DNA of 63,483 nucleotides from Candidatus Rokuibacteriota bacterium (GTDB taxonomy: Bacteria > Methylomirabilota > Methylomirabilia > Rokubacteriales > CSP1-6). Under the pieces are notes generated by a model. It saw only the letters and a program-made list of their open reading frames with translations. It was not told the origin of the DNA and did no database searches. The stretch lies in assembly GCA_003221695.1 (NCBI GenBank), contig QHSX01000062.1, forward strand, positions 1 to 63,483, in the 5' to 3' direction. Positions 1-63,483 of the stretch are shown in pieces. Positions within the stretch are counted from its first letter, which is position 1, and the number at the start of each line of letters is the position of its first letter. Made by a program: the position numbers and the translations under genes.

Positions 1-130
1 CGGGGCCGGGGATGCGCATCACCTCCTCGGCTCCCAATGCGCGCTTGTAGAAGTCGATCGCCTGGGCCCCGTTACGGACGGTGAGTGCCGGGGTGATCGC
101 GTGGAACCCGTCCGGGATTGGCTTCGCCAT
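1..130 (-). CDS. VOC-family (PhnB/glyoxalase-like) protein, partial
   Basis: The ATG is at 130-128 and the frame runs off the left edge, so only the first 43 residues are visible. They read as the N-terminal half of a vicinal-oxygen-chelate module of the PhnB type: a beta strand (ITPALTVRNG) followed by AIDFYKRALGAEEVMRIPG. A purine-rich ribosome-binding stretch (GAGGGGGAGGG on the minus strand) lies just upstream and ends against the left end of the IS630 element. Without that element the gene would start 16 bases after the mdh stop, so it was probably the last gene of the acn-icd-mdh operon. The substrate cannot be inferred. Confidence 0.75.
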   Translation of the reverse strand, partial: MAKPIPDGFHAITPALTVRNGAQAIDFYKRALGAEEVMRIPGP

Positions 131-145
131 CGTACCCTCCCCCTC

Positions 146-164
146 TAATGAGTCTCGTGAAATA
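146..164 (+). repeat. Left terminal inverted repeat of the IS630 element
   Basis: TAATGAGTCTCGTGAAATA, a perfect inverted match to 1258-1276. The first two bases (TA) are the presumed target duplication. Confidence 0.93.
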
Positions 165-178
165 GAGTAACGATCATG

Positions 179-1218
179 TCAGAACGACAGCCCCGCGTGC
201 CGCAAGAAGCCGATGGCCAGGGTCGACCGCCGACGGATGCGAGCGAAGCCTGCGCGCAGTGGCCCGCGGAGCGCAAGGATGTCGGCCGGGCACAGGTTGG
301 CGAGCTCGCGCCCTTTGATGTTGCCCCAGATCTGCTCGACAGGATTCAACTCCGGGGCGTAGCCGGGCAGGCGTTCGACCGTGAGCCACGTCCGGGCGCG
401 CGCGAGATACCGCAGCATCACGCGGCTCTTGTGCCCACCCAGCCCGTCCCACACCAGGATGATGGGGCGCCCAGGGAAGTGACGCTTGAGCGCGCGCAGG
501 AAGGCGATCAGCGCGACATCGTTGTAGCTCCCGGGCCGCGTCTGGAAGTAGCAGCGGGGGCGGCGGCCGTCCCAGCGAAAGGCCAACGCCGCCGCGATCG
601 ACAAGCGCGTCCAGTTCCCGGCCGTGTGGGTCAGGACCGGCGGGTGGCCCCGCGGGGCCCACGTGCGGCGGACGACCGGCCGGTGGGAGACGCCGCTTTC
701 ATCTTCGAAGACGATCCAGGCGCGCCGGCGCCGCGCGTTTTTTTTACCTGCGGCCAGCGGCGGCGCTTCCACTCCGCGATCGCGCCCTCGTCGCGCTCGC
801 GCGCTTGGCGCGTCGGGCGCTGGAGCGACCACCCGAGGCGCCGCAGAATGTACCAGACGTGGCCCGGGTGGTACCGCACGCGCGTAAGCCGCTCGATGAG
901 CGTCGCCACGCGCGGCAATGTCCACAGCTCCGTGGCGAACCCATGAGCCCCGGGGCCCTGGAGCAACGCGGCTTCGACCCGCGCGAGCTGCGGCGCCTCG
1001 AGCCGCGGCTTGCGCCCCGCTCGGCCCGCGGCCTTCAAGGCCGTGCGGCCGTCGTCCTTCCAGGCGTGATACCAGCGGTGGGCGGCTGCCCGCGTCGCGC
1101 CAAGCGTGCGGGCGACGGTCACCTGCGATGCGCCGCGCGCGAACAGACGCGCGGCCTCGAACCGGCGCGCTTCCAACGCAGCAAAATCCCGACGGGATCC
1201 GCGGCTGGCTGGTGGCAT
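179..1218 (-). CDS. IS630 transposase, expressed by -1 frameshift
   Basis: This is a DDE transposase that cuts and joins the element ends. The N-terminal part starts at ATG 1218 (MPPASRGSRRD) and contains a helix-turn-helix (ARTLGATRAAAHRWYHAW) and a second winged-helix region. The C-terminal catalytic part is in the -1 frame: first Asp in VFEDESG, second in LVWDGLGGHK, and Glu about 36 residues later in ELNPVEQIWGNIK. The two frames meet at a run of eight A (minus strand, 738-745), where slipping back one base joins PQVKK to NARRRRAW. No other lesion is seen, so I treat this as one gene with programmed frameshifting, as known for other IS630 members, and not as a pseudogene. Confidence 0.85.
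738..745 (-). promoter_or_regulatory. A8 slippery site for transposase frameshifting
   Basis: On the minus strand the sequence is GGTAAAAAAAACGCG. Frame A reads GTA AAA AAA ACG and the catalytic frame reads GGT AAA AAA AAC. One-base backward slippage on A AAA AAA fuses the DNA-binding and catalytic halves. This is a classic -1 heptamer type; use in vivo is inferred. Confidence 0.7.
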
Positions 1219-1257
1219 TCCCTAGCATCGCAGGATACTCGATGAATCCCGTCAACT

Positions 1258-1273
1258 TATTTCACGAGACTCA

Positions 1274-1276
<3 letters not shown>
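1258..1276 (-). repeat. Right terminal inverted repeat of the IS630 element
   Basis: Reverse complement of the left end. Its outermost TA (1275-1276) together with base 1274 forms the TAA stop codon of mdh. Confidence 0.93.
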
Positions 1277-3544
<2,268 letters not shown>

Positions 3545-3545
<1 letters not shown>

Positions 3546-5803
3546 TACGGGCGCTCCCCCTGGGCCGCGTTCAGCGCCGACCCGGCCTTGAACCACGCGA
3601 TGTGCTCGTCGGTGAGACTGTGGAGCGCCTCGATCGTCTCCGTCCGTCCGTCGGGCTTCCGGATCGTCACGGTCACGGGCTTGCCGGGGGCCAGCTTCGC
3701 GAGGCCGGTCACGCTGACGCGGTCCTGCGCGCCAAAACGGTCGTAGTCGCGCGGGTCCTTGAATGTGAGCGGCAGGATGCCCTGCTTCTTGAGATTCGTC
3801 TCGTGGATGCGGGCGAAGCTCTTGACGAGAACCACCGCACAGCCAAGATACCGAGGCGACATGGCCGCGTGCTCGCGGCTCGAGCCCTCACCATAGTTCT
3901 CGTCGCCGATCACCATCCAGCGCACACCCTTGGCCTTCAGGTCGCGCGCGATCTTCGTGAACGGTTGGGGCTCGCCGCCCGAAAGCGGGTGCACGCCCTT
4001 GCCCGCCTCGCCGGTGAAGGCGTTGACGGCGCCGAGGAACATATTGTCACTGATCTTGTCGATGTGACCGCGGAACCGGAGCCACGGCCCCGCCGGCGAG
4101 ATGTGATCGGTGGTCGTCTTCCCTTTCGTCTTCAGCAGAATCGGCAGGTCGACGAAGTCCTTGCCGCCCCACGGCTTGAACGGCTCGAGGATCTGGAGCC
4201 GCTCGCTGTTCGGGCGCACGATGACCTGGACGGCGTCGGGGTCGTCCGCGGGCGGTTCGTAGCCCTCCGCGCCGCGCGCGAAGCCGTCGCGCGGCAGCTC
4301 CTCGGCCTCGGGCGCCGTGAAGCGGATGGGCTTGCCCTGGGCGTCGGGGAGCGTGCCGTGCACGGGATCGAACTCGAGCGTGCCGGCAAAGGCGAGCGCG
4401 GTGACGATCTCCGGGCTCGTGAGGAACGAGAGCGTGGCGGCGCTGCCGTCGTTCCTTCCGGGGAAGTTCCGGTTGAACGACGACACGATCGTGTTGGTCT
4501 CGTCGGCGCGCACGTCGCTCCGCTTCCACTGGCCGATGCACGGCCCGCACGCGTTCGCGAGCACCGTGCCGCCGATCTTCGCGAACGTGTCGATGAGGCC
4601 GTCGCGCTTGATCGTCTGATAGATCCGCTCGGAGCCCGGCGTGATCCAGAAGGGGACCTTCGCCCGGAGACCCGCCTTGGTCCCCTGCACGGCGACGTGG
4701 GCGGCGCGGCGCATGTCCTCGTAGGAGGAATTCGTGCACGAGCCGATCAGCGCGTTCGTGATCCGCGCGGGCCAGCCGTTCGCTCTCACCTCGGCGGCGA
4801 GCTTCGAGATCGGCCGACCGCGGTCCGGCGAGTGCGGGCCGACGATGTGCGGCTCGAGCGCGTCGAGGTCGATCTCGACCAGCTCGTCATAGAAGGGCTT
4901 GGGATTCGCGAGGACCTCGGGGTCGGGCGTGAGGTGCGCGCGGACCTCGGCGGCGAGCTCGGCGACGTCCGCCCGATCGGTCGCGCGCAGGTACGCCTCC
5001 ATGCGCGCGTCGAACGGGAACACGGACGTGGTTGCGCCGAGCTCGGCGCCCATGTTGCAGATCGTCCCCTTGCCGGTCGCGCTGATCGACTCGGCGCCGG
5101 GGCCGAGGTACTCGATGATCTTGTTGGTGCCGCCCTTGACGGTCAGGAGCGTGCAGAGGTACGTGATGACGTCCTTCGGCGCCGTCCACCCGGAGAGCTT
5201 CCCGGTCAAGCGGACGCCGATGAGCTTGGGGTGGAGCACCTCCCACGGGAGCCCCGCCATGACCTCGCCGCAGTCGGCCCCGCCGACGCCGATCGCGAGC
5301 ATCCCGAGGCCACCGCCGTTGGGCGTGTGGGAGTCGGCGCCGATCATGAGGCCGCCCGGGAAGGCGTAGTTCTCAAGGACGACCTGGTGGATGATCCCGG
5401 AGCTCGGCTTCCAGAAGCCGATCCCGTACTTCCTCGACGCCGAGCGAAGGAAGTTGTAGACCTCCTCGTTCTCCTTGATCGCACGGGCGAGGTCATCCGC
5501 GCTGCCCGTCTCGGCACGAATCAGGTGGTCACAGTGAAGCGTCGAGGGGACCGCCACGCGCTTTCGTCCCGAGTGCATGAATTGAAGTAACGCCATCTGC
5601 CCGGTGACGTCCTGCATGGCGACGCGGTCGACACGCAACTTCAAGATCGCCCTGCCGCGGTCCCACTTCTGGCGCTCGAAGTCCCAGCAGTGCGAGACGA
5701 GGATCTTCTCCGAAAGGGTGAGCGGCCGGCCGAACGCTTTGCGGGCGCGAGCGAGGCGCTGCTCCATCGACCTGTACAGGGACCGGACCTCGACGGCGGA
5801 CAT
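3545..5803 (-). CDS. acn: Aconitate hydratase (mitochondrial-type aconitase)
   Basis: Isomerises citrate to isocitrate with a [4Fe-4S] cluster. The protein has 752 residues, the size of the mitochondrial-type branch and shorter than AcnA (about 890). Cluster ligands are visible as Cys356 (IGSCTNSS) and Cys419/Cys422 ([11 protein letters not shown]). [11 protein letters not shown] (155-165) and the C-terminal swivel domain with [15 protein letters not shown] are also present. ATG 5803 follows GGGAGGAGG at good spacing. It is first in the acn-icd-mdh operon and feeds both the TCA cycle and the isocitrate lyase encoded at 8041-9003. Confidence 0.96.
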
Positions 5804-5913
5804 CAGCGCCTCCTCCCGCTCATAATTCTCACCCCTGAGGTCGCGTCATTCCAGCGCGCGTACCTCGACGCGGCCACGACGCGCGGGTTGAATGACAAGC
5901 CAATTTAACGCGC

Positions 5914-5940
5914 CGCGCCGTCAGCGTCAAGGACGGCGCG
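5914..5940. other. Stem-loop in the acn / M20 divergent region
   Basis: CGCGCCGTC (5914-5922) and GACGGCGCG (5932-5940) form a perfect 9-bp stem with a 9-base loop in the 206-base region between acn and the divergent M20 gene. A second smaller hairpin (GCCGC-CGAA-GCGGC) follows near 5960-5980, and a -10-like TATACT lies at 5992-5997, only 12 bases before the M20 start. No gene is seen here; the role is unknown. Confidence 0.4.
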
Positions 5941-6009
5941 ACAAACGGCAGGGCAGGCGGAGCGCCGCCGAAGCGGCGTCGTCATCGGAGCTATACTACC
6001 GCCACTCGT

Positions 6010-7335
6010 ATGTCCCGTCGTCACGATCGCCTCGACCTCCTCGACCGTTACCTGCGCATCCCGACGATCAGCCGGCAGGTCACGGGGCCGATGGTGGACG
6101 CCGTCCGCGCGTTCTGGAGCGAGGTCGGCGTCGAGCTCGTCCCGCTCGCCGCCGACGAGGGTCGTGGCACCCCCGCGCTCTTCGGGGAGCTCCCCGGGCC
6201 CGCCGGCGCGCCGACCCTCCTGCTCTACGGGCATTACGATGTCCAGCCGACGGGCGACCTCTCCCGATGGCGCTGGGAGTCCATCGAGTGTCGCCCGTTC
6301 GAGCCCACCTACTTCCGCAAGGGTGCGCGCGTCGACCCGCGCGCGCTCGACGCGGAGGCGCTCGACGACGTCGTCGTGGTGGCGCGCGGGAGCGCCGACA
6401 ACAAGGGCCAGCATCTCGCCAACGTCCTGGGCGCGCTCGACGCCCTGCGAGCCGGGACGGCGCAGTGGACGGTGAAGATCATCCTCGACGGCGAGGAGGA
6501 GCACGGGAGCCCGAACCTCACGGCGATCGCGCAGGCCCACCGCGCCCGCCTCGCCGCTCACGTGCTGATCGGCTCCGACGGGCCAAAGCACGCGAATCGC
6601 CCCACCCTCGTGATGGGCGTGCGCGGCCTGCTCAGCGTGGACATCGTCGCCGACAACGGGCAGGCCGCGTCGGTCCACTCGGGCAACTACGGCAACATCG
6701 TGCCCAACCCCGTGCTGCCGCTCGCGCGCCTCATCGAAGACATCGAAGCGCGCGTGCGCGACTACGCCGCCCGTCACGACCGGTTCCACCGCGAGGCGAA
6801 GGAGGTCTTCGCCAAGTGGAAGGACACGGCGGTGTGGAGGCCCTACCTCTGGCCGACCGTCAACGTCAACCACTTGATGACCGACGGCGCCTCACCCGAA
6901 CTCCGGCGCACGATCATCCCCCGCTCCGTCCACGCCCGTCTCGACATCCGCCTGACGCCGGACACGCCGCTCCTGGCGATGGTCGAGATCGTCGAGCGCG
7001 CGGCGGCCGACCACCAGACGAAGCATCGCGGGATCACCTTCACGGTGCGGACCTCGGGGCAGCCCGCGAGCTACACCTCGCCGGCCCGCCCGGAGTTCGG
7101 CTGGCTCCTCCGGCTCCTCGCCGAGCAGGAGGACGGCGAGCCCGTCGCGCTGCCCATCCTCGGGGGCACGCTCCCTCTACACGTCTTCACCGACGTCCTC
7201 GGCATCCCCGCGCTCTGGATCCCGGCGGCGAACAGCGGGAACCAGCAGCACGACATCAACGAGCACTACGTCCTGCGCCACTTCTACCGGCAGACCGCGC
7301 TCTACGCCACGATCGCCTCCTCGCGGCCCGCCTGA
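6010..7335 (+). CDS. M20-family metallopeptidase / deacylase
   Basis: A cytosolic zinc hydrolase of the M20 (dipeptidase/ArgE/DapE) family that cleaves small peptides or N-acyl amino acids. The 441-residue sequence shows LLLYGHYDVQP (metal-binding His and Asp), SADNKGQH, ILDGEEEHGS (catalytic Glu pair), GSDGP, and the dimerisation-domain pattern SVHSGNYGNIVPNP. A late His in QQHDINEH is the expected final ligand. No signal peptide. It is transcribed away from acn and ends 96 bases before the TlpA-like selenoprotein gene. The substrate is not predictable. Confidence 0.85.
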   Translation: MSRRHDRLDLLDRYLRIPTISRQVTGPMVDAVRAFWSEVGVELVPLAADEGRGTPALFGELPGPAGAPTLLLYGHYDVQPTGDLSRWRWESIECRPFEPTYFRKGARVDPRALDAEALDDVVVVARGSADNKGQHLANVLGALDALRAGTAQWTVKIILDGEEEHGSPNLTAIAQAHRARLAAHVLIGSDGPKHANRPTLVMGVRGLLSVDIVADNGQAASVHSGNYGNIVPNPVLPLARLIEDIEARVRDYAARHDRFHREAKEVFAKWKDTAVWRPYLWPTVNVNHLMTDGASPELRRTIIPRSVHARLDIRLTPDTPLLAMVEIVERAAADHQTKHRGITFTVRTSGQPASYTSPARPEFGWLLRLLAEQEDGEPVALPILGGTLPLHVFTDVLGIPALWIPAANSGNQQHDINEHYVLRHFYRQTALYATIASSRPA

Positions 7336-7431
7336 TCTCTCACCGCCGTGAGGCAAGGCCTCGTGAGCTTACAAGTTGATTCGGGGAGAGGACGGGTGTA
7401 CTTGATAGCAAGCCCCCCCATGGAGAGGCGC

Positions 7432-8004
7432 ATGCCTGTTCGATCTGTCGGTTGGCGCGTGAGGGCGCGCGTCGCGCTCGCGGGCCTGGCCGTGGCGTTC
7501 CTCGTGGGAGCCGCGCCCGCGGCGGAGCCTGACTTCGCGTCGATCGGCGCGGTCCCGTATGCGCCGCCCAAGCCCGCGCCCGCGTTCGCACTCCCCGACC
7601 TCCAGGGGAAGACCGTGCGCCTTGCCGACCTGCGCGGCAAGGTCGTGCTCGTCTTCTTCTGGGCGACCTGGTGACCCGACTGCCGGGAGGAGTTGCCTTC
7701 CGTCAACAGGCTGTACCAGGATCTTAGGACAAAGGGGCTCGAGGTCCTGCTGATCAGCTTTAGGGAAGACCCCGCGCGCGTGAAGCGCACGGCCGCCGAG
7801 CGTGGTTACGTCGCCCCCGTCCTCCTCGACGAGTCCGGAGAGGTCACGGGGAAGCTCTACGGGGTCTGGGGGCCGCCCACCGCCTACCTCATCGACCGGC
7901 AGGGACAGCTAGTCGGGCGACTGGTGGGTCCACACGACTGGTCCACGCCGGCCGCCCGGGAGCTCGTCGCGGCGCTGCTGGCCGCGCCTCCGCCGAAGCG
8001 CTGA
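7432..8004 (+). CDS. TlpA-like thioredoxin-fold selenoprotein (UxxC)
   Basis: A probable exported thiol/selenol oxidoreductase. From ATG 7432 (GGAG six bases upstream) come a signal peptide (positive N terminus, then [18 protein letters not shown]) and the TlpA/AhpC-TSA core: [22 protein letters not shown], then [16 protein letters not shown]. In this family the position of the UGA (codon 81, bases 7672-7674) is the first Cys of WATWCxxC. The same frame continues for 109 normal codons ([32 protein letters not shown]) to a TGA at 8002. A bacterial SECIS-like hairpin lies just downstream of the UGA. I therefore read it as selenocysteine (UPDC active site), not a nonsense mutation. An alternative upstream ATG exists at 7420. 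Sec machinery is not in the window. Confidence 0.82.
7672..7674 (+). other. UGA codon predicted to encode selenocysteine
   Basis: In-frame TGA followed by C, flanked by codons for WATW and PDC. It occupies the resolving position where family members carry Cys. Confidence 0.8.
7685..7701 (+). promoter_or_regulatory. Bacterial SECIS-like stem-loop
   Basis: GGGAGG (7685-7690) pairs fully with CCUUCC (7696-7701), with one G-U pair, around the loop AGUUG (7691-7695). The apical loop begins 17 bases after the UGA and has G in its second position. Both agree with known bacterial SECIS geometry (loop about 16-37 bases downstream, G in the first two loop positions). Confidence 0.72.
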
Positions 8005-8014
8005 CGACGCGAAA

Positions 8015-8034
8015 GGCGGGCGGAGCCCCCCGCC
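8015..8034. terminator. Possible bidirectional hairpin between convergent genes
   Basis: GGCGGG (8015-8020) and CCCGCC (8029-8034) can pair in the 36-base space between the selenoprotein stop and the stop of the convergent isocitrate lyase gene. There is no clear U tract, so termination is only plausible. Confidence 0.35.
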
Positions 8035-8040
8035 GAGGTC

Positions 8041-9003
8041 CTAGTGCATGCGGGCGTCGTCGAAGCCGTGCGACGCCTTGATCCGCTCCTCCGTGCCCGG
8101 GATGTACCGCTTCTCGAGGTCCTGGAAGTGCGCGACGCGGGCCATCACATGGTGGCTCTCGGTCGGGTGGCCGACCTTCGTCTTCTCGAGCCGCCACTGC
8201 GCCTGTTCCTGGTCGCGCACCAGCTCCTCCATCGCGTTCCACATCGCGTACGTCGCCGCGTGGGCGGCGAAGAGCGTGATGAAGATGAACTTGTAGCCGA
8301 GCTCGCCGAGCTCCCGGAACGTGAACGGGTTCGGGTCCGCGTGCCAGCGGAACGACGAGGAGTAGTTGAACGCGAGCGGCAGGCGAGGGTGCGTCTCCCG
8401 CATCGCGCGCGCAAAGGCGACCGCCGGCTCGCGCGAGGCGTTCGACAGCTCGCACCAGACCAGATCCACGCCGGCGTCGGCGTAGGCCCGACCGCGCCGG
8501 ATCGCCTCCTCCAGGCTCCCGCCCACCGCGCCGTACGCGTCGGTCCGCGCGACGATGACGAAGTCCGGGTCGAGACGGTCCCGCGTGTCCACGGCGGCGC
8601 GGTACTTACCGAGCGCCTCCTCCAGACTCACCACGGTCTTGCCGGCGATGTGCCCGCAGCGCTTCGGGAACCGCTGGTCCTCGAGATGGATACCGGCGAC
8701 GCCCGTCTTGACGTACTCCTGCACGGTCCGGATCGTGGAGAGCGCGTTCCCGTAGCCGTCGTCCGCGTCGGCGATGATCGGGATCGAGACGGCGCTCGCG
8801 ACCATCGAGGCGATCCGCGTGACCTCCGTCTGGGTGAGGAAGCCCATGTCGGGCCAGCCCTGCGCCAGCGCCATCGAATAGCCGCTCAGATAGACGCTCG
8901 TCATGCCGACCCGCTCGGCGATCTGGGCGCCGAGGGGATCGTAGACCCCGCCGGTGAAGAGGTACGGCTCGGTCTGCAAGAGTTTCCGGAAGGCGCGCCC
9001 CAT
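8041..9003 (-). CDS. aceA: Isocitrate lyase, compact form
   Basis: Cleaves isocitrate to glyoxylate and succinate, the first glyoxylate-shunt step. The protein has 320 residues from ATG 9003 (MGRAFRKLL). It shows the family loop KRCGH (114-118, catalytic Cys116), IADADDGYGN (77-86), HLEDQ.FPK and a late block LAFNYSSSFRW..GYKFIFITLFAAHAATYAMW that resembles the C-terminal part of true isocitrate lyases. It is about 100 residues shorter than E. coli AceA. Methylisocitrate lyases also carry KRCGH, so 2-methylisocitrate or another 2-hydroxyacid is a possible alternative substrate. Aconitase, malate dehydrogenase and a malate-synthase-family gene in the window favour the glyoxylate role. It follows the small zinc-ribbon gene and faces a divergent LysR gene. 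Confidence 0.78.
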   Translation of the reverse strand: MGRAFRKLLQTEPYLFTGGVYDPLGAQIAERVGMTSVYLSGYSMALAQGWPDMGFLTQTEVTRIASMVASAVSIPIIADADDGYGNALSTIRTVQEYVKTGVAGIHLEDQRFPKRCGHIAGKTVVSLEEALGKYRAAVDTRDRLDPDFVIVARTDAYGAVGGSLEEAIRRGRAYADAGVDLVWCELSNASREPAVAFARAMRETHPRLPLAFNYSSSFRWHADPNPFTFRELGELGYKFIFITLFAAHAATYAMWNAMEELVRDQEQAQWRLEKTKVGHPTESHHVMARVAHFQDLEKRYIPGTEERIKASHGFDDARMH

Positions 9004-9026
9004 GTTTTCCACGATCCCGTCCCTCC

Positions 9027-9191
9027 TCAGGCGGTGTGGCTCTGCGCGACGGACGTCGCACACCAGCGGCAATAGGTGATGGTCCCCATCTCGATCGAGC
9101 AGCTCCGGCAGCCGGCGGTACCGCATTCCTGGCAGCCCGTCCGCCGCGACGGCGCCTCCAGCGTCATCCCGCATTCGCACGTGGCGTTCAT
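9027..9191 (-). CDS. Small zinc-ribbon protein, 54 residues
   Basis: ATG 9191, preceded by GGAGGGG, opens a 54-codon gene: MNATCECGMTLEAPSRR then TGCQECGTAGCRSC, SIEMGTITYCRWC, ATSVAQSHTA. Eight of its cysteines form four CxC/CxxC knuckles (C5/C7, C20/C23, C28/C31, C41/C44), enough for two zinc sites. It is the first gene of a pair with isocitrate lyase (23-base gap containing that gene's Shine-Dalgarno). Function unknown; it could be a DNA- or protein-binding ribbon. Confidence 0.72.
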   Translation of the reverse strand: MNATCECGMTLEAPSRRTGCQECGTAGCRSCSIEMGTITYCRWCATSVAQSHTA

Positions 9192-9287
9192 CGCGTTCCC
9201 CTCCCGCGTCGCCTCCGTTTGCCGCGTCCCGGGCGGCCGCGCCGCGTGCTCACACTTTCCGACCGCGGCGGATGCAAAGCAACGTTA

Positions 9288-9320
9288 TTGTTTTTATAGC
9301 CTCGATAAAATATATTTATC
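9288..9320 (+). promoter_or_regulatory. lysR promoter with overlapping palindromic operator
   Basis: This is an AT-rich island in GC-rich DNA. TTGTTT (9288-9293) and TATATT (9311-9316) are spaced by 17 bases, and the start codon is 32 bases further on. The inverted repeat GATAAA-ATATA-TTTATC (9304-9320) covers the -10, as expected for a LysR-type autoregulatory site. It also lies upstream of the divergent zinc-ribbon/aceA pair, so the regulator may control both. Confidence 0.5.
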
Positions 9321-9347
9321 AGTCAGGGAAACACCGCGCGCCCAGTC

Positions 9348-10283
9348 ATGGAGATCCCTCAGGTCGAGGCGTTCCTTGCGGTCGGCACCTTCGGCGGCTT
9401 CCGCCGCGCGGCGGAGGCGCTCCGCCTCACCCAGCCGGCGGTCAGCGCCCGGATCCGGGCGCTCGAGGGATCCCTGAACGTGCGGCTCTTCGAGCGTGGC
9501 GCGCACGGCCTCGCCCTCTCCGCCGCCGGCCGGGCGCTCAGACCCCACGCCGAGCAGCTCCTCCGCGCCGTCGCCCTGGCCCGCCAGGCGGTCCACGACC
9601 TCCGGCCGGCGTCGGGGGGCGCCCTCCAGATCGCCGCGGTGCTCTCGATCTGCACGTACCTCCTGCCCGACGTGCTCAAGCGCTTCCAGGCCGCCTACCC
9701 CAAGGTCCTCATCACCGTCCGGTCGGGGCACTCGAAGGAGGTCCTCGAGATGGTGCTGCGCGCCGAGGCGGAGATCGGGCTCGCGCGTTCCCTTCACCAC
9801 CCCGAGGTCGAGACGCTCTCCCTTCGGGACGACCCGCTCGTCCTGGTCGCGCGCCCGGCCGCCTGGCCGGAACGGGAGCGGCGGGCGCGTCTCGAGGAGG
9901 TGGCGGACCGACCCCTCGTTTTCTTCGACCGCGGCTCGAGCGACTGGACGCTCACCCACGGCCTCTTCCGCCGCGCCGGGCTCGTCCCCAACGTGGCGCT
10001 CGAGGTCGAGACGATCGAGACCGCGAAGCGGATGGTCGAGCGCGGCGTCGGCTTCGCGTTCCTCCCGCACCTCGCCGTCGGGCGGGAGCTCCGCCGACGC
10101 ACGCTGGCGGCGATCGAGATCGTGGACGCCGAGCCGATCAGCCGGAGTCTCGACGTGATCCACCCGCGCGCGCGGCCGCTTTCCGGCGAGGCGCGGGCGC
10201 TGCTGGGCGTGCTGCGATCGACGCTGTCGGCGGTCGGAGGACGGGTGAGCGCCAGACGACGCGCACGCGCGGGTCGAGCCTGA
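9348..10283 (+). CDS. LysR-family transcriptional regulator
   Basis: A DNA-binding regulator of 311 residues, typical LTTR length. The N-terminal winged helix-turn-helix is clear (VEAFLAVGTFGGFRRAAEALRL then TQPAVSARIRALE, LFERGAHGLALSAAGRAL, residues 1-65), followed by a linker helix and a two-lobe effector domain (LVLVARPAAW, VERGVGFAFLPHLAVGREL). It is divergent from the zinc-ribbon/isocitrate-lyase pair, the classical LysR arrangement, so a metabolite of the glyoxylate cycle is a reasonable effector. The C-terminal tail is Arg-rich. Confidence 0.92.
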   Translation: MEIPQVEAFLAVGTFGGFRRAAEALRLTQPAVSARIRALEGSLNVRLFERGAHGLALSAAGRALRPHAEQLLRAVALARQAVHDLRPASGGALQIAAVLSICTYLLPDVLKRFQAAYPKVLITVRSGHSKEVLEMVLRAEAEIGLARSLHHPEVETLSLRDDPLVLVARPAAWPERERRARLEEVADRPLVFFDRGSSDWTLTHGLFRRAGLVPNVALEVETIETAKRMVERGVGFAFLPHLAVGRELRRRTLAAIEIVDAEPISRSLDVIHPRARPLSGEARALLGVLRSTLSAVGGRVSARRRARAGRA

Positions 10284-10303
10284 CCGATCGGCTCGGCGCC
10301 CGC

Positions 10304-10636
10304 TCAGGAGAACTTGATCTGGACCGTCCCCTCGTACCTGCCGCCGGTCGTGTCGAGGAACTCGACCTTCAGCGGCCCGGGATCCGCCGCCCTGAGGGCG
10401 AAGGAGAAGAAGGGGTTCTCGCTCACGCTCTGGGTGGTGTCGAACGTGACGATCGTCTTGCCGAGGTACGTCACGACCACCCTGTGGATGTAGTTGTACG
10501 TCTTCGGGATGATCTTGCCCTGCGCGTCGCGCTCGATCCGCTCCATCGGATGGATCACGAGCGTGCGGACCTGCACGACGTCGCCGGGGACGATGCGCGA
10601 CGGAATCCTGATCCGGACCTTGCCGAGGTCCGACAT
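10304..10636 (-). CDS. soxZ: SoxZ, sulfur carrier subunit
   Basis: Partner of SoxY in the periplasmic carrier on which sulfur compounds are oxidised. 110 residues from ATG 10636 (MSDLGKVRIRIPSRI), with the SoxZ pattern GDVVQVRTLVIHPME..R..QGKIIPK.YI, PFFSFALRA, PLKVEFLDTTGG. It lacks a signal peptide, as SoxZ does, and would be exported with Tat-dependent SoxY. It starts five bases after soxY and is the last gene of the sulfur island. Confidence 0.93.
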   Translation of the reverse strand: MSDLGKVRIRIPSRIVPGDVVQVRTLVIHPMERIERDAQGKIIPKTYNYIHRVVVTYLGKTIVTFDTTQSVSENPFFSFALRAADPGPLKVEFLDTTGGRYEGTVQIKFS

Positions 10637-10641
10637 CCCGT

Positions 10642-11133
10642 CTAGCCCCCGCACCCGCCTACCGTGACCTTGACTTCGCGCGCGACCTGCCAGAGGGTGC
10701 CGTCGCTCTGCTCGACGATGGCGCGGACGTCGCCCGTCTCACCGAGCCGGACGTTCTCGCCCATGAACGCCTGCCCCGCCGCGGGCGTGAGTGTGACTCG
10801 CGTCACGACGGGAATCCGGTTCTTGTCCGCCACGATGTAGATGTGCTTGACGTAGCTCGTCGGCGTCATCGGCGAGTCCACACGCACCGACACGGGGACG
10901 ACGGCGCCGTTCTCGGCGATGAGCGGGGTGTCGAGCTTGATCAGGCCCGCGCCGTCCCGGATCGGCCGGCTCCCGAACACCCGCTTCAGCGCCCCGTCGA
11001 CGCTCTCGTGGAGCCCGAGCTGTTGCGCGCGGGCGGGCCGGGGCGCGGTGAGAACACCGCTCGCCGCGGCGACGCCGATCGCGCCGAGCGTCTCGAGCAT
11101 TCGCCGTCGCGTCACGGTGGGGGATGACCGCAT
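10642..11133 (-). CDS. soxY: SoxY, sulfur-binding carrier with GGCGG arm
   Basis: Covalent sulfur carrier. 163 residues with a Tat signal (TRRRMLETLGAIGVAAASGV) and the diagnostic flexible C terminus VTVGGCGG, whose Cys161 binds the substrate sulfur. The middle has the SoxY beta-sandwich pattern IAENGAVVPVSVRVDSPM and YIVADKN. It forms an operon with soxZ (five-base gap) and follows the molybdopterin gene by seven bases. No soxB, soxXA or soxCD is seen in the window, so this carrier probably works with other oxidising modules. Confidence 0.94.
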   Translation of the reverse strand: MRSSPTVTRRRMLETLGAIGVAAASGVLTAPRPARAQQLGLHESVDGALKRVFGSRPIRDGAGLIKLDTPLIAENGAVVPVSVRVDSPMTPTSYVKHIYIVADKNRIPVVTRVTLTPAAGQAFMGENVRLGETGDVRAIVEQSDGTLWQVAREVKVTVGGCGG

Positions 11134-11140
11134 GGCGGTC

Positions 11141-13993
11141 CTACTCTACACCCGGAGCGCCGCCGAGCGTGTAGGCGGTGGGATCCGGCTTGAACGCCCG
11201 GGGCAGCCAGAGCGGGCGACGGAGGTTGCCCGGTCCCGGCGCGGGCCGCGCGAGCCGGAGCCACTCGCGGTAGACCTCGAAGGACCGGTTGGTGTCGACG
11301 ACGATGTCCCCGTAGCGATCGTCCGGGCCCGCCTTCGCGACCGTCACCTTCTGGTGCCAACAGTGCTGGCCGCTCACGGGATCGGGCTGCACCGGGAAGG
11401 TCAGGTTCTGGTGGACGCCCGCGTCCTGCCACCAGATCCGCGCGGAGTCGGGATCGTCGCTCGCGAACGGTCGCACGCCCTCGAGCTGGCGCATCCGCCA
11501 CTGCCCGCGCTCGACCTGCTGGAGCTCGACGAGCGCGGTGGACCACCGCTCGCCACCCGCCGCGCGATGAAGCCGCCAGCGCCCCAGGTGGTGCGAGCAC
11601 GCGATCACGCCCGGGTGAATCGCCTCCGTCACCCAGGCGCGATCGACGAAGTGACCGATCGCCGTCGTGACCCGGAGGAGCTCGCCCGTCGTGACGCCGA
11701 GCCGGGCCCCGTCCTCTGGATGGAGCCACAGCGGGTTCGCGTGCGAGATCTCGGAGAGCCATTTCGAGTTGCCCGAGCGCGTGTGGATGAGCGTCGGGAG
11801 GCGGAAGGTCGGCAGGAGCACCATCTCGCCCCTGGCGCGATCGATCTTCGACCAGTGCACGTGGCTCCGGATGTAGCTCGGCACGGCCTCCGCGGGCCAC
11901 TTCCACTCCTTGAGCGTCCGTGAGAAGAACTCGAGCTTCCGCGACGGCGTCGGAAAGCCGAGCCGCGCGACGCCGTCCACCTCGAGGCCGACCGCTTGGC
12001 CGTCCCTGACGACCACCTTCGTGACCGGATCCACGCGGGCGCCGTCGAGCTCGCGGGCCGCGAGCGGCTGCTCGTGGGTGCGGTAGACCTCATCCTCGAC
12101 GAGGAACGCCCCGTATTTCCGCATATAGGCGAGCGGCGTCAGCCCCTCGCGCGCCGCCGCGTCGGGGAGGCCGGGGACGCTCCGCTCGAAGATCCAGCGG
12201 TAGACCTCCTCGACCCGGAGCTTCTGGCCCGGGCGATAGGGCGACTCGAAGTACTTCCGCACGCCGAGGCTCCCGTCGGGATCGATCCGCCACGAGAGCT
12301 CGATCCAGAACTCGTCCTCCTCCCACACCTGCCCGAGTCCGGCCGCCTCGTGGGCCTGCCAGGTGAGGTCGAAGGTCCGGCCCTGCCGCTCGAGCATCAC
12401 GCGCAGCACGGGCTGGCGGAAGCCGATCCAGCGGGCCGCATGGGTCTCCTGCGACATGAGGTCGTGGCGCTCCGAGGCGTGCCCCATCGGCAATACAAAA
12501 TCGGCGAACCACGCGGTTTCACTCCAGATCGGCGTGAGACACGCATGCCGCTCGATCTTCGCCTCGTCGGTCAGCATCTCGACCCACGACATGCCGTCGG
12601 GGTTCGTCCACACGGGGTTGTAGACGCGGGTGAAGTACATCGCGAGCTTCCCGCGACCCTCCTTCAAGAAGTGCGGCAGGAGGTAGCTCATCTCGAAAAA
12701 CGCGAGCGGGTACTCGCGCGGCATCAGGAGCTCGCTCCACACGCGGGCGGGGGGCGGCATGAGCGGCGGCGCGGGCACGGCCTTGTGCCAGGCGCCGGGC
12801 GCGGTGCCGCCGGGCGTGGCGACCGCCCCCATGAGCACCACGATCAGCTCGAGCGCCCGCGCCACCTGCCAGCCGCCGAGGTTGCCGGCCGCGGCGTTGC
12901 GCCAGACGTGGGTCGCCAGCGCCGCGCCCGCGCGACCGATGGCACGCGCGACCTCCACGATCGTCGCCGCGGGAACCCCGCTCTCGTTCTCGGCGAACTC
13001 GGGCGTGTAGCGTGCGTAGAGGTCGTCGAGGGATCGTTCGAAGGTCTCGAAGCTCACGGGCAGATCCCGCCGCTCCTCGCGGAGGTACTCCTCCCAGTTC
13101 ACCCAGCGGCGCACGAAGTCCCGGTCCCAGAGCCGCTCGCGGATGAGGACGCTCGCCATCGCGAGCAGCAGCGCCGCCTCGGAGCCGGGCCAGGGCGCGA
13201 GCCACCAGTCCGCCATCGACGCGGTGTTCGACAGCCGCGAGTCGATGACGCACACCTTCGCCCCGCGCTCCTTGGCCTCCATGATTCGCTGAGCGTGGGG
13301 GTTGAAGTAGTGGCCCGTCTCGAGGTGCGAGGAGAGCAGCAGGATGAACCGCGCGTTGGCGTGATCGGGCGAGGGCCGGTCCATGCCGTGCCAGAAGGCG
13401 TAGCCCGCGCGGGCGCTCGAGGAGCACACGTTGGTGTGGCTGTTGTGGCCGTCGATCCCCCAGGCGTGGAAGACGCGCTGGAGATAGACGAGCTCGTGGC
13501 CCGCGCGGCCGAGGTGGTACATGATCTCCGTGTGCCGGCCCTCGACGAGCGCCTTCCGGATCCGGCCACCGAGGTCGTCGAGCACCTCGTCCCAGCTCAC
13601 GCGCTCCCACTGCCCGCCGCCGCGGGGCCCGACCCGGCGCAGCGGATAGCGGATCCGCTCGGGGTCGGTGACCTGGTTGAGCGTCGCCGGTCCCTTCGCG
13701 CAGTTGCGTCCGCGGCTTCCCGGATGCACGGGGTTGCCCTCGAACTTCTGGATCGCCAGCGTCTTCGGATCCACGTACGCCAGGAGGCCGCACGCCGCCT
13801 CGCAGTTGAAGCAGATCGTGGGGATCAGCGCGTAGTGGCGCGGGCGCTTCCGCGGCCACGCGGTGGGATCGTACTCCACCCAGTCGTCCCAGCGCTCGAC
13901 GGGCGGGTAGCTCCTGAGACCGCCGGCGGGCGGCGCGAGCTCACGGGCCACGGGGTGCAAGGGCTCGGGGGCGCGCGGCTCCCGCTCGCTCAC
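11141..13993 (-). CDS. Molybdopterin oxidoreductase, SoeA/PsrA-like catalytic subunit
   Basis: A DMSO-reductase-superfamily catalytic subunit of 950 residues. It has an N-terminal [4Fe-4S] motif (ICFNCEAACG ... GRNCAKG), a likely Mo-ligand Cys in HTNVCSSSARAG, the pterin-binding domains, and a C-terminal barrel ending VVDTNRSFEVYREW. GTG 13993 overlaps the stop of the FeS/membrane gene (GTGA). Length and partners fit sulfite dehydrogenase SoeA (about 970 residues) or a polysulfide/thiosulfate reductase run in either direction. SoxYZ and FccAB neighbours favour sulfur oxidation. No Tat signal was found at the chosen start, suggesting a cytoplasm-facing enzyme as for SoeA. The exact substrate is uncertain. 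Confidence 0.8.
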   Translation of the reverse strand: MSEREPRAPEPLHPVARELAPPAGGLRSYPPVERWDDWVEYDPTAWPRKRPRHYALIPTICFNCEAACGLLAYVDPKTLAIQKFEGNPVHPGSRGRNCAKGPATLNQVTDPERIRYPLRRVGPRGGGQWERVSWDEVLDDLGGRIRKALVEGRHTEIMYHLGRAGHELVYLQRVFHAWGIDGHNSHTNVCSSSARAGYAFWHGMDRPSPDHANARFILLLSSHLETGHYFNPHAQRIMEAKERGAKVCVIDSRLSNTASMADWWLAPWPGSEAALLLAMASVLIRERLWDRDFVRRWVNWEEYLREERRDLPVSFETFERSLDDLYARYTPEFAENESGVPAATIVEVARAIGRAGAALATHVWRNAAAGNLGGWQVARALELIVVLMGAVATPGGTAPGAWHKAVPAPPLMPPPARVWSELLMPREYPLAFFEMSYLLPHFLKEGRGKLAMYFTRVYNPVWTNPDGMSWVEMLTDEAKIERHACLTPIWSETAWFADFVLPMGHASERHDLMSQETHAARWIGFRQPVLRVMLERQGRTFDLTWQAHEAAGLGQVWEEDEFWIELSWRIDPDGSLGVRKYFESPYRPGQKLRVEEVYRWIFERSVPGLPDAAAREGLTPLAYMRKYGAFLVEDEVYRTHEQPLAARELDGARVDPVTKVVVRDGQAVGLEVDGVARLGFPTPSRKLEFFSRTLKEWKWPAEAVPSYIRSHVHWSKIDRARGEMVLLPTFRLPTLIHTRSGNSKWLSEISHANPLWLHPEDGARLGVTTGELLRVTTAIGHFVDRAWVTEAIHPGVIACSHHLGRWRLHRAAGGERWSTALVELQQVERGQWRMRQLEGVRPFASDDPDSARIWWQDAGVHQNLTFPVQPDPVSGQHCWHQKVTVAKAGPDDRYGDIVVDTNRSFEVYREWLRLARPAPGPGNLRRPLWLPRAFKPDPTAYTLGGAPGVE

Positions 13994-15516
13994 GACAGCG
14001 GCACCGACTGCCCGGCCTTCACCCATAGGTCCTCGTAGACCCAGAGGCCGACGAGGGCGAGCACCCCGCCGAACGCCGCCGAGTACGGGTTGGGCCAGAT
14101 CAGGACGACCGGAAGCGCGGTGCCGGCCGCGACGACGCCGCCCCAGAAGGGCGTCTTCCACGCGCCGCGCGTGATGAGCGCCGCGGCGCGGGCGGCGTCG
14201 CGGTTCGCGTGGGGCACGAGGAGCTCGGCCAAGACCACGAGCCCGTGGCCGAGGAGCGCCGCCGCCATCACCGCGCTGAGCGTCCAGAGGGCCCCGATCT
14301 CCCCGGCGCTGACGAAGCCGACGATGAGGAGCGACGCGCTGCCCGCGACCACGGCGGCGAGGAGGAGCTGCGGCAGGAGGAGCGCGCTCTGCCAGAAGTC
14401 GCGCCCCTCCGCCTGCCCGAAGAGGAAGGCGCTGTAGCCCGCCGACGCTCCCGCCAGAACGAGGGCCGGCAGCGCCAGGAAGGGAACGATCTCGCCGCGG
14501 CCCAGGAGCGCGCTCCCGAGCCACAGGAGGGCGACGCCGCCGTAGGCGACGAGGACCCACGCGCCCCAGACCAGCCACGATCGGTGGTTCGACCGGAAGA
14601 GGATGTAGTGGAAGCGCTCGGGGCGCTTGAGGTCGAGCACGAGGAAGGCCGTCGTCGCGAGAAGGAAGAGGAGCGCGAGGGCCGGTGCCCAGACGCCGAG
14701 CAGCGCGACCGATGGCGAGGCACCGCCGAGCACCGCGACCGCCGCGATCAGGAGCGGGCCGGCGGCGATCGACTTCGTGAAGAGATACGCCGAGACCTTC
14801 CGGCCCCACGGCCGCGGCGCGTGCGGCACGTCGTAGACGGGCCGGGCGAGCGCGCCGTCGCCCTCGTCCGCCTGGACGGCGGCGACCATCCGCACGAGGT
14901 CGAGCTCCGCCTCGGGCCGCTCCGCCCAGAGGTAGCGCTCCGTCGTCGACTGGAGCTCGGGCGTGAGGGCCGAGGCGTCGGCGCCGAGGTAGAACACCTT
15001 GGGCCGCGTGCCCTGCTCGGCCTTGCGCACCTGCACGGGGGCGCCCGCGACGAGCCGGGCGATCCGCGACGCGGGATCGTCGAGGTCGCCGGCGACGATC
15101 GCCTGCTCGGGGCAGACGATCACACACGCGGGTTCGAGCCCCACCTCTATGCGGTGGGCGCAGTAGTGGCACTTCGCGGCGGTCCGGGTGTTCGGGTCGA
15201 TGTAGAGCGCGTCGTAGGGACACGCCTGCATGCACGCCTTGCAGCCGATGCAGCGATCGCCGTCGAAGTCGACGATGCCGTCGGGGCGCCGATAGAGCGC
15301 GACCGTCGGGCAGATCGTCACGCACGGAGCCCGGTCGCAGTGGTTGCAGCGGAGCACCGCGAAGTAGCGCCGGGTGTGCGGGAAGGTCCCCCGCTCCACG
15401 TACTTGACCCAGGTGCGGAAGGCGCCGAGCGGCACCTGGTTCTCCTCTTTGCATGCCACGGTGCACGCGTGACAGCCGATGCAGCGGCGCTGGTCGATCA
15501 CGAAGCCGTAGCGCAC
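13990..15516 (-). CDS. Fused 4x[4Fe-4S] ferredoxin / NrfD membrane subunit (SoeB-SoeC-like)
   Basis: A single 508-residue protein combines the electron-transfer and quinone-reactive subunits that are usually separate. Residues 1-180 hold four cubane motifs (CIGCHACTVAC, CNHCDRAPCVTICP, CIGCKACMQACP, CHYCAHRIEVGLEPACVIVCP). From about 245 to 490 there are about eight to nine hydrophobic helices of the NrfD/PsrC type. The protein should pass electrons between the molybdopterin subunit and the quinone pool. ATG 15516; the stop overlaps the next gene as GTGA. A dense set of palindromes lies upstream. Confidence 0.88.
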   Translation of the reverse strand: MRYGFVIDQRRCIGCHACTVACKEENQVPLGAFRTWVKYVERGTFPHTRRYFAVLRCNHCDRAPCVTICPTVALYRRPDGIVDFDGDRCIGCKACMQACPYDALYIDPNTRTAAKCHYCAHRIEVGLEPACVIVCPEQAIVAGDLDDPASRIARLVAGAPVQVRKAEQGTRPKVFYLGADASALTPELQSTTERYLWAERPEAELDLVRMVAAVQADEGDGALARPVYDVPHAPRPWGRKVSAYLFTKSIAAGPLLIAAVAVLGGASPSVALLGVWAPALALLFLLATTAFLVLDLKRPERFHYILFRSNHRSWLVWGAWVLVAYGGVALLWLGSALLGRGEIVPFLALPALVLAGASAGYSAFLFGQAEGRDFWQSALLLPQLLLAAVVAGSASLLIVGFVSAGEIGALWTLSAVMAAALLGHGLVVLAELLVPHANRDAARAAALITRGAWKTPFWGGVVAAGTALPVVLIWPNPYSAAFGGVLALVGLWVYEDLWVKAGQSVPLS

Positions 15517-15527
15517 GAGACCTCTCG

Positions 15528-15646
15528 TCGGAGGGGGCGATTTCGCAGGCGCGCCCTAGGGGCGCGACGGCCCCCTCCGAAACCGGGGGAAGCGCTCCCG
15601 AGAGGGAGCGAACCCCCAGAATAGGTTGCGCGGGCAAAGCCCGCGC
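15528..15646. repeat. Cluster of perfect palindromes between fccA and the FeS/NrfD gene
   Basis: The 165-base gap holds no gene but three strong structures. First, TCGGAGGGGGC (15528-15538) pairs with 15570-15580 and encloses CGCGCCC-TAG-GGGCGCG (15550-15566). Second, GCGCTCCC-GAGA-GGGAGCG spans 15592-15610. Third, GCGCGGGC-AAA-GCCCGCGC spans 15628-15646. They may be intergenic palindromic elements, or a partial terminator / mRNA stability element separating fccAB from the molybdoenzyme genes. Confidence 0.6.
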
Positions 15647-15681
15647 TCGAGCGGCGGGTACTCAGACGCGCTCCTGTCTGG

Positions 15682-16281
15682 CTAGCGCAGACTCGAGTAG
15701 TACGCCGCGAGGTCGGCGATCTGGTCGTCCGGAACCGATTTCATCAGCTCCTTGAGGGCCTTGAGCGTCGGGTCCCCCGGGCTCCGCTGGTCCGCCTTAA
15801 AGAGGAGCATCTGGTTCGCGAGATAGCCGGGGGGCTGCCCGCGCAGATCGGGAATGCCCTTCGCGGGATCGCCCTTCCCGGACTCCACGTGGCAGACGAC
15901 GCACTGCTGGGACGCCACGCGGCCCCGCTCGACGGCGCCGGCGTCGACCTTGACCGCTGTCGGCTGGCGCGACTGGCTCGCGAAGTAGGCGGCGAGATCG
16001 TCGATCCCGGCCTCCCGCACGTACTTCGCGTAGGGCTCCATCTCGGGTGACGGTCGCCGGCCCGCGGCGTAGTCCTCGATCGCCTTCTTGAAATACCAGG
16101 GCGCGATGCCCGCGATGATCGGCATCGTGTTGGACGGGCTCTGGCCGCCCAGACCGTGACAGGCGCTGCAGGCGAGCGCCTTGGATGCGCCGGGCGCGTC
16201 GAGCGGGCCCGCCCCGGCGGGTCCGCTCATGAGCACGCTGAGACCCAGCGGGCCCAGGATGAGGCCAAGAATCGTTCGCAT
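15682..16281 (-). CDS. fccA: Diheme c-type cytochrome, FccA-like
   Basis: Periplasmic electron carrier. 199 residues with a signal peptide (MRTILGLILGPLGLSVLMS) and two haem sites, CSACH (38-42) and CVVCH (127-131), with distal Met candidates in each half. Size and two-domain plan match the cytochrome subunit of flavocytochrome c sulfide dehydrogenase. The gene starts 20 bases after the flavoprotein gene fccB, so both are made together. It would take electrons from sulfide oxidation and pass them to the respiratory chain. Confidence 0.87.
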   Translation of the reverse strand: MRTILGLILGPLGLSVLMSGPAGAGPLDAPGASKALACSACHGLGGQSPSNTMPIIAGIAPWYFKKAIEDYAAGRRPSPEMEPYAKYVREAGIDDLAAYFASQSRQPTAVKVDAGAVERGRVASQQCVVCHVESGKGDPAKGIPDLRGQPPGYLANQMLLFKADQRSPGDPTLKALKELMKSVPDDQIADLAAYYSSLR

Positions 16282-16301
16282 CGGGCGCTCCCTCCTCCAG
16301 C

Positions 16302-17564
16302 CTAGCCGAGAATGTCCTGCCAGATACTCCTGGCCCAGCCGTCCGCATTCTGCGCCCACTGGGCCGACTGGCCGGGGGTGAGCTTCTGCTCGATCTGGAC
16401 GACCTTGCCGCCCTCGATCTTGTACGCGTTGACGACTGCGATCGCCTCGCGGTCGTTGACCCAGCTGTAGCAGGTGTTGCCCGGCGCCATCGCCGGCGGT
16501 TCCTTGCCGTTCAGCAGATGGACGACCGCGACGGCGCAGATCTTGCCCATGGCGTTCGCGATGTTGCCGGACTTGGGCACCGGCAGCCCGATGGTCGAGT
16601 CGCCGACGACGTGGACGTTCTTGTGCTTCACCGACTCGTAGGTCAGGTGGTTGACCTCGCACCAGCGCTTGTCCGCTCCGACCAGGTCCGCCTGGGCCGC
16701 GATCGTCCCCGCCCGCTGGGGCGGGATCAGGTTGACGACGTCGTACTTCACCCGGTCGCCGAGGTCCGTCGTCACCTCACGGACGGAGGGATCCACCTTC
16801 ACGACCTTGTTGGACGCGCGGTACTCGAGGTTCGGGTAGTCCTTCCACGCGGCGCGGAAGAGAGCGGCCTTCGAGACGACGTTCTGGTTCGCGTCGAGCA
16901 CGATGAGCTTCGACTTGGGCTTGTGCGTCTTTAAGTAAAACGCCACTTGACACGCGCGCTCGTACGGGCCGGGCGGGCAGCGGTAGGCGACGGGCGGCAC
17001 CGTCAGCACGAAGACGCCACCGTCCGGGATGGCCGCGAGCTGTCGGGCGAGCTCGACCGTCTGCGGGCCGGCCTTCCACGCGTGGAGCACGCGGTCCTGG
17101 GCCGCGGCGAGCCCGTCGACCTGCTCCCACTGGAACTCGACGCCCGGCGAGACGATGAGCCGGTCGTACTGCAAGTACCCGTCGCCGACTCGGACGCGGC
17201 CGGTGTCCGGCTCGATCGCACTCGCCGACTCGTGGTAGATCCTGACGCCGTGATTCCGGAGACCGCCGTAGCCGAAGGTGAGGCCGTCGATCGAGCGGAC
17301 GCCGGAGAGGACCAGGTTGGAGAACGGGCACGACACGAACTGTTTGTTGGGCTCGAGCAGGACGACCTCGATCGACGGGTCGGCCAGCCGCACGTACTTC
17401 GCGGCCGTCGCGCCGCCCCAGCCGCCGCCGACCACGACGACCCGGCGGCCCGCTTTGGGCGCGAAGTCGCCCTTGATCGCCGGCGCGCACCCCGCGGCCA
17501 GGAACCCGAACCCGGCGCCGGCCGCCGACGTCCTGAGAAACTCCCTGCGCGTCAATCGCGTCAT
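16302..17564 (-). CDS. fccB: Flavocytochrome c sulfide dehydrogenase, flavoprotein subunit
   Basis: Oxidises sulfide to polysulfide or sulfur in the periplasm. 420 residues: a Tat signal (TRREFLRTSAAGAGFGFLAAGC), an FAD-binding loop VVVGGGWGGATAAKY, FccB blocks CPFSNLVLSG, YRCPPGPYERAC, and a C-terminal FCSD domain with GNTCYSWV. Cysteines in SCPFSN and NTCYSW can supply the redox-active pair known in the family. Upstream is the YeeE/YedE transporter, 40 bases away. Sulfide:quinone reductase is a relative, but the Tat signal and partner cytochrome favour FccB. Confidence 0.92.
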   Translation of the reverse strand: MTRLTRREFLRTSAAGAGFGFLAAGCAPAIKGDFAPKAGRRVVVVGGGWGGATAAKYVRLADPSIEVVLLEPNKQFVSCPFSNLVLSGVRSIDGLTFGYGGLRNHGVRIYHESASAIEPDTGRVRVGDGYLQYDRLIVSPGVEFQWEQVDGLAAAQDRVLHAWKAGPQTVELARQLAAIPDGGVFVLTVPPVAYRCPPGPYERACQVAFYLKTHKPKSKLIVLDANQNVVSKAALFRAAWKDYPNLEYRASNKVVKVDPSVREVTTDLGDRVKYDVVNLIPPQRAGTIAAQADLVGADKRWCEVNHLTYESVKHKNVHVVGDSTIGLPVPKSGNIANAMGKICAVAVVHLLNGKEPPAMAPGNTCYSWVNDREAIAVVNAYKIEGGKVVQIEQKLTPGQSAQWAQNADGWARSIWQDILG

Positions 17565-17604
17565 GACACGACCTCCGTTCGCGTCCGTGTTCTCGATGCG
17601 CCGC

Positions 17605-18771
17605 TCACAGCGCGCTGAATCGTCGGTGCTCCTCGTTCCAGGTCGCGCCCAGAGCCCACGCCGCCATCACGAGGACCACGAGGCCGAGGGCCGGGCCCCA
17701 ACCGATCGCCGACGGCAGGAACACGGCGGCGCCGAGCTCCCGGAGGAGGCCGGTCTGCGCCGCCACGAGGCGCGCCAGCGAACCGCCGAGGGCGAAGCAA
17801 GCGATCGCCGCCCAGAGCTTCACCTGGCCCTCGCCCGCGCGCCAGATCGAGCCCGCACCGCAGCCGCCGGCCAGCGTCATCCCAACGCCGAACACGAGGC
17901 CCCCGCCGAGCGCCCCCGCCCCCGCGGCGGGGAAGACCCACTCGCCCTTGTCCTTGAGGTCGGTGAACTTGAGAATCGCGAACCCGACCGTGCTGATCAC
18001 GAGCGCGAGCGCGGCGGCGCGCGTGTGCTCGGCGTCACCGGTCATGAACGGCTCGCGAAACGCGCGCACGAGGCAGAAGCGCGAGCGCTGGAAGATCACG
18101 CCGAACGCGACGCCGAAGAGCAGGAAGACGCCCTGCGCCACGTAGCCGCCGCGCGAGTAGACGAACGGCGTCGCGAGCAGGACGATCAGCAGCAGCGCGC
18201 CGACCCACGGCTGCCGGCTCGGCCCCGCGGCGGACGACGCCAGGTACACGCGCCCCGTGCCGCCCGACCACTCGGGCCGGTGCTCCGTCTCCCAGACGAG
18301 GTAGCGGAGCCCGAGAAACGCGCCCGCGCCGAGACCGAGCATCATGCCGAGGCCCGCGAGCGAGAGCGCGCTCGTCGCCGAGAAAAAGCCCCCGATGTTG
18401 CAGCCGAAGGCGAGGACGGCACCGACGCCCATCAGGAGCCCGCCGCAACCACCCTTCAGGAGCTCGCCCCGCGGCGGCACGCGTACCGCGAACTCCCTCG
18501 CCAGGAGCGCCGCCACGAGGCCGCCCAGGAGGACGCCCGCGTTCAGCAGCGACCCCGAGTAGAGCCACGGGGCGAGGAGATCGGCGCGGCGCACGACCCC
18601 GAGGCCCGTCAGGACCCAGTCGCCCCAGTTCCGCATGCCGTCCGACGCGGTCCACGGCCGGTCAAAGGTGAACAGAAAGACGTTGAGCGTCGCGACGAGG
18701 ATCGCCGATCCCCAGACGGGCCAGGGACGGCCGAAGAGCACCGCGTACTGCGCCGAGAGCGAGCGGCCCAT
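17605..18771 (-). CDS. YeeE/YedE-family sulfur-compound transporter
   Basis: An inner-membrane protein of 388 residues with about ten hydrophobic segments and the duplicated GGCGGLLMGVGAVLAFGCNIGG / FGVGMTLAGGCGAGSIWRAGEG motifs whose cysteines carry the sulfur compound in TsuA-type thiosulfate channels. It lies 10 bases downstream of the persulfide dioxygenase fusion and upstream of fccB, so it probably imports thiosulfate or an exchangeable sulfur species for cytoplasmic oxidation. Confidence 0.87.
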   Translation of the reverse strand: MGRSLSAQYAVLFGRPWPVWGSAILVATLNVFLFTFDRPWTASDGMRNWGDWVLTGLGVVRRADLLAPWLYSGSLLNAGVLLGGLVAALLAREFAVRVPPRGELLKGGCGGLLMGVGAVLAFGCNIGGFFSATSALSLAGLGMMLGLGAGAFLGLRYLVWETEHRPEWSGGTGRVYLASSAAGPSRQPWVGALLLIVLLATPFVYSRGGYVAQGVFLLFGVAFGVIFQRSRFCLVRAFREPFMTGDAEHTRAAALALVISTVGFAILKFTDLKDKGEWVFPAAGAGALGGGLVFGVGMTLAGGCGAGSIWRAGEGQVKLWAAIACFALGGSLARLVAAQTGLLRELGAAVFLPSAIGWGPALGLVVLVMAAWALGATWNEEHRRFSAL

Positions 18772-18781
18772 GCGCCGGCCG

Positions 18782-20410
18782 TTACTTCGTCCGTTGCACG
18801 ACGAACCGGAAGACGCCCGCCGACTCCCCCCGCTCCACGATCCGGTGCCCCGACTGCTTCTCGAACGCCTCGAGGTCCACCACCGAGCCTGGGTCGGTCG
18901 CCAGCAGCTCGATCGCCGCGCCGGGCGGGACCGTCTTGATCGCCTTCCCGAGCTTCACGACCGGCAGCGGGCAGTCGAGGCCCCGGCAGTCGAGGGTCGT
19001 GCGGTCGGGTGGCGGCGGGGGCGGCGGCTCGAGGGTCGTCGAGCCCGCGACGGGGTAGCCCGACTTGACCCACGCCGTCATGCCGCCGGTGACGTTGTAC
19101 CAGTGCTGGATGCCGTGGCGCTTGAGCGCGCTGATCACCGTGCTCGAGCGGAGCCCGCCCGCGCAGAGCACGGCCTTCGGCCGGTCGAGTGGGACGCGGT
19201 CGCGACGGGTCAGGGACTCCATCATCGGCAGATGGAGGGCGCCCTCGATGTGGCCGTCGAGCCACTCGAAGGGCTCGCGGACATCGATCACGGCGAGGTC
19301 GCGCCCCTCCTCGAGCCACTCCAGGAGATCGTGCACGGTGATCTGGTCCACGGTCTCGAGGGCCAAGCCCTCGCTCTTCCACTCGATCATCCCCCACTGG
19401 AGGAACCCCGTGACCTCGTCCACGCCGACGCGCGAGAGCGCCTGCACGGCGCGCTCGAGGTCCGATGGGCCCGGCGCGAGGAGCAGCAGCGGCACGCCCG
19501 CCGGGACGGCCCACGCGACGCGCTCGGCGAACTGCGGGCTCTCGATCCACACGTTGATCGCGCCCGGGACGTGGCCCTCGCCGTACGCGCCGGGGTCGCG
19601 TAGATCGACCACGCACTCCCCGCGTCGCACCGCCTCCCACGCCTCGCGCGCCGTGTACGGGCGTGGCTTCGCGGCCTGGAGCGGGATCAGCCCCCGGTTC
19701 TTGCCGACGATCTTCTCGAACTGGGGCGGCTTCGGCGGCAGGTCGCGCATGATGAACTCGACGAACGCGGCGCGGTCGCGGAGCTGCAACGCGGGGTTGA
19801 AGCGCCGCTCGAAGCCAATCGTGGAGCCCGCCTTCGCCGACATCGCGCGCCCACACGCGGAGCCCGCCCCGTGGGCCGGGTAGATCTCGACGCTGTCGTC
19901 GAGGCGCAGGAGCACGCGCGTCAGGCTCTCGTACGCCTCCGCGGCCGCGCGCGCGCCGCCGAGGTCGGGGCGCCCAACCGACCCGACGAAGAGCGTGTCC
20001 CCGGTGAGGACGAACCACGGCTCCGTGCAGCGCTCGAGGTCGGTGACGAGGAGACAGATCGAGTCCGGCGTATGGCCCGGGGTGTGGGCGACCGTCAGCC
20101 GGATCCGCCCGACGTCGAGCGCGTCGCCGTCGCTCAGCCGCTCGTGGTCGAAGGCGAACCCGGCCGTCGCGTGGGCGAAGATCGGCGCGCGCGTCGCGGC
20201 GGCGAGGTCACGGTTGCCCGAGATGTGATCGGCGTGCGTGTGCGTCTCGATGACGTGCGTGATCGTGAGGCCGCGGCGCCGGGCCAATCGCAGATATTCG
20301 TGGACGCGGTCGCGCCCGGGATCGACGACGACGGCCCGCCCGGCCTGGCCGCAGCCGATCAGGTACGAGAGGCACCCGGACTCTTCGTTGACGATCTGCT
20401 GGAAGATCAT
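18782..20410 (-). CDS. Persulfide dioxygenase - rhodanese - rhodanese - TusA fusion
   Basis: A 542-residue cytoplasmic sulfur-trafficking enzyme. Residues 1-220: ETHE1-type metallo-beta-lactamase fold with HTHADH (57-62), HTPGH (109-113) and TGDTLFVGSVGRPDL, giving the Fe site of persulfide dioxygenases. Residues 250-345: rhodanese fold with AYGEGHVPGAIN, but the active loop reads LLLAPGPSD without Cys, so it is likely inactive. Residues 355-455: second rhodanese with active loop CAGGLRSS (Cys416). A Pro-rich linker (462-468) leads to TusA (LDCRGLDCPLP, Cys480). It would pass sulfane sulfur from TusA/rhodanese to the dioxygenase and release sulfite. First gene of the island. Confidence 0.9.
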   Translation of the reverse strand: MIFQQIVNEESGCLSYLIGCGQAGRAVVVDPGRDRVHEYLRLARRRGLTITHVIETHTHADHISGNRDLAAATRAPIFAHATAGFAFDHERLSDGDALDVGRIRLTVAHTPGHTPDSICLLVTDLERCTEPWFVLTGDTLFVGSVGRPDLGGARAAAEAYESLTRVLLRLDDSVEIYPAHGAGSACGRAMSAKAGSTIGFERRFNPALQLRDRAAFVEFIMRDLPPKPPQFEKIVGKNRGLIPLQAAKPRPYTAREAWEAVRRGECVVDLRDPGAYGEGHVPGAINVWIESPQFAERVAWAVPAGVPLLLLAPGPSDLERAVQALSRVGVDEVTGFLQWGMIEWKSEGLALETVDQITVHDLLEWLEEGRDLAVIDVREPFEWLDGHIEGALHLPMMESLTRRDRVPLDRPKAVLCAGGLRSSTVISALKRHGIQHWYNVTGGMTAWVKSGYPVAGSTTLEPPPPPPPDRTTLDCRGLDCPLPVVKLGKAIKTVPPGAAIELLATDPGSVVDLEAFEKQSGHRIVERGESAGVFRFVVQRTK

Positions 20411-20437
20411 CCCGGCTCCCTATTCTATGCCAGGACC

Positions 20438-22522
20438 TCAGTGCTTCTCGGCCTTCTCCTTTTCGGTCTTCGCCTCCTTGATGACCTTGTCCGCCAGGAA
20501 CGCCGGGACCTCCTCGTAGTGGGAGAACTCCATCGCGTAGGCGCCGCGCCCGCCGGTCATCGAGCGCAGGCTTGACTCGTACGTCAGCATCTCGGCCATC
20601 GGCACCGCGGCCCGGACCATCGCCGTCTCACCCGCCGGCTCCATGCCGACGATGCGGCCACGGCGCGAGTTCAGGTCGCCAATGATGTCGCCCGCCACGT
20701 CCGACGGGCAGGTCACCTCGACATTCATGATGGGTTCGAGCAGGATCGGATGGGCCTCCATGAACACCTTCTGGAGGCCCAGCGAGGCCGCGATCTGGAA
20801 CGCCATATCCGAGGAGTCGACCTCATGGTAGGTCCCGTCGTAGAGCGTCACCTTGAGGTCGACGATCGGATAGCCGGCCAGGATCCCCTTCTTCATGCAG
20901 TCGCGGACGCCCTTCTCCACCGACGGAATGTAGTTGCGCGGCACGGCACCGCCGAAGATGTCGTCCACGAACTCGAAGCCGCCCCCGCGCGGCAGGGGCT
21001 CGGCGCGGAGCCAGACGTCGCCGTACTGGCCGCGCCCGCCCGTCTGCTTCTTGTACTTGCCCTGTCCCTCGGCGCGTCCCTTGACCGTCTCCTTGTACGG
21101 AATGCGCGGGGGCAGCAGGTTGACGTCCACGTTGTACTTGCGCTTCATGCGCTCCACGACCATCTCGACGTGGAGGCTGCCGACGCCCGCCACGAGGAGC
21201 TGCTTCGTCTCGGGGTCGAAATGGTAGTGGACCGTCGGGTCCTCCTCGGCGATCCGCGCGAGCGCGTTCGAGATCTTGTCCTCGTCGCCGCGTGTCTTCG
21301 GCTGGATCGCGAACGAGATGGCTGCCTCCGGGAATGTGATCCGCGGCAGCTCGAACGGCTGGGTCTCGTCGGTGAGCGTGTCGCCGGTGAGCGTCTCCTT
21401 GAGCTTCTGGGCGACGCCGATCTCGCCGGCCCCGAGCGCCTCGACATTCTTCTGTGTCTTCCCCATGAGCCACGAGACGTGTCCCATGCGCTCCTTGACG
21501 GAGCGCGCGGCGTTGAGGAGCGTCGAGTCGGATCTCAGCGTGCCGCTGTAGACGCGGAAGAGCGAGAGCTTGCCGACGTGGGGGTCGGAGAGCGTCTTGA
21601 ACACCAACGCGGTCACGGGCGCCTTGGGATCGGCCGCGCGCGTGCCCGCCTGCTTCGTCTTGAGGTCCGTCCCGGCCACCTCAGCGCGGTCCGCCGGCGA
21701 GGGCAGAGAGTCGACGACGAGGTCGAGGAGCGCGTGGGCCCCCAGATTCCGGGAGGCGGACGCGCAGAGGACCGGCACGAGCTTGCCCTCGGCGATGCCG
21801 GCGGAGAGCGCCCGGAGCATCTCGGGCTCGCCGAGCGATCCTTCCTCGAGGTAGCGGTTGAGCAGCTCGTCGTCCGTCTCGGCGGCAGCCTCGACGAGCT
21901 TCTCCCGGTACTCCTTGACCCGTTCGGCGAGGTCGCCGGGAACCTCGCCCTCGCTCGGCTTGCCGCTCGCGTACGTCACGGCCCGGAGCTTCACGAGGTC
22001 GACGTAGCCGCGGAAGCTCGACTCCTCGCCCAGCGGGATCTGCAGCGCGACGAGACGACCCTTGAGGCGGCGCGCGAGCGAGTCGACCGTCCGGTAGAAG
22101 TCGGCGCGCTCGCGATCGAGACGGTTGACGACGACCGCGCGCGGCAGGCCGTACTCGGTCGCGAACTTCCAGACCTTCTCGGTTTGCACCTGCACGCCGG
22201 CGACGGCGTCCACGACGACGATCGCCGCTTCGACCACCCGCAGCCCGGCGCGCGCGTCCGCGATAAAGTCGCCGTATCCCGGCGTGTCCACGAGGGTGAT
22301 CCGATGTCCCTTCCAATCACAATAGGCAACCGCCGTGTTGATCGAGATCTTTCTCTTTATTTCATCCGGGTCGAAGTCGGTGGTCGTCGAGCCGTCGTCC
22401 ACCTTGCCCAGGCGCGTCACCGCGCCGGCGGCGAAGAGCAGCGCCTCCACGAGGGACGTCTTGCCGACGCCCCCGTGGCCGACGACACCGACGTTGCGGA
22501 CCTTCCCGATCTCGATCGCCAT
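20438..22522 (-). CDS. Elongation factor G-like translational GTPase
   Basis: 694 residues with the EF-G domain series: G domain with GHGGVGKTSLVE (15-26), DTPGYGDF and a degenerate NRLDRE in place of NKxD; domain II; a long domain IV with YKKQTGGRGQYGDVWLRAEP; and the domain V pattern CPSDVAGDIIGDLNSRRGRIVGME. GHGG in the P loop instead of AHxD is typical of the EF-G2/FusA2-like branch, whose translocase activity is uncertain. It is not near str-operon genes, supporting a paralogue rather than the main EF-G. The C terminus is Lys/Glu-rich. Confidence 0.85.
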   Translation of the reverse strand: MAIEIGKVRNVGVVGHGGVGKTSLVEALLFAAGAVTRLGKVDDGSTTTDFDPDEIKRKISINTAVAYCDWKGHRITLVDTPGYGDFIADARAGLRVVEAAIVVVDAVAGVQVQTEKVWKFATEYGLPRAVVVNRLDRERADFYRTVDSLARRLKGRLVALQIPLGEESSFRGYVDLVKLRAVTYASGKPSEGEVPGDLAERVKEYREKLVEAAAETDDELLNRYLEEGSLGEPEMLRALSAGIAEGKLVPVLCASASRNLGAHALLDLVVDSLPSPADRAEVAGTDLKTKQAGTRAADPKAPVTALVFKTLSDPHVGKLSLFRVYSGTLRSDSTLLNAARSVKERMGHVSWLMGKTQKNVEALGAGEIGVAQKLKETLTGDTLTDETQPFELPRITFPEAAISFAIQPKTRGDEDKISNALARIAEEDPTVHYHFDPETKQLLVAGVGSLHVEMVVERMKRKYNVDVNLLPPRIPYKETVKGRAEGQGKYKKQTGGRGQYGDVWLRAEPLPRGGGFEFVDDIFGGAVPRNYIPSVEKGVRDCMKKGILAGYPIVDLKVTLYDGTYHEVDSSDMAFQIAASLGLQKVFMEAHPILLEPIMNVEVTCPSDVAGDIIGDLNSRRGRIVGMEPAGETAMVRAAVPMAEMLTYESSLRSMTGGRGAYAMEFSHYEEVPAFLADKVIKEAKTEKEKAEKH

Positions 22523-22576
22523 GGACCGCTACCTCCCGGGGGGCCTTCCGCGGTGCGGCAATCCTACCACAGGCCT

Positions 22577-23812
22577 CTACGGGCGGATGGCGCGCTTGAG
22601 CTCGGCCAGGACCTCGGCGTCGCTGCCGGCCAGGTCCACCGGCGGGGCGAGCGGCGGCGGCTCGTACTTGAGGCCGGCACCCGTGAAGATCATCGCGACC
22701 TCGGTGTCGCCGGCGACCTCGCCCCCTTCCCTCAACGCGGTGAGCGCTGCGACGAGAGCGGCGGACTCGGGCGCCGTCCAGATCCCCTCGAGCCGCGCGA
22801 CGCGCTGCTGCGCCTCCTGGATGGCCGTCTCGCTCACCGCGACTGCGCCGCCGCCCGTCTCGCGGAGCACCGTGAGCATCTGGCGCCCGGCGAACGGTGA
22901 CGGCACACGGAGCCCCGCGGCGCGGGTCGTCGGATTCTCCCAGGCAGTGGTCGTCGGGGCGCCCTCCCGGAAGGCCTTGACCACGGGGGCGCAGCCCTCG
23001 GCCTGCACCGCGAAGACGCGCGGGAGCGCACCCGTGAGCCAGCGCATCGCGCGGAGCTCCTCGTAGGCCTTCGGGATCCCCAGGAGCCCGGTGCCCCCGC
23101 CCGTCGGATAGAGGAGGACGTCGGGCATCCGCCAGTCGAGGTCGGCCGCGAGCTCGAGACCGATCGTCTTCTTGCCCTCGAGCCGGTACGGCTCCTTGAG
23201 CGTCGAGAGGTCGAACCAGCCGAGCTCGGGCGCGACCTTCGCGGCGACCTTGCCCGCGGTCGCGATCGAGCCCTCGAGCGTGAAGACGTGGGCACCGGCG
23301 ATCTGCGCCTCGGCGATCGCGGCGGGCGGCGTCCCACGCGGGACGATGACCACCACAGGGAGTCCCGCGCGCGCGCCATACGCCGCCGCCGCGCCGCCCG
23401 CGTTGCCCGCCGACGGGATGACGAAGCCCCGCGCGCCGAGCGTCCGCGCGCGCGTGATCGCCATGGAGAGCCCGCGCGCCTTGAAGGAGCCCGTGGGGTT
23501 CTGGCCCTCGTCCTTGGCCCAGAGCCTGCGCATCCCGAGGTGGGCCGCGAGCCGCGGCAGCGCGAGCAAGGGCGTCCCCCCCTCGCCCAGCGTCACGGGC
23601 ACCTCGCCCGCGTCGAGCGGCGTGAGCTCGCGGAAGCGGTACATCCCGGGAGGGCGTTGCCGGAGCGCGTCCTTGCTCACGCTCGCCCGCACGCGCTCGA
23701 GATCGTAGCGCGCCGCCAGCATCTGCCCACACGTCTCGCAGACGGTCAATATCCGCTTCGGGTCGTGGCGCTGGCCGCAGACCGTGCACTCGACGCAGCT
23801 CAGGAAGCTCAT
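22577..23812 (-). CDS. thrC: Threonine synthase
   Basis: A PLP enzyme converting O-phosphohomoserine to threonine. 411 residues from ATG 23812 (GAGGAG eight bases upstream); an ATG 30 bases further up is possible. A short zinc-ribbon-like head (CVECTVC, CETC) precedes the fold-type II core. The PLP lysine is in NPTGSFKARG (Lys111), followed by SAGNAGGAAAAYGARAGLP and the phosphate loop YPTGGGTGLLGIPK. Such a Cys head is common in the short archaeal/plant-like threonine synthases. It stands alone between the EF-G-like gene and a divergent coiled-coil gene. Confidence 0.85.
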   Translation of the reverse strand: MSFLSCVECTVCGQRHDPKRILTVCETCGQMLAARYDLERVRASVSKDALRQRPPGMYRFRELTPLDAGEVPVTLGEGGTPLLALPRLAAHLGMRRLWAKDEGQNPTGSFKARGLSMAITRARTLGARGFVIPSAGNAGGAAAAYGARAGLPVVVIVPRGTPPAAIAEAQIAGAHVFTLEGSIATAGKVAAKVAPELGWFDLSTLKEPYRLEGKKTIGLELAADLDWRMPDVLLYPTGGGTGLLGIPKAYEELRAMRWLTGALPRVFAVQAEGCAPVVKAFREGAPTTTAWENPTTRAAGLRVPSPFAGRQMLTVLRETGGGAVAVSETAIQEAQQRVARLEGIWTAPESAALVAALTALREGGEVAGDTEVAMIFTGAGLKYEPPPLAPPVDLAGSDAEVLAELKRAIRP

Positions 23813-23908
23813 GAGGCTCTCCTCGGCTCGAGGATAGCTCATTCTGTCCGCACAGGATCACAATGTACCCCGTGGGGGACGTTGACGCACCGAGGTTGAC
23901 CTGATTGA

Positions 23909-24226
23909 ATGAGGGCCGTGGGTGTCTACGACCAGATCAAGAAGGCATTCCAGGACATCATCGCCCCCGAGCTGCACGCACTCCGCGGAGACATCCGCGT
24001 GCTCGATCAGAAGATCGTCGGTCTCGACCAGAAGATCGACGGCGTCGACGCGCGCCTGACGGTCAAGATCGACGGCCTTCGGACCGAGACGGTCTCCCTC
24101 AAGGGCGAGCTGATCGCCGAGATTCGGCGCCTCGACACCAAGATCGACGGCGTGGATCGAGAGCTGCGGACCGCGATCGATATCCGCGAGCGCCTCGCCG
24201 CTCTCGAAGCCCGCCGCGCCTCCTGA
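23909..24226 (+). CDS. Small coiled-coil protein, unknown function
   Basis: 105 residues from ATG 23909; GTG 23918 (YDQIKKAFQDI) is an alternative start with GAGGG before it. After a short head the sequence is a heptad array with repeated (L/V)D.KI motifs: LDQKIVGLDQKIDGVDARL ... RRLDTKIDGVDRELRTAID. This predicts a soluble helical rod, probably oligomeric. No signal peptide or membrane segment. It is convergent with ispH (22 bases between stops). Not a recognised family; similar stalk-like proteins occur as hypothetical proteins. Confidence 0.65.
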   Translation: MRAVGVYDQIKKAFQDIIAPELHALRGDIRVLDQKIVGLDQKIDGVDARLTVKIDGLRTETVSLKGELIAEIRRLDTKIDGVDRELRTAIDIRERLAALEARRAS

Positions 24227-24248
24227 CAGCTCCCCGCCGCAGGCCCCG

Positions 24249-25241
24249 CTAGATCGACTGGCGCATCGCGGTCCGCGCGGGCAGGGTCATCCCGCGCTCC
24301 TCGGCCATGCGCGCGAGCTCCTGCGGCAGCGCGAACCGAACGTCCTCCTCGACGACGTGGACCTCCCGCACGGCGACGCCCTGCCCTCGCAGCGCTTGCA
24401 CGGTCTGGGTCACGAGCACCTCGGGCGTCGAGGCGCCCGCGGTGACACCGATGCGGCGAGCGTCCTGCAGCCACTCGGCGCGGATGTCGCCCACATCGTT
24501 GATCAGGTAGGCGCGCGTGCCCGCCGTCTGCGCGACCTCCACCAGGCGGATGGCGTTCGAGCTGTTGGCCGAGCCGATCACCAGCAGCACGTCCACGTTG
24601 TTCGCCAGCCGCTTGACCGCCGCCTGACGGTTCTGCGTGGCGTAGCAGATGTCGTTCCGCGAGGGGCCGACGATCCTCGGGAACTTGCGGCGGAGAGCCT
24701 CGATGACGTCGCGCGTGTCGTCCACCGAGAGCGTCGTCTGGGTCAGGTACGCGATCTTGCTCGGGTCGGGGACCTCGAGCTTCTCGGCCTCGTCCACGTC
24801 GGCGATGACGAAGATGCGATCGGGTGCCTCGCCGAGCGTGCCGATGACCTCGTCGTGATCCTCGTGACCGATGAGGACGATCGAGTAGTTCTCGCGCGCG
24901 TAGCGGATCGCCTCGAGGTGCACCTTGGTCACGAGTGGGCACGTCGCGTCGATCACGCGCAGGCCGCGGCGCTCCCCCTCCCGGCGCACCTCCGGCGAGA
25001 TGCCGTGGGCGCTGAAGATCACGGTCGCGTCGTCCGGCACCTCGTCGAGCTCGTCCACGAAGATCGCCCCCTGCTTCCGGAGCGTCTCGACCACGAGGCG
25101 GTTGTGGACGATCTCGCGACGCACGTAGACCGGGGGCTGGCAGACCGACAGCGCCAGCTCGACGATGTCGATGGCCCGCTCCACGCCAGCGCAGAAGCCG
25201 CGCGGCCCGGCCAGAAGGATCTCGGAGATGGTCGATCTCAT
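24249..25241 (-). CDS. ispH: 4-hydroxy-3-methylbut-2-enyl diphosphate reductase
   Basis: Last enzyme of the MEP isoprenoid pathway, a [4Fe-4S] protein giving IPP and DMAPP. 330 residues from ATG 25241. The three cluster cysteines are visible in RGFCAGV (Cys17), DATCPLV and NDICYATQNRQ, together with VYVRREIVHN and SAHGISP. Its products feed the squalene/hopanoid pathway encoded at 28-45 kb. It follows the PagL-like gene by 13 bases. Confidence 0.95.
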   Translation of the reverse strand: MRSTISEILLAGPRGFCAGVERAIDIVELALSVCQPPVYVRREIVHNRLVVETLRKQGAIFVDELDEVPDDATVIFSAHGISPEVRREGERRGLRVIDATCPLVTKVHLEAIRYARENYSIVLIGHEDHDEVIGTLGEAPDRIFVIADVDEAEKLEVPDPSKIAYLTQTTLSVDDTRDVIEALRRKFPRIVGPSRNDICYATQNRQAAVKRLANNVDVLLVIGSANSSNAIRLVEVAQTAGTRAYLINDVGDIRAEWLQDARRIGVTAGASTPEVLVTQTVQALRGQGVAVREVHVVEEDVRFALPQELARMAEERGMTLPARTAMRQSI

Positions 25242-25254
25242 CGCTCCCCTCGCC

Positions 25255-25860
25255 TCACCTGAGATAGTACGACACTCCGGCCACGGCCACATGGGCTTGC
25301 CACCCGCGGTTCGGGTCGGACGTGTTGCCGTTGGAGTTGTGGGCCAGGCGGTAGCCGACGTAGACCGCGGTCGAGTCGGTGAGGAAGACCGACGCGCCGA
25401 CGCCACCCCACACGAGGAACGAGAAGCTCGAGTCGATCTCCCGCACCCGAAGATCGGTCCCGCCCGCGCCGCCGGCCAGCTCGGCGTAGGGCACGACCCG
25501 CCCGAGCCCCAGGAAGTGGTACCGGAACACGGCCGCGACGCCCGCCCAGAAGGCAGGCATCGGCTCCGTGTAACGCTGGTAGACGGGCTCGAGGCCGATC
25601 TCGAGGGCGCCGTAGAGCGGCCCTCGGAACGAGGGGCCAAAGGGGAGGAACGAGGACCGGAAGCCCAGGCTGAAGAACTCGAGGTCGCTCTGCGTGGCCT
25701 TCCCTTCCAGATTGAACTGCGCGCCGTAGGCGCCCTCGGCCGAAACCACTTGCGTGCCCTGGGCGAAGGTCCGCTCCGGGTCGAAGGCCTGCGCGGGTGA
25801 CACGAGTGCCGTGACGGCGAAGAGCGCCGTCCCGGCGGGCCAGAGCGGAGAAGCCCTCAC
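25255..25860 (-). CDS. PagL-like outer-membrane acyloxyacyl hydrolase
   Basis: 201 residues from GTG 25860, which overlaps the stop of the upstream dehydrogenase (GTGA). A signal peptide (LWPAGTALFAVTALVSPAQA) is followed by alternating beta strands ending in an aromatic YYLR, as in small beta-barrels. YRLAHNSNGNTSDPNRG carries the HxSN pattern (His174, Ser176, Asn177) typical of lipid A 3-O-deacylase PagL. It would trim lipid A in the outer membrane. The pairing with two zinc dehydrogenases has no obvious explanation. Confidence 0.72.
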   Translation of the reverse strand: MRASPLWPAGTALFAVTALVSPAQAFDPERTFAQGTQVVSAEGAYGAQFNLEGKATQSDLEFFSLGFRSSFLPFGPSFRGPLYGALEIGLEPVYQRYTEPMPAFWAGVAAVFRYHFLGLGRVVPYAELAGGAGGTDLRVREIDSSFSFLVWGGVGASVFLTDSTAVYVGYRLAHNSNGNTSDPNRGWQAHVAVAGVSYYLR

Positions 25861-26882
25861 GGTTCGATCAACACTTTCAGCGCGTTCCCTTCCGCCATCA
25901 GATCGAGCGCCTGCCGGACCGCGTCCAGACGCATCCGATGCGTGATGAGGTCGTCCGGTACCAGCACGCCGGACTCCATCAGGTCCACGGCTCGCCGGAT
26001 GAGCTCGGGCGTGTGGTGGAACGCGCCGAGCAGCGTCAGCTCCTCGTAATGCGCCCGACGCGTGTCCAGACGGATCGAGGTTCCGGGCGCGCAGCCGCCG
26101 AAGAATACCACGTTGCCGCCCCGGCCCGTCGCGTCGATCGCCTGCTCCCACACCTCGGGCCGGCCCGTCGCGTCGATCGCGACGTCCGCGCCAGAGCCGC
26201 CGGTGGCGGCGCGGATGGCTGCCACGACGTCGTCGGTCTGCGTCGCGTCGAGGCATTCGCCGATCCCGAGCCCCCGCACCCGTGCGAACCGCCAGCCGGA
26301 TTTCCCGACCAGGATGACGCGGGCCTTGCGCGCGGCCGCCACCATCCCGAGGAGACAGCCGAGCGGACCCGCGCCGAAGACGACGATGGTCTGGCCCGAC
26401 TCCACCCGCGCCCGCTCGATGCCGAGGAGCGCACACGCCACAGGCTCGGCGAACGCCGCGCGCGCGGCCGGGAGCCCGGGCCCGAGCCCCACGACGTTCT
26501 TCGCCACGAGCCGTGGGGGAAGCGCGATGAACTCACCGTACGCGCCGTTAACGAACAGGAGGTCGTCGCACAGGTTCGAGCGGCCCGCCAGGCACGGGCG
26601 GCACGCGCCGCACGGTGCCGAGTTCGCGGCGACGACGCGGTCGCCCTCGCGGACACCCCGGACGCCGGCGCCGACCGCCGTGACGGTGCCCGCGAACTCG
26701 TGGCCGAAGACCGTGGGGACCTTCGGAATCATGACCGGGTGGCCACGACGGAGCGTCTTGACGTCCGTCCCGCAGGTGAGCGCCGCGTCGACCCTGAGCA
26801 CCAGCTCGCCGGTCTCCGGCTCGGGCACCGGGAGCTCCTCCGCGCGGAGGTCGCCCGGGCCGTGGAACACCATCGCCCTCAT
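25857..26882 (-). CDS. Zinc-dependent medium-chain dehydrogenase (sorbitol/threonine type)
   Basis: 341 residues of the MDR superfamily. Catalytic zinc ligands: TCGTD (Cys37), GHEF (His-Glu about 61-62) and AEPVAC. Structural zinc: CGACRPCLAGRSNLC. Cofactor loop: VVFGAGPLGCLLG. It likely oxidises a polyol or secondary alcohol with NAD(P). It starts four bases before the end of the second dehydrogenase gene (ATGA overlap), so the two are translated together. The substrate is unknown. Confidence 0.85.
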   Translation of the reverse strand: MRAMVFHGPGDLRAEELPVPEPETGELVLRVDAALTCGTDVKTLRRGHPVMIPKVPTVFGHEFAGTVTAVGAGVRGVREGDRVVAANSAPCGACRPCLAGRSNLCDDLLFVNGAYGEFIALPPRLVAKNVVGLGPGLPAARAAFAEPVACALLGIERARVESGQTIVVFGAGPLGCLLGMVAAARKARVILVGKSGWRFARVRGLGIGECLDATQTDDVVAAIRAATGGSGADVAIDATGRPEVWEQAIDATGRGGNVVFFGGCAPGTSIRLDTRRAHYEELTLLGAFHHTPELIRRAVDLMESGVLVPDDLITHRMRLDAVRQALDLMAEGNALKVLIEP

Positions 26883-27886
26883 GGCGTCACGTACACCTTG
26901 AGCGCCTCGCGGCGTCGCATCAGGTCCACGCCGCGGTCGAGGCCGGGGAGCGTGACGCGGTGGGTGACGAGCCCGTCCACGGACACCTCGCCCGCGACGA
27001 TCAGCCGGAACGCCTCGGTGAGATCGGACGGCGACGACGAGTACGTGGCGGTCAGGGTGAGCTCGCGGTGGTAGAGCGTCTCGAGCCGGAGCGGGAGCGT
27101 GTCACCGCCGGCGGCGAAGTAGTGGAGCGTCCCGCCGTCGCGGAGGCTTGCCACCGCCCACGGCAGCACGTCCGTCCCGCCGCCGGTGACGATGACCTGG
27201 TCGGCGCCGCGTCCGCCGGAGAGCTCGCGCTGCGCGGCCGCGGCCACGGGCGCGGGCCCCGCGGCGGCCGCACCCAGGCGCCGGGCGAGCTCCGCGCGCG
27301 CGGCGATCGGATCGCATCCGACGACCGCGGCGCCGGCGTGCCGGAGGAGCTGGACGAAGAGACAACCGATCGAGCCGAGGCCGACGACGACGACCGTGTC
27401 TCCGGGAGCGACCCGCGCGCGCCGCACCGAGCGCAGACAGCACGCGAGCGGCTCGACGAACGACGCCGCCTCGTCGGTCACGTGGCGAGGCACCCGGAAC
27501 AGCGCGTGACGGACGTTTGGTGCGGGCACTCGCACGTACTCGGCGAAGCCGCCGGGGTCGAGGTTCGACGCCTTGAAGGCGCGACACATCGATTCGCTCC
27601 CCCGTCGGCAATAGTGGCAGTCGCCGCACGGGACGTGGTGGGCGGCGACGACCCGGTCACCGATCGCACAGTCGGTCACGTCCGGGCCGAGCGCGACAAT
27701 CTCGCCGACCACCTCGTGGCCGAGCACGAGTGGCACCGGTGTCGACGGGTCGACGATCTTCGCGATGTCCGAGCCGCAGAGCCCGCAGCCTAGAAGACGC
27801 AGCAGCACCTCACTGTCGCCGATCGCCGGCCGGGGCCACTCCTCGGCGATCACCTTCCCGGCGCCGCGGTAGACGGCGGCAATCAT
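26879..27886 (-). CDS. Second zinc-dependent medium-chain dehydrogenase
   Basis: 335 residues, a distant paralogue of its neighbour. LCGSDIAK (catalytic Cys), LGHEVVGE, structural-zinc CGDCHYCRRGSESMC, EPLACCLR and the Rossmann loop VVVGLGSIGCLF are visible. The start is ATG 27886, which overlaps the stop of the last micro-ORF of a family-A repeat array (ATGA). The array separates it from hpnD, suggesting co-transcription with hopanoid genes. A role in the polyol side chain of hopanoids is possible but speculative. Confidence 0.82.
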   Translation of the reverse strand: MIAAVYRGAGKVIAEEWPRPAIGDSEVLLRLLGCGLCGSDIAKIVDPSTPVPLVLGHEVVGEIVALGPDVTDCAIGDRVVAAHHVPCGDCHYCRRGSESMCRAFKASNLDPGGFAEYVRVPAPNVRHALFRVPRHVTDEAASFVEPLACCLRSVRRARVAPGDTVVVVGLGSIGCLFVQLLRHAGAAVVGCDPIAARAELARRLGAAAAGPAPVAAAAQRELSGGRGADQVIVTGGGTDVLPWAVASLRDGGTLHYFAAGGDTLPLRLETLYHRELTLTATYSSSPSDLTEAFRLIVAGEVSVDGLVTHRVTLPGLDRGVDLMRRREALKVYVTP

Positions 27887-27906
27887 GAGCTCGCCACGCC
27901 AATCAC
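27883..27906 (-). CDS. Truncated family-A micro-ORF (VIGVASS)
   Basis: Seven codons, GTG 27906 to TGA 27885-27883. Its GTG overlaps the stop of the preceding mini-ORF and its TGA overlaps the ATG of the dehydrogenase gene. It keeps the stop/start chain unbroken. Probably a coupling device with no product role. Confidence 0.3.
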   Translation of the reverse strand: MIGVASS

Positions 27907-27959
27907 AGACTCGCCTCGGCCGTCGGACGGCCTGCGGCTCGCACGGCCACGCCAATCAC
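27903..27959 (-). CDS. Family-A mini-ORF, second copy after hpnD (18 aa)
   Basis: GTG 27959 overlaps the TGA of the first copy, and its own TGA overlaps the next GTG. It encodes VIGVAVRAAGRPTAEASL, identical to the first copy. Expression is inferred from the unbroken chain of overlaps, not demonstrated. Confidence 0.45.
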   Translation of the reverse strand: MIGVAVRAAGRPTAEASL

Positions 27960-28012
27960 AGACTCGCCTCGGCCGTCGGACGGCCTGCGGCTCGCACGGC
28001 CACGCCAATCAC
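27956..28012 (-). CDS. Family-A mini-ORF, first copy after hpnD (18 aa)
   Basis: GTG 28012 overlaps the hpnD stop (GTGA). Product VIGVAVRAAGRPTAEASL. The core VRAAGR.TAEASL recurs at the mlaE>mlaF and aorA>aorC junctions. It has no recognisable domain and is too short for a fold alone. Confidence 0.45.
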   Translation of the reverse strand: MIGVAVRAAGRPTAEASL

Positions 28013-28890
28013 GCGGCGATCCGCTGCGGAGCGCGCCCGAGCCGGGCCGCGACCCAGCAGCGGAGCGCGATCGCGAGCTTCTTCGCGATCGGCACCGTGA
28101 CGCGCTCACCGAAGACCCGAAACCGGCGCGCCTCGATCTCGTCGAGCAGGGCGAGGTAGATCCGCCCCATGATCTCGGCGGGGACGAGCGGGCGGGCGTC
28201 GGCCGGCGGGAAGCTCTCCCACGCGAACCGGTAGAATCGCCGCGCGCGCGCCGCCTGATGGGCCATCAGACGCACGAAGCGGTCGGTGTAGCGCTCGGCC
28301 TTCAGATCGTCCACGGTGACACCGAACGCCCGGAGGTCCGCCTGCGGCACGTACACGCGCCCCGCACGAGCGTCGGCGCCGACGTCGCGGATGATGTTCG
28401 TGAGCTGGAGCGCGGTGCCGAGGCTGATTGCGTACTGACGCGCCCTCGGGTCGGTATAGCCGAAGATCTCGATGCAGCAGAGCCCGACCGCGGAGGCGAC
28501 GCGGTAGCAGTACGGGTAGAGGTCGTCCGCCGTCTCGTAGGCAACCCGGTCGAGGTCCATCTCGACGCCGTCGATGATCGCCTCGAGCGCCGCACGCGGG
28601 ATCGTGTAGGCGCGCACCGCGGTCTGGAGCCTGAGCGCGATCGGGTGGTCGGGGACCGCGCCTGGCTCGTAGCAGCGCGCCACGTCCTCGCGCCAGCGCT
28701 GGAGCTCCCGGCGCTGGGCCGACGGAGCGGCGCCACGCTCGCCACCCAGATCCGCGATGTCGTCCACGGTGCGGCAGAACGCGTAGACCGCGTAGAGCGC
28801 CTCGCGACGCGGGCGCGGCAGCGTGAGGAACGCGTAGTAGAAGTTCGAGCGGCTCTTTCGAGTGAGCCGGGCGGTGAGGTCCGTGATCAT
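28009..28890 (-). CDS. hpnD: Presqualene diphosphate synthase HpnD
   Basis: Condenses two farnesyl diphosphates to presqualene diphosphate, the first step from FPP toward squalene in bacteria using HpnCDE. 293 residues from ATG 28890. It contains the two Asp-rich helices of squalene/phytoene synthases, FCRTVDDIAD and LTNIIRDVGADARAGRVYVP, and the YCYRVASAVGL segment. It overlaps hpnA by four bases (ATGA). HpnC and HpnE are not in the window, so HpnD versus a general squalene/phytoene synthase rests on context. Confidence 0.87.
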   Translation of the reverse strand: MITDLTARLTRKSRSNFYYAFLTLPRPRREALYAVYAFCRTVDDIADLGGERGAAPSAQRRELQRWREDVARCYEPGAVPDHPIALRLQTAVRAYTIPRAALEAIIDGVEMDLDRVAYETADDLYPYCYRVASAVGLCCIEIFGYTDPRARQYAISLGTALQLTNIIRDVGADARAGRVYVPQADLRAFGVTVDDLKAERYTDRFVRLMAHQAARARRFYRFAWESFPPADARPLVPAEIMGRIYLALLDEIEARRFRVFGERVTVPIAKKLAIALRCWVAARLGRAPQRIAA

Positions 28891-29882
28891 CGGGCCCTCG
28901 CGTCGCCGTGCGCGCGGAACCATTCGGTCGCGTCGCGGAGCGCCTCGCGGATATCGGTCTGCGGCAGGCCGAGCTCTCGCACCGCCTTCGCGGGGCTGAA
29001 GTACATGCGCTTCTTCGCCATCCGCACCGCCGTGAGGGGCACCCGGGGCGGTCGCCCGCCGATGCGCGCGACCGCCTCCATCGCGAGGGCGGCGCCCCAG
29101 GCGACCCAGTACGGGATCCGCACGCGCGGCGGCCGGACCCCAGTGATCTCGGAGAGGAGGACGCCGATCTCGGCGAGCGACACGTTCCGATTGCCGAGGA
29201 TGTACTTCTCGCCGATCTTCCCGCGCTCCGCCGCGAAGAGATGGCCGCGCGCGACGTCGCGCACGTGCACGAGATTGAGCCCCGTGTCGAGGGTCGCGAA
29301 CATCTTCCCCTCGAGAAAGTCCACGATCATCTGACCGGTCGGGGTCGGCTTGACGTCCCAGGGACCGACAGGCGCCGACGGGTTCACGACGACGACCGGG
29401 AGGCCCTGGTGGGCGAAGCCGAGCGCTACTTGCTCGGCGAGAAACTTGGACGCCTTGTAGGGCCCGACCATGTCCCGGAGCGAGACCGGCGTCTCCTCCG
29501 TCCCCGGCCCGCCGTCCTCCGGGATCCCGAGCGCGCCGACAGTGGAGGTGTAGACCACGCGGCTCACGCCCGCCTCGCCCGCGGCCTCGAGGACGGCGCG
29601 CGTGCCACCGACGTTGACCCGGTGGAGGTCCTCCGGGTCGCGCGCCCATAGCCGGTAGTCGGCCGCGACGTGGAAGACGAGGTTGACGCCCTTCACGGCG
29701 CGACGCACGGAGGCCGAATCCAGCAGGTCGCCCTCGCAGATCTCGACGTCGAGCCCGGCCAGCGCGCGGCGGTCGCCGCGCGGGCGCGCGAGGACGCGCA
29801 CCGAGCGGCGCTGGGCGAGAAGCTCGCGCACGACGTTCGCGCCGACGAAGCCGGTGCCCCCGGTGACGAGCGCGTCGATCAT
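28887..29882 (-). CDS. hpnA: Hopanoid-associated sugar epimerase HpnA
   Basis: An NAD-binding extended SDR (dihydroflavonol-reductase-like) found in hopanoid clusters. 331 residues: TGGTGFVGANVV (8-19), VFHVAADYRLWARDPE (the HpnA-type block), VVYTSTVGALG and the catalytic YKASKFLAE. Its exact reaction is unresolved in the family; a role in tailoring the hopanoid side chain is assumed. The ATG 29882 overlaps the stop of the fourth family-B mini-ORF, so its translation may depend on that relay from hpnG. Confidence 0.9.
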   Translation of the reverse strand: MIDALVTGGTGFVGANVVRELLAQRRSVRVLARPRGDRRALAGLDVEICEGDLLDSASVRRAVKGVNLVFHVAADYRLWARDPEDLHRVNVGGTRAVLEAAGEAGVSRVVYTSTVGALGIPEDGGPGTEETPVSLRDMVGPYKASKFLAEQVALGFAHQGLPVVVVNPSAPVGPWDVKPTPTGQMIVDFLEGKMFATLDTGLNLVHVRDVARGHLFAAERGKIGEKYILGNRNVSLAEIGVLLSEITGVRPPRVRIPYWVAWGAALAMEAVARIGGRPPRVPLTAVRMAKKRMYFSPAKAVRELGLPQTDIREALRDATEWFRAHGDARAR

Positions 29883-29968
29883 GGTAGCGGGAGCCGCGGG
29901 GCCGCCACACTCGGTGGGTGGCCCGCGACGAGGCGCGGCCCGGCTCCGTTCCGCATGGCGCTCCTCAT
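29879..29968 (-). CDS. Family-B mini-ORF 4 (29 aa), adjacent to hpnA
   Basis: ATG 29968 overlaps the stop of unit 3, and its TGA overlaps the hpnA ATG (ATGA at both ends). It contains the conserved core GPRLVAGHPPSVAAPR but ends LPLP where the others end PPVE, since its last bases belong to the hpnA leader. Start residues MRSAMRNGA. No known domain. Confidence 0.5.
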   Translation of the reverse strand: MRSAMRNGAGPRLVAGHPPSVAAPRLPLP

Positions 29969-30054
29969 TCCACCGGAGGCCGCGGGGCCGCCACACTCGG
30001 TGGGTGGCCCGCGACGAGGCGCGGCCCGGCTCCGTTCCGCATGGCGCTCCTCAT
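29965..30054 (-). CDS. Family-B mini-ORF 3 (29 aa)
   Basis: ATG 30054 overlaps the stop of unit 2 and the TGA overlaps the ATG of unit 4. It begins MRSAMRNGA, has the core GPRLVAGHPPSVAAPR and ends PPVE. The period of 86 equals 30 codons minus the four-base ATGA overlap. Confidence 0.5.
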   Translation of the reverse strand: MRSAMRNGAGPRLVAGHPPSVAAPRPPVE

Positions 30055-30140
30055 TCCACCGGAGGCCGTGGGGCCGCCACACTCGGTGGGTGGCCCGCGA
30101 CGAGGCGCGGCCCGGCTCCGTTCCGCATGGCGCTCCTCAT
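30051..30140 (-). CDS. Family-B mini-ORF 2 (29 aa)
   Basis: Same peptide as unit 3. The only nearby base change (CCG to CCA, complement of position 30069) is synonymous in this frame. ATGA overlaps at both ends. Confidence 0.5.
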   Translation of the reverse strand: MRSAMRNGAGPRLVAGHPPSVAAPRPPVE

Positions 30141-30244
30141 TCCACCGGAGGCCGCGGGGCCGCCACACTCGGTGGGTGGCCTGAGACGAGGTGCGACCCG
30201 GCTGCGTGCCGGCTAGCGCTTCTCATTTCACCGGGCTCCGTCAT
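30137..30244 (-). CDS. Family-B mini-ORF 1 (35 aa), overlapping the hpnG stop
   Basis: ATG 30244 overlaps the hpnG stop (ATGA). It has a six-residue prefix MTEPGE, then MRSASRHAAGSHLVSG and HPPSVAAPRPPVE. It is the most diverged unit of the array and shares the variant HLVSGHPP with the copy nested in the EamA gene (RLVSGHPP). Likely a translational relay from hpnG to hpnA. Confidence 0.5.
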   Translation of the reverse strand: MTEPGEMRSASRHAAGSHLVSGHPPSVAAPRPPVE

Positions 30245-30918
30245 GCATCTTTCGCGATGCGCCCGAGCGCGTGCGCGACGGTCCGCAAGGCCGCGTGTGT
30301 CCCGTTCCGGAGCGTCAGGGCGTCGGCGAAGGCGCGGGGGCGGGCGAGCACCGCGCGGACCGCGCGCATCGTCCGCACTCGCCCGTCGGGCTCGACGACC
30401 GCGGCGAGGTCGGCGGGCACGCCGCGCTCCGCCGTGTCGCTCACCGCGCGGATCACCGCCGCGGGGATCCCGCGAGCCCGGGCCCACTCGAGGATCACGG
30501 CCGACTCCATGTCACAGGCGAATGCGCCCGCCTCGACCCAGAGCCGCGCCTTGGCGGCGGGCGTCGCCACGACCTCGTCCACCGTCACGAGCGTTCCCGC
30601 CCGCCGGAGGCCCGCGACCTCCGCCGTCGCGTACCATGCACCAGCCCGGGCCACGACCGTCTCGGGCACGACCAGGTCGCCCTCGGCGAGGTCGGGCGCC
30701 AGCGCACCGCAGACGCCGGCCGACACGACGAGCGCGGGCGGCGCCACGCGCGAGGCGCGGGGATCGAGCGCACCCGCGCGCGGGCCCACGCACACGAGCT
30801 CGAGCGCCCCCATCCGGTAGTGTGGCCACTCGCTGCCGGTGACGCGCGCGAGCCCGAGCAGGCGAGCGAGGCTCCGAGCCTCGAGGTCGACCGCGGTGAA
30901 GACGGCGACGCGTGTCAC
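30241..30918 (-). CDS. hpnG: Hopanoid-associated phosphorylase HpnG
   Basis: A nucleoside-phosphorylase-fold enzyme that removes adenine from adenosylhopane to give ribosyl-type hopanoid intermediates. 225 residues from GTG 30918 (overlap GTGA with the small gene upstream). Features: VSAGVCGALAPDLAEGDLVVPE, DMESAVILEWARARGIPAAVIRAVSDTAE (purine-site Glu and Asp). HpnH, the enzyme that makes adenosylhopane, is encoded just upstream, so substrate and product steps are adjacent. Confidence 0.9.
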   Translation of the reverse strand: MTRVAVFTAVDLEARSLARLLGLARVTGSEWPHYRMGALELVCVGPRAGALDPRASRVAPPALVVSAGVCGALAPDLAEGDLVVPETVVARAGAWYATAEVAGLRRAGTLVTVDEVVATPAAKARLWVEAGAFACDMESAVILEWARARGIPAAVIRAVSDTAERGVPADLAAVVEPDGRVRTMRAVRAVLARPRAFADALTLRNGTHAALRTVAHALGRIAKDA

Positions 30919-31265
30919 GCGCCGGGTGCGGGCGGAGTGCGGGGACGCTGGTGCGAGGCTTCCTTGGCGCGGAGCCAGGCCGCGTACGAGTTGCCGGCCG
31001 CCGTGTCCTTGCCGGTGAACAGGATCGTGCGGATGTCGGCGTAGGGAATGTCGAAGGGGCCGTCGCCGGCGCGGTCGAACACCTGGATGAAGGGGACCCC
31101 CACGTCGCGGTTGCGGTTGGACACGTAGCCCTCGAGCCGCGTGCCGTCCGCCTTGATCACGGTGACGTTGCCGCGGTAATCGAAAGCCCGCTCGATGACC
31201 TCCTCGAGCGTCACCCCGCGGCCGATCGCGGGCACCCAGCCCTCGAGGCTCTCCGTGTCTGTCAT
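30915..31265 (-). CDS. Small protein between hpnH and hpnG, unknown
   Basis: 116 residues from ATG 31265. Short beta strands dominate (GNVTVIKADGTRLEGYVSN, PFIQVFD, DIPYADIRTILFTG), suggesting a small Sm-like or PilZ-like barrel, followed by a Pro-rich tail. No catalytic motif, signal or membrane segment is seen. It sits five bases after hpnH and overlaps hpnG, so it probably serves hopanoid synthesis, perhaps as a regulatory or scaffolding subunit. Unrecognised. Confidence 0.7.
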   Translation of the reverse strand: MTDTESLEGWVPAIGRGVTLEEVIERAFDYRGNVTVIKADGTRLEGYVSNRNRDVGVPFIQVFDRAGDGPFDIPYADIRTILFTGKDTAAGNSYAAWLRAKEASHQRPRTPPAPGA

Positions 31266-31270
31266 CACGC

Positions 31271-32293
31271 TCAGAGCCGCCCGGTCACCGTCGCGGCGAC
31301 GGTATCGACGAAGCCGCGCCAGGAGGCGAAGGTGTGGTTCACAGCCGTGGGCTCGTAGCCGCAGTGGACCATACAGTCGCGGCACTTGTCGTTGCCGCTC
31401 TTCCTGCCGTAGCGCTCCCACCGCGTGGTCTCCAGCAGCTCCTTGAACGTCGCCGCGTACCCCTCCTGGAGCAGGTAGCAGGGACGCTGCCAGCCGAAGA
31501 TGTTGTAGGTCGGGTTCCCCCACGGCGTGCACTCGAAGTCGCGCTTGCCCATGAGGAACTGGAGGAAGAGTGGCGACTGGTTGAACTTCCAGCGACGCTG
31601 CGGATGGGTCAGGATCCGCGAGAACAGCTCGTTGGCGCGCTGCCGACGGAGGAAGTGCTCCTGGTCGGGCGCCTTCGCGTAACTGTACCCGGGCGAGATC
31701 ATCATGCCCTCGACGCCGAGGTCCATCATCGCATCGAAGAACTCGCGCGTGCGGAGCGGGTTGGCGCCATCGAAGAGGGTGGTGTTGGTCGTGACCCGGA
31801 AGCCCCGCCGGAGCGCCTCCCGGATCGCCTCCACCGCCTCGTCGTAGACGCCGTCGCGGCAGACCGCCTCGTCGTGCTCCGCGCGGAGCCCGTCCATGTG
31901 GATGCTGAACGAAAGGTACTTCGACGGCTCGAAGGCGCCCGTCGCGAGCTTGTCCTTGAGGAGGAGCGCGTTGGTGCAGAGGTAGACGTACTTCTTCCGC
32001 GCGACCAGCTCGCGCACGAGTCGCCCGATCTCGGGGTACATCAGTGGCTCGCCACCGGGGATCGACACGATCGGCGCGCCGCACTCGTCCACCGCGCCGA
32101 GACACTGCTCGACCGTGAGGTGCTTCCTGAGGATCTGCGCCGGATACTGGATTTTGCCGCAGCCCGCGCACGCGAGGTTGCAACGGAAGAGGGGCTCGAG
32201 CATCAGGACCAGTGGATAGCGCGTGCGGCCGGCGAGGCGCTGCCGCATCACGTAGCTCGCCACCGCCCACATCTGCGAGACAGGGACGCTCAT
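31271..32293 (-). CDS. hpnH: Adenosyl-hopene transferase HpnH (radical SAM)
   Basis: Joins the 5'-deoxyadenosyl group of SAM to diploptene (hopene), the first side-chain step. 340 residues; radical SAM cluster CNLACAGC (Cys38, Cys42, Cys45), ISIPGGEPLMYPE-like block (VSIPGGEPLMYP), TNALLL and a C-terminal Cys-rich SPASM-like end (DKCRDCMVHCGYEP). Its start overlaps the CruF-like gene (ATGA). Confidence 0.94.
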   Translation of the reverse strand: MSVPVSQMWAVASYVMRQRLAGRTRYPLVLMLEPLFRCNLACAGCGKIQYPAQILRKHLTVEQCLGAVDECGAPIVSIPGGEPLMYPEIGRLVRELVARKKYVYLCTNALLLKDKLATGAFEPSKYLSFSIHMDGLRAEHDEAVCRDGVYDEAVEAIREALRRGFRVTTNTTLFDGANPLRTREFFDAMMDLGVEGMMISPGYSYAKAPDQEHFLRRQRANELFSRILTHPQRRWKFNQSPLFLQFLMGKRDFECTPWGNPTYNIFGWQRPCYLLQEGYAATFKELLETTRWERYGRKSGNDKCRDCMVHCGYEPTAVNHTFASWRGFVDTVAATVTGRL

Positions 32294-33060
32294 ACCCGCT
32301 GCACTCCCGGACGCTCCCGGCCCGGGACCTTCCCGGGCGTCTGGCGCGTCAGTCGAATCGTCACGACGATTACGGCGTGGAGCAGTCCGCCGAGGGCCAG
32401 CAGCGCCCACTCACGGATCCACGCGGTCACGGCCAAGTTGAATCCGAGCACCACGTAGTATAACGCGACTCCGGGCCACACACGTCCGGCACTCACGCCA
32501 CCGACGATCGCCAGATACAGCCCGACGGAGGTCGCGCCGACGAGCGCCCAGCCTGCGAAATTCGACAGCGGGACGCCGAAATACACTCCGCCGTCGGGGT
32601 AGTAGAAGATCCGCCCGAGGAACCAGCGGTCGCCTCGCACCGCGAGCGGGTCGATGACGACGTCGAGGGCCGTCATCAAGAGCCCGGTGACGAGCGCGGG
32701 CGCCCACGGGGGTAGGCGGCGGCCGGCGAGCGCCGCGCGCGCCAGGCAGAACGACGCGTACGCGAGGAACGTGAACGACAGCGAGTCCATGAAAGGCACG
32801 TTTCCGATGTGAAGCTCTCGCCCGTGCGTGAGCCCCGTGTAGTGATAGAGGCCAAACGGGAACCCGACGCGCGTGGACGCGAACTCCGCGAGCCAGGCCA
32901 CGGGCCAGACCGCGGCTCCGAAGACGAGCGTGCGCCGCCAGCCGACGTCGACGGAGCCGGCGACGAGAAAGAGCGCGAGAAAGACGAAGACATACGGGCG
33001 AAGCACGAGCGTACCGATGACGAGATCCATACGAGTCGCTTTCGGCGGCCGAGTCGACAT
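32290..33060 (-). CDS. CruF/carotenoid-biosynthesis-type membrane protein
   Basis: A polytopic membrane protein of about 256 residues with seven hydrophobic segments. Motifs GFPFGLYHYTG, IGNVPFMDSLSFTFLAYAS, DVVIDPLAVR and YYPDGGVYFGVPLSNFAGW match the CruF / bacterioruberin-hydratase family, which hydrates isoprenoid double bonds. In a hopanoid locus it could act on a triterpenoid rather than a carotenoid. ATG 33060 overlaps the shc start on the other strand; an internal ATG at 33030 (MDLVIGTLV) would free promoter space. Confidence 0.75.
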   Translation of the reverse strand: MSTRPPKATRMDLVIGTLVLRPYVFVFLALFLVAGSVDVGWRRTLVFGAAVWPVAWLAEFASTRVGFPFGLYHYTGLTHGRELHIGNVPFMDSLSFTFLAYASFCLARAALAGRRLPPWAPALVTGLLMTALDVVIDPLAVRGDRWFLGRIFYYPDGGVYFGVPLSNFAGWALVGATSVGLYLAIVGGVSAGRVWPGVALYYVVLGFNLAVTAWIREWALLALGGLLHAVIVVTIRLTRQTPGKVPGRERPGVQRV

Positions 33061-34978
33061 GTTACCATCTGGCGTCGTGACGGTCCTCACCGACGCCATC
33101 GCCCGCGCCCAGGAGTATCTCCTCGCTCATCAAGCGCCGGACGGTCACTGGGTCGGCGAACTCGAGGCCGACACGACGATCACCTCCGAATATCTCCTGC
33201 TCGGCCACCTGATCGACCGGGTCGATCTCCACAAGGAGGCCAAGGCCGTCCAGTATCTCCGACGCGAGCAGCTCCCGGACGGCGGTTGGAGCCTCTTCGC
33301 GGGCGGCCCGATGGATCTGTCGGCCACGATCAAAGCGTACTTTGCGATGAAGCTCGCCGGCGTGGGCGTCGACGACCCCGCGCTGGTCGCGGCGCGCGAG
33401 CGCATCCGCGAAATTGGCGGGCCCGTGAAGGCCAACGTCTTCACCAAGATCCAGCTCGCGCTCTTCGGCGAGTACGACTGGAATGGCGTGCCCGCGATGC
33501 CCGTCGAGATCATGCTGCTGCCGCGACCGTTTTTCCTCTTCAACATCTACGAGGTCTCGTACTGGTCGCGGACGGTGATCGTCCCGCTCTTGATCATCAT
33601 GGATCGGAAGCCGGTGAAGTGGCTGCCGCCCCATCTGTCGCTCGACGAGCTCTGGCCCGAGCCGCGGGAGAAGACGAGCCTCCGGTTCCCCCGTGTGCCC
33701 GAGCCGTTCAGCTGGCGGAAGCTCTTCTGGAAGAACGTCTTCATCGCCGTGGACGACGGCCTTAAGATTTGGGAGCGCTTCACCACGCGCCCGCTCAGGA
33801 AGCGGGCGGTCGAGGCGGCGCGCGTGTGGCTCGAGGAGCGACTCGCCGTGCCCGGCGGCCTGGGCGGGATCTACCCTGCGATGGCCAACTCGATCCTCGC
33901 GATGCGCCTGCTCGGCTACCCCGACGACCACCCGCTGGTGCTCGGGCAGCTCAAGGAGATCGAGGCCCTCGCGGTCGAGACGGACGACGCGCTCCACTAT
34001 CAGCCGTGCCCGTCACCCGTCTGGGACACCGCGCTCGCGATCAACGCGCTGGTCGAGAGCGGGCTCCCGCCCGAGCACCCGACGCTGCGCCGTGCGGCGG
34101 AGTGGCTCATCGACCGCCAGATCCTCGTCCCGGGGGACTGGCAGAAGAAGCGGCCGCACGTCCAGCCGGGCGGTTGGGCGTTCCAGTACCGCAACGACTT
34201 CTACCCGGACCTCGACGACACCGCGATGGTGCTGATGGCGCTCGAGAAGGTGCCCGGCCTCGACGGGGACGCCGTGCGGTTGTCGAAGGAGCGCGGGCTC
34301 GGCTGGTTCTTCGGCATGCAGGGCGAGGACGGCGGCTGGGCGTCGTTCGACGCCGACAACAACCGCCTCTACCTCAACAACATTCCCTTCGCCGACCACG
34401 GCGCGCTGCTCGACCCGTCGACGGAGGACCTCACCGGGCGCGGCCTCGAGCTCCTCGGCACGCTCGGCTACCGAGGCGATTTCGAGCCGGCGCAGCGCGC
34501 GCTCCACTTCCTCCGTCACACGCAGCGACACGACGGGCCGTGGTACGGGCGCTGGGGCGTCAACTACATCTACGGCACCTGGTCCGTCCTCCGCGGACTC
34601 CGCCTGATCGGCGAAGACCTCCGCCACGAATACATCCAGCGGGCCGTGCGCTGGCTCGAGCGCCATCAGAACAGGGACGGCGGCTGGGGCGAGACGTGCG
34701 AGAGCTACAGCGATCCCGAGTTCGCTGGGGTCGGCGAGTCGACGCCCAGTCAGACGGCTTGGGCGTTGCTCGGCCTCTTCGCGGCCGGGCGCACGAGCGG
34801 CCGCGCAGTCGAGCGTGGTATCGAGTACCTCCTCGGGACGCAGCGGAACGACGGTGCGTGGGAGGACCGATTCTGGAACGGGACCGGCTTCCCGCGCGTC
34901 TTCTACCTCAAGTACCACCTCTACGCGAAGTACTTTCCCCTCTGGGCCCTGGGGATCTACCGCCGCGTCCAGGCATGA
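33059..34978 (+). CDS. shc: Squalene-hopene cyclase
   Basis: Cyclises squalene to hopene at the membrane surface. About 639 residues, normal for the family. Several QW repeats (QLPDGGWSLF, GEDGGWASFD, NRDGGWGET, RNDGAWEDRF) and the catalytic YPDLDDTAM (DXDD-type acid, about residue 383) are seen. ATG 33059 is given; GTG 33077 (TVLTDAIARAQEYLL) is equally plausible and would leave room between the divergent starts. The stop overlaps mlaE (ATGA), coupling hopene synthesis with the lipid-transport genes. Confidence 0.95.
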   Translation: MLPSGVVTVLTDAIARAQEYLLAHQAPDGHWVGELEADTTITSEYLLLGHLIDRVDLHKEAKAVQYLRREQLPDGGWSLFAGGPMDLSATIKAYFAMKLAGVGVDDPALVAARERIREIGGPVKANVFTKIQLALFGEYDWNGVPAMPVEIMLLPRPFFLFNIYEVSYWSRTVIVPLLIIMDRKPVKWLPPHLSLDELWPEPREKTSLRFPRVPEPFSWRKLFWKNVFIAVDDGLKIWERFTTRPLRKRAVEAARVWLEERLAVPGGLGGIYPAMANSILAMRLLGYPDDHPLVLGQLKEIEALAVETDDALHYQPCPSPVWDTALAINALVESGLPPEHPTLRRAAEWLIDRQILVPGDWQKKRPHVQPGGWAFQYRNDFYPDLDDTAMVLMALEKVPGLDGDAVRLSKERGLGWFFGMQGEDGGWASFDADNNRLYLNNIPFADHGALLDPSTEDLTGRGLELLGTLGYRGDFEPAQRALHFLRHTQRHDGPWYGRWGVNYIYGTWSVLRGLRLIGEDLRHEYIQRAVRWLERHQNRDGGWGETCESYSDPEFAGVGESTPSQTAWALLGLFAAGRTSGRAVERGIEYLLGTQRNDGAWEDRFWNGTGFPRVFYLKYHLYAKYFPLWALGIYRRVQA

Positions 34979-35769
34979 CGGAGCGGCCGCTCCCGCTGGT
35001 GCTGCGTCCGCTGGATGCGATCGGGCGGGGGGCGATCGCGGTCGTCGAGGCGCTGGGCCGCTTCGGGATGTTCCTGGCGGAGGCGCTCGGGACGCTCCTG
35101 ACCCCGCCGTTCAAATTCTGGGCGTTCATCGACCGGATCAACTACATCGGGTACCGATCGCTCCTGATCATCCTGCTGACCGGCGGGTTCACGGGCATGG
35201 TGCTCGGCCTCCAGGTGTATTTCACGCTCGTCCGCTTCGGGTCCGAGGCGTACCTCGGGCCCGCCGTCGCGCTCTCCCTCATCCGGGAGCTCGGCCCGGT
35301 GCTGGCGGCGCTCATGGTGACGGGACGCGCGGGGTCGGCACTCACGGCCGAGATCGGCATCATGCGCATCACCGAGCAGATCGACGCGCTCACGGTCATG
35401 GCGCTGAACCCGGTCCGCTATCTCGTCGCGCCCTCCATCCTGGCCGGTCTCGTGACGTTCCCGCTCATGACCGCGATCTTCGACACGGTCGGCATCTTCG
35501 GAGGCTACCTCGTCGGCGTCGAGCTCCTCGGGCTCTCCCAGGGCACCTATTTCGGCGAGATGCAGACCTTCGTCGATCTCAACGACATCATGATGGGGTT
35601 CTGGAAGTCGCTCTCGTTCGGCGTGCTCGTCACGTGGGTCTGCACCTACAAGGGCTTCCACGTGGGCCACGGCGCAGAGGGCGTCGCCAAGGCGACCACC
35701 GACGCGGTCGTCCTGTCCTCCGTGCTCATCCTGGTCTGGGACTACTTCATGGGCACGGTGCTCCCGTGA
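34975..35769 (+). CDS. mlaE: MlaE-type ABC transporter permease
   Basis: Inner-membrane permease of the Mla/Mce phospholipid transporter. 264 residues with five to six membrane helices and the MlaE signature GLQVYFTLVRFGSEAYLGPAV, ELGPVLAALMVTGRAGSALTAEIG, and EQIDALTVMALNPVRYLVAPS. It overlaps the end of shc. Together with MlaF, MlaD, MlaC and HpnN it suggests transport of hopanoids or phospholipids between membranes. Confidence 0.94.
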   Translation: MTERPLPLVLRPLDAIGRGAIAVVEALGRFGMFLAEALGTLLTPPFKFWAFIDRINYIGYRSLLIILLTGGFTGMVLGLQVYFTLVRFGSEAYLGPAVALSLIRELGPVLAALMVTGRAGSALTAEIGIMRITEQIDALTVMALNPVRYLVAPSILAGLVTFPLMTAIFDTVGIFGGYLVGVELLGLSQGTYFGEMQTFVDLNDIMMGFWKSLSFGVLVTWVCTYKGFHVGHGAEGVAKATTDAVVLSSVLILVWDYFMGTVLP

Positions 35770-35780
35770 GAGCCGCGTGA
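35766..35780 (+). CDS. Micro-ORF VRAA at the mlaE stop
   Basis: GTG AGA GCC GCG TGA. The GTG overlaps the mlaE stop and the TGA overlaps the start of the first full family-A unit. It resembles the beginning of the family-A core (VRAAGR), probably a decayed unit that keeps the chain. Confidence 0.25.
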   Translation: MRAA

Positions 35781-35830
35781 TGGTGGCCGTGCGAGCCGCA
35801 GGCCGTGCGACGGCCGAGGCGAGTCTGTGA
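35777..35830 (+). CDS. Family-A mini-ORF 1 before mlaF (17 aa)
   Basis: GTG-ATG start (35777/35780), product VMVAVRAAGRATAEASL, TGA at 35828-35830 overlapping the next GTG/ATG. It shares the VRAAGR.TAEASL core with the other junctions but has Ala at the variable position. Confidence 0.45.
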   Translation: MMVAVRAAGRATAEASL

Positions 35831-35876
35831 TGGTGGCCGTGCGAGCCGCAGGCCGTGCGACGGCCGAGGCGAGTCT
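35777..35876. repeat. Family-A tandem repeat, 2 x 50 bp
   Basis: Units 35777-35826 and 35827-35876 are identical. Each contains the inverted repeat GGCCGT-GCG-ACGGCC. The GTG of a third, absent unit is the mlaF start codon, so the array ends exactly at the gene start. Confidence 0.93.
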
Positions 35877-35880
35877 GTGA
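35827..35880 (+). CDS. Family-A mini-ORF 2 before mlaF (17 aa)
   Basis: Identical to the previous unit. Its TGA (35878-35880) overlaps the GTG start of mlaF (35877-35879), and its GAGGCGAG could act as the mlaF ribosome-binding site. Confidence 0.45.
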   Translation: MMVAVRAAGRATAEASL

Positions 35881-36620
35881 TTAAGATCGAGCGGCTCGTC
35901 AAGTCGTTCGGGAGCCAGCAGGTCTTGCGCGGGCTCGACCTCGAGGTCGCCACCGGCTCGATCACGGTGATCATCGGCCGGAGCGGCGGCGGCAAGTCGG
36001 TCCTCCTCCGGCACCTGATCGGGCTCCTGCGCCCCGACGGGGGCCGCGTGCTCGTCAATGGCGCGGACGTCACCAGGCTCGGCGGGCGCGCGCTCGACGA
36101 GGTCCGGCGGCGCTACGGGGTTGTCTTCCAGGGCGGCGCGCTGTTCGACTCGATGACGTGCGCCGCCAACGTGGCGTTCCCCCTCCGGGAAAATCTTCGA
36201 TTGCCCGCCGCGGAGGTCGCGACGCGGGTGGAGGCGTCGCTCGCCCAGGTGGGGCTCGAGGGCATGGGGAGCAAGTACCCGGCGGAGGTTTCGGGCGGCA
36301 TGCGCAAGCGCGTCGCGATCGCGCGCGCGCTCGTCACCGAGCCCGAGATTGTCTTCTTCGACGAGCCGACCACGGGCCTCGACCCGATCCTCGTCAACAC
36401 GATCCACCACCTGGTCCTCAACCTCCACCGGAAGCTCCGGTTCACCGCCGTCATGGTGAGCCACGAGATTCCCGAGATCTTCGAGATCGCCGACGCCGTC
36501 GCCATGCTGCACGACGGGCGGATCGTGGAGGTCGGGCCGCCGGGGGTCATCCAGGCGTCGCCGAACCGGGTCGTCCGGCAGTTCATCCGCGGCGAGCCGG
36601 AAGGCGCGGAGGGAGCCTGA
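35877..36620 (+). CDS. mlaF: MlaF-type ABC transporter ATPase
   Basis: Cytoplasmic ATPase of the Mla transporter. 247 residues from GTG 35877 (VIKIERLVKSFG). Walker A GRSGGGKS, Q-loop VVFQGGALFD, signature VSGGMRKRVAIARAL, Walker B IVFFDEPTTGLDP and a switch His (SHE) are all present. The start codon and likely Shine-Dalgarno come from the family-A repeat. Upstream in-frame codons are repeat sequence and are not counted. Confidence 0.94.
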   Translation: MIKIERLVKSFGSQQVLRGLDLEVATGSITVIIGRSGGGKSVLLRHLIGLLRPDGGRVLVNGADVTRLGGRALDEVRRRYGVVFQGGALFDSMTCAANVAFPLRENLRLPAAEVATRVEASLAQVGLEGMGSKYPAEVSGGMRKRVAIARALVTEPEIVFFDEPTTGLDPILVNTIHHLVLNLHRKLRFTAVMVSHEIPEIFEIADAVAMLHDGRIVEVGPPGVIQASPNRVVRQFIRGEPEGAEGA

Positions 36621-37060
36621 TGGAGCGAACGCGGGTCAACGTCACGGTCGGGCTGTTCGTGCTCATCGGGATGCTGGCGTTGGGCTACCTTTCGGTGAAC
36701 CTCGGACGTGTGTCGTTCCTGGGCGGGGTGGGCTATCGGGTCACCGCCGAGTTCCCGTCGGTCGGCGGGCTGAAGCCCGGGTCGACGGTGGAGATCGCGG
36801 GCGTCGAGATCGGGCGCGTGGAGTCGATCGCGTTGAAGGACTACCAGGCGCTCGTGACGCTCCGGATCGATTCGCGCATCAAGCTGCAGGAAGACTCGAT
36901 CGCATCGATCAAGACGAAGGGGCTGATCGGGGAGAAGTACTTGCGTATCAGTCCGGGTGGATCGGAGAAGATCATCCCGCCCGGCGGACGAATCCGAGAG
37001 GTCGAAGCGCCGGTCGACTTCGAGGAGCTGCTGTCCAAGTACATCTTCGGCAAGGTCTAA
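36620..37060 (+). CDS. mlaD: MlaD/MCE-domain substrate-binding protein
   Basis: A single MCE domain anchored by an N-terminal helix (VGLFVLIGMLALGYLSV), projecting into the periplasm to form the hexameric lipid channel. 146 residues with FPSVGGLKPGSTVEIAGVEIGRV and IKTKGLIGEKYLRISPGG. The start overlaps the mlaF stop (TGATG). Confidence 0.93.
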   Translation: MERTRVNVTVGLFVLIGMLALGYLSVNLGRVSFLGGVGYRVTAEFPSVGGLKPGSTVEIAGVEIGRVESIALKDYQALVTLRIDSRIKLQEDSIASIKTKGLIGEKYLRISPGGSEKIIPPGGRIREVEAPVDFEELLSKYIFGKV

Positions 37061-37151
37061 AGAGAGGAATCCTTTCCGGAGAGACTCCACCCGCTATAGG
37101 GTGGCAGGACACGCGGCGGACGTCGCCGCCAACGGGCGGGAGGAGGACGCG

Positions 37152-37784
37152 ATGGCAACATTGGGTCGGAGCGGTTGGGTGTTCGCCACCGGGCTCGCGA
37201 TGGTCCTCGCCGCGGCTCCCGCGCGAGCCGGTCAGCCCACGGATCAGCTGCGCGTCGAGATCGATCGAGTCCTTGACGACCCGGAGCTGAAGCGAGAGGG
37301 CCGAGCCCGGGAGCGACGGGTCGAGATCCGGAGGATCGCGAACGGCATCTTCGACTTCGAAGAGACCGCGAGGCGCTCGCTGGCGCGTCACTGGGCCCCG
37401 CGGACGCCAGCGGAGCGCGACGAGTTCGTCCAGCTCTTCGCCGACCTCCTCGAACGGTCCTATCTCTCCAAGATCGAGCTCTACGGCGGGGAGCGGATCG
37501 CCTATGTGGGGGAGACGATCGACGGCGACACTCCGATCGTGAAGACGAAGATCACGACCCGCCAGGGCACGGAGATCCCGGTCGACTATCGGATGCACAA
37601 GCGCGGCGACCGATGGCTCGTCTACGACGTCATCATCGAGGGCGTCAGCCTGGTCGCGAACTACCGCGCCCAGTTCAACAAGATCATCACCACCTCGTCC
37701 TACGCGGACCTCGTCAAGAAGATGCGGGCCAAGCAGGACGAGGTCCTCGGGGACGAGAAGCAGAAGCGGACCTCGCAGCGCTGA
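37152..37784 (+). CDS. mlaC: MlaC-type periplasmic lipid carrier
   Basis: Shuttles lipid across the periplasm. 210 residues from ATG 37152 (GGAGGA upstream); signal peptide WVFATGLAMVLAAAPARA. The Tgt2/MlaC pattern is clear: IFDFEETARRSLARHW, RDEFVQLFADLLERSYL, GDRWLVYDVIIEGVSLVANYRAQF. The 91-base gap after mlaD holds a GC hairpin and no ORF. No MlaA or MlaB gene is seen nearby. Confidence 0.93.
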   Translation: MATLGRSGWVFATGLAMVLAAAPARAGQPTDQLRVEIDRVLDDPELKREGRARERRVEIRRIANGIFDFEETARRSLARHWAPRTPAERDEFVQLFADLLERSYLSKIELYGGERIAYVGETIDGDTPIVKTKITTRQGTEIPVDYRMHKRGDRWLVYDVIIEGVSLVANYRAQFNKIITTSSYADLVKKMRAKQDEVLGDEKQKRTSQR

Positions 37785-37805
37785 CCGCCCCCGCTGTCCG
37801 CATCC

Positions 37806-37836
37806 TTGTCGCGCGCGTGCACCCGTATGCTACACT
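37806..37836 (+). promoter_or_regulatory. Candidate sigma-70 promoter for ino1-hpnN
   Basis: TTGTCG (37806-37811) and an extended -10 TGC-TACACT (37828-37836) with 19-base spacing, in the 111-base gap after mlaC. The ino1 start is 60 bases downstream. It would make ino1-hpnN partly independent of the shc-mla operon. Confidence 0.4.
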
Positions 37837-37895
37837 GGCGCGAGAAATCAATTCCGTCAAGCGCGTCAACCCGTCATGTCGCTGAGGAGGAGCCA

Positions 37896-38969
37896 GTGGG
37901 ATCCGTCCGGGTCGCAATCGTCGGCGTCGGCAACTGCGCTTCGGCGCTCGTCCAGGGCGTCGCGTACTACAAGAATGCCCGGGACGACGCGTTCGTCCCC
38001 GGCCTCATGCACACGCGACTCGGTCCGTACCATGTCGGCGACATCGAGTTCTCGGCCGCGTTCGACATCGACGAGCGCAAGGTCGGCCGCGACCTGGCCG
38101 AGGCGATCGTCCAGGAGCCGAACAACACCGTCCGGTTCGCCGACGTCGAGCCCCTCGGCGTGCCCGTGCAGCGGGGGATGACGCACGACGGCCTCGGGCA
38201 GTACCTGTCGCAGATGATCCGGAAGGCGCCCGGCTCCACCGCCGACATCACGAACATTCTCCGCGAGACGCGGACGCACATCGTGGTCAACTTCCTTCCC
38301 GTGGGCAGCGAGATGGCGACCAAGTGGTACGTCGAGCAGGTGCTCGATGCGGGCTGCGCGTTCGTGAACTGCATCCCGGTCTTCATCGCGCGTGAGGCCT
38401 ACTGGCGCCGGCGCTTCGAGGAGCGAGGCCTGCCGGTGGTCGGCGACGACGTGAAATCCCAGGTGGGCGCGACGATCGTGCACCGCGTCCTCACGCGTCT
38501 CTTCATGGACCGCGGCGTGCGGCTCGAGCGGACGAGCCAGCTCAACTTCGGCGGCAACACCGATTTTTACAACATGCTCGAGCGCGAGCGGCTCGTGTCC
38601 AAGAAGATCTCCAAGACCGACGCGGTTCGCTCGCAGCTCGGCCACGACCTCCCGGCGGACGCCGTCCACATCGGCCCCAGCGACTACGTGCCGTGGCTCC
38701 AGGACCGCAAGTGGGCGCATATCCGCCTCGAGGGGCGCGGCTTCGGCGACCAGCCGATCAACGTCGAGTTGAAGCTCGAAGTATGGGATTCGCCGAACTC
38801 CGCGGGTGTCGTCATCGACGCGATCCGCGCGTGCAAGATCGCCCTCGATCGCGGTCTGAAGGGGGCCCTCCTGGCGCCGTCGGCCTACCTCATGAAGTCG
38901 CCGCCGGAACAGTGGTCCGACGACGTCGCCCGTCAGCGCCTCGAGCGGTTCATCGCCGGCGACGAGTAG
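37896..38969 (+). CDS. ino1: Inositol-3-phosphate synthase
   Basis: Converts glucose-6-phosphate to 1L-myo-inositol 1-phosphate with NAD. 357 residues from GTG 37896 (GAGGAGG seven bases before), the short actinobacterial/archaeal type. NAD loop [65 protein letters not shown] and [12 protein letters not shown] are diagnostic. It lies between mlaC and hpnN, implying an inositol-based lipid or cyclitol head group in this membrane. Confidence 0.94.
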
Positions 38970-41747
38970 GTGGCGCTCGCCCGAGCGATCGGTCGTCCGC
39001 TGCGGTGGCTGGTGCGCTTGTCGTGCGCGCACCCGTCCCTCACGGTGGCCGGGGCGCTCGGCCTTGCCGTCGCGTCGGTCCTGTACGCGCTGGCGACGCT
39101 GACGTTCCAGACCTCGACGCTCGGACTCCTTCCGCCCGGCCAGCCCTACGCCGAGCGGTACCGCCAGTATCAGCGCGAGTTCGGCGAGCTCGATGATCTG
39201 GCCATCGTCGTCCAGGCGCCCTCGCTGCCCGAGGCCACCCTCTACGCGCGGCGCCTCGTGCGCGAGCTGCGCGCCGCGCACGTGCCGCTCGCGCGGATCG
39301 CCTACCGCATCGACCCCAAGCAGTTCGAGGGGCGCGCCCTCCTCTACCTGTCCAAGGAGAAGCTCGTCTCGATCCGCGACAAGATCTTCGACTACCAGGA
39401 GTTCATCGAGACGTTCGCGGGCCGCCCCACGCTCGACCAGCTCGTCGACGGCGTCGCGACCCAGGTCGCCTCCGCATTCGTCACGGCGTTCATCGACCTC
39501 GGTCTGTCCGACTCCAAGCCCGCTCTCGACATCCGCTTCGCCGACGACCTGGTGGCCCAGATCTCGGCACGGCTCGATCGGCCGACGCCGTACCGCTCGC
39601 CGTGGGACGCGCTCTTCACCGTGGGCAGCGAGGGCCCGGGCACAGGCTACTTCCTGTCCGGGGACGAGCGGCTCCTCTTCATCCTGGTCGAGCCCGAGAG
39701 TGAGCGCGGGAGCTTCACCGGTGACCGGCGCGCGATCGAGGGCGTCCGGAGGGTCATCCGATCGCTCCGGTCGCAGTTCCCCGACGTCGAGGTGGGCGTC
39801 ACTGGCAAGCCGGCCCTCTCGAACGACGAGATGACCGCGGCGTTTCGGGACAGCGAGCGCGCGACGCTCCTCGCCTTCGGGCTGACGCTGGGACTCCTGC
39901 TCGTGGCCTTCGCCCGGTTCGGCAAGCCGCTGCTCATGCTGCTCGTGCTGACGACGAGCCTCTGCTGGGCCCTCGGTGTCGCGACGCTCGTCATCGGCCA
40001 CCTCTCGCTCTTCTCGGTCATGTTCATCTCGATCGTGATCGGGATCGGGATCGACTACGGCATCTACTTCCTCTTCCGGTACGAGGAGGAGCTGTTTCTG
40101 GGGCGGAGCCTCGGCGAGGCGCTCGAGATCACCGCGGCGCGCAGCGGCCCGGGGATGCTGCTGGGCGCCGTGACGGCGGCGGGGACGTTCTACGTGCTCT
40201 GCCTGACCGAGTTCCGCGGAGTCCAGGAGCTCGGGTTCATCGCGGGCACCGCGATCCTCCTGTCGTGGGTGGCGATGATCACGGTCTTCCCCGCGACGCT
40301 CGTCCTCGTCGACCACCGTCACGCGCTCCGTCCGTCGGGCACGATCCCCCGGGCGTTCGCGCTGGAGCGCGTGCACGTCCCGCTCGTCGAGCGGATCATG
40401 ACGTACCCGAAGACGGTGCTGGTCCTCACCGTCGTCCTCACGGGCGTGTCGGCGTGGGGGCTCACGTACGTCCGGTTCGACTACAACCTGCTCCACCTCC
40501 AGGCGGAGGGGACCGAGTCGGTCGTCTGGGAGCGCCAGATCCTCGCGACCGCGGGTCGCTCGGGGTTCACGGCGCTGGCGAGTGCGGACTCGCTCGAAGA
40601 GCTGCGCCGCAAGGACGCCGCCTTCAGCCGGCTCTCCACGGTCTCCGCGGTGGACTCCGCGCTCCTGCTCATCCCCGACGACCAGGCGGAGAAACAGAAG
40701 ATCATCGGAGGCTTCGCGCCGATCGTCGCCCCGGTGCGGGTCGGCCGGGCGACGCCGATCGACCTCGAACGGCTCACCGCCGCGTTCGAGACACTCAAGC
40801 GGCGGTTCGATATCGCGGAGAACGAGGCGCCCGAGGGCGAGACCAAGGACAAGCTCCGCGACATCAGCTCGAAGATCGAGCGACTGCTGATCAAGCTGCG
40901 TCAGACGGATCCGGAGGCGAGCGAGCCCGCGCTGACCTACTTCCAGTCCCAGGTCTACAAGGACTTCGTGAAGAACTTCCAGCGGCTGCAGGCGAACCTC
41001 TCGCCACGGCCGATCGGGCTCAAGGACATCCCGCCCGAGCTCCGCCGCAAATTCATCAGCGACCGGGGGCGGTTCCTGCTCCACATCCATCCGGCCGTGG
41101 ATATCTGGGACCGGGAGGGCGCGCTCCGCTTCGTCACCGAGCTGCGGTCGGTGGACCCCGAGGTCACGGGGACGCCGATCATCACGTTCGAGGCCATCCG
41201 CTTCATGGAGCGCTCCTACCAGTATGGGACGGTCTACGCGATCGTGCTCGTCTCGTTCGTGACCGCGCTCATGCTGCGCCGCCCGCGCGAGATCCTGCTC
41301 GCGCTCCTGCCCTTGGCACTCGGGATGCTGTGGACCTTCGGCCTGATGTACTTCTTCGACCTGACCTTCAATATGGGGAACGTCTTCGGCCTGCCCTTGA
41401 TCCTCGGCGCGGCCGCGGAGTACGGCTTGAACATCGTGCTCCGCTACATGGAGGGGCGCGACCACGGCGGGCCCCTCGTCGCGCGCAGCACGGTGATGGC
41501 CGTCCTCGTCAGCGGGCTCACGACGATCGTCGGCTTCGGCAGCCTGATGATCGCGGACCACCGCGGAATCTTCGGCCTCGGGCTCCTGCTCACGCTGGGG
41601 TCGGCGACGAGCCTCGTGGCCGCCCTGGTCGTGCTGCCGGTGCTCCTGCGCCTGTTGCACCGGGCGCCGGCCGCGCCGCCGACCTGGCGCTACGAGGCGC
41701 CCGCACCCCCGCCCGTCGCCGCGGTCCAACGCGGCGACGACCGATAA
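38970..41747 (+). CDS. hpnN: Hopanoid RND transporter HpnN
   Basis: A large inner-membrane RND/MmpL-like exporter, 925 residues from GTG 38970 directly after the ino1 stop. Two halves each have a periplasmic domain and six helices (FISIVIGIGIDYGIYFLFRYEE; GNVFGLPLILGAAAEYGLNIVL). In Rhodopseudomonas and Burkholderia, HpnN moves hopanoids to the outer membrane. It ends 13 bases from the convergent hpnJ stop. Confidence 0.92.
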   Translation: MALARAIGRPLRWLVRLSCAHPSLTVAGALGLAVASVLYALATLTFQTSTLGLLPPGQPYAERYRQYQREFGELDDLAIVVQAPSLPEATLYARRLVRELRAAHVPLARIAYRIDPKQFEGRALLYLSKEKLVSIRDKIFDYQEFIETFAGRPTLDQLVDGVATQVASAFVTAFIDLGLSDSKPALDIRFADDLVAQISARLDRPTPYRSPWDALFTVGSEGPGTGYFLSGDERLLFILVEPESERGSFTGDRRAIEGVRRVIRSLRSQFPDVEVGVTGKPALSNDEMTAAFRDSERATLLAFGLTLGLLLVAFARFGKPLLMLLVLTTSLCWALGVATLVIGHLSLFSVMFISIVIGIGIDYGIYFLFRYEEELFLGRSLGEALEITAARSGPGMLLGAVTAAGTFYVLCLTEFRGVQELGFIAGTAILLSWVAMITVFPATLVLVDHRHALRPSGTIPRAFALERVHVPLVERIMTYPKTVLVLTVVLTGVSAWGLTYVRFDYNLLHLQAEGTESVVWERQILATAGRSGFTALASADSLEELRRKDAAFSRLSTVSAVDSALLLIPDDQAEKQKIIGGFAPIVAPVRVGRATPIDLERLTAAFETLKRRFDIAENEAPEGETKDKLRDISSKIERLLIKLRQTDPEASEPALTYFQSQVYKDFVKNFQRLQANLSPRPIGLKDIPPELRRKFISDRGRFLLHIHPAVDIWDREGALRFVTELRSVDPEVTGTPIITFEAIRFMERSYQYGTVYAIVLVSFVTALMLRRPREILLALLPLALGMLWTFGLMYFFDLTFNMGNVFGLPLILGAAAEYGLNIVLRYMEGRDHGGPLVARSTVMAVLVSGLTTIVGFGSLMIADHRGIFGLGLLLTLGSATSLVAALVVLPVLLRLLHRAPAAPPTWRYEAPAPPPVAAVQRGDDR

Positions 41748-41760
41748 CGCCGGGGTGAAA

Positions 41761-43218
41761 TCAGGGGTTGTTGTGCCCCCCTGAAACACCGGCGCGCGTG
41801 ACGCCGACACCCCGGCGCCGCGCGGCCAGAAAGCGGACGAACTCGACACCCTCCCGGAGCCGCCGGCGGAGCACGCGCCGGTCCTGCGCCATCTCGCCTG
41901 CGAGCGCGAAGAGCTTGCGCGGGCGGAAATAGAAACGCCGGTAGAACGTGTCCACCGAGTCGAAGATCTCGGTATGGGCGAGGTGCGGATAGCTCAGCGC
42001 GCTCCGCTGGACGCCCCGCCCGTCGACGAGCTCGCGTCCGTCCAGCCAACCCTCCTCGAGGGCCTGCCGGTACATCGCCGTGCCCGGATACGGGGCGGCG
42101 ATCGACACCTGGATCGTGTCCGGATCGAGCTCGCAGGCGAAGCGGATCGTCTCCGCGATCGTCTCGAGCGTCTCGCCGGGAAGCCCGAGGACGAACGTGC
42201 CGTGGATCCGGACGCCGAGCGCCTTGGCGTCTCGCGTGAACCGCCGCGCCACGTCCAGGCGGACCCCCTTCCGGACGTTGTTGAGGATCCGCTGGTTGCC
42301 GGACTCGTAGCCGACGAGCAAGAGGCGCAGGCCGTGCTCCTTCAGGACCTTGAGCGTCTCGTACGGGACGTTCGCCTTCGCGTTGCACGACCACGTGACG
42401 CCGAGCCGTCCGAGTCCGCGCGCGATCGCCGCGGCGCGCGGCAGGTCATCGGTGAAGGTGTCGTCGTCGAAGAAGAACTCGCCCACCTGGGGAAAGTAGC
42501 GCTGCGCGCGCGCGACCTCGTCCACGACGTGCTCGACCGAGCGCGTTCGGTACCGGTGACCGCCGACGGTCTGAGGCCACAGGCAGAAGGTGCACTTGGA
42601 CCGACAGCCGCGCCCCGTGTAGAGCGACACGTACGGGTGACGGAGGTAACCGATGACGTAGTTCTCGATCGTCAGGTCCCGTCGGTAGACGTCCACGACG
42701 TACGGGAGCGCGTCCATGTTCTCCAGCTTCGGACGTTCCGGGGTGTGGCGAATCACATCGCCGTCCCGGTAGCTCACGCCGAGCACGCGGCTCAGGGGGC
42801 GACCCTCGGCCACCTCCTTGATCGTGAAGTCGAACTCGCTGCGCGCGACGAAGTCGATGGCGGGCGAGGCGGCGAGTGACGCGCCGGCGTTGACCGCCAC
42901 GTGGGCGCCGACGAAACCGACGCGGAGCCGCGGGTTGTCTGCCTTGAGCGCCTCGGCCACCCTCACGTCGTGGGCGAAGGAGGGCGTGCTCGTGTGGAGC
43001 ACAGCGAGCTCGTAGTCGCGGGCGAGCGGGCGCACGTCCTCCAGCGTGAGGCCGTCGGGCGGCGCGTCCACCAGTCGCGAGTCGGGGACGAGCGCGGCGG
43101 GCTGGGCGAGCCACGTGGGGTACCAGAATGACCGCACCTCCCGCCGTGCCTGGTAGCGGGAGCCCGCGCCGCCGTCGAAGTCCTCGTACGACGGCGGGTG
43201 CAGGAAGAGCGTCCTCAT
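41761..43218 (-). CDS. hpnJ: Hopanoid B12-binding radical SAM protein HpnJ
   Basis: A radical SAM enzyme implicated in forming the cyclitol ether head group of bacteriohopanetetrol. 485 residues; the N-terminal part has the highly specific HpnJ block DGGAGSRYQARREVRSFWYPTW. CRSKCTFC (Cys205, Cys209, Cys212) binds the cluster, followed by FFFDDDTFTDD and GTFVLGLPGET. The ATG overlaps the molybdopterin gene stop (ATGA). Confidence 0.93.
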   Translation of the reverse strand: MRTLFLHPPSYEDFDGGAGSRYQARREVRSFWYPTWLAQPAALVPDSRLVDAPPDGLTLEDVRPLARDYELAVLHTSTPSFAHDVRVAEALKADNPRLRVGFVGAHVAVNAGASLAASPAIDFVARSEFDFTIKEVAEGRPLSRVLGVSYRDGDVIRHTPERPKLENMDALPYVVDVYRRDLTIENYVIGYLRHPYVSLYTGRGCRSKCTFCLWPQTVGGHRYRTRSVEHVVDEVARAQRYFPQVGEFFFDDDTFTDDLPRAAAIARGLGRLGVTWSCNAKANVPYETLKVLKEHGLRLLLVGYESGNQRILNNVRKGVRLDVARRFTRDAKALGVRIHGTFVLGLPGETLETIAETIRFACELDPDTIQVSIAAPYPGTAMYRQALEEGWLDGRELVDGRGVQRSALSYPHLAHTEIFDSVDTFYRRFYFRPRKLFALAGEMAQDRRVLRRRLREGVEFVRFLAARRRGVGVTRAGVSGGHNNP

Positions 43219-45254
43219 GCGCGCGACACCTCCACGAGGTTCGAGTGGAACGCGGGACCGTCGCCCAGATCGGTCACGCGGTCGCTCGTCAGCACGTTCA
43301 CGCCCTGGCCGCCAGGATGGAAGCGGTGCCACCAGACCCCCTCGATCACGACCACGCCCGGCCGGGTCGCGTCCGTCACCCGGGCGGTGAACCGCGCCGT
43401 ACCGCGCGGGCTCTCGACGGTGACCACCGCGCCGTCCACGATCCCGCGCCGCGTGGCATCCGCCGGCGCCAGCATCACCGTCGGCGTTCCCTGCCGGCGG
43501 CGGAGGAGCGCCGACTGGCTGAACGACGAGTTCAGGAAGAACCGGTTCGGCGGCACGAGGCACTGGAGCGGGTAGCGCGCCGTGAGCTCGCGATTCTCGG
43601 GGCCCTCGCCGAGCGGCACGTACGTCGGCAGCGCAGGCAACCCTTGCCGCGCGAGCCGCTCCGAGTAGAACTCGACCTTGCCCGACGGCGTCGGCGCGCC
43701 GTGGGCGAACGGCGTGTACGGCCGGGGCAGGTTCACCCGAACCCAGCCCCGAGCCGCGAGCTCGTCGAAGGTGATCCCCCGCACCGTCGCGTCGCCCTTC
43801 GCCAGGAACTCGCGGATCAGGGCCTCCGGGCTCTTCGCGTAGTGCGTCTCGGCGACGCCCATCGCGCGCGCCAGGAGCTGGAACGCCTCCCAGTTGGACT
43901 TCGCCTGGCCCTGGGGCGGCAGCACCGGGCGGGCGAGCTGCAGGGTGAACTGCCCGTAGGAGCGGTAGAGGTCGAGGTGCTCGAGCGAGGTCGTCGCCGG
44001 CAGGACGAGGTCGGCGTAGGCGGCGGTGTCGGTGAGGACCTGCTCGTGCACGACCGTGAAGAGGTCCTCGCGCGCAAGCCCCGCGAGGACGAGCGTCTGG
44101 TTCGGGCACACGGCCGCCGGGTTCGAGCTGTACACGTAGAGCGAACGGATCGGCGGAGCCAGCCGCCGGTCGGTCAGCACGCGTCCCAGGTGGATCATGT
44201 TGACGATCCGGGGCGGGGGGGCGGGCATGAGGTCCGGCCGCTCCAAGACCGCGTAGTCGAAGCCGAAGCCCGCGGTCGACGACAAGAGCGCGCCGCCGTG
44301 GGGATCGGCGTAGGCGCCCGTGAGCGCGGGCAGGCACGCGAGGGTGCGGCACGTCATCCCGCCGTTGTCGTGACGCGAGATCCCGATGCCGATCCGGATG
44401 AAGGTCCGGGGGCCCGCGCCGTAGCGCCGCGCGAACCCGACGATCGTCGCGACGTCGAGGCCGACGATCGGCGCCACCGTCTCCGGCGAGTACGCCTTCA
44501 CGTGCTCGGCGAGCCGCTCGAAGCCGAGCGTCGCCCGCTGGATGTAGTCGCGGTCGAGATACCCCTCCGCGATCAGGACGTGCATCACGGCGAGCGCCAG
44601 CGCCGCGTCGGTGCCCGGGCGGACCATGAGGTGCAGGTCCGCCTGCTGGGCGGTGGGTGTGCGATACGGATCGACGACGACCACGACGGCGCCTCGCGCG
44701 CGCGCCTGCTTCACGAGCGTCATCACATTGATCGTCGAATAGGCCGCGTTCACGCCCCAGAGGACGACGAGGTCCGCGCCCACCATCTGCTCCGAGTCGT
44801 TCCCGGTGACGGCGCCCAGGGTGGCACGCCAGCCCGCGTACGCGGTGTTGACGCAGATCGTGCGGTCGAGACGGGACGTCCCGAGCGCGTGGAAGAGGGG
44901 GTGGCCCGCGTAGAACTGGACCTGGCCCATCGAGCCCGCGTAGGAGAACGGCAGGATCGCCTCGGCGCCGTCGGCGTCCAGGATCCCGCGCCAGCGCCGC
45001 GCGATTTCGTCGATCGCCTCGTCCCAGGAGATCGGCGCGAACTCGCCCGTTCCCTTCGCTCCCACGCGCCGGAGCGGGGTGAGCACACGCAGCGGTGAAT
45101 GAACGCGCTCGGCGTACTCGCGCACCTTGCCGCAGATCACACCCTGCGTGAACGGATGGTCGGGGTTGCCGGTGACGGACGTGAGACGGCCGTCCTCGAC
45201 GGTGACGAGGAGGCTGCAGCACGACGGACAGTCGTGAGGACAGACGGACAGCAT
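43215..45254 (-). CDS. Molybdopterin-dependent oxidoreductase coupled to hpnJ
   Basis: A cytoplasmic DMSO-reductase-superfamily enzyme of 679 residues: [4Fe-4S] motif CPHDCPSCCSLL ... GVICGKV, possible Mo-ligand Cys in RTICVNTAYAGW, then SNPAAVCPNQ and a C-terminal barrel DGAVVTVESPRGTARF. It resembles the BisC/thiosulfate-reductase-like single-subunit branch. No dedicated FeS or membrane partner lies beside it. It is translationally coupled to hpnJ, so it may oxidise or reduce a hopanoid or its precursor, but the substrate is unknown. Confidence 0.82.
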   Translation of the reverse strand: MLSVCPHDCPSCCSLLVTVEDGRLTSVTGNPDHPFTQGVICGKVREYAERVHSPLRVLTPLRRVGAKGTGEFAPISWDEAIDEIARRWRGILDADGAEAILPFSYAGSMGQVQFYAGHPLFHALGTSRLDRTICVNTAYAGWRATLGAVTGNDSEQMVGADLVVLWGVNAAYSTINVMTLVKQARARGAVVVVVDPYRTPTAQQADLHLMVRPGTDAALALAVMHVLIAEGYLDRDYIQRATLGFERLAEHVKAYSPETVAPIVGLDVATIVGFARRYGAGPRTFIRIGIGISRHDNGGMTCRTLACLPALTGAYADPHGGALLSSTAGFGFDYAVLERPDLMPAPPPRIVNMIHLGRVLTDRRLAPPIRSLYVYSSNPAAVCPNQTLVLAGLAREDLFTVVHEQVLTDTAAYADLVLPATTSLEHLDLYRSYGQFTLQLARPVLPPQGQAKSNWEAFQLLARAMGVAETHYAKSPEALIREFLAKGDATVRGITFDELAARGWVRVNLPRPYTPFAHGAPTPSGKVEFYSERLARQGLPALPTYVPLGEGPENRELTARYPLQCLVPPNRFFLNSSFSQSALLRRRQGTPTVMLAPADATRRGIVDGAVVTVESPRGTARFTARVTDATRPGVVVIEGVWWHRFHPGGQGVNVLTSDRVTDLGDGPAFHSNLVEVSRA

Positions 45255-45272
45255 GCCGCGTTTAAAGGTATC

Positions 45273-46556
45273 ATGACGCCGGCCATGCTCGGTTGGGTCG
45301 CGCGGCTGAACCCCTTCAAGACCCCCGACACCCAGCGTCTCGCGGTCCTCTTCGGCATCGTCTACTTCGCCCAGGGCATGTGGTACCTGCCCAACCAGAC
45401 GATCACCATTGTGCTGAAGGAGCGCGGGCTCTCCGCCGGCCAGGTCGCGACATTCTTCTCGATCACGACGGTGCCGTGGCTGATCAAGCCCGTGTATGGC
45501 CTCGTCTCGGACTTCGTGCCCCTCTGGGGGCGCCGGCGCAAGAGCTACCTCGTGCTCACCTCCGCCCTGGCCGCCGGCGCCGGCGCCATGCTGGCCGTGG
45601 CCGACGATCACGGCTACTGGCGCCTGGCGATCCTCTTCACGGGGATGGGGTTGGGCCTCGCGTTCACCGACGTCCTCGTGGACGCGCTGATGGTCGAGAA
45701 TGGACGGCCGCGCGGTCTCACGGGCGCCTTCCAATCCGTGCAGTGGGCCGCGATCTACGGCGCCACGGTGATCGTCGGCATCCTCGGCGGCTGGCTCGCC
45801 GAGCACCGCAACCTGCACCTCGCCTTTGCCATCGCGAGCGGCTTCCCACTCGTCTCTCTGGTGATGACGCTGCTCTTCATTCATGAGGCGCCCGCGCCGG
45901 CTGACCGCGAGGCCTTCCGGCAGACATGGGCTGCGATTCGCGAGGCCGTGCGGGCGCGCGAGGTGTGGGTGGTGGCGGGTTTCATCTTCTTCTTCAACTT
46001 CAGCCCGTCCTTCGGCCCTGCCCTGCTCTACTACCAGACCGATCACCTGAAGTTCAGCCAGCAGTTCATCGGTCTACTCGGCTCGCTCGCCGCCGTCGCG
46101 GCCATCGTCGGCGCCGCGATCTACGCCCCGCTGTCGCGGCGGGTGGAGCTCAAGCGCCTCATCTCGCTCGCCATCACGATCGCCGTGGTCGGCACGCTGG
46201 CCTATCTCCTGTATCGCGACCGGGCGTCGGCGATCGCGATCGACATCGTCTTCGGGTGCGTCGGCATGATCACGCAGCTCGCCTTCCTGGATCTCGCGGC
46301 CAAAGCCTGCCCGCGACGGGTCGAGGCGACCTTCTTCGCGCTGCTGATGTCGGTCTTCAACGGCGGCATGCAGGTCTCGCAGATCACCGGCGGCTATCTC
46401 TACGACTGGCTGGGCTACACCCCGCTGGTCTTGATCTCGGCGGCGATGACGGCCCTGGCGTGGCTGCTCGTGCCGCTCGTACGGATCGACCTGATCGCGG
46501 CGCGGGCGCGCGAGGAGGCCCGGGCGCGCGAGGCCGCCGCGGCCCCGGCGAGTTAG
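45273..46556 (+). CDS. MFS transporter (BT1/folate-biopterin-like)
   Basis: 427 residues with twelve predicted membrane helices: GIVYFAQGMWYLPNQTI, PWLIKPVYGLVSDFVPLWGRRRKSYLVL (loop 2-3 motif), GLAFTDVLVDALMVENGR, GAFQSVQWAAIYGATVIVG. The D-x-x-VD-A-x-M element is typical of the BT1 group. ATG 45273 is only 18 bases from the divergent molybdoenzyme start. The substrate is unknown; a pterin compound would be neat beside a molybdopterin enzyme, but this is inference. Confidence 0.82.
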   Translation: MTPAMLGWVARLNPFKTPDTQRLAVLFGIVYFAQGMWYLPNQTITIVLKERGLSAGQVATFFSITTVPWLIKPVYGLVSDFVPLWGRRRKSYLVLTSALAAGAGAMLAVADDHGYWRLAILFTGMGLGLAFTDVLVDALMVENGRPRGLTGAFQSVQWAAIYGATVIVGILGGWLAEHRNLHLAFAIASGFPLVSLVMTLLFIHEAPAPADREAFRQTWAAIREAVRAREVWVVAGFIFFFNFSPSFGPALLYYQTDHLKFSQQFIGLLGSLAAVAAIVGAAIYAPLSRRVELKRLISLAITIAVVGTLAYLLYRDRASAIAIDIVFGCVGMITQLAFLDLAAKACPRRVEATFFALLMSVFNGGMQVSQITGGYLYDWLGYTPLVLISAAMTALAWLLVPLVRIDLIAARAREEARAREAAAAPAS

Positions 46557-46855
46557 TCCGTGACCGCGAGGTAGAGCTCCACCTCCGGCGGACCGGCGAC
46601 CAGCGGGTCACGACGCGCGCGGAAGGCGGCGAGGTGGGGGGCCTTTCGATGCGCATCGAAGGCCGCGTCCGAGCGGTACTGCTCGTAGAAGAGGAAGAGG
46701 TCCGGGTTCTTCTTCGATCGGTGAAGTCGATAGACGAGGCAGTCGGGCTCCGCTTTGCGCACGGCCGCCACCTGCTCGCGCAGGATCGCCGCCAGCTCGT
46801 CCCCCTTCCCCGGTTTCGCCGAGAGCGTTGCGACGACGGTCAGCACGTTCACCAT
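46553..46855 (-). CDS. Antibiotic-biosynthesis-monooxygenase-like (ABM) protein
   Basis: 100 residues forming one dimeric alpha/beta-barrel domain: VLTVVATLSAKPGKGDELAAIL, CLVYRLHRSKKNPDLFLFYEQY, FDAHRKAPHLAAF. These cofactor-free enzymes oxidise quinols or act as sensors (YgiN-like). It is the last of three small genes on the minus strand; its ATG overlaps the stop of the TfoX-like gene, and its stop overlaps the convergent MFS stop by four bases. Confidence 0.82.
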   Translation of the reverse strand: MVNVLTVVATLSAKPGKGDELAAILREQVAAVRKAEPDCLVYRLHRSKKNPDLFLFYEQYRSDAAFDAHRKAPHLAAFRARRDPLVAGPPEVELYLAVTD

Positions 46856-47241
46856 CACGTTTCTCCCTCCGCGTCGGCGTGTACGCCTCGCGTCACCGTC
46901 GCGTGCGCGCACCGGAGCCAGCGGAGCGCGCGCTCGACGTCGTCCGGTCCCTCGATGTCGACCTCGATCCAGCCGCGTCGCGCGAAGCGCCGGTGGGGAC
47001 GGATGCGCGCGTCGGCGAGCGCCCGCGCCTGGTCGGCCGGCGAGAGGCGGAGCCACAGATCGCGCTCCTTCTCCCGGAGCGGGAAGCACGCGAAGAGCGT
47101 CTCGCCGACGAAGTAACCCCACCGCCCGAACATCGGCGTGATGCGTACGCCCTCCCACGTGCGGAGCGTCTCGTTCAAGCGCTGCGCGGCGCCGGCGCCT
47201 CCGCGTGCGAGGACGCGCCGGAGCTTGCGCCCGCGGCCCAT
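46855..47241 (-). CDS. TfoX N-terminal-domain-like small protein
   Basis: 128 residues from ATG 47241. After a basic head (GRGRKLRRVL) the sequence LNETLRTWEGVRITPMFGRWGYFVGETLFACFPL resembles the MFG-G-Y-.-GE.LFA pattern of TfoX/Sxy N-terminal domains, followed by DLWLRLSPADQARAL and WIEVDIEGPDDVERALRWLR. It lacks the C-terminal helix-hairpin-helix part, so competence regulation is unlikely. Function unknown. Confidence 0.6.
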   Translation of the reverse strand: MGRGRKLRRVLARGGAGAAQRLNETLRTWEGVRITPMFGRWGYFVGETLFACFPLREKERDLWLRLSPADQARALADARIRPHRRFARRGWIEVDIEGPDDVERALRWLRCAHATVTRGVHADAEGET

Positions 47242-47261
47242 CCCGCGAAAGCGGCGCGCGT

Positions 47262-47573
47262 CTATGGCCAGACCTGCGTGTAGGCGAATCGGGCGCGCTG
47301 GCTCACCGCGCCGAACCTGGCGTCGTAGTCGGCCCGGAGCGTCTTCATGTGCTCCGAGGCAATGAAGCGCCGGTAGGTCGCCTCGTCCTGCAGCTCGTAC
47401 ACCGCCATGTACTGGTACGTCTCCTCGCCCTCGAGCGCCTTGTAGCGCCGTGCGCTCACGAGACCTTTGAATTGTAAAACGTGTGGCACGTGCTCTTCGT
47501 TGTACCAGCGGTTGAACGCGTCCTCTCGATCCGTGCGAATGGTCGCCTTCACGACGAACAAGATCGTCGCCAT
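47262..47573 (-). CDS. Dimeric alpha/beta-barrel (EthD/ABM-like) protein
   Basis: 103 residues from ATG 47573: ATILFVVKATIRTDREDAFNRWYNEEHVPHVL, KGLVSARRYKALEG and YMAVYELQD. The NRWYNEEHVPH element is common in EthD/DUF4286-like ferredoxin-fold barrels. It is the first of three small co-oriented genes. Possible role in degrading a small aromatic or reactive compound; not assignable. Confidence 0.7.
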   Translation of the reverse strand: MATILFVVKATIRTDREDAFNRWYNEEHVPHVLQFKGLVSARRYKALEGEETYQYMAVYELQDEATYRRFIASEHMKTLRADYDARFGAVSQRARFAYTQVWP

Positions 47574-47677
47574 CGTAGGTCTCCCGGAGAGGTGGAATCG
47601 AACGCGGCCCATTCTGCCATTGACAGCCTCTCGGCCGCCATGCGAAAAGAGCCCGCGTTGGGTACGCGAGGAGGATC

Positions 47678-49351
47678 ATGGCGGTCGACGCGACGCGTGT
47701 GAGGTTCGCTCCGGTCGAAGGCGCCGCACTGCTGTTCACGCCGGCGTTCTGCGAGTACCTGGCCCGCCTGCACGACGCGCTCGGCGCCCGCGTGCTCGAG
47801 CTCCGCGCGCGGCGCGCCGAGGGGCTGCGGCGCGCGCTCCGCGAGCATGTCATGCCCGGCCATCCGCCACCGAGCGCGGCCACCACGGGAGACTGGCGCG
47901 TGCCGCCCGTGCCCGACGAGCTCAGGAGGCCCGGAATCGAAATCTCGGGCCCGTGCTCGATCACCTCGATGTTCATCAACGCGCTGAACCCGGGGCCCGA
48001 GGGCGAGCGCGCCGAGGGCGATCTCGACGACGACGAGGACTCGGGCGGCCACCGGCTCGTCGACACGGTACGGGCGACGCATAACCGCCTCGCCGCGGTC
48101 AACCGCGAGCTCGCGTTCGAGGACCGCGAGCGCGGCAGGAGCTACCGAATCGCGCCGGGGGAGCTCCCGTTCTTCATGCACCGCGAACGCGGGCTCCACC
48201 TCGACGAGCCCGACGTCACCATCGACGGCAAGCCGGTGAACGCCGCGATCCTCGGCACCGCCCTCACGCTCTTCTACGCGGGACGGGCGCAGGCCGACCG
48301 CGGCCAGTCCATCTACTTCTACCTCCCCAAGCTCGAGCACGCGCCCGAGGCGCGCTGGTATCGGGACCTCTTCGATCGCTCGCGCGAGCTCCTGCCTGCC
48401 CTCCGGAGGGCGACGATCCGCGCGATCGTCCTCGTGGAGTCGCTCCCGTGCGTCTACGAGATGGACGAGATGCTCTGGGAGCTCGGTCCCTACGCCGCCG
48501 GCCTCAACGCCGCCCGCTGGGATCTCAAGGCCTCGATCTTCGAGTTCGTCATGGCCGACCCGACGCAGGTGTGGCCCGACCGCTTCGGGGTGGACATCAA
48601 GACGACGCCGTTCCTCGCGAACATCTTCCGGCGCCTCGTCGCGATCTGCCTCAAGCGCGGCGCCGTCCCGATCGGCGGCATGGCCACGGCGCTCCCGTCG
48701 AACGATCTCGAGGTCAACCGGGTGGCCGGCGAGACGATCAGGAAGGACAAGGAATGGGAGGCCGCGCAGGGCTTCATCCGCGCCTGGGTCGCCCACATCT
48801 TTCACATGAAGACCGCGGCGGATCCGTTCAGGAAGCTCATCGGCTCCGGCTGGACGCCGACACCCGAGATGGCGAAACCCGAGACCTACCCGGTCAAGAT
48901 CGAAGTGCCGGCCGGCGCCGTCACCGTCGAGGGCACGCGGCGTAACGCGCGCATGCTCATCGAGTACGTCGAGGGCTGGCTCAACGGCCGCGGCGCCAAA
49001 GGGATCGACAGCCTCGAGGGTAAGCCCGGCGTCCACCCGGCGCTGATGGAGGATCTCGCCACCGGCCGCATGTCGGTCGCGCAAATCGCCCAGCGCATCC
49101 GCCACCGCGCGCGGGACGGGCAGGCGGGCGTCGCCCACGATTTCGCCCTCGTGAAGAAGCTCCTCCGGGAGGAGCTGGAGGACATCCTGTCGCGGCGGCC
49201 GAAGCACGCCGAGGTCGAGACGCGTTACCGCCAGGCGATGCGGGTCGGCCTGCGCTGGATCAAGAACTACACGGAGCTGAACTTCCGGAGCCTCGGCTCG
49301 TACACGCGCGCCGAGCTCGACGCGATCGCCCGAGCGCCCGACGCCTTCTGA
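47678..49351 (+). CDS. Malate synthase (A-type family, divergent)
   Basis: Condenses glyoxylate and acetyl-CoA to malate. 557 residues, close to E. coli AceB (533), from ATG 47678 with GAGGAGG. Recognisable A-type features: YFYLPKLEHAPEARWYRDLFDRS, IRAIVLVESLPCVYEMDEML, GGMATALPS and a C-terminal helical domain ending YTELNFRSLGSYT. The usual NCGRWDYIFS element reads LNAARWDLKASIFEF, so substrate preference may have shifted. With aceA at 8-9 kb it would complete the glyoxylate bypass. Confidence 0.82.
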   Translation: MAVDATRVRFAPVEGAALLFTPAFCEYLARLHDALGARVLELRARRAEGLRRALREHVMPGHPPPSAATTGDWRVPPVPDELRRPGIEISGPCSITSMFINALNPGPEGERAEGDLDDDEDSGGHRLVDTVRATHNRLAAVNRELAFEDRERGRSYRIAPGELPFFMHRERGLHLDEPDVTIDGKPVNAAILGTALTLFYAGRAQADRGQSIYFYLPKLEHAPEARWYRDLFDRSRELLPALRRATIRAIVLVESLPCVYEMDEMLWELGPYAAGLNAARWDLKASIFEFVMADPTQVWPDRFGVDIKTTPFLANIFRRLVAICLKRGAVPIGGMATALPSNDLEVNRVAGETIRKDKEWEAAQGFIRAWVAHIFHMKTAADPFRKLIGSGWTPTPEMAKPETYPVKIEVPAGAVTVEGTRRNARMLIEYVEGWLNGRGAKGIDSLEGKPGVHPALMEDLATGRMSVAQIAQRIRHRARDGQAGVAHDFALVKKLLREELEDILSRRPKHAEVETRYRQAMRVGLRWIKNYTELNFRSLGSYTRAELDAIARAPDAF

Positions 49352-49358
49352 TACAGGG

Positions 49359-50141
49359 TCAGCGCTCCCCGGCGCTTTCCATCGGGCCGAGTGCCAGGAG
49401 GCCACCGTCCACGACGATCGTCTGTCCCGTGAGCCCGCCCGTCGTCGCGAGGTAGAGAATCGCCGCGCCCGTCTCCTCCGCCGTCGGCAGGCGCTGGATC
49501 GGCGTCCGCGTGGACGTCGCCTTCCAGTGGACGTCGGTCCACCCGCCGAAGCCCGTCGGGATCAGGCCGGGCGCCACCGCGTTGACGCGGATCGTGGGCG
49601 CGAGAGCGCGGGCGAGCGACATCGTGAGCGTCGTCAGTGCGGCCTTCGAGGCGGCGTAGGCCATCGAGGAGCCGCCGCCCGCGAAGGCGGCCACGGAGGT
49701 CACGTTGACAACCGACCCCGCGCCGCGCTGGCGCATGTGCGGGGCCGCCGCGCGGACGCAGTAGAAGGCGCCCTTGACGTTGACGGCCCACACCCGATCC
49801 CAGACGTCGTCGGTGAGGCTGTCGAGGTCCGAGTGGGGCTGGACGCGCCGGGTCCAGCCGGCGTTGTTGACGAGGATGTCGACGCCCCCGAGCTCCTTGG
49901 CGACGCGCGCCAGCATCGCACGCACCTCCGCCTCGTTTGACACGTCCGCCCGGATCGCGACGGCGTCGACGCCGAGCGCCCCGATCGTCTTGACCGCCTC
50001 GCTGGCCGCGAGGGTGTTCTTCGAGTAGTTCACGGCCACCGCGGCGCCGGCCCGCGCGAAGGCCAGCGACGCGGCGAGGCCGATGCCCGTGGCACCGCCC
50101 GTCACGACCGCCACCTTGCCCCGGAGCTCCCCGTCACTCAT
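49359..50141 (-). CDS. SDR-family oxidoreductase (FabG-like)
   Basis: 260 residues with TGGATGIGLA (cofactor), NNAGW, SVVNVTS and catalytic YAASKAAL. Ends with the SDR motif GQTIVVDGG. NAD(P)-dependent 3-ketoacyl or secondary alcohol reductase; substrate unknown. It overlaps the 3' end of the VOC gene by eight bases, so the two may act on related CoA or ketone substrates. Confidence 0.87.
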   Translation of the reverse strand: MSDGELRGKVAVVTGGATGIGLAASLAFARAGAAVAVNYSKNTLAASEAVKTIGALGVDAVAIRADVSNEAEVRAMLARVAKELGGVDILVNNAGWTRRVQPHSDLDSLTDDVWDRVWAVNVKGAFYCVRAAAPHMRQRGAGSVVNVTSVAAFAGGGSSMAYAASKAALTTLTMSLARALAPTIRVNAVAPGLIPTGFGGWTDVHWKATSTRTPIQRLPTAEETGAAILYLATTGGLTGQTIVVDGGLLALGPMESAGER

Positions 50142-50883
50142 ACCGGCTGATGTGCAGGTGGACGCCGTGGCTCGACTGCGGCTCGACCGTCACCTCCCCC
50201 GTGCCCCGCAAACACTTCACGCCCGCACGATCGAAGGCGGCGATGAGCGCCTCGAAATCCTCGGCGACGAGCGAGAGCGCCACCATGCCCTCGGTCCCGC
50301 CGACCTCGTCGGACGGTACGATCAGGATCGCGCCCCGCCCGACGCCCAGCATCGTGCGCGGGCCGTCGTTCATCGCGAGCTCCTTGAGCCCGAAGAGCGA
50401 CCGGAACACGCCCGCCGTCTGCTTCACGTCGCGGGCGCCGACGACAAGCCGCTTGAGCCGCACCTCGCACGGTTCCGCCACCGTGTGCTCCGCGGGCGTC
50501 AGGAGCTCGACCAGGACCCCGCAGCACGCCTTCGGGTGCAGGAACGCGACCTGGCCGGCGAGCCCGGGCCGGGGCGCCGTGTCGATTAGCTCGACCTGCT
50601 TCCCCTTCAGGGCGCCGAGCGCCGCGTGGATGTCCGGTGTGTCGAGGCACAAGTGGTGGAGCCCCTCGCCGCGCCGGGCGAGGAAGCGCCCGACGCCCGA
50701 CGACGCCTCGAGCGGCTCGAGTAGCTCGATCTCCGTGTCACCGGCCGCGAGCAACGCGGCGCGCACGCCCTGGCCGGGAAGCCGGGCCTCGCGCACGAGC
50801 GGGAGGCCGAGAGTGTCCCGGTAGAACCGATACGCCGTCGCCAGGTCCCTGACCACGACGCCCACGTGATGAATCCGGCGCAT
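50134..50883 (-). CDS. Two-domain VOC protein, methylmalonyl-CoA-epimerase-like
   Basis: About 249 residues from ATG 50883 (GGAGGGG upstream; the GTG three bases earlier is possible). The first VOC module resembles methylmalonyl-CoA epimerase: IHHVGVVVRDL, FYRDTLGL, LLEPLEASSGVGRFLARRGEGLHHLCLD, VAFLHPKACCGVLVELL, retaining the metal His/Glu positions. A second, weaker VOC module follows (LKRLVVGARDVKQTAGVFRSLFG). Usual epimerases have only one, so the substrate may differ. Confidence 0.75.
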   Translation of the reverse strand: MRRIHHVGVVVRDLATAYRFYRDTLGLPLVREARLPGQGVRAALLAAGDTEIELLEPLEASSGVGRFLARRGEGLHHLCLDTPDIHAALGALKGKQVELIDTAPRPGLAGQVAFLHPKACCGVLVELLTPAEHTVAEPCEVRLKRLVVGARDVKQTAGVFRSLFGLKELAMNDGPRTMLGVGRGAILIVPSDEVGGTEGMVALSLVAEDFEALIAAFDRAGVKCLRGTGEVTVEPQSSHGVHLHISRYE

Positions 50884-50906
50884 CACGCGCGATCCCCTCC
50901 TCTATC

Positions 50907-51365
50907 TCAACGCACGAATGGTGCGACCCTGCGCGCGCAGGCGTCGCGGACACGGATCCGGTGATTGGACAGGAAGCTTCCCGGCAGCCGTCGAACGGGG
51001 AAGTAGTCCAGCGCCAGCGTCTCGTCCGAGGTCGCGAGCGCGCCGCCGCGCACCGCGCACTCGAAGCAGACGTTGACGTAGTGCCACACGTTGCCGTCAG
51101 GATACCGGACGACCTGCCGGGCGGGCTCCGAGTAGACGCCGACCAGCCGACGCACGGACACGTGCAGGCCGGTCTCCTCCTGGACCTCTCGGCGTACCGC
51201 GTCCCGGACCGATTCGCCGATCTCCACCGACCCGCCGGGCAGTCCCCACTGCCCCCCGTCGGATCGCTGCTGGAGCAGGAGGCGACCGCGACGGTCGAAG
51301 ATGACGGCGGACACGCTGGGCCTGATCCCGAGCGCGCGCTCGTAGTTCGGCTCGAGCGTGATCAC
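50907..51365 (-). CDS. NUDIX hydrolase
   Basis: 152 residues from GTG 51365. The Nudix box is complete: GGSVEIGESVRDAVRREV then QEETG (GX5EX7REUXEEXGU), preceded by LLLQQRSDGGQWGLP. It hydrolyses nucleoside-diphosphate-linked compounds; the WGLPGG form is common in ADP-ribose or housecleaning pyrophosphatases. Confidence 0.9.
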   Translation of the reverse strand: MITLEPNYERALGIRPSVSAVIFDRRGRLLLQQRSDGGQWGLPGGSVEIGESVRDAVRREVQEETGLHVSVRRLVGVYSEPARQVVRYPDGNVWHYVNVCFECAVRGGALATSDETLALDYFPVRRLPGSFLSNHRIRVRDACARRVAPFVR

Positions 51366-51413
51366 CCGACCAACCTACCCGACGCCGCCTGCTTGTGCAA
51401 TATTTCGCAGGCG

Positions 51414-52538
51414 TCACCCGCCCGCTGCGCTGAACAGCCGCTGGAACTCGCTCCAGGGCGTCGGCGGACGCCGGGCGACGGCGGCGTTTTCCTCGACGTG
51501 CGCCGTCGACTTCATGCCGACCAGCGCCGTGCCAATGCCGGGTGTGGAGCGCACGAACTGGAGCGCCCGCTGGGCGTCGCTGGTGAGGCCCGGCAGAAGC
51601 TCGGCCACAACGGGCGGGAGATTTCGCGTGAGGTGCCCCTGGTAGACCGAGGCCGACGCCACGACGTACACGCCGAGGCGCCGGGCGGCCTCGAGGAGCG
51701 GGACGAAGCTCCCGTCGACCTGCTGGTTGGCGCGCGTGAACGCCTCCGGCATCGCGAGGTTGTACGGGAGCTGAATCACCTTGAAGTGGTGATCGGACCC
51801 AGCGACGGCACGAGCCGCGCCGACGAGCTCGGCGAGGGAGAGATAGCCAGGCGCGCCCGGGTCCTCGCGGTAGCCGTTCCACGTCGCGGTGCCGTAGCGG
51901 CGGATCTTCCCGTCGCGCACCGCCTGCTCGAGCGCCTCGAAGGCCGCCCGAGCGCGCGTGAGGAACTCCGCGCGGTCCACCTCCTCGAGCTCGGACTCGG
52001 GGTTGTGCACGTAATAGATGTCGATGCTCTCGAGCCCGAGGTTGGTCCGGCTCCGCTCGATCTGATCGGCGAGGTAGCGTGGCGTCATGCAGTGGGTGCC
52101 GGCCACGACGTCGCCGGGGCGCACGATACCCGTGTCCAGGTACGTCTGGGTGAACCACGCGCGGGCATCGCGCGGCACGGCGCCGTCGAAGGGGATGTAG
52201 CCGCCCTTCGTCGCGACGACCACCTCGTCGCGCCGGACCGCCCCCCCGCTGATCGCGCTCGCCAGGGCCGCCCGGACCGAGCGTTCGCTGCGCTGGTGGC
52301 GGTAGTTGATCGCCGTGTCGATCGTGTTGACGCCGAGCTCGAGCGCAAGCGCGATCGCGTCCTGGTACATGACGTCCGTCGCGCCGTCCTCGCGACCGAG
52401 GTAGGTCCCGAGGCCGATCGTCGCGACGGCGATCCCCTCGAGCTCGCGAAAGTGCGCGGGCACGACGGTGGAGGCGAGCCGCGTCAGATAGCGCTTCGTC
52501 CCCTCGGCAGTCGCGCTGCCGGAGATCAGCGTCGTCAT
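51414..52538 (-). CDS. Aldo/keto reductase
   Basis: 374 residues with a TIM-barrel AKR pattern: GLGTYLGRE, NTIDTAINYRHQRSERSVRAAL (catalytic Asp/Tyr), VVVATKGGY (Lys), DIYYVHNPE (His) and IGTALVGMKSTAHVEEN at the C terminus. NADPH-dependent reduction of carbonyls. Longer than classical AKRs because of an insertion after the catalytic Lys strand. Stand-alone position. Confidence 0.88.
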   Translation of the reverse strand: MTTLISGSATAEGTKRYLTRLASTVVPAHFRELEGIAVATIGLGTYLGREDGATDVMYQDAIALALELGVNTIDTAINYRHQRSERSVRAALASAISGGAVRRDEVVVATKGGYIPFDGAVPRDARAWFTQTYLDTGIVRPGDVVAGTHCMTPRYLADQIERSRTNLGLESIDIYYVHNPESELEEVDRAEFLTRARAAFEALEQAVRDGKIRRYGTATWNGYREDPGAPGYLSLAELVGAARAVAGSDHHFKVIQLPYNLAMPEAFTRANQQVDGSFVPLLEAARRLGVYVVASASVYQGHLTRNLPPVVAELLPGLTSDAQRALQFVRSTPGIGTALVGMKSTAHVEENAAVARRPPTPWSEFQRLFSAAGG

Positions 52539-52562
52539 CGGGCCGTCGACCCGCCCATCGCG

Positions 52563-52925
52563 TCAGGGGGCGACACGAAAGGTGAAGCGGCCGCTCACGA
52601 CGTGGCCGTCCGCGGATAGGACCTGCCACTCGACCCGGTACGCGCCCGGTGCCAGCGCGGGCAGCGGCGTGCTCAGACGATCGGCGGCGCCGTCGGACGC
52701 GGGCGTCGCGAGCCGTACCGGCTCACCGCGCTCGGTGGAGAGCCGGAGGCGCGAGAGCAGCTTCTCGACCCGGTTGTTGAACCGCAGCGAGAGCGTGGAC
52801 GGCGCCGCGGCGACGGTCGAGCCGGCGGCGGGTGTCGATTCGAGCAAGAGGGAGTGGGCGGGCGCCGGCGCCGGGACGCCCAGCCCGAGGGCCGCGGCGA
52901 GGAGCGCGCGGACGACGCGCCTCAA
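52563..52925 (-). CDS. CopC-domain periplasmic protein
   Basis: 120 residues. The likely start is TTG 52925, overlapping the stop of the GNAT gene (TTGA). Signal peptide VVRALLAAALGLGVPAPAPA; the mature protein begins HSLLLESTPAAGS, with the N-terminal His typical of CopC-type copper binding. Then LSLRFNNRVEKLLSRLRL and YRVEWQVLSADGHVVSGRFTFRV, the conserved DGH element. A copper carrier without a linked CopD. Confidence 0.82.
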   Translation of the reverse strand: MRRVVRALLAAALGLGVPAPAPAHSLLLESTPAAGSTVAAAPSTLSLRFNNRVEKLLSRLRLSTERGEPVRLATPASDGAADRLSTPLPALAPGAYRVEWQVLSADGHVVSGRFTFRVAP

Positions 52926-53953
52926 CGCCAGTCGTCGAGGACGAGGTGCGTCGGGTCTTCGTAATCCTCCTGCCGGCCCCGCTGCATCCGGATCATGGTG
53001 AAGTCGATCTGGTATCCGCATTGGACGAGGGTGTTGTACGCGAGCCAGTACCGAGAATACACGGGGAAGATCACCCGCTGCATCCCCAATTCCTGAGCCA
53101 GCGTCTCGAGGGCCGAGACGAACTCGGTCAGGTGCTCGACCTTCCGCTGCGGCGGGTCGATCGCGAGGAACTTGACGTAGAGCGCACCCGACGGCGCCTC
53201 GCTCACGCCCGGCGTGTGGTAGACCGCGAAGCCCACGAGGTCGCGCCCACGCTCGAGCAGGAGCGTGTCGCCCAGCGCGAGCCCGTCCACGATCTCGATC
53301 TCCTTCGACAGGTCCATGCCGCGGCAGATCCCGTTCGTGATCCGATGCATGCGTGCCAGCGTCGCCTTCTTCTTCGTCTCCTCCAGCGACGAGAATCGGC
53401 GGACCGCGAGGACGGCCTTGGCCGGCTTGGCAACGGCCGCGCGGGGCGGGGTCCGGTCGATGGCGCGGCTCATCACGGCGGTGAGCGCCTTGGGCCGGTA
53501 GCCGAACTTGTGGAAGAGGAAGAGGTGCTTCGGGCTCGTCGGATAGGTCACGCACCCGTGGAGCGCCGCCTTGTTCTCCTCGAAGAACCCCTGCGACGCG
53601 CGGATGAGCTGCTGACCGATCGTCTGATTCTGGTAGTTCGTCAGGACTGCGACGGGCCCGAGGATCCCGACCGTGCCCCAGGTGACGGCGAGCGCGGCGC
53701 CCACGATCTTCGCGTTGTCCTCCTCCGCGACGAAGCAGCCCCACGGCTCCATGAGCCAGCGGTGGTGGACGTACTGAGCGCCGCCGAACGCCTGGCGCGG
53801 CCGGGTGCCGAGCTGGCGCTCGAGGAAGTCGCCGAACGTCTGCTCGAAGACGTCGCGGACCTTCGAGAGATCACCCTTGCGGACACGCCGGACCTGGATC
53901 TTCGGCAGGCGCCCCTGCGGATCGAGCCCCGCGCGATCGACCGTGGCCCTCAC
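52922..53953 (-). CDS. Tandem GNAT-like acetyltransferase
   Basis: 343 residues from GTG 53953, overlapping the upstream dehydrogenase stop (GTGA). The N-terminal GNAT module shows VRRVRKGDLSKVRDVF, GPVAVLTNYQNQTIGQQLI (acyl-CoA loop Q-x-x-G-x-G/Q type) and LFHKFGYRP. The second half repeats the fold more weakly (LYVKFLAIDPPQRKVEHL). The acceptor is unknown. The coupling to a hydroxyacid dehydrogenase is probably organisational. Confidence 0.75.
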   Translation of the reverse strand: MRATVDRAGLDPQGRLPKIQVRRVRKGDLSKVRDVFEQTFGDFLERQLGTRPRQAFGGAQYVHHRWLMEPWGCFVAEEDNAKIVGAALAVTWGTVGILGPVAVLTNYQNQTIGQQLIRASQGFFEENKAALHGCVTYPTSPKHLFLFHKFGYRPKALTAVMSRAIDRTPPRAAVAKPAKAVLAVRRFSSLEETKKKATLARMHRITNGICRGMDLSKEIEIVDGLALGDTLLLERGRDLVGFAVYHTPGVSEAPSGALYVKFLAIDPPQRKVEHLTEFVSALETLAQELGMQRVIFPVYSRYWLAYNTLVQCGYQIDFTMIRMQRGRQEDYEDPTHLVLDDWR

Positions 53954-54834
53954 GCGGAGACGCCCGCGAGGTCTTCGAGCAGGGTGATCACCCCGGAATG
54001 GTCGAGGCCGCCCCGCCCCTTCACGCGGAGCGCGTTGAACAGTTCCTGGACAACGGCCGTCGTCGGCAGCGGCACGCCGAGCGCGCGCGCCGAGTCCATG
54101 ATGAGCCCGAGGTCCTTGTAGTGAAGGTCGATCTTGAAGCCCGGCGTGTACGCGTTCGCGACGTAGTTCGGCCGTTTCTGGTCGAGGCACCGGGAACCGG
54201 CGAGCCCGCCCGCGAGCGCGGTCAGCGTGAGCTCGCGGTCGAGCCCCGCCTTCTTCGCGAGCGTCAGCGCCTCGGCGAGCGCCGTGAGGTTCACGGCGAC
54301 GATGATCTGGTTGGCGAGCTTCGTGAACCCACCCGATCCGAGCGGGCCGAGATGCGTGATCGTCCGACCCATCGCCTGGAAGATCGGCAGCATCGCGTCG
54401 AACACCGCCTTCTCGCCGCCGACCATGATCGAGAGCGCCGCGTCGGTGGCGCCCTTCTCCCCGCCCGACACGGGCGCGTCGAGCATCTTGACGCCGCGCG
54501 AAGCGAGGGCCTTGCCGATCCGCTGCGAGACGATCGGCGAGATCGTGGACATATCCGCGTAGATCAGCCCGGCCCGCGCCCCCTCGAGAATGCCGTCCTT
54601 CCCGAGCGCGACGAGCTCGACGTCGGGCGAGTTGGGCAGCATCGTGATGAGCACCTCGCACCGGGCGGCGACGTCGCGCGGCGAGGCGGCGGCCGTGGCA
54701 CCCGCGCGGACGAGCTCGTCCACGGGCGCGCGGCTCCGGCTGTGGACGACGAGCGGGTACCCGGCCTTCAGCAGATTTTTTGCCATCGGGCGTCCCATGA
54801 TGCCGAGGCCAATGAATCCGATCACTTGCGCCAT
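53950..54834 (-). CDS. Beta-hydroxyacid dehydrogenase (tartronate semialdehyde reductase/HIBADH family)
   Basis: 294 residues from ATG 54834 (MAQVIGFIGLGIMG). Cofactor loop GLGIMGRPMAKNLLKAG, MLPNSPDV, substrate loop DAPVSGGEKGA and catalytic Lys in GSGGFTKLANQ. Such enzymes reduce tartronate semialdehyde or oxidise 3-hydroxyisobutyrate. Glyoxylate metabolism elsewhere in the window makes a GarR-type role attractive. A paralogue lies at 60981-61883. Confidence 0.87.
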   Translation of the reverse strand: MAQVIGFIGLGIMGRPMAKNLLKAGYPLVVHSRSRAPVDELVRAGATAAASPRDVAARCEVLITMLPNSPDVELVALGKDGILEGARAGLIYADMSTISPIVSQRIGKALASRGVKMLDAPVSGGEKGATDAALSIMVGGEKAVFDAMLPIFQAMGRTITHLGPLGSGGFTKLANQIIVAVNLTALAEALTLAKKAGLDRELTLTALAGGLAGSRCLDQKRPNYVANAYTPGFKIDLHYKDLGLIMDSARALGVPLPTTAVVQELFNALRVKGRGGLDHSGVITLLEDLAGVSA

Positions 54835-54957
54835 AAGACCCCCGTCAAGGAAGGCGAAATGAGCAACGACAAATAACACGACGCGACTTTCGGGGTCAAG
54901 TTCCCGGGCGACTGGTCGTCGTCCAAGGTCACCCGGAGGTGTGAAACGCGCGCAGCG

Positions 54958-56898
54958 CTACGCCTTCTTCCCCCAGAGGTCCCTGGCGAGCCAATCGAGC
55001 CCGAGCGCCTTGAGCGTCGCCGGCAGAGGCTTGCCAGTCTTCCGGTCGTAGCCGACCTCGCGGTACCAGGTGTCGACCATCTTCTCCCACTGCTCGCCGA
55101 CGGCCTGGCCCTTGGCGGGGCCGTCGACCGGCGTCGAGCCGTACCGCGTCGACGGGCGTTCGAGGTCGGGCGTGTGGCCGCTGCGGAGCGACACCACGCG
55201 CAGGATGGCGGCCGTCCGGCGACCGAACCGGACCGTCTCCGGCACGGTGACGTCCCAGCCGGTGGCCGCGTTCAGGGCGCGGCAGAGGTTTTCGAGCCGC
55301 GTACGCGTGGTGAAGATGCACATCCCGAGGGAGTCCTCGAAGTTCCGGCGACCCCGGATCCCGGCGATGAACTTGGCCACGGCTTCGCCGTCAAAGGTGT
55401 TGATGCGCGCGGGTTGGCCCACCTCGGTCGGGTGCACGGGCACCCCGCTCTCCAGCGTTCCAGTTCCGGAGGTGCAGGTGTCGAGCATCTCGTCCCAGCG
55501 CGCGCGATGGTCGTGGCCGCGCGGCGCGGCGCCCCTCTCCGTGTAGATGGCGCAGTCTTTGGCGGGGCTCCCGAGCTTCTCGGCCGCACGCTTGACGCCC
55601 TCGGCCAGGAGGTCGCCGAACCCCTGGCGACGGCTGATCATCTGGATTAGCCGCGCGGCCCCCTTGATGTCGCCCCACGTGAGCCGGAACCCGAGCTGCG
55701 CCTCCGTGATGTAGCCCTTCTCCTGGCACTCCATCACCCAGCCGCAGATCCAGCCGAACTCGTTGACGTCCAGACACGCCTTGTCGAGCTCGGTGTTCAA
55801 CCAGGCCACGCCATCGACGTCGCTGACCGCGCCGATCGCCCAGCCGGCGCCTGACCAGCCCTCGTACTCGGGCTCGTCCACGATGCTGCCCTTATGGTCG
55901 CCTTTCCGGATGACCGACATGTGGCAGTGGTGCATGCCGCACGCGCTGCACTGGTGGCCGCGATGGTCGAAGCCCTCGCGTAGCTTCGGGGCCTCCCACT
56001 GACTCATGTCGATGGACGGGACGTTGGTCGTGTAGTTCTTGATCGGCAAGGCGCCCAGCCGTGAGAGGTTCACCACCCCCGGCAAAGTCCCGTACTCGTA
56101 GAGCGACTTCGCGGATGGATCGGTGCGGAGATCGAAGCCGATGTCGTCGGCAGCCTGCACGAGCCCGCGGGCGTCCGCCGCCCGCAGTGACTTCGTGCCG
56201 CGAACGATCGCCACCGCCTTGAGCTTCTTCCTTCCCATCACCGCGCCGCAGCCGTTCTTCGAGGCGACGTGCCCGTAGTCGCCCTGGATCGCGGCGAAGC
56301 GCACGAGGCTTTCCCCCGCCGGGCCGATCGAGTACACGGACAGCTGATGACCGGCCAGGCCCGTCGCCTCGTGGAGCGCGTCCTGCGTCTGCCACGTGTC
56401 CTTACCGACCAGGAACTTCGCGTCTCGCAACTGGACGACATCGTCGTTAATGTAGAGATAGACCCAGTCCCGCGACTGCCCCTGGACGACGATCGCGTCG
56501 TACCCCGAGTACTTGAGATTCGTCCCGAAGAAGCCGTTCGCCTGCGTCGAGGTGGGGCCGTTGGTCCCCGCGCCGATCGTCACGACGGTGAGGCCGCTCG
56601 AGCCCCAGGCGGGCAGCCCGGCCATCGGCCCCGTGGCCAGGATCAGACGATTGTCCGGATGGTCCCAGCTCACGTTGCCCTTGCCGCCCCTCGTCGCGGT
56701 CTCCCGGTAGAGGATCATGGCGCCGAGGCCAACGCCGCCGATCAACTCCCGCATGTCGTCGGGGCCCCAGGACTCGGCCCAGCACTTCTTCTTCGTGAGG
56801 TCCACGCGCAGGAGCTTGCCGGTGTAGGCGCCGGGCAGCTCGCGGGCGCCGCTCGGGGTTTTCTTCTTGCTCGGAGCCTGGACAGTCGCTGGGGTCAT
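54958..56898 (-). CDS. Tungsten-type aldehyde:ferredoxin oxidoreductase (AorB-like)
   Basis: Oxidises aldehydes to acids. 646 residues. The AOR N-terminal domain (GKLLRVDLTKKK, GGVGLGAMILY, STQANGFFGTNLKYSGYDAI) and a [4Fe-4S] site (CSACGMHHC plus Cys in LGMCIF) beside the bis-pterin site are clear. ATG 56898 overlaps the FAD subunit stop. With the FeS and FAD genes upstream it forms an AorABC-like complex, as in Aromatoleum, that can use NAD. Confidence 0.9.
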   Translation of the reverse strand: MTPATVQAPSKKKTPSGARELPGAYTGKLLRVDLTKKKCWAESWGPDDMRELIGGVGLGAMILYRETATRGGKGNVSWDHPDNRLILATGPMAGLPAWGSSGLTVVTIGAGTNGPTSTQANGFFGTNLKYSGYDAIVVQGQSRDWVYLYINDDVVQLRDAKFLVGKDTWQTQDALHEATGLAGHQLSVYSIGPAGESLVRFAAIQGDYGHVASKNGCGAVMGRKKLKAVAIVRGTKSLRAADARGLVQAADDIGFDLRTDPSAKSLYEYGTLPGVVNLSRLGALPIKNYTTNVPSIDMSQWEAPKLREGFDHRGHQCSACGMHHCHMSVIRKGDHKGSIVDEPEYEGWSGAGWAIGAVSDVDGVAWLNTELDKACLDVNEFGWICGWVMECQEKGYITEAQLGFRLTWGDIKGAARLIQMISRRQGFGDLLAEGVKRAAEKLGSPAKDCAIYTERGAAPRGHDHRARWDEMLDTCTSGTGTLESGVPVHPTEVGQPARINTFDGEAVAKFIAGIRGRRNFEDSLGMCIFTTRTRLENLCRALNAATGWDVTVPETVRFGRRTAAILRVVSLRSGHTPDLERPSTRYGSTPVDGPAKGQAVGEQWEKMVDTWYREVGYDRKTGKPLPATLKALGLDWLARDLWGKKA

Positions 56899-58226
56899 AC
56901 GGCCACCGGAGTGTTCCCGGGCGCCTTGGACGGACGGCCCAGGATGGTTTCGGGGAGCAGCGCGCTCGTGGTCTTCGAGGCGATGAAGGCCGGCTTGACG
57001 TCGAAGGGGTTCCGCTTGAGGTGCGCCTTGAAGCGCGCCAGCGACACGCCGGACTGCACGAGTCCCTTGAGCATACCGACGTCGTTGGTCGTCCAGATGT
57101 CGCTCGACGGGCCCAGGATGATCGCGCCCGTCAGGCGGTCGCCGCGCCAGAGGAGCTTCCGGTAGGCGGGCCGGTCGGGCTTGACGCCGCTCGCTGCCTC
57201 CGCCTTCGCGTCGTCCCACGCGCCGAACGACGCGACGTCGAGGTGGCAGACCTCGACGATGTTGACGATGAGGCTGCCACGGTAGCCGACGTCCTTGCCG
57301 GCCATATTGGCGCCGGCCACCCGCCCGTGCTCCTGGGCGGTCGGCTCGATCGCGTGGACCGCCGGCTCCCCCGTGATGAGATCGCGTCCCTCGGCGATGT
57401 CACCCGCGGCGTAGACGTTCCGGACACTCGAGCGCAAGTGGTCGTCCACGACGACGCCGCGATTGACCGTGACGCCGGACCCCTTGAGCCACTCGAGGTT
57501 CGTCTTGATGCCCGTCGCCATGATCACGACGTCGCAGAGGATGTCGCCGCCGGCGGCGAAGCGGAGCCGCTTGCGTCCCTTGGCGTCCTCGATCCCTGTG
57601 AGCTTGACGCCGGTCCGGATACGGACGCCGTGCTTCGTGAGCCAGTCCTCCACGAGCTTCGCCCCCGCGTCGTCGATCATGCGCGGCAGGATGCGCGGCG
57701 CCACCTCGACGATCGTCAGCGTGGCGCCGAGCGCGAGGATCGAGTTCAGGATCGTGAAGGCGATGAAGCCGGCGCCGACCATGACGACGTGGCTGCCGGG
57801 TCCGATCTCGGCGAGGACCGCGCGCGCCTCGTCGAGGGTCCAGAACGAGTGGACGCCGCGTCCATCGGCGCCGTCCACCGGCGCCTTCACCGCCGACGAG
57901 CCCGTGGCGATCAGACAGTCGTCGTACTCGACGGTCGTCCCGTCGTCGAGCGTGCACACGTTGGCCTTGGTGTCGAGCGCCGTCGCGCGGCGCCCGACCT
58001 GCGCCTTCACGCCCCAGTCCGCGAGCACGCGCGGCGTCGCCGTGAACACGTGGGACTCGGCGATCGAGCGGTCCAGGTAGTACGGGAGGACCATGCGCGA
58101 GTACGGCCGCTCGGCGCTCACCAGCACGATCTCCGAGCGCTCGCCCTCCTCCTCGCGGATCGTCCGGATCGCGTTCATGCCCGCCGTGCCGCCGCCGATG
58201 ATGAGGTGCCGTGCGGCCATCGTCAC
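56895..58226 (-). CDS. FAD/NAD(P)-dependent oxidoreductase subunit (AorC-like)
   Basis: 443 residues with two Rossmann folds: IIGGGTAGMNAI (FAD) and VVMVGAGFIAFTILNSI (NAD), and the late FAD loop NVYAAGDIAEG. A nitrite-reductase/rubredoxin-reductase-type flavoprotein that would link AOR electrons to NAD. GTG 58226 overlaps the last family-A micro-ORF stop (GTGA); ATG 58220 with better spacing to GAGG is an alternative. Confidence 0.85.
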   Translation of the reverse strand: MTMAARHLIIGGGTAGMNAIRTIREEEGERSEIVLVSAERPYSRMVLPYYLDRSIAESHVFTATPRVLADWGVKAQVGRRATALDTKANVCTLDDGTTVEYDDCLIATGSSAVKAPVDGADGRGVHSFWTLDEARAVLAEIGPGSHVVMVGAGFIAFTILNSILALGATLTIVEVAPRILPRMIDDAGAKLVEDWLTKHGVRIRTGVKLTGIEDAKGRKRLRFAAGGDILCDVVIMATGIKTNLEWLKGSGVTVNRGVVVDDHLRSSVRNVYAAGDIAEGRDLITGEPAVHAIEPTAQEHGRVAGANMAGKDVGYRGSLIVNIVEVCHLDVASFGAWDDAKAEAASGVKPDRPAYRKLLWRGDRLTGAIILGPSSDIWTTNDVGMLKGLVQSGVSLARFKAHLKRNPFDVKPAFIASKTTSALLPETILGRPSKAPGNTPVAV

Positions 58227-58252
58227 AGCCTCGCTCGCGCAGCCAGGGCCAT
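58223..58252 (-). CDS. Shortened family-A micro-ORF (MALAARARL)
   Basis: Nine codons, ATG 58252 to TGA 58225-58223. Looks like a family-A unit with 24 bases of its centre removed in frame (MALA...RL against MALAVRAAGRSTAEASL). Overlaps the previous stop and the aorC-like start. Confidence 0.3.
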   Translation of the reverse strand: MALAARARL

Positions 58253-58305
58253 CATAGACTCGCCTCGGCCGTCGAACGGCCTGCGGCTCGTACGGCCAGA
58301 GCCAT
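58252..58305 (-). CDS. Family-A mini-ORF 2 before aorC (17 aa)
   Basis: ATG 58305 shares one base with the preceding TGA (TGATG). Product MALAVRAAGRSTAEASL, with Ser at the variable position. Two extra codons relative to unit 1 account exactly for the six-base length difference, so the frame is kept. Confidence 0.45.
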   Translation of the reverse strand: MALAVRAAGRSTAEASL

Positions 58306-58352
58306 CATAGACTCGCCTCGGCCGTCGGACGGCCTGCGGCTCGTACGGCCAT
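58305..58352 (-). CDS. Family-A mini-ORF 1 after aorA (15 aa)
   Basis: ATG 58352 shares one base with the FeS-gene stop (TGATG). Product MAVRAAGRPTAEASL. Codons differ synonymously from the copies near hpnD (GTA for GTG, CTA for CTG). Confidence 0.45.
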   Translation of the reverse strand: MAVRAAGRPTAEASL

Positions 58353-58843
58353 CACCGCGCCCCCACGAGCACGCGGGCCGTCCGCTCCCGCGCGAACTCG
58401 CCGAGCCAGTCGGCCGTCGCCGTCGCCTCGTACGTGATCGCCGCGGTCGGACACGCCTCGGCGCAGGCCGGAGCGCCGCCGCACAGGTTGCATTTGAACG
58501 CCTTACGGGTGTCCGGGTCGTAGAACATCGTCCCGTACGGGCACGCGATCGTGCAGAGCTTGCACCCCACGCACGTGTCGTCGAGCACGTCCTTCGCGCC
58601 GGCTGCGTTGATCGTGATCGCGCCGACCGGACACGCCGTCATGCACCACCCCTCGGCGCACTGCGTGCACGTGTACGGCGCGTACGAGGTGTGCCCCTCG
58701 AAGGGCGACACGCGGATGACCGACTTTGCGGGGTGGAAGGCGCCCGTCTGCATGTACGAGCAGGCCAGCTCGCACCGGAGACAGCCGGTGCACTTCTCGG
58801 GGTGGATGCGGAGGACGTTCGTCGTGGTCGCGGGCATGGTCAT
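58352..58843 (-). CDS. Four-cluster ferredoxin subunit (AorA-like)
   Basis: 163 residues, 16 cysteines in four [4Fe-4S] motifs: CTGCLRCELAC, CTQCAEGWCMTACP, CVGCKLCTIACP, CNLCGGAPACAEACP. An HycB/AorA-type electron wire between the tungsten subunit and the flavoprotein. ATG 58843 overlaps the GYD-domain gene stop. Confidence 0.88.
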   Translation of the reverse strand: MTMPATTTNVLRIHPEKCTGCLRCELACSYMQTGAFHPAKSVIRVSPFEGHTSYAPYTCTQCAEGWCMTACPVGAITINAAGAKDVLDDTCVGCKLCTIACPYGTMFYDPDTRKAFKCNLCGGAPACAEACPTAAITYEATATADWLGEFARERTARVLVGAR

Positions 58844-59163
58844 CGCTTCTTTCGGTCGCCGCGTCCCGTGGACGCGCCGCGTTCGAGGTGGCCGATGAAC
58901 TCGTCGAGCGGGATCGCCGCCATCGTCATCCCGGCGGCGCCGCCGCGTGCGCCGAGCTCGACGGACACGCGAGACACCGTGGCGTTGTCCGGCGCCTCGA
59001 TGACGGAGAGGAAATCGTAGGGGCCGAGCAGCGCGTACTGGGCGATGACGCGCACTCCCATGCGCGTCACGTCGGCATTCACCTTGCGGATCCAGCCCGG
59101 GCGCTCGCGGAGCACCTTACGCCCCGACTCGGACAGCGTGCTCAGCATGATGTACAGGGCCAC
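58840..59163 (-). CDS. GYD-domain-like small protein
   Basis: 107 residues: YIMLSTLSESGRKVLRERP, GVRVIAQYALLGPYDFLSVIEAPDN and AAIPLDEFI. GYD proteins are small ferredoxin-fold proteins of unknown role (here LGPYDFL replaces the GxYD core). First gene of the aor-like operon, so it may sense or stabilise the complex. Confidence 0.75.
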   Translation of the reverse strand: MALYIMLSTLSESGRKVLRERPGWIRKVNADVTRMGVRVIAQYALLGPYDFLSVIEAPDNATVSRVSVELGARGGAAGMTMAAIPLDEFIGHLERGASTGRGDRKKR

Positions 59164-59236
59164 CGCCGCGCCTCCTCACTGCTGCGCTCGCACAGCGGTC
59201 GGAAGTATATCATGCGCTAAACAGGAGACGACGACC

Positions 59237-60970
59237 ATGACGACGCACGCGCTTCGCAGCCGCAACTGGTTCGGGCCTCGCACCCTCGACGGGCTGATGC
59301 ACCGGGCCTACCTCCGGGCCGAGGGCTTCAGTGACCTCGTCTTCGACGGCCGCCCCGTGATCGGCATCGCCAACTCGTGGTCCGAGCTCACCCACTGCAA
59401 CGCCCATCTCAGACAGGTGGCCGAAGCGGTCAAGCGCGGCGTGTGGAGCGCGGGCGGCTTCCCCCTCGAGTTCCCGACCATCTCCCTGGGCGAGATCCTC
59501 ATGAAGCCCACCACCATGCTCTTCCGAAACTTGATGGCCATGGACGTCGAGGAGTGCATCCGCGCCTATCCGCTCGACGCGGTCGTGCTCCTCTCGGGGT
59601 GCGACAAGACCACGCCCGCCATGCTCATGGGCGCCGCCTCCGCCGATCTCCCCGCCATCATGGTCACCGGCGGCCCCATGCTCCGCGGCAAGTGGCGCAC
59701 CGAGGAGCTCGGCTCGGGCACCGACGCCCGCCGGCTCTGGGCCGAGCGGCGGGCGGGCCGGATCACCGACGAGGAGCTCTGCGAGGTCGAGGCGTGCCTC
59801 TCGCGCTCGTCCGGCCACTGCATGGTCATGGGGACGGCGTCCACGATGGCCTCGATGGCCGAAGCCCTCGGCATGACCCTCCCCGGCAACGCCGCGATCC
59901 CCGCCCCCGACTCTCGGCGCCTGGCGCTGGCCGAGCTCAGCGGGCGCCGCGCCGTCGAGCTGGCCCAGGGCGGCGGACCCCGGCCCTCCGAGATCCTGAC
60001 GGCCAAGGCCTTCGACAACGCGATCAGCAGCGACATGGCGATCGGCGGCTCGACCAACGCGATCATCCACCTCGTCGCCCTCGCCGGGCGCGCCGGCGTC
60101 CCGCTGCCGCTCGCGCGCTTCGACGAGCTGTCGCGCTCGACGCCGCTCCTCGTCGATTGCAAGCCGTCGGGGAAATACCTCATGGAGGATTTTTTCTACG
60201 CCGGCGGCCTCCCCGTGGTCCTCAAGGAGCTCCTGCCCCTCCTCCACGGCGACGCCCTCGCCGTGAACGGCCGGACGCTCGGCGACAACGTCCGCGACGC
60301 CCGGTGCTGGAACCAGGATGTCATCCGCCCGCTCGGAATGCCGCTCGCGCAGGAAGGCGGCACCGTCATCCTGTCGGGCAACCTGTGCCCTGACGGCGCG
60401 GTGCTCAAGCAGTCGGCCGCCTCCCCGCACCTTCTCGTCCATCGGGGCCGCGCCGTCGCCTTCGAGAGCCACGAAGACCTCGCGCGCCGCATCGACGACC
60501 CCGGGCTCGCGATCGACGAGACCTCGGTGCTCGTGCTCAAGCACGCCGGCCCCAAGGGCGCCCCCGGCATGCCGGAGTGGGGCGCGGCACCGATCCCCAC
60601 ACGCCTCTTGAAGCAAGGCGTGAAGGACATGGTGAGGATCTCCGACGCGCGGATGAGCGGGACGTCGTACGGGACCGTGATCCTCCACGTCGCGCCCGAG
60701 GCGGCGGTCGGCGGGCCGCTGGCGCTCGTCCGTGACGGCGACGAGATCGAGCTCGACGTGCCGAAGCGCTCGCTGACCCTGCGCGTGGCCGACGCGGAAA
60801 TCGCGCGGCGCCGCGCGGCGTGGACGCCGCCCGTGCCCCACTTCACCGGCGGCTACGGCAGGATCTACCTCGACCACGTGCTCCAGGCGAACGAGGGCTG
60901 CGACTTCGACGTGCTACGCGGCCGTCGGCCCGTGCGGGCGGAGGAGTCGGCACGCCCGACCCATCTCTGA
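59237..60970 (+). CDS. IlvD/Edd-family dehydratase
   Basis: 577 residues from ATG 59237. Fe-S dehydratase with ligands in SELTHCNAHL, LLSGCDKTTPA and SRSSGHCMVMGTASTM; also IGGSTNAIIHLVALA and DARMSGTSYGTVILHVAPEAA. Could be dihydroxyacid dehydratase of branched-chain synthesis, but sequence style and the neighbouring hydroxyacid dehydrogenase and AOR genes fit a sugar-acid dehydratase (arabinonate/xylonate type) equally well. Confidence 0.85.
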   Translation: MTTHALRSRNWFGPRTLDGLMHRAYLRAEGFSDLVFDGRPVIGIANSWSELTHCNAHLRQVAEAVKRGVWSAGGFPLEFPTISLGEILMKPTTMLFRNLMAMDVEECIRAYPLDAVVLLSGCDKTTPAMLMGAASADLPAIMVTGGPMLRGKWRTEELGSGTDARRLWAERRAGRITDEELCEVEACLSRSSGHCMVMGTASTMASMAEALGMTLPGNAAIPAPDSRRLALAELSGRRAVELAQGGGPRPSEILTAKAFDNAISSDMAIGGSTNAIIHLVALAGRAGVPLPLARFDELSRSTPLLVDCKPSGKYLMEDFFYAGGLPVVLKELLPLLHGDALAVNGRTLGDNVRDARCWNQDVIRPLGMPLAQEGGTVILSGNLCPDGAVLKQSAASPHLLVHRGRAVAFESHEDLARRIDDPGLAIDETSVLVLKHAGPKGAPGMPEWGAAPIPTRLLKQGVKDMVRISDARMSGTSYGTVILHVAPEAAVGGPLALVRDGDEIELDVPKRSLTLRVADAEIARRRAAWTPPVPHFTGGYGRIYLDHVLQANEGCDFDVLRGRRPVRAEESARPTHL

Positions 60971-60980
60971 CGCGCGCGAG

Positions 60981-61883
60981 CTACACGGGCGCCTGGCGAC
61001 TCGACGGCGTGAGGAACCGGTACACGACCGAGAAATCCTTCCGCCCGAGGCCGTGCGAAGACGCGAGGCGGAGGACCTGCTGCGCCGCCGGCGCCACGAA
61101 GACGGGCACACGCAGGTCGCGCGCCGCGCTCACCGCGAGCCCGAGGTCTTTGGTCATGAGGTCCGTCATGAACCCGGGCGCGTAGTCGCGATTCGCCGGC
61201 GCCTTGGCGACCATGCCAGGCACCGGGTGCATGTGCTCCATGACCCAGGTGTTGCCGGAGGATTTCGAGATGACGTCGGTGAGGATCTTCGGGTCCACGC
61301 CGAACCCTTCGGCGATCCGGAACGCCTCGCTCACCGCGACCGCGGCGACGCCGGCGATCAGGTTGTTGCAGATCTTCGCGACCTCGCCGCTCCCCGCGGG
61401 CCCGACGTGGATGATGTTGGCGCCGAGGCACGCGAGGACCGGCCGCGCCTCCTCGAGGTCGCGCGGGTCGCCGCCGACCATGATCGCGAGTGTGGCGTCC
61501 TCCGCCCGCGGCACGCCCCCGGAGACAGGCGCGTCGATGAAGCGCACGCCGCGCTTCTCGGCCGCGTCGGCCACGCGACGGGACGCGGCCGGGTCGATCG
61601 TGGACATATCCACGCAGAGCCGACCCTTGGCGATCCCCTCGAGGATCCCCGAGGCTCCCAGGTACGCCGCCTCGACGTGCGGCGACGACGGGAGCATCGT
61701 GATCACGAGCTCGCCCGCCTTCGCCGCCTCCGCCGCAGAGCCCGCGCGGGTGGCGCCGCGTTTCACGGCGCCCTCGAGCGCGGCCTCGACGAGGTCGAAG
61801 GCGACGACGCCGTGGCCCTTCTTCACGAGATTCGACAGCATCGGCTGGCCCATGGTGCCGGTCCCGATGAATGCGATCTTCAT
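60981..61883 (-). CDS. Second beta-hydroxyacid dehydrogenase (HIBADH family)
   Basis: 300 residues from ATG 61883 (MKIAFIGTGTMGQPM). DAPVSGGVPRAEDATLAIMVGG, catalytic Lys in GSGEVAKICNNL and a C-terminal DLMTKDLGLAVSAAR block. Closer to 3-hydroxyisobutyrate dehydrogenase (MmsB) than the paralogue at 53950. It is convergent with the dehydratase gene (10 bases apart). Confidence 0.87.
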   Translation of the reverse strand: MKIAFIGTGTMGQPMLSNLVKKGHGVVAFDLVEAALEGAVKRGATRAGSAAEAAKAGELVITMLPSSPHVEAAYLGASGILEGIAKGRLCVDMSTIDPAASRRVADAAEKRGVRFIDAPVSGGVPRAEDATLAIMVGGDPRDLEEARPVLACLGANIIHVGPAGSGEVAKICNNLIAGVAAVAVSEAFRIAEGFGVDPKILTDVISKSSGNTWVMEHMHPVPGMVAKAPANRDYAPGFMTDLMTKDLGLAVSAARDLRVPVFVAPAAQQVLRLASSHGLGRKDFSVVYRFLTPSSRQAPV

Positions 61884-61943
61884 TGACAGACTCCCCTCCG
61901 CCCTGACATCCGGGCAGCTCGACGGGCGAGTTATCATCGCGGG

Positions 61944-62927
61944 GTGTCTCTTGCCCGTCAAGCCCTCTCCCCGTCCCGCGGCCTCGTCCTAATCGGTCTC
62001 GCCGCGGTCTTCTGGGGGACCACGGGATCCATCATGACCGTGCTCAGCGCGCGCGCGGCGGCGAGCCCCCTCCTGGTGGGTGCAGCGCGACTCTGGATCG
62101 CCGCCGTACTGTTGCTGGTCGCCATGCTGCTGACCGGGGATGGCCCCTCCGTGGAATGGAAAACGACACAGGGAGCGGAGCCGGGCCGCGCCTCGTCTCA
62201 GGCCACCCACCGATCGCACCAGCCTCGCGGCCCTCGCTACAGTGACATCTGGCGGTGCGTCCTGATGGGCGGGTGCATGGCGGGCTACCAGGCGGCGTAC
62301 TTCACCGCGGTCACGCTGAGTGGGATCACCGTCACGGCGCTCATCGCCATCTGCTCGGCGCCGCTCATGATCGCGGCGCTGGCGCCGCGGGTGCTCGGTG
62401 AGCGGCTCACGCCGCGCGTCCGCGTGGCACTCGCCCTCGGCGTCGTGGGAACGGCGCTCCTCGTCGCGGCGCCCCACGGCACGCTCGACCTCACGGCGCG
62501 GCTCGTCGCCGGCGCGCTCCTCGCCCTCGCCGCGGGGCTCGCCTACGCCCTCTACGTCGTTCTCGCCAAGGCGGCGCTCGCACGGATGGCCCCGCTCCCG
62601 CTCACCGCGCTCACCTTCACCGCGGGCGCGCTCCTCCTCAGCCCCGCGCTGCTCTGGACCGAGGCGCCGCTCCGGCAGCTCGCCCTCGGCTGGCCCTGGC
62701 TCCTCTACCTCGGTGGCGTCGCGACCGCGGGCGCGTACGCGATCTACGCGCTCGGCCTCCGCCGCGTGCCCGCGTCGGTGTCCGGCATCGTCACGCTGAT
62801 GGAGCCCTTGACGGCGACGCTGCTCGGCGTGCTGCTGTTCGGCGAGCGGCTGGGCACCCCCGGAGGCGTCGGCGCCCTGCTCCTCTGCTCGGCGCTCGGC
62901 CTCGTGCTGGCGCGCCGAACCGTTTAA
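61944..62927 (+). CDS. EamA/DMT-family transporter with repeat-derived insert
   Basis: 327 residues from GTG 61944. Ten helices in two EamA halves (GLAAVFWGTTGSIMTVL; ALAAGLAYALYVVLAKAAL; SGIVTLMEPLTATLLGVLLFGE). Between helices 2 and 3, where homologues have a short loop, about 30 polar residues (WKTTQGAEPGRASSQATHRS and following) are encoded by a family-B repeat read in a different frame from its own mini-ORF. The frame stays open because a TGA of the repeat reads TGG here. Export of amino acids or metabolites is the family role. Confidence 0.82.
   Translation: MSLARQALSPSRGLVLIGLAAVFWGTTGSIMTVLSARAAASPLLVGAARLWIAAVLLLVAMLLTGDGPSVEWKTTQGAEPGRASSQATHRSHQPRGPRYSDIWRCVLMGGCMAGYQAAYFTAVTLSGITVTALIAICSAPLMIAALAPRVLGERLTPRVRVALALGVVGTALLVAAPHGTLDLTARLVAGALLALAAGLAYALYVVLAKAALARMAPLPLTALTFTAGALLLSPALLWTEAPLRQLALGWPWLLYLGGVATAGAYAIYALGLRRVPASVSGIVTLMEPLTATLLGVLLFGERLGTPGGVGALLLCSALGLVLARRTV
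62156..62245 (+). repeat. Family-B repeat copy nested inside the EamA gene
   Basis: Sense-orientation copy of the hpnG-hpnA repeat. Its own frame (+2 relative to EamA) is open for exactly 29 codons and a TGA: MENDTGSGA then GPRLVSGHPPIAPASRPSLQ, the same length as the array units. Nucleotide identity is best in the middle (GAGCCGGGCCGCGCCTCGTC). Confidence 0.75.
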
Positions 62928-63292
62928 CCACCCTTCCCCTTCATCGACCGCGCGTCCCACAGCCGAATGAGGTATCCGTCAGGATCCTCCAGCTCGGCTC
63001 CGTAGCCCCAGTGCAGCTTGCTCGGGGGGTGCGAGAACGCGACGGCGCGCTCCGAGAGCTCGCGGAACGTCGCCTCCACGTCGGCCACCTGAAAGTACAA
63101 GGCACACCCGTTCGGCCGAACCGCCGACGGTGCCTGCTGGAGGAAGATCGTGAAATCATCGCTGTCCTGCACCGCGACGGTCTGCCGAGCGGCAACCTCG
63201 AACTCGACCTTCAGGCCGAGCGTCCCGACGTACCAGTCGCGAGACCGCCTCGCGTCCGTGACAGGAATCGTGAGGTGATCGAACTTGACCAT
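62924..63292 (-). CDS. VOC-family protein (glyoxalase/bleomycin-resistance type)
   Basis: 122 residues, a single VOC unit: FDHLTIPVTDARRSRDWYVGTLGL, ALYFQVADVEATFREL and ELEDPDGYLIRLWD with the usual C-terminal Glu ligand. Its stop overlaps the convergent EamA stop by four bases. Substrate unknown. Confidence 0.85.
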   Translation of the reverse strand: MVKFDHLTIPVTDARRSRDWYVGTLGLKVEFEVAARQTVAVQDSDDFTIFLQQAPSAVRPNGCALYFQVADVEATFRELSERAVAFSHPPSKLHWGYGAELEDPDGYLIRLWDARSMKGKGG

Positions 63293-63325
63293 GAGATGAC
63301 CTCGCTACGAGACTTCGATCCGCTA

Positions 63326-63483
63326 GGAGCCTGTCGGAGAAAAGTTGGTGACCACATGCACGGGCGCCGCTAACCTGCGGTCTATGGTGAAACCGTTCCG
63401 CCCGTACGACCTGGACCAGCGTCTGCTGTTGCCGCCGGATCTGCGCGAATGGTTGCCTGACGACCATCTGGCGTTGTTCGTCA
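63326..63483 (+). mobile_element. Left part of an IS1182-like insertion sequence
   Basis: GGAGCCTGTCGGAGAAAAG at 63326-63344 looks like a terminal repeat, followed by a short leader and a transposase start. The element continues past the right edge, so the other end cannot be checked. Confidence 0.6.
63384..63483 (+). CDS. IS1182-family transposase, N-terminal fragment
   Basis: ATG 63384 opens MVKPFRPYDLDQRLLLPPDL then REWLPDDHLALFV at the window edge. The F.PYD..Q..LLPP.L.EWLP.DHLA.F head is characteristic of IS1182/IS5-like transposases. Partial by truncation of the window only. Confidence 0.78.
   Translation, partial: MVKPFRPYDLDQRLLLPPDLREWLPDDHLALFV

Follow-up and report, generated by a model that had tools for sequence, protein, structure and literature searches.

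The two units that separate mlaE from mlaF in the window (the whole stretch of 63,483 nucleotides that was analysed) are, in our judgement, quite probably short interspersed repeats in tandem, of a kind that goes into NTGA stop-start overlaps and leaves the neighbouring genes coupled. Each unit is most likely a translationally transparent insertion. It would combine a core with a duplicate of six target nucleotides (RTGANN, comprising the start codon and the codon after it). The core has one open frame, which ends at the TGA of the following NTGA, and this turns each unit into a mini-ORF with a 4-nt overlap to its neighbours. With two copies of the stop-start overlap and a short open frame between them, ribosomes could pass by termination-reinitiation: a ribosome ending mlaE would reinitiate on a micro-ORF, then on unit 1 and unit 2, and finally on mlaF. 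The insertion would thus be tolerated, with mlaF translation still tied to mlaE, and arrays would gain or lose whole units.

Anatomy of the mlaE-mlaF junction

The gene for the permease of the lipid transporter, mlaE (34975 to 35769, plus strand; PF02405, E 5.6e-79; TIGR00056 above cut-off), ends on a TGA at 35767-35769 that lies within a GTGA (35766-35769). From this GTGA starts the micro-ORF VRAA* (GTG AGA GCC GCG TGA; 35766 to 35780, plus strand), already spotted in an earlier reading of the DNA from its letters (the sequence-only reading), which overlaps by 4 nt with the mlaE stop as well as with the start of unit 1. Two 50-bp units that are 100% identical, at 35777-35826 and 35827-35876, then lie between mlaE and mlaF. 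The same reading had placed the two identical units after the mlaE stop; the units themselves are there, but a 7-nt remnant, GAGCCGC (35770-35776), intervenes between the stop and the first full unit. GAGCCGC is also present in the core, and the micro-ORF is probably the remnant of a truncated unit.

In the frame that runs from GTGA to GTGA, the 50-bp unit translates to VMVAVRAAGRATAEASL followed by a stop. Both mini-ORFs have 17 codons (unit 1, 35777 to 35830; unit 2, 35827 to 35880; plus strand), and the GTGA that closes the second one is the start of the ABC ATPase gene mlaF, which begins with a GTG at 35877 (35877 to 36620, plus strand; PF00005, E 1.5e-31; best NCBIfam match MlaF PRK11831, below cut-off). 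It is followed by mlaD (36620 to 37060, plus strand; TIGR04430 OM_asym_MlaD above cut-off; PF02470). Counted from mlaE, the chain consists of 4, 17, 17, and then 247 codons (mlaF), and since a GTGA stop-start overlap is found at every boundary, mlaE is linked to mlaF through the micro-ORF and the two mini-ORFs by −4 overlaps without a break. The interval 35766-35880, which had been singled out as the repeat region, indeed has the first and the last GTGA as its exact limits, and the GTG opening each unit coincides with the mlaF start at the end of the array, as had been proposed. When the interior of the array was shuffled, the chain from mlaE arrived at the mlaF start in 0.6% of trials. Every unit of the array also carries a GAGG 7 nt before the next start, and the copy that precedes the mlaF GTG (35866 to 35869, plus strand) is Shine-Dalgarno-like in sequence.

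The junction in related genomes

A MlaE orthologue was found in 53 of the 56 family genomes, of which the best 30 junctions were read. All 30 agree in the codon at which the homology of MlaF begins. Eight of these genomes (G009, G013, G016, G034, G035, G073, G077, and G078) have no insert and a direct mlaE/mlaF GTGA overlap, 11 have one or more units of a repeat recognisable as the short, middle, or long subfamily, and the other 11 have spacers of 4-19 nt in which no repeat is recognisable. As the insert-free relatives share the MlaF start, this codon is ancestral: it predates the repeat, and the insert duplicated it. According to the sequence-only reading, mlaF owes its start codon and its ribosome-binding site to the repeat. 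For the start codon, this does not stand in general and holds only for the copy of the mlaF start in present use. The leader, in contrast to the start codon, does change with the insert, because the sequence upstream of mlaF at empty sites is mlaE coding sequence.

As to the ribosome-binding site, the GAGG is found 7 nt upstream of the GTG as described, but the energy of the anti-Shine-Dalgarno duplex is similar with and without the repeat, namely −6.3 kcal/mol with the repeat versus −7.0 kcal/mol at empty sites. The anti-Shine-Dalgarno CCTCC tail pattern was found in seven family genomes, a 16S gene having been sought for the tail of the genome itself and not found in this assembly. A stronger Shine-Dalgarno sequence as a gain from the repeat is therefore unsupported by the duplex energies. 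That the repeat affects the level of MlaF, as had also been suggested, is possible, and such an effect might include an attenuation with unit number.

One of the 11 repeat-bearing junctions, that of G007, contains an assembly gap inside its array. The remaining ten arrays are completely assembled, and all ten have a mini-ORF chain that continues without interruption to the start of mlaF. Three of these chains (G020, G062, and G065) are entered not via a −4 overlap but at the first start that follows or spans the mlaE stop. The multi-unit chains of G000 and G020 were kept in just 0.6-0.7% of shuffles. At single-unit junctions the frame stays open in 0.69-0.83 of shuffles (at the same length), so that their open frame is likely to occur by chance in such GC-rich DNA. 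The number of units at the junction differs among close relatives, with the reservation that the genomes are fragmented, mostly metagenome-derived assemblies and unit counts may therefore be wrong.

Distribution and make-up of the repeat family

The mlaE-mlaF units are one subfamily of a dispersed repeat family. In this genome, 61 matches to the pattern GCGAGCCGNAG...GAGGCGAG were counted, a few of which overlap. A stricter pattern occurs in 48 of the 57 genomes of the taxonomic family versus none of the 38 other genomes of the phylum, its reversed form giving almost no matches, and exact matches to the 33-nt core in a public genome collection all come from Rokubacteria. The commonest periods are 44, 50, 53, 63, and 65 bp, with conserved ends and a variable middle. 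Core lengths are 38, 44, or 59 nt for the most frequent subfamilies and mostly 2 mod 3. In the literature consulted, we found no prior work on repeats in Rokubacteria, and a transposase for the repeats was not identified; the REP-associated Y1 transposase (PF01797) is absent from the genome itself, the same search being positive in 5 of 14 control genomes.

Some variants of the repeat were seen in passing. Short units can be nested within a long unit, giving a composite repeat (L140, L143, L154, L155, and others). At L114, L126, L134, and L143, copies end in ..CTATAAT and make a −10-like TATAAT at the junction, which possibly supplies part of a promoter. Within the window, a single copy of the long subfamily (2234-2281, minus strand) follows an open frame and ends in TATAA, not in NTGA.

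Other arrays of the window

All four long-period arrays of the window are mini-ORF chains on the strand of the flanking genes, whereas a random 40-90 bp segment taken as tandem unit yields such a mini-ORF in 10.8% of trials. Two of the arrays belong to the same family as the mlaE-mlaF units, are built from 53-bp units, and span from gene stop to gene start. One (27883 to 28012, minus strand) leads from a squalene/phytoene synthase-like gene to a zinc alcohol dehydrogenase-like gene and contains 18-codon mini-ORFs together with a 7-codon partial ORF; the other (58223 to 58355, minus strand) has ATGA junctions and lies between a 4Fe-4S gene and a pyridine nucleotide-disulphide oxidoreductase gene. 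The synthase-dehydrogenase junction is filled in G000, G001, and G003 and empty in their congener G002 (gccgcATGATCGCGGCC), as it is, with RTGA overlaps, in at least 17 other genomes.

The fourth array (29879 to 30244, minus strand) represents a second, sequence-distinct family. Its four 86-bp copies form 29-codon mini-ORFs with ATGA junctions and connect an ORF ending at 30241 to an epimerase-like gene starting at 29882; the chain starts at an ATGA, continues with 35 codons and three times 29 codons, and ends at the ATG of the epimerase-like gene. In G001, the period of this family at the same place is 83 bp, and both 86 and 83 are 2 mod 3. Dispersed copies of the second family are present in G000 and G001, and other copies of it also join genes via ATGA.

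Placement, frame, and insertion mark

Placement was evaluated for 83 arrays from G000, G001, and G003. An NTGA directly follows the core in 63 of these arrays; about a quarter lack an NTGA end, and we count them against the explanation proposed here. According to a codon-usage frame test, the downstream gene is co-oriented with 73 of 79 arrays, and the end of the array falls on the start frame of the downstream gene in 28 of the 34 testable arrays (those that are NTGA-ended and do not run into a further repeat), for which chance would give about 1 in 6. The codon-usage test was used in place of an ORF of at least 100 codons after the array, which is weak proof of a gene start here, given that a frame of this length opens at 39% of all NTGA sites. 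Of the distinct NTGA-ended cores, 35 of 39 have a length of 2 mod 3, as a mini-ORF requires if it is to close on the next TGA, and a complete NTGA-to-NTGA frame was found by a strict test in only 54 of 133 units.

The two ends of the last unit agree far above permutation at positions 0, 4, and 5 of NTGANN (p < 5e-5) but not at positions 6-8 (p 0.52), which fits a 6-bp target duplication, RTGANN. The 6-bp direct repeat thus suggests a transposition mechanism in which insertion would duplicate the target. Some copies are not at a gene junction, or are nested in another copy at a target lacking NTGA; as the nested copies carry an NTGA all the same, this motif may be partly element-borne. A tandem unit of G003 (L168, minus strand, approximately 9311-9390) takes in 21 bp of the dehydrogenase gene start, as opposed to the usual 6-bp duplication.

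Alternative explanations

It could be argued that these are neutral, generic GC-rich interspersed repeats that land anywhere and are found only where they are harmless, the mini-ORFs and NTGA overlaps being by-products of few stop codons and of the −4 overlaps that are common in operons. Copies off gene junctions or inside other copies would be expected in that case, and so would single-unit frames that are open in 69-83% of shuffles. What such neutrality leaves unexplained, however, are the frequencies of NTGA ends (63/83), start-frame placement (28/34), and co-orientation (73/79), the multi-unit chains of G000 and G020 that survive so few shuffles (0.6-0.7%), and the existence of a second family with the same grammar. 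The partial map of NTGA and start-frame placement obtained here already points against it, and we consider it unlikely. The repeats could also act as a copy-number switch, in which the number of units tunes MlaF via weak reinitiation steps or the GAGG and is kept by selection. Both the difference in unit number at mlaE-mlaF among close relatives and the GAGG that each unit sets 7 nt before the next start are in line with such tuning; nevertheless, the duplex energies are no different from those at empty sites and arrays also occur at unrelated genes, which makes a switch of this kind rather improbable, if somewhat conceivable.

A function at the RNA level was weighed as well, since REP/BIME hairpins can protect, process, or terminate a transcript and the middle segments of the units are palindromic, with a folding energy of −34 kcal/mol for the long subfamily. 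Compared with shuffles, however, the units fold no better (z −0.10, −1.34, −1.04, and 0.02), and an Rfam search of the repeat returned no match, for which reasons an identity as structured RNA was rejected. A hairpin function would furthermore leave the placement relative to frame and start codon unexplained and appears very unlikely.

Relation to known repeat elements

The closest parallel is provided by the mycobacterial interspersed repetitive units (MIRUs), which are apparently mobile, tandem-prone short repeats that insert at start codons and carry an ORF that is coupled, at a spacing of −4, to the gene (PMC12548453, review), with a copy number that varies between strains (PMC3635867). 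The Rokubacteria repeat seems to work like a MIRU, as a likeness in organisation rather than a demonstrated membership. It shares with MIRUs the insertion at NTGA stop-start overlaps of co-oriented genes (as seen from the NTGA ends, the start frames, and the empty GTGA/ATGA sites), the small unit ORF with a 4-nt overlap to its neighbours (at mlaE-mlaF and in the other arrays of the window, the strict test having passed 54 of 133 units as complete), and a number of tandem units that varies from one relative to another at a given site. Unlike MIRUs, it belongs to another phylum, has units of 44, 50, 53, 63, and 65 bp, has relatives that also lie in frame inside proteins, and coexists with an unrelated second family.

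Coupling-preserving repeats were known from mycobacteria, and the same grammar is seen here in an uncultivated phylum and in two unrelated families. Together with the empty sites and the apparent target duplication, this points to stop-start overlaps as a refuge that small mobile elements use generally. More tentatively, two or more unrelated families of mobile repeats could form a guild in Rokubacteria, each with an evolved mini-ORF cassette that uses termination-reinitiation at NTGA overlaps and makes insertion into operons translationally silent or tunable through copy number; in that case, MIRUs would exemplify a broader class of mobile elements that preserve coupling. We hold this reading to be plausible yet short of probable. 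The natural 0-, 1-, 2-, and 3-unit alleles of one operon junction allow testing how far coupling reaches through chained mini-ORFs.

As small, dispersed, palindromic, GC-rich units that are often clustered, the repeats also resemble REP/BIME elements. They differ from REP/BIME with RAYT in the start-codon, in-frame placement, in the apparent 6-bp target duplication, and in the absence of the Y1 transposase from this genome, on which ground a REP/RAYT identity was rejected. The short Rickettsia palindromic elements (RPE) likewise have one open frame in their core, and some copies are fused in frame into unrelated proteins (PMC10969869). RPE are about 150 bp long and mainly intragenic, whereas the Rokubacteria units mostly have 44-65 bp, outside the RPE length, and most copies in the studied genus are found at gene junctions, ending on the next start codon. 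A resemblance to RPE is seen in other genera and not at mlaE-mlaF: there, the VRAA element lies in frame in grpE (L018, L019, and L026) and in the gene for a copper-type P-type ATPase (L014 and L017), adding a VRAAGxxTAEAS segment to the respective proteins.
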